DNA from: Candidatus Martarchaeota archaeon
GTDB lineage: Archaea; Micrarchaeota; Micrarchaeia; Micrarchaeales; Micrarchaeaceae
Direction: 5' to 3'
Length of the DNA stretch: 39,011 nucleotides
Assembly (NCBI GenBank): GCA_023473255.1
Contig: JAMCYW010000033.1
Span: 1-39,011, forward strand
Under the pieces are notes generated by a model that was not told the DNA's origin, made no database searches, and saw only the letters and a list, made by a program, of their open reading frames with translations. The first letter of the stretch is position 1, and each line of letters begins with the position of its first letter. Positions 1 to 39,011 of this stretch are shown here, one piece after another. The position numbers and the translations under genes were made by a program.

Positions 1-22
1 GTATAAGACCTTATAATACTAA

Positions 23-145
23 TTAGCGCTTCTGGGCGTTTCTGTATTCCCTGTATGGATGGACGCATTGATTCTAGGCGCAATAGCGCTCGTTATGCTT
101 GCCCTAGGGGCCTATTCATTCTCCAAGGCAAAGGCTGTCGCATAA
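23..145 (+). pseudogene. Possible ABC-2 permease C-terminal remnant
   Basis: An open frame ends at TAA 143-145 and reads as a hydrophobic segment followed by a short basic tail (LALLGVSVFPVWMDALILG... ending SFSKAKAVA). This looks like the last transmembrane helix of an ABC-2 type exporter permease, where a 'LLG.S.FP.W.D' stretch precedes the final helix. Two in-frame TAA codons (14-16 and 20-22) cut it off from anything upstream, so no intact permease can continue in from the left edge without a frameshift. The only ATG (position 59) would give a 28-residue membrane peptide. Either a decayed gene end or a tiny membrane protein is possible, and the family assignment is tentative. Confidence 0.3.
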
Positions 146-221
146 GCTGGCATGCATTGCGGATTCGGCCAATGTAACAAGCCCTATGAAGAATATGATG
201 CCTTAGGGACCATGAAAGAAA

Positions 222-374
222 ATAACTATTACTTTAAGTGCTTTATAGTTTATAGTAACTTTATAGTTAATTTGCAGTTTTGCGCCAGTGCGCGAACAAA
301 TAACTATAAATAACTATTTATATCTAGTATTTTATAGTAACTTTATAGTAATTTTACAGAAACTTTATACAAAA
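222..374. promoter_or_regulatory. Array of 11-bp phased operator-like repeats
   Basis: An 11-bp unit with core TTTATAGTWAN recurs at helical spacing. Direct copies lie at 249-259, 260-270 and 271-281 (last degenerate), and again at 331-341, 342-352, 353-363 (degenerate) and 364-374 (degenerate, overlapping the TATA box). Copies in the opposite orientation (ATAACTATAAA-like) lie at 300-310 and 310-320, with a further half-copy near 222. The second cluster abuts the predicted core promoter of the AlbA_2/wHTH gene. This is what a cooperative autoregulatory operator would look like. The binding protein is inferred to be the adjacent regulator, and nothing in the sequence proves it. Confidence 0.7.
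363..371 (+). promoter_or_regulatory. TATA box of the AlbA_2 regulator gene
   Basis: The AT-rich element CTTTATACA is centred about 26 nt before the ATG at 393. That spacing suits an archaeal TATA box driving a leaderless mRNA, and it supports ATG 393 over the upstream GTG at 288 used in the ORF track. It sits inside the last unit of the 11-bp repeat array. Confidence 0.5.
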
Positions 375-392
375 CCTGCATGGGTGCATAAG

Positions 393-1787
393 ATGCCGTA
401 TTCAGATGAAGACATAGAACGTTTAATAAGCGAATGGGAAACGCCCACTGTCGAAATAAAGCAAAGTCCAAGCGAAAGGATAGGGAAGACGATATCTGCA
501 TTTGCAAATTCCTTTGGAGGCATCATAGTACTTGGCATAAGCCCGGATAAGAAACCTAAGGGCATAAGCGATACCGATGCCGCTTCAAGGGAAATAAGGG
601 GGCTGATAGAAAAGTGCAGGCCCAAGCCGCACATATATCAGGAATTTGTGCAGTACCGCGGCCTTAAGCTTATAATAATAAAAGTAGAGCCGATACCTTA
701 TTCGGAAACTCCTTGCTTTTTCAACCGCAAATGCTTTATCAGGCAGGGCTCAACGGATCTGGAGCTTTACGGCGATGAACTTGTAGGGTTCCTCAAGAAC
801 AGGACTTTATTGGATTTTGAGGAACTGAGAAGCAGGATAAGGATAGACGAACTGGACAAGCGCGCTGTGGCCCGGATTCTAGCCTCTAGGAATACTTCCG
901 CCGAAATTCCCGAAATAAATACAGAGGAAGACATGAAAAAGCTGCTTTTCGGCCTCAGGGCGGCGAACTACAACGGCGACTTTTACTTGAAGAATGTCGC
1001 CGCAATGTTCTTCGCGAAGGAGCCTGAGCGATTCGTGCCCAACCTGGAAATAAGGGTAGTGAAATATAAGGGCAAAGAGGCAATGCTTGAAGAGCTTGAA
1101 TTTGACAAGCGCATAAGCGGCACGGTGCCTGAACTCATAGAAAAAGCATTCGCTACTCTTAAGGATCTTGTTGGCATGAGGTTTATTACTGAAGGCTTGG
1201 AAAGAATCAGCGCTCCGGAATACCCAGATAAAGTGCTCAGGGAGGTAATAACTAACGCTGTGGGCCATAGGGACTATTTTGATTCCAATTATGTACTTGC
1301 AGAGGTATATCTGGACAGGCTGCAGGTAACAAATCCTGGCGGATTGCTGCAGGGGCAAACAATATTGAATTTCTATAATATGCCCAAGCACAGAAACCCG
1401 CTGGTATACCAGTTTCTGCACGATTTGAAGTATGGGGAGGGCTTGGGCACCGGAGTTAAACGAGTAATAAAGTACATGAGAGAGGCAAACCTCCCGGATC
1501 CTGAGTTTCACAATCTAGGCAACTCATTCAGGGTAATCCTATATGGCGTATCCAGCTCGAAAACGAAAAAACCTTTCAATCAAATAAACAAGCGCCAGGC
1601 CGAAGCCCTGAGCTTCCTTAGGGCCAATAAGAGCTTCAATGCCAGGGATTATGCCAAGCTTGTCGGGATTTCGCAACCTACTGCAATTAAAGACCTGAAC
1701 GAGCTAATAGCGCAAGGCCTTGTGCGCAGAATAGGCAAGTTTAGGGGAGCATACTATGTCCTTGGAGATCAAAATGCCGAGCAATAA
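393..1787 (+). CDS. AlbA_2 / GHKL-ATPase / wHTH transcriptional regulator
   Basis: A 464-aa protein of the COG2865-like family. An N-terminal Schlafen-type AlbA_2 domain spans about residues 15-125 (VEIKQSPSE, then FANSFGGIIVLGI, ending near RQGSTDLEL). A GHKL/HATPase-like module follows at about 280-365 (REVITNAVGHRDY, VTNPGGLL, GEGLGTGVKRVI). A winged helix-turn-helix ends the protein at about 400-450 (ISQPTAIKDLNEL). Family members are predicted transcriptional regulators, often accessory genes. ATG 393 is preferred because the extra 35 residues from GTG 288 are low-complexity and would be encoded by the repeat array itself. It has no operon partner downstream. Autoregulation through the repeats is inferred. 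Confidence 0.85.
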   Translation: MPYSDEDIERLISEWETPTVEIKQSPSERIGKTISAFANSFGGIIVLGISPDKKPKGISDTDAASREIRGLIEKCRPKPHIYQEFVQYRGLKLIIIKVEPIPYSETPCFFNRKCFIRQGSTDLELYGDELVGFLKNRTLLDFEELRSRIRIDELDKRAVARILASRNTSAEIPEINTEEDMKKLLFGLRAANYNGDFYLKNVAAMFFAKEPERFVPNLEIRVVKYKGKEAMLEELEFDKRISGTVPELIEKAFATLKDLVGMRFITEGLERISAPEYPDKVLREVITNAVGHRDYFDSNYVLAEVYLDRLQVTNPGGLLQGQTILNFYNMPKHRNPLVYQFLHDLKYGEGLGTGVKRVIKYMREANLPDPEFHNLGNSFRVILYGVSSSKTKKPFNQINKRQAEALSFLRANKSFNARDYAKLVGISQPTAIKDLNELIAQGLVRRIGKFRGAYYVLGDQNAEQ

Positions 1788-1978
1788 GACCAAGCTCTTG
1801 GCAAGAACTGCTCTTGCAGATTGCGATATGCCTATGTTATGCTTTGGCTGATTCTGCACTGCGCAGCAAACCCAATGAAGAAGCCCTTACCTCATTTCAA
1901 TAGCGGGCATAAAATATTGAATAGGGGATTAAATAGTCGGCCGGCAAGGAATAATAATGTTAAAGCATAATCACCTGC

Positions 1979-2233
1979 ATGGAAGCATATTACATCATTG
2001 GGCTTGCCGGAAGCATACTCGTTACAATAGCGTATGTGCCACAAACCTTAAAAACTGTCTTGACAAAGCACACCAAAGACCTGTCACTTGCGTGGCTTCT
2101 CATACTTGCGGTTGGTTTATTCATGTATTCGGCATACGGCATCTGGATAAGCTCAATACCTGTGATATTTTCAAGCGGGTTTGGATTCATACTGGTTTTT
2201 ATACTACTTATATACAAACTGAGATACGGATAG
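1979..2233 (+). CDS. SemiSWEET-like sugar transporter
   Basis: An 84-aa integral membrane protein with three predicted helices, the size of a SemiSWEET protomer (a half-transporter that works as a dimer). The family signature is visible: a first helix ending in AYVPQTLKTV (PQ-loop), the linker TKHTKDLSLAWL, a second helix with MYSAYGIW, then SIPVIFSSGFGFILVF and a short basic end. SWEET/SemiSWEET proteins facilitate passive sugar diffusion across the membrane; the substrate here is unknown. An AT-rich GATTAAATAG element lies about 45 nt upstream and could be its promoter. It is convergent with the giant surface-protein gene. The overlapping ORF 1957-2247 in another frame is a shadow. Confidence 0.8.
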   Translation: MEAYYIIGLAGSILVTIAYVPQTLKTVLTKHTKDLSLAWLLILAVGLFMYSAYGIWISSIPVIFSSGFGFILVFILLIYKLRYG

Positions 2234-2281
2234 CATCTGCCTTATAGATGAATGTTGCATATGCCAATGTTTCAAATGGCA

Positions 2282-5200
2282 TCAGCAGCTGTTCTCTATT
2301 GTTATATCCTGCGAATACGTGCCTGAAGGCGCGCCTCCAGGTATGCCAACACCGAAGTATATGCTGTTGCTCGAGCCCGAAGAAACCAGTATGGATGTGT
2401 TGTATGCCACGGGCGAAAGCCTGTTGGCAGGGAAGGCAACGCCAGCAGTCGGAGCCCAAGTAGTGTTGCTAACGCCAAAGCTTTGCGGCCCTATCCAGTT
2501 GCCCCCATAAACAAGCATGTATGCATTCGCGTTGCCTATATTATTGTCTGTTACTGAATAGGTTGTTGCAGTATTGCTGCCCGCATACATGCTGCGAAAT
2601 TCTATTGAATTCGGCGCAAGTGATATGGTGCACGCTTTTACCGAGGCAAATGTTATTGCAGTCGCATTTCCTGCACTCAAATACCCAGTAGAAGGGCTTG
2701 GTACATAAGTTGTACCGCTAACTATCTGGTTTGCAACTGTAAATAGGTAATTGCCAGGCAGGGTTGAAAACGAGATTGTGTTTGTCGACGAGGAGTTTAG
2801 CACATTATTATATATCACATTCCATGTAGTTGAGCTTGGCAATCCGCTCTCAGTGAACGTGCTTATGCCATTCCACGTTGCGGTTAATATTCCGTTGCCC
2901 GTAGCAGTTATTATAGTGTTCTGGGAAATTGCATTGCTTATTGTTATATTGGCGTTCGATGCCGTCCATCCATCGAAGACAAAATTCGATGATGCTGGGG
3001 CTATTGCATTTGCAGTAGTCTGTCCTATAAGTATTACATCGCTGCGATCAGATGAGGAGGTACCATTTATCACCATAGAAGCTGTTGAAGGCACATCGTC
3101 CAGATTTACATAGTTTGGAGGGAATATGTATGCACCTATTTCTGCCTTGCCAGCAGCGTTCGATACTGTTACGCTAGCAGTGTAAGAGCCTGCAGCAAGA
3201 GAGGTGCACACTGCCACATATGCAGATTCATAAGTATCTGCACCTGTCACTTTTTCCAGTTTTTTGCAGCCCGATGGTATTACAGGCGCGCCGGAAAAGC
3301 CATAATCTCCTGCGCTTATCATTATAGCAACAAGCGATCCCGGCTCAGTAACATTAAACGTAAGGGAAACCGAACCTTTGCCAGTTGAATCCTGGAGCGT
3401 ATACGTTGTATCATTTATGCCAAATATTGCCTCCGCTAGATCTGGATTGCTTGTTGTTTCTGTGCACCCGTTTACCGTCTGGTGGCCTATGTATGCATAA
3501 TCTCCTGCAGCATATTGGTCAACAGTGCCTGACGTATATGTTACAGCCCCATTGCCTGCGCCACCTGCACATAAATAAAAGGCGTACGTTGAAGAAGTAG
3601 ATACAGTAAGGGGCGAGGTAGTGCTTATTCCTGCATTGGCCGCATAATTTGCTATCGTTTTCGGCGGCGGAGGTTCTATGCTGAATGATTTTATTATATT
3701 CGCACTTGTATAGTTGCCGTTGCCCTGCGTTTCAGCAGTTACTACATAATTGCCTATTTCTGGGCCGACCTGCACGCTAGTCTGCGTGTTTGAAGTGGCA
3801 ACCAGCGCATTGTTAACATATAGGTCCAAAGGAAGCTGATTGTCATACGTTAATATATTTGCAGTAACTGTTGCCGTGTTGCCGTTGTAGAAGAAACTTG
3901 AAGGGAAGTTCGGCAGGGATATTGCTGGTGACGCCTTGGAAACGGTTAAATCAACTGTTGTAGACTCGAGGGTGTTTGTATCTAGGGCGTTAAGCGTATA
4001 CGTATCTACAGAAACGACAGGAAAGGCATAGCTCAGAGAGCTTTCTGTAGGCCCTGCAACTATGTTTGATGGCCCGAAGATGCCTCCCGATACATTAAGT
4101 TCTATATAGTCTGATGATGGTATGGCGTTTGCAGTAACTAAATCAGTATTGCCATATGCTTCTGGGTTCTTGCTTACCAGCAATGCTGGTTTTCCTTCAA
4201 GTGTGAAATTTATGTTGGTTATCTTGCCTGTCGAGGCGCTGCCTGAATTCGGAACTGGCACATATTTGTTTCCATTTATTATCTGATTCGATATGCTAAA
4301 CTGATATGTACCCGGAGCATTAACAAAGCTTATTGTATTAGCCGAAGAGCTTGCCAGCGCTCCATCATATATGACATTCCAGGTGAATGGCGCAGGCAAC
4401 CCGGTTTCAAGGAAAGTGGAGGTTTCATTTTCCCACGTTGCTGTTACCGTTCCGTTGCCTATTACAGTTAGAGTTGTGCTAGGGTCTAATGCGTTTGCGA
4501 CCGTGAGATTTAAGGAATTGCTGGAGAGCCATGAGTTGAACACCCAGTTGCCAGTTGATGGTAGGTTGGCAGTTATTGCATTGGTGCCTATGACCTGCAT
4601 AGCTTGGCCATTTGCATATGTATTGCCGTTGGTAGTTATTGTTGCTGTTGACGGATTGTCATCTAGAATAACATTTCCCGGCGGGAATACATAAGCTGCC
4701 ACGGCCATCGAAGTATCTGTAGTGTTGGCGTCGCTTGCGTCGACTATGTAATTACCGACCAACTGATTTTGGCAGACGCCAACAAAGGAATTGCTGTAAT
4801 TGCCGTAATATGTATTTGATGTGCATCCGGTTGGCGGGGTTACGGATTCGCCACCGGTATAACCTCCACCCTCCATTATCACGGTAAACGAGTTTGACGT
4901 AGTAACACTGTATGATAAAGATACACTGCCGGTATCTTCAGCAGAGGCAGTGTACAGCTTGTATTTAGTTGCATTTACTCCTATACCTGCAATAGTCATT
5001 CCATAGTAAGCAGCATTTGCCATTGTTGCGGTGCATGTGTTGCTTGTCTGATGCCCGACAGATGCATTTACTAAGTCGCTGCTAAATGCTATCCCCGGGG
5101 GCGCATTAACGTCGCTAGTCCAGGATGGTGCAGGAGTGGAGTTTATGGATACTGAAGCTCCAGCACTGCATAGATATAACTTATATCCGCTAGGTAAAGG

Positions 5201-6703
5201 AACACTTACGGTTAGAGAACTGCCGGAATTGCTGTGCGCTCCATCTTGAGTATACGAAACTAAGTAAGTGGATAGAGAGTCGGACAATGCACTGAAGTAA
5301 TATTCTGTAGAGTTGGAGCCAGTCAATGATGTTTGCAGTGGCACCCAAGTCTCATTTGCAACAATATATTTGTATAAAGTTATTTGTTGCGGGAACAGTC
5401 CTGCATTATTTATCCATGTCTTGCTAACAGAAAAATTGTACTCTGCGCCAATCACCTCAGAATCGCTCAAGGTACTATTCACTATGAACTCCAGATATGC
5501 TTGCTTTTTGAAGTTATGCACATGCACAGGATTAAGCACGAGCGATACATTTGTAGTCAATGCATTCTCGTTTTTAGCTGACTCCACCACTATGCTAGAG
5601 AGCATAGTTTTTGGGTTTACTAACAGCGGCGACCTAGCGTATTGCGGCATTAATGAAGAATAAGAAACGATAGTATTGCCTATGATTGCAGAATATAAAT
5701 TAGTCTCTACAGTTCTTGTAGAGATAATTCCTTGCGTAGTATTCTCATATGCAAGTATAACATTTTCGGCAAAAACGCTCTTTGCATCATTGAAGATCTC
5801 AATCCCTTTAGGCAAAGGGATTTTGTTTATGTCGCTGATATTGGTATGATTTGCATATGCTGCTTCGACAATGCTAAATATGCCAGGGATGGTCTTTTTT
5901 GGCCTGTTTTGGGTCACATTATCTAACTGCTTCTTGAGTTTGCTTATTAATACCTGATAGTTTTGCATTCCGGCAGCTATACTGCTGTCATTCAAGATGG
6001 TTGTGTTAGATGCATTGATGAGAATATTTGTTATTTTCTCTGGTTTGGCAGTATAATTAATGCTCTTTGCTATTTTTACATCTGATGAATCAGTTACTAT
6101 TACATTTGCGATGAAGTTGCCTGCGCCAAATGTGTTGCTCTGGTTGAAAGAGAAGGTGTTAGACGATAAGCTGCTTAAGTATATCGCATTTGCTATCACA
6201 GATCCAGTGCCATTATAAATTGAGTAATCGTATGCAAACGGAGCAGCTCCGCCCTTTACATTAACAGTTATACTTTGCTCCTGCCCTATCATTATGCTGT
6301 TGAACTTCAGAAGCGTGCTGTTGAACGATAACATAGGAGTAACATTAAACAGGACATTCTGCGACACTGTTTGATTGGAAACAGAATTGCTCTGTAATGA
6401 CACGTTCGCATAGAACTGCCCGGCACTCAATGCGTTCCAGCCAAATGTTGCGCTGCCATTGGTCGTATAAATCGAAGTAGAGTTAATAATGGAACCTGAT
6501 TTGTTTATTATGTTGAAGGTATAGCTGCTAGGCACTCCACCGATGGCGTTCGCTGTAATTGTCTCCGTATGCCCCACGTCTATCTGGCTATGCCCTACAG
6601 ACAAGCCCAGCGAAAGAGCGCCGGCAAAGGCTATGAACATAGAGAATAATACAACAAATCCAAAAGCTGCCGGGGCATTTAGCAATGCTGAATTTTTATT
6701 CAT
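2282..6703 (-). CDS. Giant secreted/cell-surface repeat protein
   Basis: A 1473-aa protein from ATG 6703. The ORF-track start 24 codons earlier adds a hydrophilic leader before the real hydrophobic signal/anchor (about residues 12-34). The body is Ser/Thr/Asn-rich with many NxS/T sequons and almost no charge, typical of an exported archaeal glycoprotein. A PGF-pre-PGF-like segment lies at about 415-480 (SVSKTWINNAG, TLYKYIVANETW). Two copies of a roughly 300-aa module follow (about 515-840 and 1020-1360), each with GHQT..C, YxFPPxxVxLDDxPSTA, an InlB-B-like GTVTATW stretch and a Thermoplasmatales-style ETGLP/ESGLP..TWNVIY repeat. The last ~120 residues are a Cys-bracketed beta domain shared with the 329-aa protein at 9778. 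It is divergent from the 698-aa gene. S-layer, adhesin or filament roles are all possible. Confidence 0.8.
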   Translation of the reverse strand: MNKNSALLNAPAAFGFVVLFSMFIAFAGALSLGLSVGHSQIDVGHTETITANAIGGVPSSYTFNIINKSGSIINSTSIYTTNGSATFGWNALSAGQFYANVSLQSNSVSNQTVSQNVLFNVTPMLSFNSTLLKFNSIMIGQEQSITVNVKGGAAPFAYDYSIYNGTGSVIANAIYLSSLSSNTFSFNQSNTFGAGNFIANVIVTDSSDVKIAKSINYTAKPEKITNILINASNTTILNDSSIAAGMQNYQVLISKLKKQLDNVTQNRPKKTIPGIFSIVEAAYANHTNISDINKIPLPKGIEIFNDAKSVFAENVILAYENTTQGIISTRTVETNLYSAIIGNTIVSYSSLMPQYARSPLLVNPKTMLSSIVVESAKNENALTTNVSLVLNPVHVHNFKKQAYLEFIVNSTLSDSEVIGAEYNFSVSKTWINNAGLFPQQITLYKYIVANETWVPLQTSLTGSNSTEYYFSALSDSLSTYLVSYTQDGAHSNSGSSLTVSVPLPSGYKLYLCSAGASVSINSTPAPSWTSDVNAPPGIAFSSDLVNASVGHQTSNTCTATMANAAYYGMTIAGIGVNATKYKLYTASAEDTGSVSLSYSVTTSNSFTVIMEGGGYTGGESVTPPTGCTSNTYYGNYSNSFVGVCQNQLVGNYIVDASDANTTDTSMAVAAYVFPPGNVILDDNPSTATITTNGNTYANGQAMQVIGTNAITANLPSTGNWVFNSWLSSNSLNLTVANALDPSTTLTVIGNGTVTATWENETSTFLETGLPAPFTWNVIYDGALASSSANTISFVNAPGTYQFSISNQIINGNKYVPVPNSGSASTGKITNINFTLEGKPALLVSKNPEAYGNTDLVTANAIPSSDYIELNVSGGIFGPSNIVAGPTESSLSYAFPVVSVDTYTLNALDTNTLESTTVDLTVSKASPAISLPNFPSSFFYNGNTATVTANILTYDNQLPLDLYVNNALVATSNTQTSVQVGPEIGNYVVTAETQGNGNYTSANIIKSFSIEPPPPKTIANYAANAGISTTSPLTVSTSSTYAFYLCAGGAGNGAVTYTSGTVDQYAAGDYAYIGHQTVNGCTETTSNPDLAEAIFGINDTTYTLQDSTGKGSVSLTFNVTEPGSLVAIMISAGDYGFSGAPVIPSGCKKLEKVTGADTYESAYVAVCTSLAAGSYTASVTVSNAAGKAEIGAYIFPPNYVNLDDVPSTASMVINGTSSSDRSDVILIGQTTANAIAPASSNFVFDGWTASNANITISNAISQNTIITATGNGILTATWNGISTFTESGLPSSTTWNVIYNNVLNSSSTNTISFSTLPGNYLFTVANQIVSGTTYVPSPSTGYLSAGNATAITFASVKACTISLAPNSIEFRSMYAGSNTATTYSVTDNNIGNANAYMLVYGGNWIGPQSFGVSNTTWAPTAGVAFPANRLSPVAYNTSILVSSGSSNSIYFGVGIPGGAPSGTYSQDITIENSC

Positions 6704-6835
6704 GCTTTCAGTTGTGTATTTAACACCAAAGGATAAATAAATATCGCAATGCTTATTTGATGCAGAAGATTGCATGATTTGGAAGCATGCTTGCAGAATT
6801 CAGGCGCATACAAAATCTTTTAGCCGTTTATTACC

Positions 6836-6844
6836 ATTTAAAAG
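6836..6844 (+). promoter_or_regulatory. TATA box of the 698-aa surface gene
   Basis: ATTTAAAAG is centred about 22 nt before ATG 6862. The spacing fits a leaderless archaeal transcript and supports 6862 over the upstream in-frame ATG at 6787 in the ORF track. Confidence 0.45.
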
Positions 6845-6861
6845 CAGGCAGTGTGAGCTTT

Positions 6862-8958
6862 ATGCGCATATTGTATTATACAGCATTGGCATGTATACTG
6901 ACGTCATTAGCGATAGTTGCACTGCCGTATTTTTATGCATCGCCTTTGCCCAATTCGACATCGCTCGCGGCTAGCGTAAGCGTGGCATGCCCGTTCTACC
7001 TAAAATTTAATATACCGCCCTCGTATATACGCGGATTTAATGCAATTTTCAACTATACTGCCTACCCGCTGGAGAACTGCAGCCTGCCTTCTGCGTCAGG
7101 TTACTTCCAAGCAGTCAACAGCAGCGGCAACATTTCTATCAACAATAGCATAAGCAGCGTGTCTATAACGAACTCAATAAGAAATCACAACGTATCAATC
7201 GGAAATCTGACGCTTCCCAGAGGGCTATATACTGCACATATAAATCTTGATGATATCAGCACAAATTCCAGCAGTCAGGAATTTGCCGTGCTGCTACCTC
7301 CAGACATTATAATCATGGCGCATTTGATAAACCCTATAAACCAATATTCCATACAAACTGTATATATTAACTATACAAACATAGGGAATTTAACGGCTTT
7401 GAATGCATCGCTAAATGTGCACATAACTGGCCCAGTAAATCTGACATTGGATCGCAGCGTTGGCAATATAAGCACGAGCTCAGAGAATATATCCATAACG
7501 CTGCCGCAGAATGCAACCTCAAAACTAGGCGCTTATGCCCTAGAGGTCAATTTTACATACACCTTGCAAGGAAAGATATACCACTCTGCAAATTCACCTC
7601 TGCAATATACAGTTGTAGCGCCTCCAGTTTCTACCAAGCCTAGGGGTGCACCAATATCTAGCATAGTAACTCCAGTATATCCAATACCGTCGCTTAGTTT
7701 CACGTCAATGCCATTATACCTGACATTGCTGCAGGGAGGCTCGGCAACTTCATCAATAAGCTTGCTTAATACTGGCAACCTCGCTGAAATACTGAACATA
7801 AGCATCCCAAGGCAATTCTCCAGCATGTTAACCCTTTCATCAACCAACGTCACTCTGGCCCCCCACCAGAGCCTCAGCGACAGCATGTACCTGAATGTAA
7901 ATTCCACCCTTCCTGCATCTACATACATAATTCCGATAATGATAAACATAACTGCGCCATCTGGGCTAACAAGCACATACAAGGAATTCATTACATTAGA
8001 TGTTGCAGCTTCTGCGCCAGGCGAGCCTAGCGCTGACAGCCAGCTATATCTTGAGAACAACACGCATACCGCATACGGCATAGCGGAAATAACAGCGCCC
8101 AGCAATACGCAGCTTGATAACGCCACTATAGATACCATTATACCGATATATGCAACAAACAGCATGCAGAACATAAACGCATACGGCCTGCCAAACAAGA
8201 TCATAACGACCAACGCAGGATACGAAATACAGTGGTCGGTAAGCCATCTGCCTGAAGGGGAAAGCACATATGGGTACTACGGAATAAGAAGCGTAACGAA
8301 CCCACAGGCTCTTATGGCTGCTGAGCAATCCGTATCTTTTTACAGCCCTTCCGTTCAGCCTAAGTTCCTGAACGTGCTCTCAATCGATGTGCCGACTTTC
8401 TACGCCAATTCCATAAATAACATAACAGTCAATGTGCTTTATACTGGCAGCGCAGCGCAGGATGTCAGCTTGAGCTTATCTGGCCCCATAACTCAGAGAT
8501 TGGAGAACCCGAACGTACTGATAAACGCAACCCCCAACCAGGTGATAAGCTCGAACTTCCACATAAAGACGGGCAACTTCACAGGCACGCTGCTTCTTTA
8601 CCTGCATATATCGACTTTTGGAGAGAGCCTGAACTATTCATTGCCTGCGTTGGTCATGCCATTATCGACGAATGCAGCAAAGCCTCCGACCCATGCACCA
8701 ACTACCACATATGCAGTATTTAAAGGTTTTATTTCATATATAAATGCAAATATACACATGATTGCATATGCAGCTGCCATAATAGTTGTAATTGTTGCTT
8801 TGGCTGCTGCATCCAAGCGCTCGCATAAGAGGTACATGCAGAGATATAGCAAAGAGAGGGCAAAGCAGCTCGTAGAATTGCGCGAGCACATAAAAAGAGG
8901 TTATGACAGTGAAACCGTATATAATAAGAATCGCATCGCAAAAAGGAGGCGTGGGTAA
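6862..8958 (+). CDS. Membrane-anchored surface protein with Ig-like domains
   Basis: A 698-aa protein beginning with a hydrophobic helix (MRILYYTALACILTSLAIVA), then a long Asn/Ser/Thr-rich ectodomain with many sequons. The middle carries NEW3/CARDB-like beta repeats, seen as SASSISLLNTGNLAEILNI-type segments and PASTYIIPIMINITAPSG. It ends with a transmembrane helix (MIAYAAAIIVVIVALAAA) and a strongly basic cytoplasmic tail of about 50 residues (SKRSHKRYMQRYSKERAK... KNRIAKRRRG). It is therefore probably a type I surface protein anchored by its C-terminus. Its last 56 bases overlap the MinD-like gene in another frame, pointing to translational coupling. No enzymatic motif was seen; role unknown. 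Confidence 0.8.
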   Translation: MRILYYTALACILTSLAIVALPYFYASPLPNSTSLAASVSVACPFYLKFNIPPSYIRGFNAIFNYTAYPLENCSLPSASGYFQAVNSSGNISINNSISSVSITNSIRNHNVSIGNLTLPRGLYTAHINLDDISTNSSSQEFAVLLPPDIIIMAHLINPINQYSIQTVYINYTNIGNLTALNASLNVHITGPVNLTLDRSVGNISTSSENISITLPQNATSKLGAYALEVNFTYTLQGKIYHSANSPLQYTVVAPPVSTKPRGAPISSIVTPVYPIPSLSFTSMPLYLTLLQGGSATSSISLLNTGNLAEILNISIPRQFSSMLTLSSTNVTLAPHQSLSDSMYLNVNSTLPASTYIIPIMINITAPSGLTSTYKEFITLDVAASAPGEPSADSQLYLENNTHTAYGIAEITAPSNTQLDNATIDTIIPIYATNSMQNINAYGLPNKIITTNAGYEIQWSVSHLPEGESTYGYYGIRSVTNPQALMAAEQSVSFYSPSVQPKFLNVLSIDVPTFYANSINNITVNVLYTGSAAQDVSLSLSGPITQRLENPNVLINATPNQVISSNFHIKTGNFTGTLLLYLHISTFGESLNYSLPALVMPLSTNAAKPPTHAPTTTYAVFKGFISYINANIHMIAYAAAIIVVIVALAAASKRSHKRYMQRYSKERAKQLVELREHIKRGYDSETVYNKNRIAKRRRG

Positions 8959-9694
8959 GACAACCATAGCCGTAAACCTATCTGTAACGTTGGCGCAGAG
9001 GGGCTACGACGTCCTACTTGTAGATGCGGACACAACAAACCCTTCATGCGGCTTCCATTTGGGAATGGAAAATGCAAACAGGTGCTATCACGATGTGATA
9101 AAGAAAGGGTCTAACATAAAAGATGCGATAGGCATACATGCGCCAAGCGGCGTACATGTGCTCAACGGCAGGATAGATGCAATGCCGTTCGTAATATCAT
9201 ATGCAGAAGCTAAGCGATTTATAGCCTCTGCGTCTAAGCTTGCATACGATTTCATAATTCTGGATACACAACCTGGTTTCTACGATCCTGAGATAGTGGA
9301 ACTGGCAGATGAAGCGCTATTTATCACTACTCCGGACATGCCGAGTTGCAGCAGCGCAATAAAACTTTCAATCGAAGCTAACAACAGAAGGATCAAACAT
9401 ACGCTGCTCGTGAACAGGGCGCAGGGAAAGCGCTACGAGCTAAATGGGCGCGAGATTGCGAATATGTACGAGGGCAGAGTACTGGGCAAACTGCCAGAGG
9501 ATCCCATAGTACAGGAGGGCATAGCTTCGCAGATACCTGCGGCGCTCAACAAGAAGAAATCCCCATTCATCAAGGCGATCAGCACGCTCGCAGATACGTA
9601 CGTGCTCAACAAGCCCTCAAAAGAGCAGAGCCCTAGGCGCGGCGGCGTGCTGTCCATATTCAGGCGCAGAAATAAGGCAGTTAGAGATGCATGA
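8903..9694 (+). CDS. MinD/ParA-family ATPase
   Basis: A 263-aa SIMIBI-class P-loop ATPase. The deviant Walker A is KGGVGKTT (about residues 14-21), the A' motif VDADTTNPSCG follows near 41, and Walker B is FIILDTQPGF near 118. MinD/ParA proteins dimerise on ATP and position membrane or DNA cargo. The C-terminus (LSIFRRRNKAVRDA) is a short basic, partly amphipathic stretch that could act like a MinD membrane-targeting helix. The start ATG 8903 lies inside the upstream surface gene, with AGAGG just before it. Sitting between two membrane proteins with basic cytoplasmic tails, it may organise the surface proteins or tether DNA to them. That link is inference. Confidence 0.9.
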   Translation: MTVKPYIIRIASQKGGVGKTTIAVNLSVTLAQRGYDVLLVDADTTNPSCGFHLGMENANRCYHDVIKKGSNIKDAIGIHAPSGVHVLNGRIDAMPFVISYAEAKRFIASASKLAYDFIILDTQPGFYDPEIVELADEALFITTPDMPSCSSAIKLSIEANNRRIKHTLLVNRAQGKRYELNGREIANMYEGRVLGKLPEDPIVQEGIASQIPAALNKKKSPFIKAISTLADTYVLNKPSKEQSPRRGGVLSIFRRRNKAVRDA

Positions 9695-9730
9695 AGCGAA
9701 TAACTTCCTAACTTTGCATTTTTAAGAACC

Positions 9731-9771
9731 TATTTAAATGTTCTTTACTTAATACACATTGTTCTGAGGAG
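9731..9771 (+). promoter_or_regulatory. Promoter and Shine-Dalgarno of the 329-aa secreted protein
   Basis: TATTTAAAT at 9731-9739 is a near-consensus archaeal TATA box. It is followed about 30 nt later by GAGGAG (9766-9771), six bases before ATG 9778. A clean TATA box together with a strong Shine-Dalgarno site suggests high expression, as expected for an abundant surface or filament subunit. Confidence 0.65.
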
Positions 9772-9777
9772 ACCACC

Positions 9778-10767
9778 ATGAAAGCAAAATTTTTCATAAC
9801 GTTAGGATTATTATTGGCAGTTCTGGCGACAATAGCTACATTTGGAATTTACATAGAGACGGCTAACGCTTCATCCAACAATAGCATAATAACTGCAAAC
9901 GTTGCAGTAGGCAACGTGATATACCTTAGTGTAGCTGCACAAGGAGGCAACACCATAAACTTCGGCAGTCTATTTACGCTTGACTCATATTATACTGACC
10001 TTCCCGTAACTGACACAGATAGCGGAGGCAACATAGGCGCCAACATACTGGTCTCAGGCACTTCGTGGGCGCTCACCTCAAATACGGCTGTGACGTTCTC
10101 TGTTGGCAACACCCTCTGGAACCCTACCTCTTTAACTTCATATGCTGGCAATGCACTCACAACCTCGTTCGTCAACACAAACGACATAATAGTTGCGCCT
10201 ACCCTTAGCAACCCTACAACGAGCAACAACATATACTTCGGTTTGTACATACCAGCAGGCACTGCGCCTGGAAACTATGTACAGACAATATCGTTTGAGG
10301 ATTACAATGCATCGCAGAACATATACAACAGCATTACTGCGAGCGGTAACGCCATTACTGCAATGGCAGATGTCCAGGGCACATGCTATATCGCATTAAG
10401 CACGAACACAATAAGCTTTGGATCCATTGTTTCAAATGCAGACGTCCCGACGAACGTTCTCGTCACTGATACGGATAATGGAGGAAACGTAGCATCGTCA
10501 TTGCTTGTAGAAGGAAACGACTGGACACAGACTTCAAACTCCCTTACTACCTTTGGGGTGGGCAATACGAAGTGGGATGCAACATCACAAGGCTCATACG
10601 CGGGCACTGCATTAACCAACAGCTTATTCACTACGGGCATATCAATAGCTGCTCCGAATACATTAGATACAACAACGAGCAACAACATATACTTCGGTTT
10701 GTACATACCAGGAGGAACACCCGCAGGCACGTATTCGCAGGATATAACGATAGAGAATAGCTGTTAA
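9778..10767 (+). CDS. Secreted two-domain beta-sandwich protein
   Basis: A 329-aa protein with an N-terminal signal or anchor (about residues 5-26, KFFITLGLLLAVLATIATFG). Two copies of one ~140-aa beta domain follow. Each has an INFGS/ISFGS strand, a VTDTDxGGN turn, FxVGNTxW, and a closing SNNIYFGLYIP..T..G.Y.Q segment. The second copy begins with a lone Cys (GTCYIAL) and ends in the final residue Cys (DITIENSC), so a disulfide probably closes the domain. The same C-terminal domain ends the giant protein at 2282. The strong promoter suggests an abundant product. A filament or S-layer subunit is plausible, but no known family was firmly recognised. Confidence 0.75.
   Translation: MKAKFFITLGLLLAVLATIATFGIYIETANASSNNSIITANVAVGNVIYLSVAAQGGNTINFGSLFTLDSYYTDLPVTDTDSGGNIGANILVSGTSWALTSNTAVTFSVGNTLWNPTSLTSYAGNALTTSFVNTNDIIVAPTLSNPTTSNNIYFGLYIPAGTAPGNYVQTISFEDYNASQNIYNSITASGNAITAMADVQGTCYIALSTNTISFGSIVSNADVPTNVLVTDTDNGGNVASSLLVEGNDWTQTSNSLTTFGVGNTKWDATSQGSYAGTALTNSLFTTGISIAAPNTLDTTTSNNIYFGLYIPGGTPAGTYSQDITIENSC
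10216..10255 (+). repeat. 40-bp exact direct repeat, copy 1
   Basis: This copy encodes the TTSNNIYFGLYIP segment of the first domain of the 329-aa protein. An identical 40-bp copy lies 456 bp (152 codons) downstream at 10672-10711. Exact DNA identity across 40 bp, while the rest of the two domains has diverged, suggests recent duplication or gene conversion, or strong codon constraint. Confidence 0.85.
10672..10711 (+). repeat. 40-bp exact direct repeat, copy 2
   Basis: Identical to 10216-10255 and in the same reading frame, in the second domain of the 329-aa protein. The adjoining bases up to the stop codon at 10767 also closely match the minus strand of 2282-2380, the 3' end of the giant surface gene. 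One 25-nt run beginning CAGGCACGTATTCGCAG is identical between the two. Confidence 0.85.
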
Positions 10768-10775
10768 GTGTTGCG

Positions 10776-11495
10776 ATGAATGCCAGATACCTGCTATTGG
10801 CGATTTTTTCTTTGTTCATCGTGTCTGGCACATTAGCATACGCGCAGCTTGGCGAACAGGCAGGCCAGCCGTTTTTCAACATAAGCGTGGGAAGCAGCAG
10901 CACGTTCAACTACTCAATACTCAATTCTGGATCTGCACCTATAGGCTATAGCGTCGTACTTCCTACGCTCAACACAATACCCAACAATGCAACGCCAACA
11001 GTCGCGGTAACCCCTATGAATGGCACGCTTGCGCCGGATTCTCAGCAGGTTATAAGCATAAGAGCGAGCATTCCTTCTAGCGACAAGCCATATCTTAAAT
11101 GGCAGGGCGTCCTGTCGATAGTAGAAACGGCCCCGGCAGCCAATGTTACTGGAGGTGCCGGAGCGATAATAAGGGAAGGAGTCGCAAAGATAGTGACCAT
11201 AGAATCTGCCCCGCCCAAGGGCGTGCCTTTGATTTATTATATCATAGTTGTACTTGCCATAGTGATAGTTGCGGTTGCCGCAACATACGCAATGATCGCA
11301 AGGAAGAAGTCGCGCATGGCTGCAAAGAAGAGAGCCAATGCTGCCAAGATCAAGGCTAAACTGAAGAAGCGCGCACCTGCACGCACAAGAAAGGCAGTTA
11401 GAAAGAAGCCTGCAAAGGGCACAAGGGCGCGCAGCAGAAAGAAAAGCACTAAGAAAAGGACGACTTCTGCATCGCGCAAGAGGGCGAGGCGCTGA
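10776..11495 (+). CDS. Membrane protein with histone-H1-like basic cytoplasmic tail
   Basis: A 239-aa protein with a signal peptide (about residues 4-22, ending near LAYAQ), a small extracytoplasmic beta domain (FNYSILNSGSAPIGYSV..., several sequons), and one transmembrane helix at about 150-172 (LIYYIIVVLAIVIVAVAAT). The ~65-residue C-terminal tail is nearly all Lys, Arg and Ala (KKRANAAKIKAKLKKRAPA...). The tail resembles H1-like or nucleic-acid-binding tails and should face the cytoplasm. The gene begins 8 nt after the 329-aa gene, so the two are very likely co-transcribed. It could anchor the surface protein outside and bind DNA, RNA or acidic partners inside; that dual role is inference. 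Confidence 0.75.
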   Translation: MNARYLLLAIFSLFIVSGTLAYAQLGEQAGQPFFNISVGSSSTFNYSILNSGSAPIGYSVVLPTLNTIPNNATPTVAVTPMNGTLAPDSQQVISIRASIPSSDKPYLKWQGVLSIVETAPAANVTGGAGAIIREGVAKIVTIESAPPKGVPLIYYIIVVLAIVIVAVAATYAMIARKKSRMAAKKRANAAKIKAKLKKRAPARTRKAVRKKPAKGTRARSRKKSTKKRTTSASRKRARR

Positions 11496-11600
11496 AAGCG
11501 CATCACCATAAGATGCTTCTTGCAAAAGCGAAAAGGTTAAAATGATTTACAGCCAAGTATGGAAGGGCAATATCTCCCTGATTGATGTGCAGGCGGGAAC

Positions 11601-11903
11601 ATGGCCAAAAAAGAACTAGCTTGGAATGAAATAACGTCGCCGACCGGCGATGGCAGCCTCTTTGCATTGAAAGGAAAGAAATATCGCATAATAGGGACGC
11701 TGAAGGAAGATCCTAGCTACGGTGAATGCAAGCAGCTGTGCAGAGTGTCTGAGATTAATTGTGATACTAGGGACAAATTTGCAGTCATTGTCTCTTACAT
11801 CAGAATCGATAGAGACTCGTTTGACGCTAAACGCGCAATACTTTCTAAACCAGTAAAGGACAAAGAATCTGCAATGGACATGTTCGAAAGCGCGAGGGGC
11901 TGA
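11601..11903 (+). CDS. Hypothetical 100-aa protein
   Basis: A 100-aa soluble protein with no signal peptide or membrane helix. The start is ATG 11601 (MAKKELAWNEITSPTG). It contains an isolated CKQLC pair and one further Cys, then a predicted alpha/beta stretch (KFAVIVSYIRIDRDSF). No family was recognised. It stands alone between the surface locus and the minus-strand run of nucleotide-metabolism genes, with no clear operon partner. The opposing ORF 11616-11939 is rejected as a shadow. Confidence 0.55.
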   Translation: MAKKELAWNEITSPTGDGSLFALKGKKYRIIGTLKEDPSYGECKQLCRVSEINCDTRDKFAVIVSYIRIDRDSFDAKRAILSKPVKDKESAMDMFESARG

Positions 11904-12000
11904 ATGCATGCACGGCCAGTGCGGAGAACACATAGACAATAGATAGAACGATTGTTATCAAGATACTTCGGCAATGCATCAGCATTGCAGAATTGGCAGC

Positions 12001-12603
12001 TTAATACAGCCTATGTGCCCGTATTGGTTTGCCGGCTATTGCGCGCGCATCTGAAACATAAAAGCAAAGGTTGGACAAAGAATAATCAGCAGACATGTTG
12101 AATGGGTATTCCCGCGATTTGCTGCCGTGATTTTGCTTTTTCCAAGCGGTAACTGTCGCTAATACGCTCCCGTCGGGATATTCCTCGAGCGCCTGCTTAA
12201 TCGCCTTTGCTTTTAATTCTGCTGTCCCTATGTCCATTCCGTTTATAAAAAAGGCAATTAGCTTGTTTTCACTGTTATTCTTATAATAAAAATCGGTCAT
12301 GAGGCAGAGCGTGGCTTCGTTGCTCGTCTGGCTTTTTATTGCCTTTATTGATGTTATGCGTATGCAGTATTGGCCCATCCTTCCGTAGCTTGAGGCACGC
12401 TCAAAGAATCCATCAGGCTCGATGCTCTGCCATGAAGATATCCGTAACCCATATTCTATTTCAGATAAATGATAGCTTGGCTCATTCCTTAGCATATGGG
12501 TTACATTATAGCTTGAACCCTGCTTAACACCATCAGCAATAGGCTTTGGCTTTGCCTCCTGAAAAAAGTCATCAAGCGCCTGTTGTTTGAGTTTTGTTGG
12601 CAT
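12001..12603 (-). CDS. Unknown protein with N-terminal PCNA-binding (PIP) box
   Basis: A 200-aa protein whose N-terminus reads MPTKLKQQALDDFF. QQALDDFF matches the PIP-box pattern Q-x-x-(L/I/M)-x-x-(F/Y)-(F/Y) exactly, so an interaction with the sliding clamp PCNA is likely. The remaining ~180 residues (GLRISSWQSIEPDGFFERASSYG, NKLIAFFINGMDIG, SVLATVTAWKKQN) do not match a family I recognise. The start at 12603 is preferred because an AT-rich AATATATTAATATC lies about 29 nt upstream and places the PIP box at the extreme N-terminus. ATG 12672 would add 23 residues. It is downstream of the NUDIX and kinase genes on the same strand, consistent with DNA replication or repair. Confidence 0.7.
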   Translation of the reverse strand: MPTKLKQQALDDFFQEAKPKPIADGVKQGSSYNVTHMLRNEPSYHLSEIEYGLRISSWQSIEPDGFFERASSYGRMGQYCIRITSIKAIKSQTSNEATLCLMTDFYYKNNSENKLIAFFINGMDIGTAELKAKAIKQALEEYPDGSVLATVTAWKKQNHGSKSREYPFNMSADYSLSNLCFYVSDARAIAGKPIRAHRLY

Positions 12604-12700
12604 CAGTATAATATTTTGATTTTCAGATATTAATATATTATGGTCCGCATGCCTTTCAGGCAAACTCTTCATTTGCTTGGTGTAAATATTTTATTTCACA

Positions 12701-13234
12701 TTATTTGTCTCCAGATGCCCTGCAGCTCATTTTCATATCTATTACAGTGTTGGAATCTCCAAAAAGGAAATGCGCATCCACGAATTTGCCGTTCATAACA
12801 TGTGGCAGCCAGTATTTGTCGTCATCCCACATCATATCCAAAGGTATGGAGCTTATTTCGAACCATTCTGGCTTCATCTCTTCGCTTTCTGATATTTCCC
12901 CACTCCATTCGTCTGCTATGTATACATGGACCCTCTGGTTGAATTCACTTTTAGGATTGCTCCCTCCGAAATAGAAGCAAAGGGTGGCTGCCTTGTAATA
13001 ACTTTTTGGCCTTGCTCCGACTTCCTCCATCGATTCCCTTATCATTGCATCTTCTACTGTTTCGCCTTGCTTGAGCTTGCCTCCGACGCCGTTTAGCTTG
13101 CCCTGCCCGAAGCCGCGCTTCTTCATTGCCAGCAGCACTTTCGAAGTCTTTTTATCTACGAAATAGCAAAGGGTTACGTCCCTAAGAGAATCTGAATATT
13201 TATCAATGTAGTCGCTTATTTTGTCTTCATCCAT
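12701..13234 (-). CDS. MTH1-like NUDIX hydrolase (oxidised dNTP sanitiser)
   Basis: A 177-aa NUDIX hydrolase. The Nudix box GGKLKQGETVEDAMIRESMEEVG fits GX5EX7REUXEEXGU. Resemblance to the MTH1/NUDT1 branch is unusually specific. The residues before the box (GFGQGKLNGVGGK) mirror MTH1 GFGxGxWNGFGGK, and MMWDDDKYWLPHV near residue 140 mirrors the MTH1 MWPDDSYWFPLL region that reads the base. MTH1 hydrolyses 8-oxo-dGTP and related oxidised purine nucleotides; substrate identity here is inferred. ATG 13234 (MDEDKIS) is preferred over TTG 13255. It lies between the PIP-box orphan and a P-loop kinase on the same strand. Confidence 0.85.
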   Translation of the reverse strand: MDEDKISDYIDKYSDSLRDVTLCYFVDKKTSKVLLAMKKRGFGQGKLNGVGGKLKQGETVEDAMIRESMEEVGARPKSYYKAATLCFYFGGSNPKSEFNQRVHVYIADEWSGEISESEEMKPEWFEISSIPLDMMWDDDKYWLPHVMNGKFVDAHFLFGDSNTVIDMKMSCRASGDK

Positions 13235-13277
13235 AATATTGCACCCATATGACAATCATATAGAACGTTTACATTTA

Positions 13278-13955
13278 TTATTTATTTGTTTCCGCTTGAA
13301 GGGATTTTGCAGCATAATACCCTCGTGCTATAGTAGAGGCGACTTTGCTTGCGCCTTCCTCTACACTCGACATGTTGCTTATCACATTGAAATCGCTGCG
13401 CATGTATCTTTTCAGCAGTTCTATCTGCTTCGAATCGTCAATAGATATCATCTTTTTGTGTATTGTGTCCTTGCCATCTGCCCGGTTACGGAACCTTTCC
13501 TTAAGCGTTTCTGCACCTGCAGTCAGGTATATGAACATGTCAGGCTTCATTAGCCCTGCCCATGCTTTTATGGCGCCGTACAACAAGCCAGACGGCTCGT
13601 AGTTGCCCTCTTTTCCGGAAATGCTTTTCACTGCATCTAATGCGAACGAGAATGCATATGGGGACCTTTGAAGCAGCATCACGTCATATTTTTTATTGTT
13701 CTTCCGTGCAATCTCTTCCAGTGCAGCGTAGCTTATCGCATGGCGAACCGAGGAATGCACAAGGGTTTTGTAAGAGTCTATCTCTACGTCTGCTAACTTA
13801 TTAAGGAGCCTTGAGAAAAAGCCGTTTTCAAAAACGTGCGCCTTTGCATCAAATGCTTTTATGCCATAGGTATCGGATAGCTTTATTTCTACGGCTTTTG
13901 ATATTGTAGTCTTTCCGGCGCATGGCTTGCCATCTATTATAACTGTGAATGCCAT
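13278..13955 (-). CDS. P-loop (deoxy)nucleotide kinase, dTMP-kinase-like
   Basis: A 225-aa kinase with a Walker A near the N-terminus (GKPCAGKTT). A thymidylate/deoxynucleoside-kinase-like LQRSPYAFSFAL segment lies where the DR..S..AYQ motif sits, followed by a DMFIYLTAGAETLKERFRNR stretch (strand plus LID region). Family members phosphorylate dNMPs or deoxynucleosides. The exact substrate is unclear because the canonical DR(Y/H) residues are altered to QRS. ATG 13955 is chosen over 13970 because GATAAATATCT on the minus strand lies about 24 nt upstream, as in other leaderless genes here. A neighbouring NUDIX gene supports nucleotide-pool metabolism. Confidence 0.7.
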   Translation of the reverse strand: MAFTVIIDGKPCAGKTTISKAVEIKLSDTYGIKAFDAKAHVFENGFFSRLLNKLADVEIDSYKTLVHSSVRHAISYAALEEIARKNNKKYDVMLLQRSPYAFSFALDAVKSISGKEGNYEPSGLLYGAIKAWAGLMKPDMFIYLTAGAETLKERFRNRADGKDTIHKKMISIDDSKQIELLKRYMRSDFNVISNMSSVEEGASKVASTIARGYYAAKSLQAETNK

Positions 13956-13973
13956 AAATGCAGTTTTCATATA

Positions 13974-13984
13974 AGATATTTATC
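13974..13984 (-). promoter_or_regulatory. TATA box of the nucleotide kinase gene
   Basis: On the minus strand GATAAATATCT is centred about 24 nt before ATG 13955, consistent with a leaderless transcript and with the shorter start. The kinase-NUDIX-PIP group may be read at least partly from here. Confidence 0.45.
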
Positions 13985-14070
13985 ACTTGTGCATTAAACG
14001 CCCTGGCACCCAAAAATACATCTTCAATGGGCAATGCATGCTTAAGCTACTCCCTCTTCCCTAAAGGCAG

Positions 14071-15282
14071 TCAAGAGAGCAATCCGCCTATAAGCGCTTT
14101 GTATGATGCAAGCATCTTCTTTATATTGAGTTCCTTTGATATCAATTTCTGAGCGTTGCTGCCAAGCCTTTCTGCAAGCTTCTTGTTGGAATACAGCAGG
14201 TAGAACTTTTCTGCAAAGTCAGCCATGTTTCCGTATTCGAACACCATGCCGTTCTGGTTTTCACGCACCAGGTATTTCCTTTTTTTATAGTCTATCATCC
14301 TGTTGTTCTTCGTATTTGCAAGCACGGGAAGGCCGCATGCCATGGCCTCAAGAAAGACTCTTGACAATCCTTCCCAATATGAAGATGAAACGAAGAACCC
14401 TGCATTGTTGTACGCATTCAGTAGCCTGCTTTCAAGGGCAAAGCCGCAGAACGATATGCTGCCTTCCAAAGCCAATTCCTTGACAAGCAGTTTATAGTAT
14501 CCTTCATCAGGGCCGGTGCCGTATATTCTGAGGAGCTCTTTGTTCTTCAGTTCTGGATGCATCCTCACGACTTCTTTTATGCCCCGTATGAGAAGGGATA
14601 CCCGCTTCTGAGTCTCTTCTAGCCTCCCTATGAAAAGTCCGCCCTCGAAATCTTTTTTTATATGCATATCTGTAAACTCCTCGTGGGGTGCTATAGGTAT
14701 GTACCTTACAATGGTTTTCTTGGTGAAAAACTTTTTTGCGCGCAGTTCCTGCTCTGCATTTATCGCTATGTAGCACGTGAGCCATTTACGCATCTCCCTG
14801 AAAAGGTACAGTCCATACCCCTTCGAAAAAAAGTCCCTTGCATGCTTAACGGCGTTGCTATCGGTCGATTTAGTTATGGATTTTGATATCGAATCCGACT
14901 TCTCGGCGCTTATGGGAAATATTTTTGCGAATCTTGATATAGCCCTGCTGCCCGCGAGAGTAGAATAGTGGTATACTACGTCCCCCCGATCAACATAGAT
15001 GGTTTTGGTGCGGGCATGTTTCTGCATGTATTTTTTGAGCAGAAGCACATCGCGCATTGAATTTATTATTATCAAATCGTAATCGATTTTGTACATTTCG
15101 TCCAATGTTATCGGAAGATGCTCCCCGAATTTGGAAAAATCCGCATAAAAATCGATCCTGTATCTGCCGAGGCTTTTTAAGTAGATGTAAAGCCTGTGCG
15201 AATCCTTCACTGCGCCCCCGAAAGTCTTGAACGACCCCGATTCGATTATCAATACGCGCTTCTTTCGCGAGCTTGCATGCAT
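14071..15282 (-). CDS. GT4-family glycosyltransferase
   Basis: A 403-aa GT-B glycosyltransferase with a glycosyltransferase family 4 (Glycos_transf_1) C-terminal half. Visible motifs are FIGRLEETQKRVSLLIRG near residue 220, LRIYGTGPDEGYYKLLV near 252, and the donor-site SSYWEGLSRVFLEAMACGLPV near 300-320 with the typical E-x7-E (EGLSRVFLE). Such enzymes transfer sugars from activated donors to lipids, proteins or polysaccharide. The Asn/Ser/Thr-rich surface proteins nearby make surface glycosylation plausible, but no acceptor can be read from sequence. It lies 11 nt downstream of the DedA-family gene on the same strand, so they probably share a transcript. Confidence 0.88.
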   Translation of the reverse strand: MHASSRKKRVLIIESGSFKTFGGAVKDSHRLYIYLKSLGRYRIDFYADFSKFGEHLPITLDEMYKIDYDLIIINSMRDVLLLKKYMQKHARTKTIYVDRGDVVYHYSTLAGSRAISRFAKIFPISAEKSDSISKSITKSTDSNAVKHARDFFSKGYGLYLFREMRKWLTCYIAINAEQELRAKKFFTKKTIVRYIPIAPHEEFTDMHIKKDFEGGLFIGRLEETQKRVSLLIRGIKEVVRMHPELKNKELLRIYGTGPDEGYYKLLVKELALEGSISFCGFALESRLLNAYNNAGFFVSSSYWEGLSRVFLEAMACGLPVLANTKNNRMIDYKKRKYLVRENQNGMVFEYGNMADFAEKFYLLYSNKKLAERLGSNAQKLISKELNIKKMLASYKALIGGLLS

Positions 15283-15293
15283 TTAAAAACCTT

Positions 15294-15923
15294 CTATTTT
15301 TTGTTATGGGATTTCATGTATTTAAGCGAGTAGTGGTATACAGCATAGAGCGCGATGGCGAAAACGCCTATCGAAGCCAGTATGACCACTGCGCTGCTTG
15401 ATGACAGCGCTTTGTACCCGAAATATATGAGCACAAAATCGTATATTACGCATCCAGATATAGAGTACGCAAAGAATCTTCTTTGGGGCATGCGGGCAAA
15501 CCCGGCAGGGAAGCTCATCAAGGTCCTTAACAAAGGTATGAATCTTGAAAGGAAGACGGCGGCAAATCCGTTTCTTGAAAACCATTCGTCGAATGCATCA
15601 AGGGATTCCTTCTTTATGTGAAATGATTTAAGGTGCTTGTAGACGACATCCTTTCCCAAATAGTATCCTATGTAGTAATCGACGCCTAGCCCTACTATGC
15701 TGCCAAACAGCGCTGCAAGAAAGGCAAATGGAAGGTTGAGCATCCCCCTTGCTGCAAAGAGCCCTGCAAGCGGAAGCACGACTTCGCTAGGTATTGGCAA
15801 TGAAGAGCCTTCAAGGGCCATTAGGCCGAATATGGCAGCGTATCCGTAATGGCTTATGAAAGAGCTAAGAAGCGCATACGATGCACCTATAATTCCGAAT
15901 ATGCTAAGAACGTCAAGGCCCAT
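15294..15923 (-). CDS. DedA-family (SNARE-associated/VTT) membrane protein
   Basis: A 209-aa polytopic membrane protein of the DedA/VTT family (PF09335). The hallmark ALEGSSLPIPSEVVLPLAG appears near residues 40-58, followed by GSIVGLGVDYYIGYYLGK, and the second signature FLSRFIPLLRTLMSFPAGFARM lies near 130. DedA proteins are linked to membrane-lipid (undecaprenyl- or polyprenyl-phosphate, phospholipid) translocation and membrane potential. ATG 15923 is preferred over TTG 15935, with a CTAAATAAATATAG element about 32 nt upstream on the minus strand. Transcription with the glycosyltransferase gene would fit recycling of a polyprenyl carrier; that is inference. Confidence 0.88.
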   Translation of the reverse strand: MGLDVLSIFGIIGASYALLSSFISHYGYAAIFGLMALEGSSLPIPSEVVLPLAGLFAARGMLNLPFAFLAALFGSIVGLGVDYYIGYYLGKDVVYKHLKSFHIKKESLDAFDEWFSRNGFAAVFLSRFIPLLRTLMSFPAGFARMPQRRFFAYSISGCVIYDFVLIYFGYKALSSSSAVVILASIGVFAIALYAVYHYSLKYMKSHNKK

Positions 15924-16038
15924 ATTATCAATCAAAGGTATTGAAAGCTATATTTATTTAGCTTTTGTTCGTTGAGATACATTCTAATTGAAATTCACAT
16001 TTAATGCGGAACGGCATTATGGCATGTGGTGCTTTAAT

Positions 16039-17070
16039 ATGAAGATAATAAAATTTTACAAGGATACTAATGCCCTAAAGCTCAGAATAGACGGGCTGGA
16101 GGATCTCTGGACCATACAGCGCATAATATTCCAGAACGATTTCGTAAAATCCGAAACCGAAAGAAGGTTCAGGGCCAGCGAGAGCGATGTAGGCGAACTC
16201 AAGAAGGTGGTCGTAAAGGTGCTTGTTGAGAAGACTGAACTTGACAAGAATGCGCTCAGGCTCAGGGTGCTCGGCAAGATAGTTGAAGGAAGGCCGCTCG
16301 ACTACATAAAGCTGAATAGCTACCACACCCTAAACATAGCTCCCGGAGATACAATAGAGATATTCAAAGCCGAATGGCCGGATTATCTGGTAGATGTCAT
16401 TAAGGACGCGGCGGCAAATTCCAAGAGGGCGCGCCTGGGCATAATAGTCATAGACGACGAGAAGTTCCTCCCAGCCTATATATTAGGGTATGGCGTGTCG
16501 TTCAGGAGCGAGGTTTACAGCAACCTGAGCAAGAAGCTCAGCCCAAAGGATTTCCAAGACCAGCAGAATAAATACTTCAAGGCAGCCGTAGACACGGCAG
16601 AAGGAATGGATGTAGATACTGTAATAATAGCAGGGCCGGGATTTACAAAGGATGATGTTAAAAAATATATGTCTGATTCGGGGACCGCAAGGAAGATAAC
16701 AAAAAGGATAATATTCGAAAGCGTTAGCAATGCTGAAAAGAGCGGAGTATACGAGCTTATAAAGAGCGACAGGATATCTTCCATACTCGAGAAGGAGACC
16801 ATCAGGTCAGAATTCATGCTTATGGAAAAGTTCCTTTCTGGGCTGGAATTAAAGGTGTCGTTCTATGGAGTGGATGGAGTTTTGAAGGCGATAGACGAAT
16901 ACAGCATAGATACGGTATTGGTCAACGACAGCGTTCTAGGGAATAGGGATGTCCAAGCCCTGCTCGACAATGCAGGGAAGCATAGAATAAACATAGTAAT
17001 ACTGAATTCATTGGACGAGGTAGGGCAACAACTTCATTTCTTCAAGGACATTGCAGGGCTCAGGGCATGA
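16039..17070 (+). CDS. pelA: Pelota / Dom34 ribosome-rescue factor
   Basis: A 344-aa Pelota homologue, which binds stalled ribosomes with an aEF1A- or ABCE1-type partner to split them. The N-terminal Sm-like domain starts MKIIKFYKDTNALKLRIDGL and contains LEDLWTIQRII, matching the family N-terminus. The central domain includes the conserved AGPGFTKDDVKKY near residue 212, and the eL30-like C-terminal domain ends near QQLHFFKDIAGLRA. No GGQ motif is present, so it is not the release factor aRF1. ATG 16039 is chosen because the upstream ORF extension (17 residues from 15988) is absent from the family. It is divergent from the DedA gene. Confidence 0.95.
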   Translation: MKIIKFYKDTNALKLRIDGLEDLWTIQRIIFQNDFVKSETERRFRASESDVGELKKVVVKVLVEKTELDKNALRLRVLGKIVEGRPLDYIKLNSYHTLNIAPGDTIEIFKAEWPDYLVDVIKDAAANSKRARLGIIVIDDEKFLPAYILGYGVSFRSEVYSNLSKKLSPKDFQDQQNKYFKAAVDTAEGMDVDTVIIAGPGFTKDDVKKYMSDSGTARKITKRIIFESVSNAEKSGVYELIKSDRISSILEKETIRSEFMLMEKFLSGLELKVSFYGVDGVLKAIDEYSIDTVLVNDSVLGNRDVQALLDNAGKHRINIVILNSLDEVGQQLHFFKDIAGLRA

Positions 17071-17087
17071 ACGCCAGTTAGGACAAA

Positions 17088-17100
17088 AGATTTAAATAGG
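17088..17100 (+). promoter_or_regulatory. TATA box upstream of a structured intergenic transcript
   Basis: AGATTTAAATAGG is a strong archaeal promoter-like element just after Pelota. No convincing gene starts 20-40 nt downstream, so it appears to drive the structured segment at about 17118-17290. Transcript start is predicted from spacing only. Confidence 0.5.
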
Positions 17101-17117
17101 TTTATTGGTTCAGTAAT

Positions 17118-17290
17118 GATAGGTTCATGATGCTCAGGACCCTATGCTTTTTGAAGCATGTGATGTAAATGAAAGGTTTGATGCTGCAAATATTGAGGCC
17201 ATTCTCATTCCTTAAGGGCAGCGGCAGCATCAGAAATAGCAAGTGGACAATCAATACATCATATGTCCATTTGGCTGCATAAATCAGTTA
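17118..17290 (+). ncRNA. Candidate structured noncoding RNA
   Basis: This ~170-nt intergenic stretch begins about 25 nt after a strong TATA-like element and contains three perfect inverted repeats in series: ATGCTT/AAGCAT (17144-17149 with 17154-17159), GATGCTGC/GCAGCATC (17180-17187 with 17224-17231), and TGGACA/TGTCCA (17244-17249 with 17264-17269). A T-run follows at 17290-17295. It does not look like a tRNA, and no C/D box pair could be made convincingly. A 37-codon ORF (17169-17282) overlaps it but has no coding signature I recognise. It could be a small RNA, or the leader of the following wHTH gene. Confidence 0.35.
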
Positions 17291-17300
17291 TTTTTTAAAT
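17289..17300 (+). promoter_or_regulatory. TATA box of the wHTH regulator gene
   Basis: The run ATTTTTTAAATA is centred about 25 nt before ATG 17321. It supports a leaderless start at 17321 instead of GTG 17303. Confidence 0.5.
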
Positions 17301-17320
17301 AGGTGGTTTGTGTGCGCCAA

Positions 17321-17710
17321 ATGGTTGTTAGTAGAGATGATGCTAAATTTTCGAAACTTACCCTGCGAGAGCAGCTTGTAATCGTTGAGATAGGATTCGA
17401 TAAGATAGATTCAGCTTCAAGTTTCGTAGAATACATAAGCGAGAGCTACGGCTTCTCTAAAAGCTCGGTATGGTACACCCTTAACAGGCTCAAGGAGAAG
17501 AATCTAGTAGACTTTGCAACTAGGGAGGAGATAGGCAAGTCGCTTGAGCTTACAGATACTGGAGCTTCAGAATTCTTAATGCTGGAAAAATCTCAGAAGG
17601 AGATATTAGAGAGGTTCGGCACAGTTGGCATGCATGACGAAAAAGAGCATAAGTATGCTGCAGGCAGATACGGACTTCGTGGCGAGCATGAGATACTTTT
17701 CAGTATATGA
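17321..17710 (+). CDS. Winged-helix DNA-binding regulator
   Basis: A 129-aa protein with one winged helix-turn-helix. A helical N-terminus (KLTLREQLVIVEIGF) precedes the recognition region (GFSKSSVWYTLNRLKEKNLV) and a beta-wing (ESLEL-like GKSLELTDTG), resembling PadR/MarR-type archaeal regulators. The C-terminal ~45 residues form a helix and a His/Gly-rich end of unknown role. No ligand or metal site is evident. It is followed directly by a hairpin-plus-T-run terminator and is convergent with the alkyltransferase gene. Target genes cannot be inferred from this window. Confidence 0.7.
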   Translation: MVVSRDDAKFSKLTLREQLVIVEIGFDKIDSASSFVEYISESYGFSKSSVWYTLNRLKEKNLVDFATREEIGKSLELTDTGASEFLMLEKSQKEILERFGTVGMHDEKEHKYAAGRYGLRGEHEILFSI

Positions 17711-17729
17711 GCCTTGGGTGGGATGACGT

Positions 17730-17763
17730 GGTTGGCCGATGTGCCAACCCCTCATATTTTTTT
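17730..17763 (+). terminator. Hairpin and T-run terminator after the wHTH gene
   Basis: GGTTGGC (17730-17736) pairs perfectly with GCCAACC (17743-17749) across a six-base loop, followed by a seven-base T run at 17757-17763. This is the geometry of a bacterial-style intrinsic terminator, whereas archaeal termination is usually attributed to T-runs alone. It overlaps the 3' end of the convergent alkyltransferase gene. Confidence 0.6.
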
Positions 17764-18084
17764 ATTTTTGGCATATGCCTTTTTTAGCGCGCCTTCTTTC
17801 AGCAGAAGGAGCCTCTTTTTGGCTTCTCCTCCGCCTGAGTACCTGCCCAATCTCCCGTCGCTTCTTATCACCCTATGGCATGGTATCGCAATAGGAAAGG
17901 GATTCTTTCTGAGTGCGGTGCCTACTGCCCTATATGCATTAGGCCTGCCGCATGCCGAGGCAATCTGCTTGTATGTGGAGGTTCGGCCGATTGGTATTTT
18001 AGACGTCTCAATAAGAACGCGCTTCTGAAATTCTGTAAGCTTTGACCTTTTCAGCTTTGACAACGCCAAGGCTTTGTTCATCAT
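17752..18084 (-). CDS. ogt: O6-alkylguanine-DNA alkyltransferase (minimal)
   Basis: A 110-aa protein corresponding to the C-terminal DNA-binding/catalytic domain of MGMT/Ogt. The active-site motif IPCHRVI is intact (Cys69), preceded by the helix-turn-helix with its arginine finger (YKQIASACGRPNAYRAVG) and followed by GRLGRYSGGGEAKKRLLLLKEGA. The conserved Cys separates it from Cys-less alkyltransferase-like proteins. It transfers the alkyl group from O6-alkylguanine to itself in a suicide reaction. The variable N-terminal domain of full-length enzymes is missing, as in some small homologues. The minus strand reads GGGTAATATC before ATG 18084, a weak Shine-Dalgarno-like site. It is divergent from the aminotransferase. 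Confidence 0.9.
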   Translation of the reverse strand: MMNKALALSKLKRSKLTEFQKRVLIETSKIPIGRTSTYKQIASACGRPNAYRAVGTALRKNPFPIAIPCHRVIRSDGRLGRYSGGGEAKKRLLLLKEGALKKAYAKNKKI

Positions 18085-18116
18085 GATATTACCCTGCTAA
18101 TGTATGAAAAGGCAAG

Positions 18117-18129
18117 TGTTTTATTTATC
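18117..18129. promoter_or_regulatory. Shared divergent TATA-like element
   Basis: GTTTTATTTATCC on the plus strand (GGATAAATAAAAC on the minus strand) lies about 32 nt before the aminotransferase ATG at 18155 and about 38 nt before the alkyltransferase ATG at 18084. A single AT-rich core may serve both directions, since no other TATA-like sequence was seen in this 70-bp gap. Confidence 0.4.
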
Positions 18130-18154
18130 CTTTTCCATATCATTGTGTGGTTTT

Positions 18155-19078
18155 ATGGCAGCTAAATCAGCAAATATTAGATTGAAGGTATGGCTTAATG
18201 GCAAAAGCGTATGGTACGACAAAGCGACTGTGCCGATATTGACGCATTCACTCCAGTACGGCAGCGGAATTTTCGAAGGAATAAGGGCATATCCTGCAAA
18301 AAATGGCACTGCAATATTCAGGTTGAAGGATCACGTCAAGCGTTTCATTGAAAGTACAAAGATATATTCAATGAACATTAGGTATGATGCGCGCGAAATA
18401 GAAAGTGCAATAATAGAGACAGTAAGGATGAATAAGTTGAAATCGTGCTATATAAGGCCGTTTGCATTTTATTCGGACGACCATATAGGGCTTGATGTTT
18501 CTGGAAAAAAGACCAGCGTATTCGTAGCAGCCATACCTTTCTCAGATTATTTCGGAAATGGGGGAAAAGGCCTGAAGGCAAAGGTATCCTCGTGGAGGCG
18601 CATAAATTCTGATGTGCTTCCGGTTGAGGCAAAGGCATCCGGCAACTACCTGAATTCGATAATATCAAGCATTGAGGCAAAGGCATCCGGATTCGATGAA
18701 GCAATACTCCTTTCCAAAAACGGGTACATATCGGAAGGATCTGCGGAAAACATATTCATAGCAAAGAATGGCGCCATAGTTACGCCGCATAAGGCATCCG
18801 ACATATTATTAGGCATAACGCGCGATACGGTGATAAAGCTTGGAGAGGCATCAGGCATAGTTATAGAAGAGAGAGACATGCACAGGGAGGAGCTTTATAC
18901 TGCGGATGAAATATTCTTTTCCGGCACGGCTGCAGGTATTGCGCCGGTAGTAAATGTCGATGGCATAAGCATAGGCAAAGGAAAGATAGGCCCAATAACA
19001 AAGATGATTGCTGAAAAATATTTAGAAACGGTGAGCGGCAATAATCCGGACTTTGAGGAATGGATAACATATGTGTGA
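18155..19078 (+). CDS. ilvE: Branched-chain amino acid aminotransferase
   Basis: A 307-aa fold-type IV PLP enzyme. The N-terminus carries KVWLNGKSVWYDKATVPILTHSLQYGSGIFEGIRAY, the standard IlvE signature around the substrate arginine. The PLP lysine is Lys160 in PVEAKASGNYLNS. The cofactor-binding stretch EGSAENIFIAKNG and the DEIFFSGTAAGIAPV motif follow. It interconverts Leu/Ile/Val with their 2-oxo acids using glutamate/2-oxoglutarate. ATG 18155 is preferred; the 17 extra residues of the ORF-track start are hydrophobic and not family-like. No other branched-chain biosynthesis genes are nearby, so it may serve amino-acid interconversion or degradation here. Confidence 0.93.
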   Translation: MAAKSANIRLKVWLNGKSVWYDKATVPILTHSLQYGSGIFEGIRAYPAKNGTAIFRLKDHVKRFIESTKIYSMNIRYDAREIESAIIETVRMNKLKSCYIRPFAFYSDDHIGLDVSGKKTSVFVAAIPFSDYFGNGGKGLKAKVSSWRRINSDVLPVEAKASGNYLNSIISSIEAKASGFDEAILLSKNGYISEGSAENIFIAKNGAIVTPHKASDILLGITRDTVIKLGEASGIVIEERDMHREELYTADEIFFSGTAAGIAPVVNVDGISIGKGKIGPITKMIAEKYLETVSGNNPDFEEWITYV

Positions 19079-19156
19079 CGCCATTTCTTATACGAAGGAT
19101 AGGCAAACGGCGTAGCCTTTGCGAATATGCCAGGGCGCTAAAGAAATAGGGAGATG

Positions 19157-19513
19157 TCAGAGCAATTTTAACCTATCAGTGAATGCGCCTATCTCGCGAC
19201 CGTCCCATGGGCCTATGCCAAGGGCAGTTTTGCTTCCTGGAGGTATCTCAGTCAGCCCTGCATCGGTCACTAGGGCGCATGGAATCTTCTTGAATTTAAA
19301 TGCGGTGTAGAGCTTTATCAGCGCTTCTTCGTTATCCACTTTAAGCACAATCTTTTTTTCCCCCGATTCAAGCCATTCCCTGGCTACAGACTTGTCAGTG
19401 CGTTCCACCTCGAAATAACTCATGAGCGATGCGTGCGCTGCCTGCGCAGCTATCTTGCCTTTGCTCATCTCCAAATCGGTGCGTATGATTATGGCCTGCT
19501 TTAGTTCCGCCAT
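19157..19513 (-). CDS. pth2: Peptidyl-tRNA hydrolase 2
   Basis: A 118-aa Pth2 family enzyme, the archaeal/eukaryotic type that releases peptides from peptidyl-tRNA. Family landmarks are all present: IIIRTDLEMSKGKIAAQAAHASL (residues ~8-30), GEKKIVLKVDNEEAL, then LVTDAGLTEIPPGSKTALGIGPW and the C-terminal end LKLL. Length equals the usual 115-120 aa. It lies 21 nt downstream of the HAD phosphatase gene on the same strand, and an ACTTATTTTATGAT element in that gap may provide its own promoter. It is convergent with the aminotransferase. Confidence 0.95.
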   Translation of the reverse strand: MAELKQAIIIRTDLEMSKGKIAAQAAHASLMSYFEVERTDKSVAREWLESGEKKIVLKVDNEEALIKLYTAFKFKKIPCALVTDAGLTEIPPGSKTALGIGPWDGREIGAFTDRLKLL

Positions 19514-19534
19514 GGTAGATTATCATAAAATAAG

Positions 19535-20143
19535 TTAATAAAGCAATGCCTTCCTTTTATCCGTGCTTTGATCCTTTCGCATGATCTCATTTATGGCGTC
19601 GGCAAAGCTCACAAACGATATGTTGCTGTGCATGCATTGTGCGATCCTTCCGCCTATGCGGTTGTAATCGCGCAATACCAGAAAGACCTTCGACCTGGCG
19701 CTGATGCCCATAGCTACGTCGTATTGGTCTTCAAATACCACTTCTGGCCTGATGCTGCTGTTTATGAAGGCGGCCTTGTTTTTGGGCACTATGTCAAGCT
19801 TCACGCTTGCATTTATGCCTGCATCGGCAATCATCTTGCCTATAAATTCTTTAGATGCCTGTTGATTTGATGTAACAAGACGCAATTCAAAGCCCTTTGA
19901 TAAAAGGAGCTTCATCGCCTCCACTGCTCCACAATCCAGCGCATTGCAGCGCTCCATTACGCCTTTGCCTGCATTGGGTATGATGCGCATCATGCTGAAG
20001 ATGGCCTCCTTGAACGACCTTTCTATTTTTGAATCCTTCCTTATGAAATGCCGGCCGAATTCCTCCTCTATATCGTTCAATAGCGCCCCATCAATGTCAA
20101 AAACAGCTATTTTTTTACTAAGGGATGAATTTTCTTGCACCAT
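19535..20143 (-). CDS. HAD-superfamily phosphatase
   Basis: A 202-aa haloacid-dehalogenase-like hydrolase. Motif I is FDIDGALL near residue 15 (nucleophile Asp then acid Asp; the usual Thr/Val after Gly is Ala), motif II is LVTSNQ near 92, motif III Lys lies in VPKNKAAF near 121, and motif IV is VVFEDQYDVAMG near 134. The catalytic set looks intact, so it should hydrolyse a small phosphorylated substrate, unknown here. Size and cap region (a short helical insert after motif I) suggest a C1-cap type. On the minus strand a CATTTAAAG element lies about 34 nt before ATG 20143, divergent from PriS. Confidence 0.8.
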   Translation of the reverse strand: MVQENSSLSKKIAVFDIDGALLNDIEEEFGRHFIRKDSKIERSFKEAIFSMMRIIPNAGKGVMERCNALDCGAVEAMKLLLSKGFELRLVTSNQQASKEFIGKMIADAGINASVKLDIVPKNKAAFINSSIRPEVVFEDQYDVAMGISARSKVFLVLRDYNRIGGRIAQCMHSNISFVSFADAINEIMRKDQSTDKRKALLY

Positions 20144-20236
20144 GCTCTCGTAATATAAGAATTAGGCAATCATCTTTAAATGTCTATATACTACTACGTT
20201 GATTGTCTATTATAGTTATTCTTGCTATATTTTATA

Positions 20237-20250
20237 TTTTTATTTTAAAA
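20237..20250 (+). promoter_or_regulatory. TATA box of the primase gene
   Basis: TTTTTATTTTAAAA is centred about 26 nt before ATG 20269, the spacing expected for a leaderless archaeal mRNA. Confidence 0.5.
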
Positions 20251-20268
20251 ATGATTAACGTGCTTTAG

Positions 20269-21414
20269 ATGCTGGACGAAAATGCTGCAAGATTTGCATC
20301 CTCATTATTCAAGAGGTATTACCTGAAAAACAAGATAAGCGTAGACAGCGTTGCCAGCAGGGAATTTGGGTTCGGGGATTTCGAGAGCAAGATATCATAC
20401 AGGCATAAGGGGTTTGAATCCGATGCCGAACTGCAGAAGTATATGGCAGCGCAGGCGCCTGCTTTTGTTTCATATTCCGCTTCATTCTACCGCGTGCCGA
20501 CAGGCAGGCCTATGGAAAACAAGGGATGGTTCGGCGCGGAGTTGGTTTTTGACCTGGACGCCACGGACCTGCATCTTGAATGCCAAAATGTGCACGGCTC
20601 TTCATGGGTGTGCGAGAACTGCTTCTCTTCGATCAAAGACGAAACCATAAAGCTGGTGGAAGATTTTCTAATGCCTGATTTCGGGTTCTCGGAGAAGGAG
20701 ATAAAGATAAATTTCAGCGGTAACAGAGGATACCACATAAGGATAAAATCCGATGATATATTTGAACTCGGATCTGACGAAAGGAAGCAGATAAGCGATT
20801 ATATATCTGGTGGAGGGATAAAGATGGAAAACTTCTTCCCTGCCATAAATCAGAGGAACACGAAGCTCGAGGGGCCCAAACCTACGGATTATGGATGGGG
20901 CGGCAGGATAGCGAGGGGCATGATAGAGCTGCTCAACGGAGGGGAGGAAAGGATGGCAACGCTTGGGATAAAAAGGGCCGATGTGCGCATGCTTTTGAAG
21001 AACAAATCTGAGATAATAGCAGGAATATCGACGGGCAACTGGGACAAAGTAAAGATAAGCAAGAAGGCTGAATTTTGGAGCAGTATAGTTGAGAAGATGA
21101 CAATAAAGCAGAGCGATTCGATAGACAGGAATGTCACAAAGGATGTATACCATTTGCTCAGGGCGCCCAGCACACTGCATGGAGATACCGGGCTTGTTGC
21201 CAAAAGAATAGGATCGCTGCATTCCCTTGAAGCTTTCGACCCGATGAAAGACGGGGTTGTCTTCGGAGATAGAGACGTCAAAGTGCATATAGGAAAGGCC
21301 AATGCCTTTTACATGAGGGGCAGGCAGTTCGGGCCTTATGACAACATTGATGCTGAAGTGCCGCTGTATGCAGCCGTGTATATGGTGCTTAAGAGGGTGG
21401 CAACGCTGGCATAG
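20269..21414 (+). CDS. priS: DNA primase small (catalytic) subunit PriS
   Basis: A 381-aa archaeal/eukaryotic-type primase catalytic subunit. The metal-binding DxD occurs in ELVFDLDATD (about residue 95), the zinc-knuckle cysteines and His in CQNVHGSSWVCENC (about 105-118), and the nucleotide-binding SGNRGYHI near 150. A further conserved block DRNVTKDVYHLLRAPSTLHGDTGL lies near 284 and includes the RxPxSLHG signature. It makes RNA primers for replication together with PriL, which is not in this window. The DUF373 gene follows 66 nt later with its own promoter. Confidence 0.95.
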   Translation: MLDENAARFASSLFKRYYLKNKISVDSVASREFGFGDFESKISYRHKGFESDAELQKYMAAQAPAFVSYSASFYRVPTGRPMENKGWFGAELVFDLDATDLHLECQNVHGSSWVCENCFSSIKDETIKLVEDFLMPDFGFSEKEIKINFSGNRGYHIRIKSDDIFELGSDERKQISDYISGGGIKMENFFPAINQRNTKLEGPKPTDYGWGGRIARGMIELLNGGEERMATLGIKRADVRMLLKNKSEIIAGISTGNWDKVKISKKAEFWSSIVEKMTIKQSDSIDRNVTKDVYHLLRAPSTLHGDTGLVAKRIGSLHSLEAFDPMKDGVVFGDRDVKVHIGKANAFYMRGRQFGPYDNIDAEVPLYAAVYMVLKRVATLA

Positions 21415-21453
21415 AAATGGATGCATCTTTTGGAATGCGTGCAATAGAATAGA

Positions 21454-21464
21454 TTTTTAATTTA
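21454..21464 (+). promoter_or_regulatory. TATA box of the DUF373 gene
   Basis: TTTTTAATTTA is centred about 25 nt before ATG 21484 and supports that start over the TTG three bases earlier. Confidence 0.45.
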
Positions 21465-21483
21465 TGGCATGGTAAAATAATTG

Positions 21484-22704
21484 ATGACAGAACGCGTACT
21501 TATACTGGCAGTCGACATAGACAACGACCTCTACCGCAAGACAAGGATAACTGGCCCGGTAATCGGCAGGAGCGCCAACCTTAAAGCGGCGGCTAAACTC
21601 GTATTTGCAGACCCCCAGGATTCAGACGGCAACACCATGTTTGAAGCGGTGAGGAAATACGACGAACTGAAGAAGATGGATTATGCCGTAGGCATAGCCA
21701 CGATAACGGGCGCGGAAAACGAGGGGTATGTGGCTGATGCCGAGCTTTCGAGGCAGCTTGATAGGGTGCTGGATACGTTCAAGGCAGATTCGTGCGTGCT
21801 AGTCACCGATGGCGCAAGCGACAACAGGGTACTCCCCATATTGAAGACAAGAGTAAAGGTAAATAGCGTAGACATATTGAGGATGAAGCAGGCTGAGGAG
21901 TTCGAAAACACATATTTCACAATACTTGAAAAGCTCAAAGAGCCGCATTATGCAAGGATAGTATTTGGCATACCTGCCATACTGCTGCTGCTCTTCGCAA
22001 TAAGTTATTATCTGAATTTCGGATGGCAGCTGCCCGTTGCCATAATAGGCATATATCTGATAATAAAAGGATTCGGGCTTGAAGACGCATTGATGTCGTC
22101 TTTCCAGGGATTCGGCTTCAGCGTGCGCAGGTCAAGTTTCGTGCTTTACATAAGCTCCATACTTTTCTTCGTCATAAGCATCATACTTGGGTATGGGTAT
22201 TATGCACATGCGCTTGCCACGACAAACAATATTATAACGCTTTCGGCATCCGCGATTGAAGGATTCCTGCTCATATTCCCGATAAGCCTTGTGCTCTATT
22301 TCATAGGCAGGATAATGGATCTTGAAAACAGGCATATGCGGTTCAGGGCCATAAGCCAAGGGTCGTACGTCGGCTACATAATAATAGGGTTGGCCCTGCT
22401 CTACACGGCAGCTGCATGGTTCATAGGGCAGCTGTATTTTTGGGAGTTTCTGGTGCTTAGCGCGGCAGCCATAATGCTGGGTTATTTTGTATCATACATA
22501 AGCCTTGTGCTCAAGAAGCGCGCCATAGAGAAGGTAAATTTGAAGGACAAAAATGTCATAAACGACATTGGAGCATACATAGGAAAGATAACCAACGTAG
22601 ATACGAAGGGCGGCGTAATGATGATAAGGACAGACTACGGGCGCGTAATAAAATTCGATATAGACAGGATAACAAGCGTGTCAGACCGCGTCATAGTCAG
22701 ATAG
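21484..22704 (+). CDS. DUF373 family membrane protein
   Basis: A 406-aa DUF373 protein, an archaeal family of unknown function. The N-terminal soluble half (VLILAVDIDNDLYRKTRI... GPVIGR...) is alpha/beta, with ADPQDSDGNTMFEA and the VTDGASDNRVLPIL segment near residue 100-115 characteristic of the family. From about residue 155 there are five or so membrane helices, and the C-terminus (about 350-406) is a soluble beta-rich tail (VDTKGGVMMIRTDYGRVI). It sits directly downstream of PriS on the same strand but has its own TATA-like element. Topology suggests a membrane-tethered cytoplasmic enzyme or sensor; no function is established. Confidence 0.88.
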   Translation: MTERVLILAVDIDNDLYRKTRITGPVIGRSANLKAAAKLVFADPQDSDGNTMFEAVRKYDELKKMDYAVGIATITGAENEGYVADAELSRQLDRVLDTFKADSCVLVTDGASDNRVLPILKTRVKVNSVDILRMKQAEEFENTYFTILEKLKEPHYARIVFGIPAILLLLFAISYYLNFGWQLPVAIIGIYLIIKGFGLEDALMSSFQGFGFSVRRSSFVLYISSILFFVISIILGYGYYAHALATTNNIITLSASAIEGFLLIFPISLVLYFIGRIMDLENRHMRFRAISQGSYVGYIIIGLALLYTAAAWFIGQLYFWEFLVLSAAAIMLGYFVSYISLVLKKRAIEKVNLKDKNVINDIGAYIGKITNVDTKGGVMMIRTDYGRVIKFDIDRITSVSDRVIVR

Positions 22705-22721
22705 CTTATCTGCATATGCGC

Positions 22722-22964
22722 TTAGAATTCGTTAGAGCCGTAAGGCAGTTTATTATTGTTTATCGTATTATACCTGAGTATCTTGTCTATCGTATTGATC
22801 GACTTCTCGCCCAATACCCTAGGTATGACTAGGTAGTAGTATTCCCTGAGCTTTATCGCCTTTATCAGTATATAGTCCTTCGTAAGCAGGAACCCGATTA
22901 CGTGGAATTCGTTGTCCCTGAGCTGCTTGCTTATGAAAGCGAGCTTGTCTTCCACCTGCATCAT
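22722..22964 (-). CDS. Hypothetical 80-aa protein
   Basis: An 80-aa soluble protein of mixed alpha/beta composition (VIGFLLTKDYILIKAIKLREYYYLVIPRVLG). No family was recognised. ATG 22964 and 22961 are adjacent, and CTATTTAAATATG on the minus strand lies about 32 nt upstream, so a promoter is available. It is convergent with DUF373 and divergent from the ribosomal operon. The clean promoter favours a real gene. Confidence 0.55.
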   Translation of the reverse strand: MMQVEDKLAFISKQLRDNEFHVIGFLLTKDYILIKAIKLREYYYLVIPRVLGEKSINTIDKILRYNTINNNKLPYGSNEF

Positions 22965-23047
22965 ATCAAATTACTATTTGTTGCACTAACATATTTAAAT
23001 AGGGTTTCTAAATTAAAAACAAGCGAAGAAAAGAAAGGTTTAAATTT

Positions 23048-23368
23048 ATGCCCTATTATAATAATAACTACCGTGATTGCTACAATAACAAAAACATCGT
23101 GCTGCACGAGCTGATCGGCGCACAGGTGCGAGTCGTTGAGAGCAATGACGTTGCGCAGGAAGGTATCAAAGGAACGGTAGCAGACGAGACCAAGAATACA
23201 ATCCTAATAGAAACAGCGCAAGGTATAAAAATAGTTGTTAAGAAAACATCTGTGTTCAAATTCAGCATAGGACGGAAGAGCTTTATTGTTGAAGGCAGGG
23301 AAATAAACTTCAGGCCATATGAACGCATAGAGAAAGGCTTAAAGTTCTATAAACGAAGGCGCTTATAG
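23048..23368 (+). CDS. rnp1: RNase P protein component 1 (Rpp29/Rnp1)
   Basis: A 106-aa Rpp29/POP4 homologue, a protein subunit of archaeal RNase P which matures tRNA 5' ends. The Sm-like barrel shows [42 protein letters not shown] and ending [15 protein letters not shown], all family hallmarks. The first ~17 residues (Asn/Tyr-rich) are not conserved, and a GTG at 23099 immediately before LHELIGA is an alternative start. TTTAAATT at 23041-23048 would suit that shorter form. It heads the ribosomal block, in its standard archaeal place before S17; L29 and the upstream S10-operon genes are absent. Confidence 0.9.
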
Positions 23369-23417
23369 CCAATTTAGGAATGCTGGATTCCGGTTATGTT
23401 TTAGAAGGAGTGATTTA

Positions 23418-23714
23418 TTGGAATGTAAAGATGAAAAATGCCCGATTCATGGGGGCCTCAAGACGCACGGCAGCGAAGTCGAGGGCGTAGTGGTCAGCGA
23501 TAAGGCTGCAAAGACGGTAATAATTGAGAGGCCGTATACTACCTTCCTTAAAAAATACGAGAGATCGTTGAGGAGAAATTCCAGGATAGCTGCGCATAAT
23601 CCAGAATGCATAAACGCAAAGGCAGGGGACCTAGTGCTCATCGCAGGATCCAGAAGGCTCAGCAAGAGCAAGTCTTTTGTAGTTACAAAGATAATCAAGA
23701 GTGATCGCAAATGA
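23418..23714 (+). CDS. rps17: Ribosomal protein S17
   Basis: A 98-aa uS17 (small subunit, 5' domain of 16S rRNA). The archaeal N-terminal [16 protein letters not shown] precedes the core [15 protein letters not shown], then [24 protein letters not shown] and SKSKSFVV. The start is TTG 23418, preceded by AAGGAGTGATTTA, a strong Shine-Dalgarno complement; no in-frame ATG exists near it. It overlaps the L14 start by four bases (ATGA). Confidence 0.95.
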
Positions 23715-24109
23715 AGTCAATTAATGGAAAGGTATCTAAGACGCTAATACCTGGCACTATACTTACATGCGCAGACAACAGCGGCGCTAAGACATTGATG
23801 ATAATAAACAAGATAGGAAAGGCAGGTGCGCATGGAAGGCTGGCAACGGTCGGAGTCGGCGACATAGTAATAGCGAGCGTCAAGAGCGGCACGCCGCAGT
23901 ACATAAAGAAGAAAGTCCGTGCGGTCATAATAAGGCAGAGAGCCACCATAAGGAGAGTGAGCGGCATGCGTGTGAGGTTCGAGGACAATGCAGCCATACT
24001 TATAACAGATACAAACCTACCCGTTGCTACTGAGGTAAAAGGCGCAATGGCAAGGGAAGTCGTCGAAAGGTTCATAAAGCTCGCAGGCATAGCGTCCAGG
24101 GTGATTTGA
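23711..24109 (+). CDS. rpl14: Ribosomal protein L14
   Basis: A 132-aa uL14, a large-subunit protein near the factor-binding and subunit interface. Diagnostic segments are [58 protein letters not shown] and the C-terminal [18 protein letters not shown]. The start ATG overlaps the S17 stop (ATGA), indicating translational coupling. Its own last bases (AGGGTGATTTGA) also form the Shine-Dalgarno site for L24. Confidence 0.97.
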
Positions 24110-24544
24110 ATGATAACAAGCAGCAAACCTAAGGTGCAGAGGCGTTTCAGGGACAATGCACCTATGCACATCAAACAGAAATTCGCGCATGCGCACATCG
24201 ACAAGACGCTGGCCAAGAAGCTCAAGATAAAAAAGAGAAGCGTGCAGTTGTCTAAAGGCGATACGATAAAGGTAGTAAGAGGCCAGAAAAAAGGGTCAAA
24301 CGGCAAAGTGACAAAAGTGGACCTTAGGAAAGGATTTATATATGTTGACGGGCTAACGAAAAAGAATGCCAGAGGCAAGGAATTCAATATACCTATAAAG
24401 GTAAACAACGTTTACATAACCGACCTTAACCTGTCAGACAAGGTAAGGGCAGCTAAATTGAATATGAAGCCTGTAATCCCGGAAGCAAAGGAATCCAATG
24501 AGGAGAAGCAGGTCATTGATGCTGAGGCGTCAAAGGTAGAGTGA
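24110..24544 (+). CDS. rpl24: Ribosomal protein L24
   Basis: A 144-aa uL24 of the archaeal/eukaryotic type. The N-terminal extension (KPKVQRRFRDNAPMHIKQK) is followed by the KOW motif KGDTIKVVRGQKKGSNGKVTKV and the archaeal C-terminal part NIPIKVNNVYITDLNLSD. A Glu/Lys-rich acidic tail (about 25 residues, EAKESNEEKQVIDAE) extends beyond the conserved core. The gene starts immediately after the L14 stop and ends in GAGTGA, so its stop codon forms part of the S4e ribosome-binding site. Confidence 0.95.
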   Translation: MITSSKPKVQRRFRDNAPMHIKQKFAHAHIDKTLAKKLKIKKRSVQLSKGDTIKVVRGQKKGSNGKVTKVDLRKGFIYVDGLTKKNARGKEFNIPIKVNNVYITDLNLSDKVRAAKLNMKPVIPEAKESNEEKQVIDAEASKVE

Positions 24545-24549
24545 TATTT

Positions 24550-25239
24550 ATGGCAAAGAAAGGCAATGTTAGACACGTAAAAAGCATGAACGCTCCGGAT
24601 TATTATGGAATCCCGAAAAAGGAGAGCAAATATGTAATAAAGCCGGCAGCAGGAAGGCATAGCGCTTCTACAAGCATAGCGTTGCTCTTAGGAGTAAAGA
24701 AGATGGGCAATGCCAAGACATCAAGAGAGGCGCTTAAGATTATAAAGGGAGGCTTGATAACAGTAAACGGGAAGATAGTGAAGGACGTAAAATACCCGAT
24801 AGGATTCGGAGACGTTATAGGCACTTCAGATGGCAAGCTAGCCAAATATGTCAGCATAAACAAGCAGGGGCAGATAGCATTCGAGAACGCAGAAGGCAAG
24901 GATTATCAGCTGAGATACAAGATAATCAACAAATACAAATCCAGCAATGGCACGATCAGGGCAAGGCTGCATGATGGCAGGACATTGAAACTGGAATCGG
25001 CAAAGGACGTAAAAGTTGGCGATTCTGTAGAGATATCAAAAGAGGGAAAAATAAAAAAGATCCTGCATGCCGAGAAAGGTGCGCAGTGCTTTGTAATAGG
25101 CGGAGTGCACGTAGGAGAGGTTGGCAAGGTAGCTGCCATTACCCCTGGCACAATGCACATATCGGCTGCCGTACAGATAGAGCAGGAGAACGGCACAAAG
25201 TTTGAGACGCTGCTCAAGAATTTGATAGTTATAGGTTGA
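24550..25239 (+). CDS. rps4e: Ribosomal protein S4e
   Basis: A 229-aa eS4, present only in archaea and eukaryotes. The N-terminus has the usual HVKSMNAPDYYGIPKKESKYVIKPAAGRH, an S4-like RNA-binding region with SREALKIIKGGLITVNGKIVKDVKYPIGFGDVI, a central domain, and a KOW-like part ending HVGEVGKVAAITPG. ATG 24550 is chosen over GTG 24541 because TGATATTT provides a Shine-Dalgarno-like spacer before it. Confidence 0.96.
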   Translation: MAKKGNVRHVKSMNAPDYYGIPKKESKYVIKPAAGRHSASTSIALLLGVKKMGNAKTSREALKIIKGGLITVNGKIVKDVKYPIGFGDVIGTSDGKLAKYVSINKQGQIAFENAEGKDYQLRYKIINKYKSSNGTIRARLHDGRTLKLESAKDVKVGDSVEISKEGKIKKILHAEKGAQCFVIGGVHVGEVGKVAAITPGTMHISAAVQIEQENGTKFETLLKNLIVIG

Positions 25240-25244
25240 CATTT

Positions 25245-25790
25245 ATGGCAGATAAACAGAAGAAGGACAAGGGAGCAAACCCTATGAAAGCCATAGGCAT
25301 AAGCACAGTCACAATAAATATAGGGACAGGCAATGACAGCCAGCAACAGGAAAATGCCAGAAAGCTGATAACGCTTATGACCGGAAGGAAGCCGGCTGAC
25401 GGGATATCAAAGAAGAGGATCCCGCAGTTTAAGATATCCCCAGGTAGCAAGATAGGCGCATTTGTGACTATAAGGGGAGAGGACGCACGAAAGCTTGCAG
25501 CCAAGCTGCTGGGAGCAGTTGATAACAAGATAAACGAGCGGTGCATAACCGATAACAGCCTAAGCTTTGGGATAAAGGAATACATAGATATAAACGGGAT
25601 AAAATACGATCCTAAGGTAGGCATGCTTGGGATGAACGTCAACATAGCATTCAAGAGGAAAGGCATAAGGACTGGGCTAAAGAAAAGAGCCAGAGGTGAA
25701 GTAGGCAGGGCGCAGCGCTTCGTCACTAAGGAAGACATAAAATCTTACATAGGCAAGGAGCTTGGTGTAAGCTTGATAGGTGCAGTTTGA
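25245..25790 (+). CDS. rpl5: Ribosomal protein L5
   Basis: A 181-aa uL5, which binds 5S rRNA and contacts the P-site tRNA. Visible family regions are MKAIGISTVTINIGTGNDSQQQENARKLITLMTGRKPADG, SKKRIPQFKISPGSKIGAFVTIRG and NSLSFGIKEYIDINGIKYDPKVGMLGMNV. The start ATG 25245 follows the S4e stop by five bases. The stop TGA shares its A with the S14 ATG (TGATG), so these genes are coupled. Confidence 0.96.
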   Translation: MADKQKKDKGANPMKAIGISTVTINIGTGNDSQQQENARKLITLMTGRKPADGISKKRIPQFKISPGSKIGAFVTIRGEDARKLAAKLLGAVDNKINERCITDNSLSFGIKEYIDINGIKYDPKVGMLGMNVNIAFKRKGIRTGLKKRARGEVGRAQRFVTKEDIKSYIGKELGVSLIGAV

Positions 25791-25948
25791 TGAAAGTAAG
25801 AAACGAGGAAAAATTCAAAGGAAGGGGAATGCGCATGTGCAGGATATGCGGCACCAGCAGGGGCCTTATAAGATCGCACAAGCTTTATATTTGCAGGAGA
25901 TGCTTCAGGGAAGCCGCAAAGAGCCTTAACTTCAAAAAATATGGATGA
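25790..25948 (+). CDS. rps14: Ribosomal protein S14 (zinc-binding)
   Basis: A 52-aa uS14, too short for the ORF track. The translation MKVRNEEKFKGRGMRMCRICG... carries two CxxC pairs, MCRICG (residues ~17-20) and YICRRCFREA (about 35-38), forming the zinc site of the short S14 form, and ends in KSLNFKKYG. The start shares a base with the L5 stop, and the stop overlaps the S8 ATG (ATGA at 25945-25948). This compact packing fits the archaeal spc operon order L5-S14-S8. Confidence 0.96.
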   Translation: MKVRNEEKFKGRGMRMCRICGTSRGLIRSHKLYICRRCFREAAKSLNFKKYG

Positions 25949-26334
25949 TTCGAATGGATAGATTCTCAGATGCTATAAACACAATAAAGACGTGCGAAAG
26001 GATAGGCAGGGCCGAATGCAAGCTGTATTCGACGAAAATGCTAAAGGCAGTACTTGACATAATGCAAAAATCAGGATACATAAAGGAGTACAGCGAACAT
26101 AGCGAAAGGTACATGAAGAAGCTTGACGTAAAGCTTTCAAACAACATAAATGGCATTGGAGTCATAAGGCCGCGATATGCAGTATCGAAGGACAATCTTC
26201 AAAAGTATGAAGAGACTTATATACCGAGCAAGGATTTCGGCATATTGATACTATCTACGCCTGAAGGCATAATGACCAACCAGGAAGCCAAATTGAAAGG
26301 CACAGGAGGAAGGCTGCTGGCTTACGTTTACTGA
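25945..26334 (+). CDS. rps8: Ribosomal protein S8
   Basis: A 129-aa uS8, a primary 16S rRNA-binding protein. Conserved stretches include SDAINTIKTCERIGRAECKLYSTKMLKAVLDIMQKSGYI and the C-terminal STPEGIMTNQEAKLKGTGGRLLAYVY, the archaeal form of the nucleic-acid-binding end. The start overlaps the S14 stop by four bases; an internal ATG three codons in (25954) is also possible. Confidence 0.96.
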   Translation: MIRMDRFSDAINTIKTCERIGRAECKLYSTKMLKAVLDIMQKSGYIKEYSEHSERYMKKLDVKLSNNINGIGVIRPRYAVSKDNLQKYEETYIPSKDFGILILSTPEGIMTNQEAKLKGTGGRLLAYVY

Positions 26335-26344
26335 AGTTGATATT

Positions 26345-26866
26345 ATGGCAGATATAGACATTCCAAAAGGCATAAGCGTCGAGATAAAACAGGACATGAT
26401 AATTGTCAGCGGCAGCCTCGGCAAGAACGAAAGGCTATTCAACAATGCGATTCTCAACGTCAAAAAAGAGGGCGAAAAGATATCCGTATGCACAGACACC
26501 TCGAAAAGGCTCCAGAAGAAAGCATCCAGCGCGGCTATTGCACTAGCAAAGGAGATAAAGAACGACATTGATGGCGTAAGCAAGCATTTTGAGATTAATA
26601 TGGAAAGCACATTTGCGCACTTTCCGATGACGCTTGAAGCAAAGGGAGACTCGCTCATCATAAAAAACATGCTGGGCGAAAGGGCAGCTAGAACGGCGCA
26701 CATCGTCGGGGACACAAAGATTGAGATAAAGGACAAGAAAGTCAGGGTATACGGCATAAAACTTGACGATGTCACGCAGACGGCGGCCAACATACGCATA
26801 GCTGTAAAGATAAGGAACAAGGACAACAGGGTATTCCAGGATGGCGTATATTATTCATTGGAGTGA
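26345..26866 (+). CDS. rpl6: Ribosomal protein L6
   Basis: A 173-aa uL6 near the sarcin-ricin loop. It begins DIDIPKGISVEIKQDMIIVSG and includes the second-domain family signature MTLEAKGDSLIIKNMLGERAAR. The gene begins 10 nt after S8, with AGTTGATATT before ATG 26345. The last bases GGAGTGA both end L6 and serve as the ribosome-binding site for L32e. Confidence 0.95.
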   Translation: MADIDIPKGISVEIKQDMIIVSGSLGKNERLFNNAILNVKKEGEKISVCTDTSKRLQKKASSAAIALAKEIKNDIDGVSKHFEINMESTFAHFPMTLEAKGDSLIIKNMLGERAARTAHIVGDTKIEIKDKKVRVYGIKLDDVTQTAANIRIAVKIRNKDNRVFQDGVYYSLE

Positions 26867-26871
26867 TAATT

Positions 26872-27264
26872 ATGAAAAAAATAATCAAGAAGAACGGATT
26901 GTCGAAAAAGAAGCATCCGACTTTCAACGTCCCAGGTTATGGCATAAAAAACAGGAAGCACGTCATGGCCAGATGGAGGAAGCAGCGCGGCATAGACAAC
27001 AAGAAGAGGATAAAGAAAGATTTCATGGGTGCTGAGCCCACCATAGGCTACAAGACGCCAGATCCGCTCATAGGCATAAGGGCAAATGGAAGGAGGGCCA
27101 TACTCGTAAGGAATCAGGAAGACCTTAAATCCGCCCTCGAAAATCCAGATATCAATGATTTTGACGTGACTATAGCAAGCGCAGTAGGCAAGAAGAAGCG
27201 CATATCAATAATAGAGCTTGCCAGGAAAAACAATGTAAAAGTAACAAACGGTGCACACATATGA
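26872..27264 (+). CDS. rpl32e: Ribosomal protein L32e
   Basis: A 130-aa eL32. The conserved N-terminal part HPTFNVPGYGIKNRK, WRKQRGIDNKKRIKKDFMGAEPTIGYKTPDP and GIRANGRRAILVRNQEDL are typical of archaeal L32e. ATG 26872 is preferred to GTG 26863 because GGAGTGATAATT is a good ribosome-binding site. The stop TGA overlaps the L19e ATG by four bases (ATGA at 27261). Confidence 0.95.
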   Translation: MKKIIKKNGLSKKKHPTFNVPGYGIKNRKHVMARWRKQRGIDNKKRIKKDFMGAEPTIGYKTPDPLIGIRANGRRAILVRNQEDLKSALENPDINDFDVTIASAVGKKKRISIIELARKNNVKVTNGAHI

Positions 27265-27734
27265 GCATAAAACTTACAAGAAGGATTGGCGCCTTGATAT
27301 TGAAGCGCGGCAAGAACAGCATCCGCATAAAGCCCGATTCCATCGACGATGCAAAGAAAGCAATTACTAGGGAGGACATAAGATCGCTAATAAGCAAGGG
27401 AGGCGTATACGCGCTCAAGGAGAAGCATAACGAAAGCAGGTATGCGAAGAATCTTGCAGAAAAGAAAATGGAGGGCAGGAGAAGGGGCCCTGGAAGAAGA
27501 AAGGGAACAGTCAAGGCAAGGACGGGCATGACATACAAGAAGAAGATAAGGGCCCAGCGCAGGATAATAAAGGAGCTCAAGGCCACCAAAGCCATAGACA
27601 ACGAGCTGTTCAAGGAGTTTTACGCCCTAGTGAAAGGAGGCACATTCCAGAACAAGGCATCGCTGATAAACCATATGAAGGGGAAGGGAGTTCAAATAGA
27701 CGATGAGCTGTTCAAGAAGCTAAAGCATATGTGA
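27261..27734 (+). CDS. rpl19e: Ribosomal protein L19e
   Basis: A 157-aa eL19, which forms an intersubunit bridge in archaea and eukaryotes. Family features are the N-terminal SIKLTRRIGALILKRGKNSIRI, DIRSLISKGGVYALKEK, the basic linker RRRGPGRRKGTVKART and a helical C-terminus (RAQRRIIKELKATKAID). It starts on the L32e stop, and its final GTGA forms the Shine-Dalgarno core for L18. Confidence 0.96.
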   Translation: MSIKLTRRIGALILKRGKNSIRIKPDSIDDAKKAITREDIRSLISKGGVYALKEKHNESRYAKNLAEKKMEGRRRGPGRRKGTVKARTGMTYKKKIRAQRRIIKELKATKAIDNELFKEFYALVKGGTFQNKASLINHMKGKGVQIDDELFKKLKHM

Positions 27735-27739
27735 TATTG

Positions 27740-28285
27740 ATGTACAGCAAGATAAACAGGAGGCGCGCAAGCGCATTGACCAATTACGACAAGAGGCTAG
27801 CCTTATTGAAGAGCGGGCTCACCAGATTGGTAGTTAGGAAAACCAATAAGAGCATAATAGCACAGTTGGTGGGATACAAGAAGGACGGAGATTACATCAT
27901 AGCAAACGCGAATTCCAGCGAACTGAAAAAATTTGAGTGGATGCCGCATAGCAACATACCAACAGCATACCTGACTGGAGCATTGCTTGCAAAAAAAGCC
28001 AAGGACAAGAATGTAGGCGAGGTAGTGCTTGATATGGGAGTTTACAAGCCGGTCAAGTACAACGTCATATTTGCAGCAGCGAAGGGATGCAAGGACAACG
28101 GATTGAAGCTTAAGGAGAATATAGAGTTCAATGAGGATAGGCTGAATGGCAAGCACATATCCGAATATGCAAAGGCAAATAAGGAGAACAAAGTGCAATT
28201 CAGCAGTTATGCGAAGGCCAAGTTCGACGTATCTAAACTGGACGAGATATTTGATTCTGTTAAGAAAAAGATTATAAACGAGTGA
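27740..28285 (+). CDS. rpl18: Ribosomal protein L18
   Basis: A 181-aa uL18, which binds 5S rRNA in the central protuberance. Conserved parts are YSKINRRRASALTNYDKRLALLKSGLTRLVVRKTNKSIIAQLV, NIPTAYLTGALLAKKAK and VVLDMGVYKPVKYNVIFAAAKGCKDNGL. ATG 27740 follows the L19e stop by five bases. It is followed by S5, as in other archaeal operons. Confidence 0.95.
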   Translation: MYSKINRRRASALTNYDKRLALLKSGLTRLVVRKTNKSIIAQLVGYKKDGDYIIANANSSELKKFEWMPHSNIPTAYLTGALLAKKAKDKNVGEVVLDMGVYKPVKYNVIFAAAKGCKDNGLKLKENIEFNEDRLNGKHISEYAKANKENKVQFSSYAKAKFDVSKLDEIFDSVKKKIINE

Positions 28286-28289
28286 TTAT

Positions 28290-28964
28290 TTGGCAAACTT
28301 TAAAAGCAGACGCTACAACAACGAAGCACAGGCATTCGATGTGAATGGCTGGGAGCCGGTTACGCTGGTCGGCAAGATGGTCAAGGATAGAAGTGTGACC
28401 TCAGTAGAGCAGATATTCAGCATGGGCAAGAATATTGAAGAGGTCGGCATAGTAGAAGCGCTGCTGCCTGGCATGAAAAGCGAGGTTATAGAGATAAAAA
28501 GCGTACAGAGGATGACAAGAAACAACAGGAAGCAGAAGTACAGGGTAACATCTATAGTAGGGGACAGCAACGGCCACGTAGGCGTAGGCATAGCCAAGGA
28601 CGTAGAGGTCAAGGCTGCCATAGACAGCTCCATAAAGAATGCGAAAATGAACATAATGCCCGTAATATTCGGATGCGGATCGTGGCAGTGCACATGCGGC
28701 AAAGGGCACAGCCTTCCATTCACAGTCCAGGGAAAATGCGGAAGCGTAGAGGTAATACTTAAGCCGGCGCCGAGAGGCCTTGGCATAGCTGCAAGCAGGC
28801 CGGTGAGGATGATGCTTGAACTGGCTGGAGTTAAGGACATATGGAGTTTCTCAAGGGGAAGGACCAGGACCAAATTCAATACGCTTATGGCGGTATCTGG
28901 GGCGCTTTCAAGCACATTGAAGATGAAGAACCTTAAGGCTTCCAATATAGCTGAAGTAAAATGA
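28290..28964 (+). CDS. rps5: Ribosomal protein S5
   Basis: A 224-aa uS5 involved in decoding accuracy and mRNA entry. Diagnostic motifs include VTSIVGDSNGHVGVGIAKDVEVKAAI, FGCGSWQCTCGKGHSLPFTVQGKCGSVEVILKPAPRGLGI (archaeal insert with cysteines) and DIWSFSRGRTRTKFNTLMAV. The start is TTG 28290 with GAGTGATTAT before it; no nearby ATG fits. Canonically L30 and L15 would follow, but here the next gene is a ferredoxin. Confidence 0.95.
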   Translation: MANFKSRRYNNEAQAFDVNGWEPVTLVGKMVKDRSVTSVEQIFSMGKNIEEVGIVEALLPGMKSEVIEIKSVQRMTRNNRKQKYRVTSIVGDSNGHVGVGIAKDVEVKAAIDSSIKNAKMNIMPVIFGCGSWQCTCGKGHSLPFTVQGKCGSVEVILKPAPRGLGIAASRPVRMMLELAGVKDIWSFSRGRTRTKFNTLMAVSGALSSTLKMKNLKASNIAEVK

Positions 28965-29049
28965 TTGTAGGCGCTGTGAAGTTTTTCATATATGCAATAT
29001 ATAATATTTTGTTCAGATTTACAATAGCAATTTATATTAGAGTGGTAAT

Positions 29050-29409
29050 ATGAAAGTTTACGTAGACAAGCCATTGTGCACAGGATGCCAGCATTGCAAG
29101 GATGTATGCCCGGTAGCTGTTTTCGAGATGAAGGACAGAAGCAAGCCGGATGAAGTCAATACGGATACCGCACCAGATAACATGAAATGGACAGGGGAGA
29201 GCAACCCACAGGTGCTTGCAAAATGGAAGGATGTCAATGATGGACACAAGCATTTTGCAGAGGCAAACGACGGCACCAGCGGAGGCATATCGGTAGGCGT
29301 AAACGGCGAAGCTTGCATATTATGCCAGGCATGCCTGATACAGTGCGAAGGCGAATGCATCCACATAATAGACGACACCAATGCAGAATATAAATCGATA
29401 TATGCATAA
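29050..29409 (+). CDS. Dicluster [4Fe-4S] ferredoxin
   Basis: A 119-aa ferredoxin with two cluster motifs: CTGCQHCKDVCP near the N-terminus (residues ~10-21) and CILCQACLIQCEGEC near residue 97-111. The ~75 residues between them (MKDRSKPDEVNTDTAP... GGISVGVNGEA) are much longer than in the compact bacterial 2x[4Fe-4S] type. The usual Pro after the last Cys of motif two is absent. Long-loop ferredoxins carry electrons for 2-oxoacid oxidoreductases in many archaea. It sits after the ribosomal block with AGTGGTAATATG at its start and is followed by a T-rich tract. Confidence 0.9.
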   Translation: MKVYVDKPLCTGCQHCKDVCPVAVFEMKDRSKPDEVNTDTAPDNMKWTGESNPQVLAKWKDVNDGHKHFAEANDGTSGGISVGVNGEACILCQACLIQCEGECIHIIDDTNAEYKSIYA

Positions 29410-29410
29410 T

Positions 29411-29461
29411 CCCTTTTTATTCTGCTTCTTCTTTTCTTCTTCTTTATTTTTACTTTGCTTC
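29411..29461 (+). terminator. T-rich termination tract after ferredoxin
   Basis: A ~50-nt pyrimidine-rich stretch (repeated TTCTTCTT and TTTTT runs) directly follows the ferredoxin stop. Archaeal transcription terminates at such T-rich tracts without a hairpin, so this probably ends the transcript of the ribosomal/ferredoxin block. Confidence 0.55.
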
Positions 29462-29531
29462 AAACTCTTCAATGCATGATTATTAATATTGCAGGCGCAT
29501 ATACCATAGCCTAGTTCTGCAGGTGTGCGAT

Positions 29532-32237
29532 ATGATAGAATTCGTCGACAAGCCGTTCAGCAATTCGGATAGCTTAGATGTGCTGAACAGCTATGTGAGG
29601 GAGTGGTTTACCAAAAACTTCAGCGAGCTTACGCCTCCGCAGAGATACAGTTTTAAGCTTATCAGCAAGAAAAAGAATATCCTTATCGCAGCTCCAACAG
29701 GCAGCGGTAAGACGATGTCTGCATTCCTATCGATACTCAACTCCTTATTTAACAAATCATTGGAAGGCAAGTTGGAGCGCAAGATATACTGCATATATGT
29801 ATCGCCGCTTAGGTCCCTGAACAATGACATATATAGGAATCTGGGCAAGCCTCTTGAAGAGATATATAAGGCCATAAAAAAGGATAAGGGCATTGACATA
29901 ATAAAGGGCAATATGGCTGAGGTAACAATAGGCGTAAGAACTGGAGACACAAGCCAAAAGGAGAGAAGGCAACAGCTTTCCAAGCCTCCCAATATACTTA
30001 TAACCACGCCTGAAAGCTTGGCCATACTAATAAACTCAGAAAAGTTTATGGAAAACATGAAAGATCTTGAATATATCGTAATAGACGAGATACACGAACT
30101 AGCAAACAACAAGCGCGGCGTCCACCTTTCCCTTTCGGTTGAAAGGCTCCAAAACATGGTGAAAAACGAGATTACCCGAATAGGATTAGGCGCTACGCTA
30201 TACCCTATGGAGGAGGCGGCAAAATTCTTGGTTGGATTTAGGGATGGAAAGCCGAAAGACTGCCTGATAGTGGATGCCTCATGGAGCAAGGAGCTTGACG
30301 TAAAGGCCATGAGTCCGGTTAAGGACATGATAAATTCAAGCAATGAAAAAATAGAGGACTCCATGTATAAGGAGATAAACGATATAATAAAGGCGAGCAA
30401 GACTACGCTCATATTTACCAATACCAGAAGCGGCACTGAACGCGTCGTATTCAACCTTAAAAGGAGGTTTAAGTACGGTGAAGATATAGCTGCACACCAT
30501 AGTTCGCTATCGAGGGATTCAAGGCTGGATGTTGAGGACCTGCTCAAGAAGGGTTCGCTAAAGTGCGCAGTGTCGTCGACAAGCTTGGAACTCGGCGTAG
30601 ATATAGGAACAATAGAGAACGTCATACAGCTTGGCTCGCCGAAGAGCGTCACTAGGGCAATACAGAGGATAGGCAGGGCAGGCCATTCCTTCAGGGCAAA
30701 GGCAAAAGGGGAGATGATAGTGCTTAATAGGGACGACCTTGTGGAATGCACAGTTATGCTTGATGCGGCCTTAAAAAAACATCTTGATTCGTTTACGGTG
30801 CCGATGAATGCGTTGGATGTGCTGGCGCAGCATATAGTCGGCATGTCGCTGAACAAAAAATGGAACGTCGATGAGGCATACGGAGTCGTAAGGTCAAGTT
30901 ATGCATATTCGGGCTTAGAAAAGCACGACTTCATGAGCCTTCTAGATTATTTGTCAGGAAAATACGTAGGATTGGAGAGCAGGCACGTATACGGCAAGAT
31001 ATGGTATGACGAAAGCGAGGGCGCATTTGGGAAGCGCGGGATGTATGCCAAGCCCATATATATGCTGAACCTTGGCACAATACCTGATGAAGTTGCGGTG
31101 AGCGTATTGCTCTCGTCTTCAAAGGCCTGGATAGGCAATATAGAGGAGGAATTCCTTACAAGGCTTAAGCCAGGCGATATCTTCTCATTGGGAGGCAGGC
31201 TTTACAGATTTGAATACGCAAGGGGCACCAAATGCTATGTTTCAGAGGCACATACAAATGCGCCGACCATACCGCCATGGTTCTCAGAGCAGCTGCCGTT
31301 AAGCTATGAGCTGGCAAACGAGATAGGTGAATTTAGGGCGAAGATGTCGGGCATGGTTTTGGAGCACACTGGGAAAAAAAGGAACAGCGCAAATAGAATG
31401 GCAAAAGACGGAGTATACAAGGCACTGAAAAGCGGCAAGATACCTAAGGATGTCTCCGATTTCCTGAGCCTTTATCCGATAGATTCAAACGCCAAACATG
31501 CGATATTCAGCTATTTCGCCGAACAGGCACTTTTCGCAGGGGCAATACCAAGCAATAGGTTCATAGTGATAGAAAGAGCAGATATGGAAAATGCAGATAC
31601 CAATAGCATCGTATTCCATTCGCTATTTGGCAGGAGGATTAATGACGCACTGTCAAGGCTGGCCGCCATCGAAGTTGGGAGGATGCTTGATGAGGACATA
31701 TCCATAATGGTGAATGACAATGGATTCATACTTTCCGTTGGAAAATCAGTAAAATTATCCGACAAGACCATACGCGATGCAATATCAAAGCTCTTGGATG
31801 ACGACATTGAACTCTTGCTAAAAGAGAACATACGCAAAACGGAACTTATGAAGAGGCGCTTCAGGCATGTTGCAGGAAGGAGCTTTATGATATTAAGGAA
31901 TTACAGAGGATGGAAGCAGCCGGTAGGGAGGCAGCAGGTGAATGCACAGATACTGCTCAAGGCAGTAGAGGAGATGGATCCGGGCTTTCCGGTTCTAAAA
32001 GAAACTTATAGGGAGATATTCAACGACGTAATGGATATGGAAAGGACAAAGGAGGTGTTAGGCAGGATAAAATCAGGCGCCATAAAATACGAAATCATAA
32101 AAACAGGCTCGCCTTCGCCTTTCGCACATGCGCTGTTCACTTTCGGGCATGCCGATGTAGTGCTTATGAAAGATAGGCAGGCTTATTTGAAATACCTCCA
32201 CGGATTGGTCATGAAAAGCATAGGTTTGGGTAAGTAA
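29532..32237 (+). CDS. lhr: Lhr-type superfamily 2 DNA helicase
   Basis: A 901-aa large helicase-related protein (Lhr-core). Motifs in order: I (AAPTGSGKTMSAF, ~57), Ia (VSPLRSLNND), Ib (TTPESLAIL), II (VIDEIHEL), III (GLGATL), then the second RecA domain with IFTNTRSGTER, HHSSLSRDSR, SSTSLELGVDIG and VI (RAIQRIGRAGHS). The C-terminal ~450 residues hold the winged-helix/Lhr-specific domains. Lhr unwinds and remodels DNA or DNA:RNA hybrids in repair. ATG 29532 is chosen because AGGTG lies at 29521-29525, six bases before it; GTG 29523 overlaps that site. The stop is directly followed by the phosphoesterase ATG, a recurring archaeal pairing. Confidence 0.95.
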   Translation: MIEFVDKPFSNSDSLDVLNSYVREWFTKNFSELTPPQRYSFKLISKKKNILIAAPTGSGKTMSAFLSILNSLFNKSLEGKLERKIYCIYVSPLRSLNNDIYRNLGKPLEEIYKAIKKDKGIDIIKGNMAEVTIGVRTGDTSQKERRQQLSKPPNILITTPESLAILINSEKFMENMKDLEYIVIDEIHELANNKRGVHLSLSVERLQNMVKNEITRIGLGATLYPMEEAAKFLVGFRDGKPKDCLIVDASWSKELDVKAMSPVKDMINSSNEKIEDSMYKEINDIIKASKTTLIFTNTRSGTERVVFNLKRRFKYGEDIAAHHSSLSRDSRLDVEDLLKKGSLKCAVSSTSLELGVDIGTIENVIQLGSPKSVTRAIQRIGRAGHSFRAKAKGEMIVLNRDDLVECTVMLDAALKKHLDSFTVPMNALDVLAQHIVGMSLNKKWNVDEAYGVVRSSYAYSGLEKHDFMSLLDYLSGKYVGLESRHVYGKIWYDESEGAFGKRGMYAKPIYMLNLGTIPDEVAVSVLLSSSKAWIGNIEEEFLTRLKPGDIFSLGGRLYRFEYARGTKCYVSEAHTNAPTIPPWFSEQLPLSYELANEIGEFRAKMSGMVLEHTGKKRNSANRMAKDGVYKALKSGKIPKDVSDFLSLYPIDSNAKHAIFSYFAEQALFAGAIPSNRFIVIERADMENADTNSIVFHSLFGRRINDALSRLAAIEVGRMLDEDISIMVNDNGFILSVGKSVKLSDKTIRDAISKLLDDDIELLLKENIRKTELMKRRFRHVAGRSFMILRNYRGWKQPVGRQQVNAQILLKAVEEMDPGFPVLKETYREIFNDVMDMERTKEVLGRIKSGAIKYEIIKTGSPSPFAHALFTFGHADVVLMKDRQAYLKYLHGLVMKSIGLGK

Positions 32238-32984
32238 ATGATGCTTACTGATGATGTAGAGCTTTTGGACGGGATGCCAATAGCATACGTGAAAAGCATA
32301 AACGCGCTTGCAGTAGCTGATTTGCATTTAGGGTATGAAGGAGTCATGTCCGGAGGGGCTGCCCTGTTGCCCAAAGTGAACCTTTCAAATATAATTAAGG
32401 ACATATCGGCTGCAATAGAAATGACAGGGGCAAAAGAGGTCATAGTTGATGGCGACATTAAGAATGAGTTCTCCAAAGTAAATATTGAGGAATTCAACGA
32501 GCTTTACGATTTCATACAGTTTGGAAGGTCTGCGCACATATCGCTCATATTAATAAAAGGCAACCATGATAATTTTGTCGAGAGGTACAGGGAGCCATTC
32601 AAGCTTGATGTATATAGGCAGGAGGCGGACATCGGCGGATACTTGTTTTTCCATGGCGAAGAGCTCCCGAAGAAAATGACGGCAGGCATTAAGATGCTTG
32701 TAATGGGGCATGAACATCCAGCCATAGGCATATATAATCAGATAGGATTTAAGGAGAAATTAAAATGCTTCCTTTACGGAAAGTATATGGGCGTACCTCT
32801 GCTAATACTGCCGGCCATGAACTATTTTGCGGGAGGGACTGAGATCAATAATGAGCCAAGGGATTCGCTGCTTTCGCCGGTATTCGGAAAGGTGAACCCA
32901 GATAGCATGCACGCAATAGCGATAGGATACGGCTCAACCATGGATTTTGGAAAGGTTGGCAAACTGCGCAGGCTGAAAGCATAG
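32238..32984 (+). CDS. Lhr-associated calcineurin-like phosphoesterase
   Basis: A 248-aa binuclear-metal phosphoesterase of the COG1407 type. All calcineurin-family motifs are visible: DLHLGYE (D-x-H, ~28), VDGDIKNEF (GD, ~74), GNHDN (~110), HGEE and GHEHPAI (~155). The gene begins on the base after the Lhr stop, so translation is coupled, and COG1407 enzymes are known neighbours of Lhr helicases. A nuclease or phosphodiesterase partner for the helicase is the accepted hypothesis. Its 3' end is 14 nt from the convergent site-2 protease gene. Confidence 0.92.
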   Translation: MMLTDDVELLDGMPIAYVKSINALAVADLHLGYEGVMSGGAALLPKVNLSNIIKDISAAIEMTGAKEVIVDGDIKNEFSKVNIEEFNELYDFIQFGRSAHISLILIKGNHDNFVERYREPFKLDVYRQEADIGGYLFFHGEELPKKMTAGIKMLVMGHEHPAIGIYNQIGFKEKLKCFLYGKYMGVPLLILPAMNYFAGGTEINNEPRDSLLSPVFGKVNPDSMHAIAIGYGSTMDFGKVGKLRRLKA

Positions 32985-32998
32985 CGCATACTGGCTTT

Positions 32999-34486
32999 TC
33001 ATAACTGCGTAGTGGCCGGCAATAGGCTTATCAGCAAAGCAAGCACTACGACAACAGATAGCACATTAACAACACGCTTATTGTTTATTGAAAGCGTGAA
33101 TATTCTCCATCCGTCAAACCCAGGTATGGGAAGCAGGTTCATTATGCCTATAAGAAAATTTAACATGAACGATATTGCAAACACAGAATAGGCAAAATAC
33201 ATGATGCCCCAGAATGTGTTTGATGGAACCACCTTGCCGGACTCATATAGCGATACGCCTATCAAGCCTATGCGGGATGTTGCATTGAGCGCTTTGGCAG
33301 TGAATGAGTACTTTCCCGTATTTGTCACTACGTTGACGCGCGAACCTGCAAAATCAGAGGATGCAGCAGATATAAGACCGGTGACATTGGTGATATTGTG
33401 CCCATTCCATGAAATTATGTGCATTCCGGGCTTAAGCACCCCGTATGCAGGATAGCCGACAGATGTATTTTTTATGAATATGCCAGTATTGTATGAAATG
33501 CCATGCGTGGCATATCCGTTGTAGATTATAGGTATGGTAAGCACCATCAACATGAAGAATATCACAGTTGCTACAAAATTTGCAGATACGCCGGCTGACG
33601 ATATCTTGTTCTGCTTCAGTTTGCTTAGTGCAAGAACCTTCTTTTCGTCGGGTTCAACAAACGCGCCTACCGGGATGATGCCAAACATCAGGAGGCCTAT
33701 CTGCTTAAGCTTGACTTTTGACAGCGAGGATAGTATGCCATGCGAAAATTCGTGTATTATGAGCAGTATCGCAAGCGATACGATGCCTGCAAATAGCGGC
33801 AGCGTAACGCCAGGAAGCGCAATGGTTGCGCCAGCAGACTGGCTCGCTAGCGTAGCTACAGTAGGATGCAGAACAAGTAGGTAGATTATATATGATGCAT
33901 TATAGACAAGCGCAAATATCACAAACAGCGCAAACCCTCCGACCAAGGCAAGCAGCCTTATTATCTCCGAATATATAGGAACATTTGTTATGCTGCCGAT
34001 ATATGCAGTAAATGATGGCAGCGAATGTATGCCGGCAGGGAGAAGGCTTTGAAGTTGCGGGCTCCGTATAAATGCAAGAGAATAGCTTATAAACGGCAGC
34101 ACAAATATCATTATTGCCATTAGCGAGGCAAGGCTTGCAGCATAGAACTTCTTGCTCACCTGCTTGCCCAGTATAAAGTAGGACAGTACGCCGAAGCCGA
34201 GGATTATGCCCCATGTCGCCATCGCATTCCAGAATGCAGAATGGCTGCGCGCCAGCTTATGCACAGTGGTTATGCCTGCCTTTGTGCCTACAAGGTAAAA
34301 GCCGAAGCCTCCTGCCGTGCTTTTGATGCGCTTGATTGCTATGCCGCTCATAATAAGCAGAAAGATGGCTACAGCAAGCTTTGCAAGTATGCCAATGTAT
34401 GGCAGCAAGTATAAACCGTAGATGGCCATTATGGTTCCAAGGAACACCAATGCGAACCCAATGTTCGGATTATTTTTTTTATCCAT
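32999..34486 (-). CDS. Site-2 protease (M50 metalloprotease)
   Basis: A 495-aa polytopic intramembrane metalloprotease. The zinc ligands are the IIHEFSHGIL motif (HExxH) and the third ligand Asp in LLPIPGFDGWRIF (NxxPxxxxDG-like) near the C-terminus. Several extra N-terminal helices precede the catalytic core, and a PDZ-like insert (KPGMHIISWNGHNITNV) sits between the two motif helices, as in eukaryote-like S2P/RseP types. ATG 34486 is preferred: GGTGC lies 8 nt upstream; GTG 34528 and ATG 34516 are alternatives, and a TATTTATAATATATCC element at 34531-34546 is the likely promoter. It cleaves membrane-bound regulators; substrate unknown. Confidence 0.9.
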   Translation of the reverse strand: MDKKNNPNIGFALVFLGTIMAIYGLYLLPYIGILAKLAVAIFLLIMSGIAIKRIKSTAGGFGFYLVGTKAGITTVHKLARSHSAFWNAMATWGIILGFGVLSYFILGKQVSKKFYAASLASLMAIMIFVLPFISYSLAFIRSPQLQSLLPAGIHSLPSFTAYIGSITNVPIYSEIIRLLALVGGFALFVIFALVYNASYIIYLLVLHPTVATLASQSAGATIALPGVTLPLFAGIVSLAILLIIHEFSHGILSSLSKVKLKQIGLLMFGIIPVGAFVEPDEKKVLALSKLKQNKISSAGVSANFVATVIFFMLMVLTIPIIYNGYATHGISYNTGIFIKNTSVGYPAYGVLKPGMHIISWNGHNITNVTGLISAASSDFAGSRVNVVTNTGKYSFTAKALNATSRIGLIGVSLYESGKVVPSNTFWGIMYFAYSVFAISFMLNFLIGIMNLLPIPGFDGWRIFTLSINNKRVVNVLSVVVVLALLISLLPATTQL

Positions 34487-34582
34487 GTTTTTAGCACCAT
34501 CCGCTTGATTGCACATGCTTTGCCGCACGGATATATTATAAATACGTCGGTAAGCTAGACATTATAGGTATTGCATGCAAAT

Positions 34583-34594
34583 GGTATTTATAAC
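34583..34594 (+). promoter_or_regulatory. TATA box of the MBF1-FEN1 genes
   Basis: GGTATTTATAAC is centred about 34 nt before ATG 34623, followed by the ribosome-binding site GTGATTTC. It probably drives MBF1 and FEN-1 together, as those genes are four bases apart. Confidence 0.5.
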
Positions 34595-34622
34595 TTGAAT
34601 TATAAATGGTGTATGTGATTTC

Positions 34623-35072
34623 ATGGAGGATTGCGAACTTTGTGGGAGGCAGACCGAGATAGCATATGTTGCTTTGGTAGAGGATGTAGAACTTAGGGTT
34701 TGCCCCAAATGCGCAAAGGGCAAAAAGATAATATCGTCTGAAGGGCGGGGCAGGGCGCAGAAAGGCGCTGCGGCAGCAAAGGCTGAAAAAGGCGATGGGC
34801 CTGCATTGATTGAAGATTACGGGCGCACCATAAAGGAGGCGAGAGAGAGGCTGAAGATGCCGCTGAAGGTGCTTGCCGAGATGATAAACGAAAAGGAGAC
34901 GTTTCTCAACAGGGTAGAAGCGCAGCGCACTACGCCCCCTGAAGCGCTTGTAAGGAAGCTTGAAAAGACGCTCAGCATAAAGCTGATAGAGCAGGAAAAG
35001 ATCGGCGAAAGCAGGCGCCCCGGCATCAAGGGAGAAAAGGCTACGCTCGGAGACTTTATAGGCACAAAATGA
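34623..35072 (+). CDS. mbf1: Multiprotein-bridging factor 1 (MBF1)
   Basis: A 149-aa archaeal MBF1. The N-terminal zinc ribbon has CELCG (residues ~4-8) and CPKCAKGK (~30). A Gly/Ala/Lys-rich linker follows, then a Cro/C1-type helix-turn-helix (GRTIKEARERLKMPLKVLAEMINEKETFLNRVEA, ~67-100) and the conserved tail LGDFIGTK-like LGDFI. MBF1 is a transcription and/or translation-fidelity factor in archaea and eukaryotes. FEN-1 starts four bases after its stop. Confidence 0.95.
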   Translation: MEDCELCGRQTEIAYVALVEDVELRVCPKCAKGKKIISSEGRGRAQKGAAAAKAEKGDGPALIEDYGRTIKEARERLKMPLKVLAEMINEKETFLNRVEAQRTTPPEALVRKLEKTLSIKLIEQEKIGESRRPGIKGEKATLGDFIGTK

Positions 35073-35076
35073 TTCT

Positions 35077-36126
35077 ATGTCAGTAGACCTTAGCAAATTG
35101 ATAAGCAGGCGCAAGATAGATCTTGCCGAGCTGAACGGCAAAACAGTAGCCATAGACGCATACAACGTGCTCTATCAATTCCTTTCGATAATACGGCAGC
35201 CGGACGGCTCGCTGCTTATGGATTCCAAAGGCAGGGTCACAAGCCATCTTTCAGGGCTGTTTTACAGGACCATAGACATCATCGGGTATGGCATAAAGCC
35301 GATATATGTATTTGATGGGCTGCCTTCGGCACTTAAGCAGAAAACAATAGAGGCTAGGATGACTAGGCGGAATGATGCATATAAAGCATGGGAGAGCGCA
35401 AGAGAAGCTGGCAACCTTGAAGGCGCCAGGATGCATGCGCAGGCGAGCAGCAGGGTAGACAAGAATATAGTAGAATCATCCAAAAAGCTGCTTGATTATA
35501 TGGGCGTAGCATACATAAGCGCCCCAAGCGAAGGAGAGGGGCAGGCGAGCTACATGTGCAAAAACGGACAGGTATACGCTGTGGGCAGCCAGGACTATGA
35601 CACGCTGCTTTTCGGCGCTAAAAACGTAGTCAGGAATTTGACGTTTTCCGGAAGGAGGAAACTCCCCAAAAAAAACGTCTATGTAAATGTCGAGCCTGAG
35701 CTCGTTAACTTAGACGATACGCTCAATGCACTTGGAATAAGCAATAGGCAGTTGGTATGGATAGGCATAATGCTGGGAACCGATTTCAATGATGGAATTA
35801 AGGGAGTAGGTCCTAAAACTGCTTTGAAAATTGCCAAGGGCGCAAAATCGATAGACGACATAAAGGCATACATAATGCAAAAGTACAATCAAGAGTTTGA
35901 ATTGCCCATTGAAGATGTAGAAAGCCTTTTCTTAAACCCCGAAGTGGTTGATATAGACGATAAATTTATTGCAGACGCCAGGGCAATACACCCGGATGTT
36001 GAGGGCATAGTGGGCTTCATGTGCGGCGAACATGAATTTTTAGAGGATAGGATTAGGAAATTTGCTAACGTTCTGGTAGATAAGTCCAGCAAGGCAAAAC
36101 AATCAACAATAGGCACGTGGTTTTGA
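35077..36126 (+). CDS. fen: Flap endonuclease 1 (FEN-1)
   Basis: A 349-aa structure-specific 5' nuclease for Okazaki-fragment maturation and repair. The XPG-N part includes AIDAYNVLYQFLSIIRQPDGS and YVFDG; the XPG-I part has APSEGEGQASYM and SQDYDTLLF; the H2TH region follows with LGTDFNDGIKGVGPKTAL. The last residues QSTIGTWF form a canonical PCNA-interacting PIP box (QxxIxxWF). Residue 2 is Ser where nearly all homologues have Gly (MGV...); the ATG follows TGATTCT. Coupled with MBF1. Confidence 0.97.
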   Translation: MSVDLSKLISRRKIDLAELNGKTVAIDAYNVLYQFLSIIRQPDGSLLMDSKGRVTSHLSGLFYRTIDIIGYGIKPIYVFDGLPSALKQKTIEARMTRRNDAYKAWESAREAGNLEGARMHAQASSRVDKNIVESSKKLLDYMGVAYISAPSEGEGQASYMCKNGQVYAVGSQDYDTLLFGAKNVVRNLTFSGRRKLPKKNVYVNVEPELVNLDDTLNALGISNRQLVWIGIMLGTDFNDGIKGVGPKTALKIAKGAKSIDDIKAYIMQKYNQEFELPIEDVESLFLNPEVVDIDDKFIADARAIHPDVEGIVGFMCGEHEFLEDRIRKFANVLVDKSSKAKQSTIGTWF

Positions 36127-36231
36127 TTTATAGCACATGCCGTAAACTATCTGTAGATAAGGTAGGCTTTTACTACACAAGCTTTTTATTTATGCGCAGG
36201 GCAAAGAGATTGTCTTATTTTAGGTGATATT

Positions 36232-36732
36232 ATGGCGAAAAAAGGGCAAAACAATAATGATTTGCATGAACCTGATGATTTTGACGAATTGAACATCATA
36301 CTCAATAAGATGCTCAAGGAAGTGACAGGGGAGCTCATGAAGGAGGGGCAAAAGGATGGCAAGCCGCCCATAGTGTTGAATTTCAACCTTGAGATAGGCA
36401 ACCTTGGATATGGAAAGCCGCAAAAACGCTTGCAGGAACCCCAAGTACAGCCAGGCGAACCGCTGCAGCCAAATAGCGAGCCCATATTTGAGGTATCAAA
36501 TAGCAATGATAAGATAACAATAATAGCGGAGATGCAAAATTTCCGGAAGGAGGAGATAAAGGTAAGCGGCAAAAGCCGCAATATATCAATAGATGCAACA
36601 GGAAGGAACGGCACATACCATAGGGAGATAACCATTGATTTTAATGTAAAACCAAAAGATATAAAAACAAATTACAACAATGGAATACTTGAAATCATGG
36701 TCCAGAAAGGGCAGAATGGAAAAAAGAATTAA
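36232..36732 (+). CDS. hsp20: Hsp20 / alpha-crystallin small heat-shock protein
   Basis: A 166-aa protein with an alpha-crystallin domain in its C-terminal half (about residues 80-160): EPIFEVSNSNDKITIIAEMQNFRKEEIKVSG, HREITIDFNV, and the family end signature NNGILEIMV (usual NGVLxI). The N-terminal ~75 residues are acidic and Gln/Pro-rich, of low complexity. Small heat-shock proteins hold unfolding proteins in oligomers. AGGTGATATT precedes the ATG, and a GCTTTTTATTTATG element lies about 40 nt upstream. No heat-shock operator was recognised. A tiny basic ORF follows two bases later. Confidence 0.88.
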   Translation: MAKKGQNNNDLHEPDDFDELNIILNKMLKEVTGELMKEGQKDGKPPIVLNFNLEIGNLGYGKPQKRLQEPQVQPGEPLQPNSEPIFEVSNSNDKITIIAEMQNFRKEEIKVSGKSRNISIDATGRNGTYHREITIDFNVKPKDIKTNYNNGILEIMVQKGQNGKKN

Positions 36733-36734
36733 AC

Positions 36735-36869
36735 ATGGTGTTTATTTTGCAAAAAAAAGTCGCGAACTCGAAGAAGAAGGTAGGAAAGGAATATAGGAAC
36801 GTCAAGAAGATAAAGCGCTTGAGGAAAGAGCACAGGAAGAAACTCAATGCACAGCGACGCAAGCTTTGA
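36735..36869 (+). CDS. Very basic 44-aa peptide
   Basis: A 44-aa ORF, too short for the ORF track, begins two bases after the Hsp20 stop. About half the residues are Lys or Arg (KKVANSKKKVGKEYRNVKKIKRLRKEHRKK...). Starts are ATG 36735, GTG 36738, or TTG 36747 with GGTGTTTATT just before it as the house-style Shine-Dalgarno spacer. It resembles no ribosomal peptide I can name (L39e, L41e and S30e do not fit). It may be an rRNA- or nucleic-acid-binding peptide co-expressed with Hsp20. Confidence 0.5.
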   Translation: MVFILQKKVANSKKKVGKEYRNVKKIKRLRKEHRKKLNAQRRKL

Positions 36870-36913
36870 TGGCTTGCTAGGAATGTTGGCTGCTTATTCT
36901 CGCAGGGCTTTGC

Positions 36914-37513
36914 TTACATTATATCTATGTACATCTTGTCGTTGAATTCATATGCAACCGAATCGTCATCGGCATGCATGCTCTCAATCATTGAGTTCCT
37001 GCTGTCATATTCTGATATGCCGTCTTCCACATTCAGCACGTATATGCGGTTATTGAATTCATAATAGGTTATTACTTTCCGCAATTCGTTCTGTATCTTT
37101 ATAAGCACCTTTGCGCTTGGATTCCCGAGGCTTATAATCAAGCTGCATAAGAGCACATTCTTGTCTATGATATCTCCTGCCATGAACTGGAGCGTTTCTT
37201 CAGGCATGAGCCAGAACTGCAAGGGAAGCGATACGTATTCTATTTTATCCCTAACGAATTCGAATGCTGCCATACTTGCTTCAAAGAAATTATTTTCATA
37301 TGTATAAGCGGCGAATTTCGACTTCAATGCATCTGCTTTCTTGATTATTTCTGCGTTGGTAGGCGTCACTAGCGTAGGCAATTCTGCCACCGATATGCTC
37401 TCTTTTTCTTCTATATAGCTCACATACCGCATTATTATGGCCAGATATATCCTGTTCAGCCTATAAAGATGCTCGGATGGATCCTGCTGGCCCTGCATGG
37501 CACTTTCTTCCAT
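36914..37513 (-). CDS. Transglutaminase-like protein, catalytic Cys apparently lost
   Basis: A 199-aa protein resembling archaeal transglutaminase-like (papain-fold) proteins in the segment FVRDKIEYVSLPLQFWLMPEETLQFMAGDIIDKNVLLCSLIISLGNPSAKVLI (about residues 85-140). In active members this region reads ...GDCxDxxxLLxxLL; here the catalytic Cys position is Ile (GDIIDK). The following strand VITYYEF has no obvious His where the catalytic His belongs. It could be a pseudoenzyme keeping the fold as a binding module. The N-terminal ~75 residues are helical. It stands alone on the minus strand, divergent from PolX. Confidence 0.5.
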   Translation of the reverse strand: MEESAMQGQQDPSEHLYRLNRIYLAIIMRYVSYIEEKESISVAELPTLVTPTNAEIIKKADALKSKFAAYTYENNFFEASMAAFEFVRDKIEYVSLPLQFWLMPEETLQFMAGDIIDKNVLLCSLIISLGNPSAKVLIKIQNELRKVITYYEFNNRIYVLNVEDGISEYDSRNSMIESMHADDDSVAYEFNDKMYIDIM

Positions 37514-37572
37514 ATATAAGGTATTGTTAGAAAAGGATAAAAACTATTGTTTATCAGATTAAATTGGTGCAG

Positions 37573-39011
37573 ATGATAAACAAGCGCATTGCCGAAATGT
37601 TCAATGAGATAGCGCTAATGTTGCAGGTTAAAAATGAAAATGATTTCAAATTTGAGATAAGGGCTTATCAGAGAGCCGCCCTTACCATAGATTCACTGCA
37701 GCAGGATGTTGGGGAGATTTATGCTAAGCAAGGCTTGGGCGGGCTGATGGACCTCCCCGGAATAGGCGAGGGGCTTGCAAAGAAGATAGAGGAATTCGCA
37801 AAAACAGGAAGGATGAAGAAATATGAAGAATTGAAAAATGAATATCCAATAGATTTCAAGACTCTGACTTCGATAGAGGGGGTTGGGCCAAAGACTGCAA
37901 TTCAGCTTTACAATAGGCTTGGCGTTAAAAATCTTGAAGATTTGAAAAACGCAGTTGCATCCGAAAGCATTAGGAAGCTGCCAGGTTTTGGGGCCAAAAG
38001 CGAGCAGGTTATAAAGGAGAGCATAACCATGATGGAGTCCAGCAAAGGCAGGATAACGCTCGGCGAGGCACTTCCAGAAGCAGAGAGCATAATAAAAATG
38101 CTCATGGATACTGGGCTAGTTGAGAAGGCAATAATATCCGGATCGGCAAGGAGGATGAGGGAGACTGTCGGCGACATTGACATATTGGCGATATCGGACA
38201 AGCCCGAAATGGTAATGGACGCGTTCGCAAATTTCAATGGGGTGTCAGGCAACATAGTGAAAGGCCCGACTAAGACTTCAGTATGGCTCGATATAGGCAT
38301 AAGCTGCGACCTTCGCGTGATAGAACCAAAAAGTTTCGGTGCGGCGCTGCAGTACTTCACAGGCAGCAAAAGCCACAACATAAAGGTAAGAACCATTGCA
38401 ATAAAAAAAGGGTTCAAATTGAATGAATATGGATTGTTCGACAGAAATGATACATTAGCATCAAGCCTTGATGAAGAGGCCATATACAAAAACCTAGGCA
38501 TGCAATGGATGCCTCCTGAGATGCGTGAAGACAGAGGCGAGGTGGAGCTTGCAAAGAAGAACATGATTCCTAAATTGGTCGAATATGGCAATATACTTGG
38601 AGATTTGCATACTCACACAAAAGATACTGACGGGATAAACTCAATAGATGAGATGGCCGACGCCGCAATAAGAAATGGCCTTAAGTATTTTGCCGCAACC
38701 AACCATACGAAGAGCCTCAGAGTTGCGAAAGGCATGAATGAAATGCAGTTTTCGAAATTCTTCAAAAAGATAGACGCCCTGAACGCCGCGTTGGATGGCA
38801 GGATTAAGATACTGAAAGGCGCTGAGGTAGACATACTTAAGGACGGGAGCCTTGACTTAGACAGGAAAATGCTCGAGAGCATGGACTGCGTAGTCGGCGC
38901 AGTGCATTCGAATACCAATATGAGCGAGAAGGATATGACGGAAAGGATATCGAAGGCCATGAATTCTGGATTTATTGACATATTGGCGCATTCAGCAATC
39001 ACGTCTAAATC
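37573..39011 (+). CDS. polX: Family X DNA polymerase with PHP domain (5' part)
   Basis: At least 479 codons, cut by the window end. An N-terminal 8-kDa-like domain (MFNEIALMLQVKNENDFKFEIRAYQRAA) is followed by helix-hairpin-helix elements (LPGIGEGLAKKI ~59, IEGVGPKTAIQLY ~100, LPGFGAKSEQVI ~135). The nucleotidyltransferase signature GSARRMRETVGDIDIL (~189) carries two metal-binding Asp. A PHP phosphoesterase domain begins with GDLHTHTKDTDG (~343) and continues through GAEVDIL, VGAVHSN and DILAHS. This is bacterial/archaeal-type PolX, used for gap filling and end processing in base-excision repair. ATG 37573 has GGTG at 37566-37569. Confidence 0.95.
   Translation, partial: MINKRIAEMFNEIALMLQVKNENDFKFEIRAYQRAALTIDSLQQDVGEIYAKQGLGGLMDLPGIGEGLAKKIEEFAKTGRMKKYEELKNEYPIDFKTLTSIEGVGPKTAIQLYNRLGVKNLEDLKNAVASESIRKLPGFGAKSEQVIKESITMMESSKGRITLGEALPEAESIIKMLMDTGLVEKAIISGSARRMRETVGDIDILAISDKPEMVMDAFANFNGVSGNIVKGPTKTSVWLDIGISCDLRVIEPKSFGAALQYFTGSKSHNIKVRTIAIKKGFKLNEYGLFDRNDTLASSLDEEAIYKNLGMQWMPPEMREDRGEVELAKKNMIPKLVEYGNILGDLHTHTKDTDGINSIDEMADAAIRNGLKYFAATNHTKSLRVAKGMNEMQFSKFFKKIDALNAALDGRIKILKGAEVDILKDGSLDLDRKMLESMDCVVGAVHSNTNMSEKDMTERISKAMNSGFIDILAHSAITSK

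Follow-up and report, generated by a model that had tools for sequence, protein, structure and literature searches.

Beyond the conserved core, few archaeal clients of PCNA are known, namely NucS, NreA/NreB and TIP. The PIP-box has been defined as QXXhXXaa, with KTTQSTLDSFFK as the published archaeal consensus peptide (PMC4929162), and such motifs are usually found at the very N- or C-terminal end of a protein (PMC3504372). The PIP of NreA is required for repair, and TIP is a lineage-restricted, non-essential protein that in vitro inhibits the interaction of PCNA with PolB and with FEN-1 (PMC4929162). Here we describe a protein encoded within a 39,011-nucleotide contig of a Candidatus Martarchaeota archaeon (hereafter, the window), which joins an N-terminal PIP-box to a predicted OB fold. 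The reading that we prefer, and to which we assign about an even chance, is that it acts as a small accessory DNA-binding factor, a clamp-tethered, SSB-like OB protein handling ssDNA at PCNA.

The gene occupies positions 12001 to 12603 on the reverse strand (ATG at 12603-12601, stop codon at 12003-12001) and encodes 200 amino acids, beginning with MPTKLKQQALDDFFQEAKPK... and ending with ...GKPIRAHRLY. A longer in-frame start is present at 12672, 23 codons upstream. In the closest orthologue, carried by contig L012, an in-frame TAA stop codon stands immediately before the equivalent of this upstream ATG. Additionally, a TATA-like AT-rich stretch (12628..12641, reverse strand) precedes the start codon of the 200-residue protein by approximately 25-38 bases and is identical in L012; its sequence makes it a candidate promoter, of archaeal type, for a leaderless transcript. 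A sigma-70 scan, which is ill-suited to archaea, gave no excess. Because the stop codon in L012 precedes the upstream ATG and the TATA-like stretch is common to both, we consider the 200-residue start to be right; the reading frame and start given in the preliminary description are thus borne out by the stop codon of the orthologue. L012 itself (G151:C47), a contig of 3.7 kb, was assigned to a genome that belongs to another family and has 3% contamination. Three proteins neighboring the orthologue are 96-97% identical to their counterparts in the window, and L012 is probably a mis-binned contaminant that comes from a strain close to the window organism.

Residues 7-14 of the protein (12562..12585, reverse strand) read QQALDDFF, which had been called an exact PIP-box consensus and does match the published QXXhXXaa (PMC4929162). 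The motif is terminal and lies outside the folded domain, which begins at about residue 76. The same class of motif had been ascribed to the C-terminus of FEN-1 (35077-36126), a reference clamp client from outside the family; FEN-1 ends in KQSTIGTWF and its PIP-box, QSTIGTWF, is found at 36100..36123 on the forward strand. An exact terminal motif of the form Qxx[LIM]xx[FYW][FYW] is present in 0.24% of the 831 ORFs of the complete relative G010, where FEN-1 is one of the two proteins that carry it, and approximately 0.1 would be expected by chance among the roughly 40 genes of the window. Taken alone, the exact box would be suggestive of a genuine PIP. The orthologue on L012, 74% identical overall, keeps the motif as QKGLDDFF: 17 of the 29 positions between residues 2 and 30 have changed, and all of the anchors (Q, L, F and F), along with both aspartates, are retained. 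The probability of such retention by chance is approximately 0.02 for the four anchors and 0.002 for all six residues. Together, the exact box and its orthologue make what we regard as a convincing case at the sequence level for a putative genuine PIP. The motif is followed by a linker (residues 15-75; 12379..12561, reverse strand) that diverges fast, is absent or short in relatives with a C-terminal PIP, and is probably disordered.

The preliminary description stated that the rest of the protein matches no known family, and by sequence this is true of every library searched, since no family match was found in Pfam, NCBIfam, PHROG or PDB. Two candidates, DUF1968 (Pfam E-value 0.012, below the cut-off) and ribosomal L5 (PDB E-value 0.44), were rejected as chance matches. 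Structure prediction, which the same description had proposed, brought out a feature that it had missed: the core domain (approximately residues 76-182; 12058..12378, reverse strand) is predicted by AF2 and Foldseek to adopt an OB fold, a shape found in DNA-coating proteins. The AF2 model of the trimmed core, built on 18 sequences, had a pLDDT of 80.8 and a pTM of 0.72, and replaced a model built on three sequences (pLDDT 33), from which only the strand order was used. Its elements follow the beta-beta-beta-alpha-beta-beta order of the OB fold, with strands at residues 12-27, 33-43 and 46-55 of the trimmed construct, a helix at 59-75, and strands at 81-91 and 102-107. The best 50 Foldseek matches in the PDB were mostly OB folds, chiefly bacterial SSB, PriB, Rim1, TEBP and Cdc13. 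Toxin-subunit OB folds were also among them, and the top match (E-value 8e-4) is a bacterial protein toxin subunit, not a DNA-binding protein. With viral models as the target, most of the named matches were to SSB and LEF-3. Foldseek probabilities reached 1.00; because the best E-values are modest (1e-3 to 1e-2) and the TM scores are 0.3-0.5, we take these results as the assignment of a fold and not as homology to any one family. The loop between strands beta4 and beta5 is a usual nucleic-acid contact in OB folds. Here this L45-type loop, KKQNHGSKSRE (12109..12141, reverse strand), is basic and precedes a conserved YPF; it is net positive in 16 of the 18 family members and is a candidate nucleic-acid contact.

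The immediate neighbors of the gene encode a NUDIX hydrolase and, by a weak match, a P-loop nucleotide kinase, and in the preliminary description they were taken as a hint at function. That suggestion does not hold, as their order is found only in a near-identical strain, distant relatives lie among different genes, and the gene has a promoter-like region of its own. The neighborhood is not conserved and is therefore uninformative on function; no conserved operon with replication genes was present across the family loci that we compared. Two other arrangements were observed at these loci. In four loci of one genus (L131, L132, L136 and L137) the OB gene, which there lacks a PIP, always lies beside an orphan gene of approximately 180-194 codons, possibly its partner. 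In G058 (L139:2353-5097) the OB gene is adjoined by a gene for a helicase of the UvrD type that has a PD-(D/E)XK nuclease domain.

In order to find relatives of the window protein we used both single-sequence and profile searches. With the single sequence as query, 99 related genomes yielded two distant relatives, and iterated profile searches of 301 genomes of the phylum converged on 18 genes in 17 genomes, all of them in two families of one order. The family is absent from most genomes, including those of both genus-mates of the window organism (88% and 74% complete). Weak matches in G266 (an unrelated-looking short ORF) and G050 (a long ORF resembling a Fic-domain protein) were rejected, and matches in L004, L017 and L020, which fall inside glycosyltransferase-like and gyrase-like ORFs, were set aside by eye. 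When genome contigs and viral contigs were scanned with back-translated patterns, no relative turned up; the divergence within the family is probably too great for this approach. Within-genus pairs of members keep both their sequence and their neighbors, which indicates vertical descent. This is an undescribed, fast-changing family, restricted to one group of tiny archaea. Genome sizes of 0.4-1.3 Mb, together with FEN-1 and ribosomal proteins in the window and PCNA, PolD and archaeal SSB in relatives, suggest a DPANN lineage, probably Micrarchaeota.

The PIP is distributed unevenly across the family. It is C-terminal in G010 (QITLDRF, ending the protein) and G126 (QTKIDDF), takes looser C-terminal forms in G018 (KTTLDGF) and G040 (KTNLDNF), is C-terminal and degenerate in G137 (IRRLEDF), and is N-terminal in G038 (QPNLDNY). 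About half of the lineages have none (G011/G034/G052, G106/G109, G006/G049, G058 and G161), so that PCNA binding is no constant property of the family. Conservation of the motif in orthologues, a check proposed in the preliminary description, gives a mixed picture: the motif persists in L012 and, in its core form, in G010, G126 and G038, and about half of the lineages have kept only the fold. Known clients of the same lineage carry similar motifs, namely FEN-1 (QKTITKWF), RNase HII (QTTLDKFG) and PolD DP2 (QFNLSKYM), and the motifs of G018 and G040 have the same shape as the C-terminus of RNase HII of G010. That RNase HII (G010:C1:813077-813826, in L122) has a non-aromatic residue at position 8 of its C-terminal PIP-like string, which from its sequence suggests a relaxed PIP in the lineage of G010.

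A core PIP near a terminus is present in 4 of 13 non-redundant members, twice at the N-terminus and twice at the C-terminus, as against 1.7% of the 831 background ORFs, an excess of approximately 18-fold. The binomial P is approximately 5e-5, and a count of 4 of 13 was not attained in any of 2000 shuffles; the core pattern is Qxx[LIM]xx[FYW] within 27 residues of a terminus, and since this limit was set post hoc the P value is a guide. The background is the proteome of the complete relative G010, with mechanical ORFs as gene calls. The core-domain tree places the window clade, with its N-terminal PIP, as sister to the clade of G018 and G040, with a C-terminal PIP (support 82/83). Between these sister groups, therefore, the motif has either moved or undergone loss followed by regain; a short motif is retained while its position in the protein shifts.

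These figures bear on an explanation that dispenses with the clamp. The OB protein could act elsewhere, on RNA, in translation or on another protein, with the PIP-like strings owed partly to chance and the perfect box of the window protein being a late and perhaps dispensable addition. OB folds are functionally promiscuous and also bind proteins, RNA or sugars, which suits such a role, as do the uninformative gene context and the loss of the motif from half of the lineages. However, terminal PIPs exceed both the background and the shuffles, and the anchors are conserved within a fast-diverging tail; we consider an action away from the clamp rather improbable.

The comparison with L012 revealed a block of approximately 17% divergence (11761..12720), centred on the PIP gene between flanks that are about 98-99% alike. 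Besides the PIP gene, the block includes the end of an adjacent ORF of 100 amino acids; this ORF (11601-11903, forward strand) has no family, and its C-terminal half lies inside the block. Synonymous divergence (dS) is 0.37 in the PIP gene and 0.01-0.14 in its neighbors, whereas nonsynonymous divergence (dN) is 0.25 in residues 1-75 as against 0.07 in residues 76-185. Because the synonymous rate is raised, these values point less to selection on the protein alone than to recombination, by which the allele of a more distant strain replaced the resident one, or else to old polymorphism. An SSB-like factor of a mobile element, a virus or a counter-element that recruits the host clamp would account for the fast evolution, the patchiness and the allele replacement. 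Such an origin agrees with the high-divergence block between near-identical flanks, with the low identity of members other than the closest copy to the window protein (11-29%, within one order), and with the Foldseek matches to viral SSB and LEF-3 folds. However, no relative was found in viral contigs, PHROGs or phage genomes, the neighbors are ordinary chromosomal genes, and the within-genus pairs point to vertical descent. We regard a selfish origin as very unlikely.

The genome of the window organism has a separate, canonical archaeal SSB (G000:C20; L154, PRK06461 family), and therefore the OB protein of the window is an additional one. It has no match to SSB or RPA profiles in Pfam or NCBIfam, and a comparison of its family with the lineage's own SSB gave no sequence link (hhalign probability 0.1%). 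PCNA was above the cut-off in 30 of the 31 genomes searched, both genus-mates included; the sole exception, in which it was not found, is the genome of the window organism, which is 83% complete.

That the protein binds PCNA and ssDNA, and what role it has, we infer from these observations; we consider it likely to be a replication or repair factor. As the accessory factor that we prefer, it would dock its N-terminal PIP-box in the hydrophobic pocket of PCNA, and the flexible linker of approximately 60 residues would let the SSB-like OB domain reach ssDNA, a DNA end or a flap next to the clamp. Relatives would carry this tether at the opposite end of the protein. The protein would work alongside the canonical SSB and not as its replacement. 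It might, for instance, retain short ssDNA at Okazaki junctions or at lesions, or pass ssDNA between PCNA clients such as FEN-1. More specifically, and tentatively, as we hold it somewhat less probable than not, the protein may be a clamp-tethered second single-strand-binding protein from an order-specific OB family, whose PIP tether has been gained, lost and moved and whose core is diverging fast. If an SSB-like OB fold does operate with a PIP beside a normal SSB, reduced genomes would have a new means of linking ssDNA handling to the clamp. Should the second-SSB interpretation be true, each lineage may possess a clamp accessory, or a protector of ssDNA at forks, that is peculiar to it. Natural members with an N-terminal PIP, a C-terminal PIP or none make the coupling directly testable.

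Among described proteins, TIP gives rise to the main rival of this proposal. It is likewise a small, lineage-restricted archaeal protein with a proposed extreme N-terminal PIP, a short linker and a small domain (PMC4929162). By analogy, the window protein could be a competitor or regulator of PCNA whose PIP fills the client pocket and whose OB domain either contacts a protein or obstructs access, with no DNA bound, so that FEN-1, PolD or RNase HII is displaced under some condition. The shared plan and the patchy distribution (17 of 301 genomes) fit such a non-essential regulator. However, the fold class differs: TIP, by its description, is a 64-residue protein of Thermococcales with a putative partial PH-like domain, whereas the window protein has 200 residues and a predicted OB fold. 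The Foldseek neighbors are also mostly nucleic-acid-binding OB folds, the L45-type loop is basic, and we judge a regulator of this type unlikely. The window family differs from TIP further in that its PIP may be found at either end.

The accessory factor that we propose would be of the same OB-fold class as archaeal SSB and RPA, to judge from the prediction; the canonical SSB of the lineage, however, has an acidic C-terminal tail and no PIP in seven aligned copies, and the window protein has no such tail. NreA and NreB similarly bear a terminal PIP and are archaeal PCNA clients outside the core set (PMC4929162), but at about 400 residues they are widely conserved, with no OB relationship shown. 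Searches of the open-access literature found no paper that joins these features in such an archaeal protein, and NucS is the nearest. NucS/EndoMS is also archaeal and combines an OB/Sm-like ssDNA-binding domain with a terminal PIP (PMC4929162); it additionally has a RecB-like nuclease domain, which is absent from the window protein, a protein with no Pfam match. On the basis of its sequences, the family would appear to belong with the lineage-specific archaeal PCNA clients NucS, NreA and TIP.
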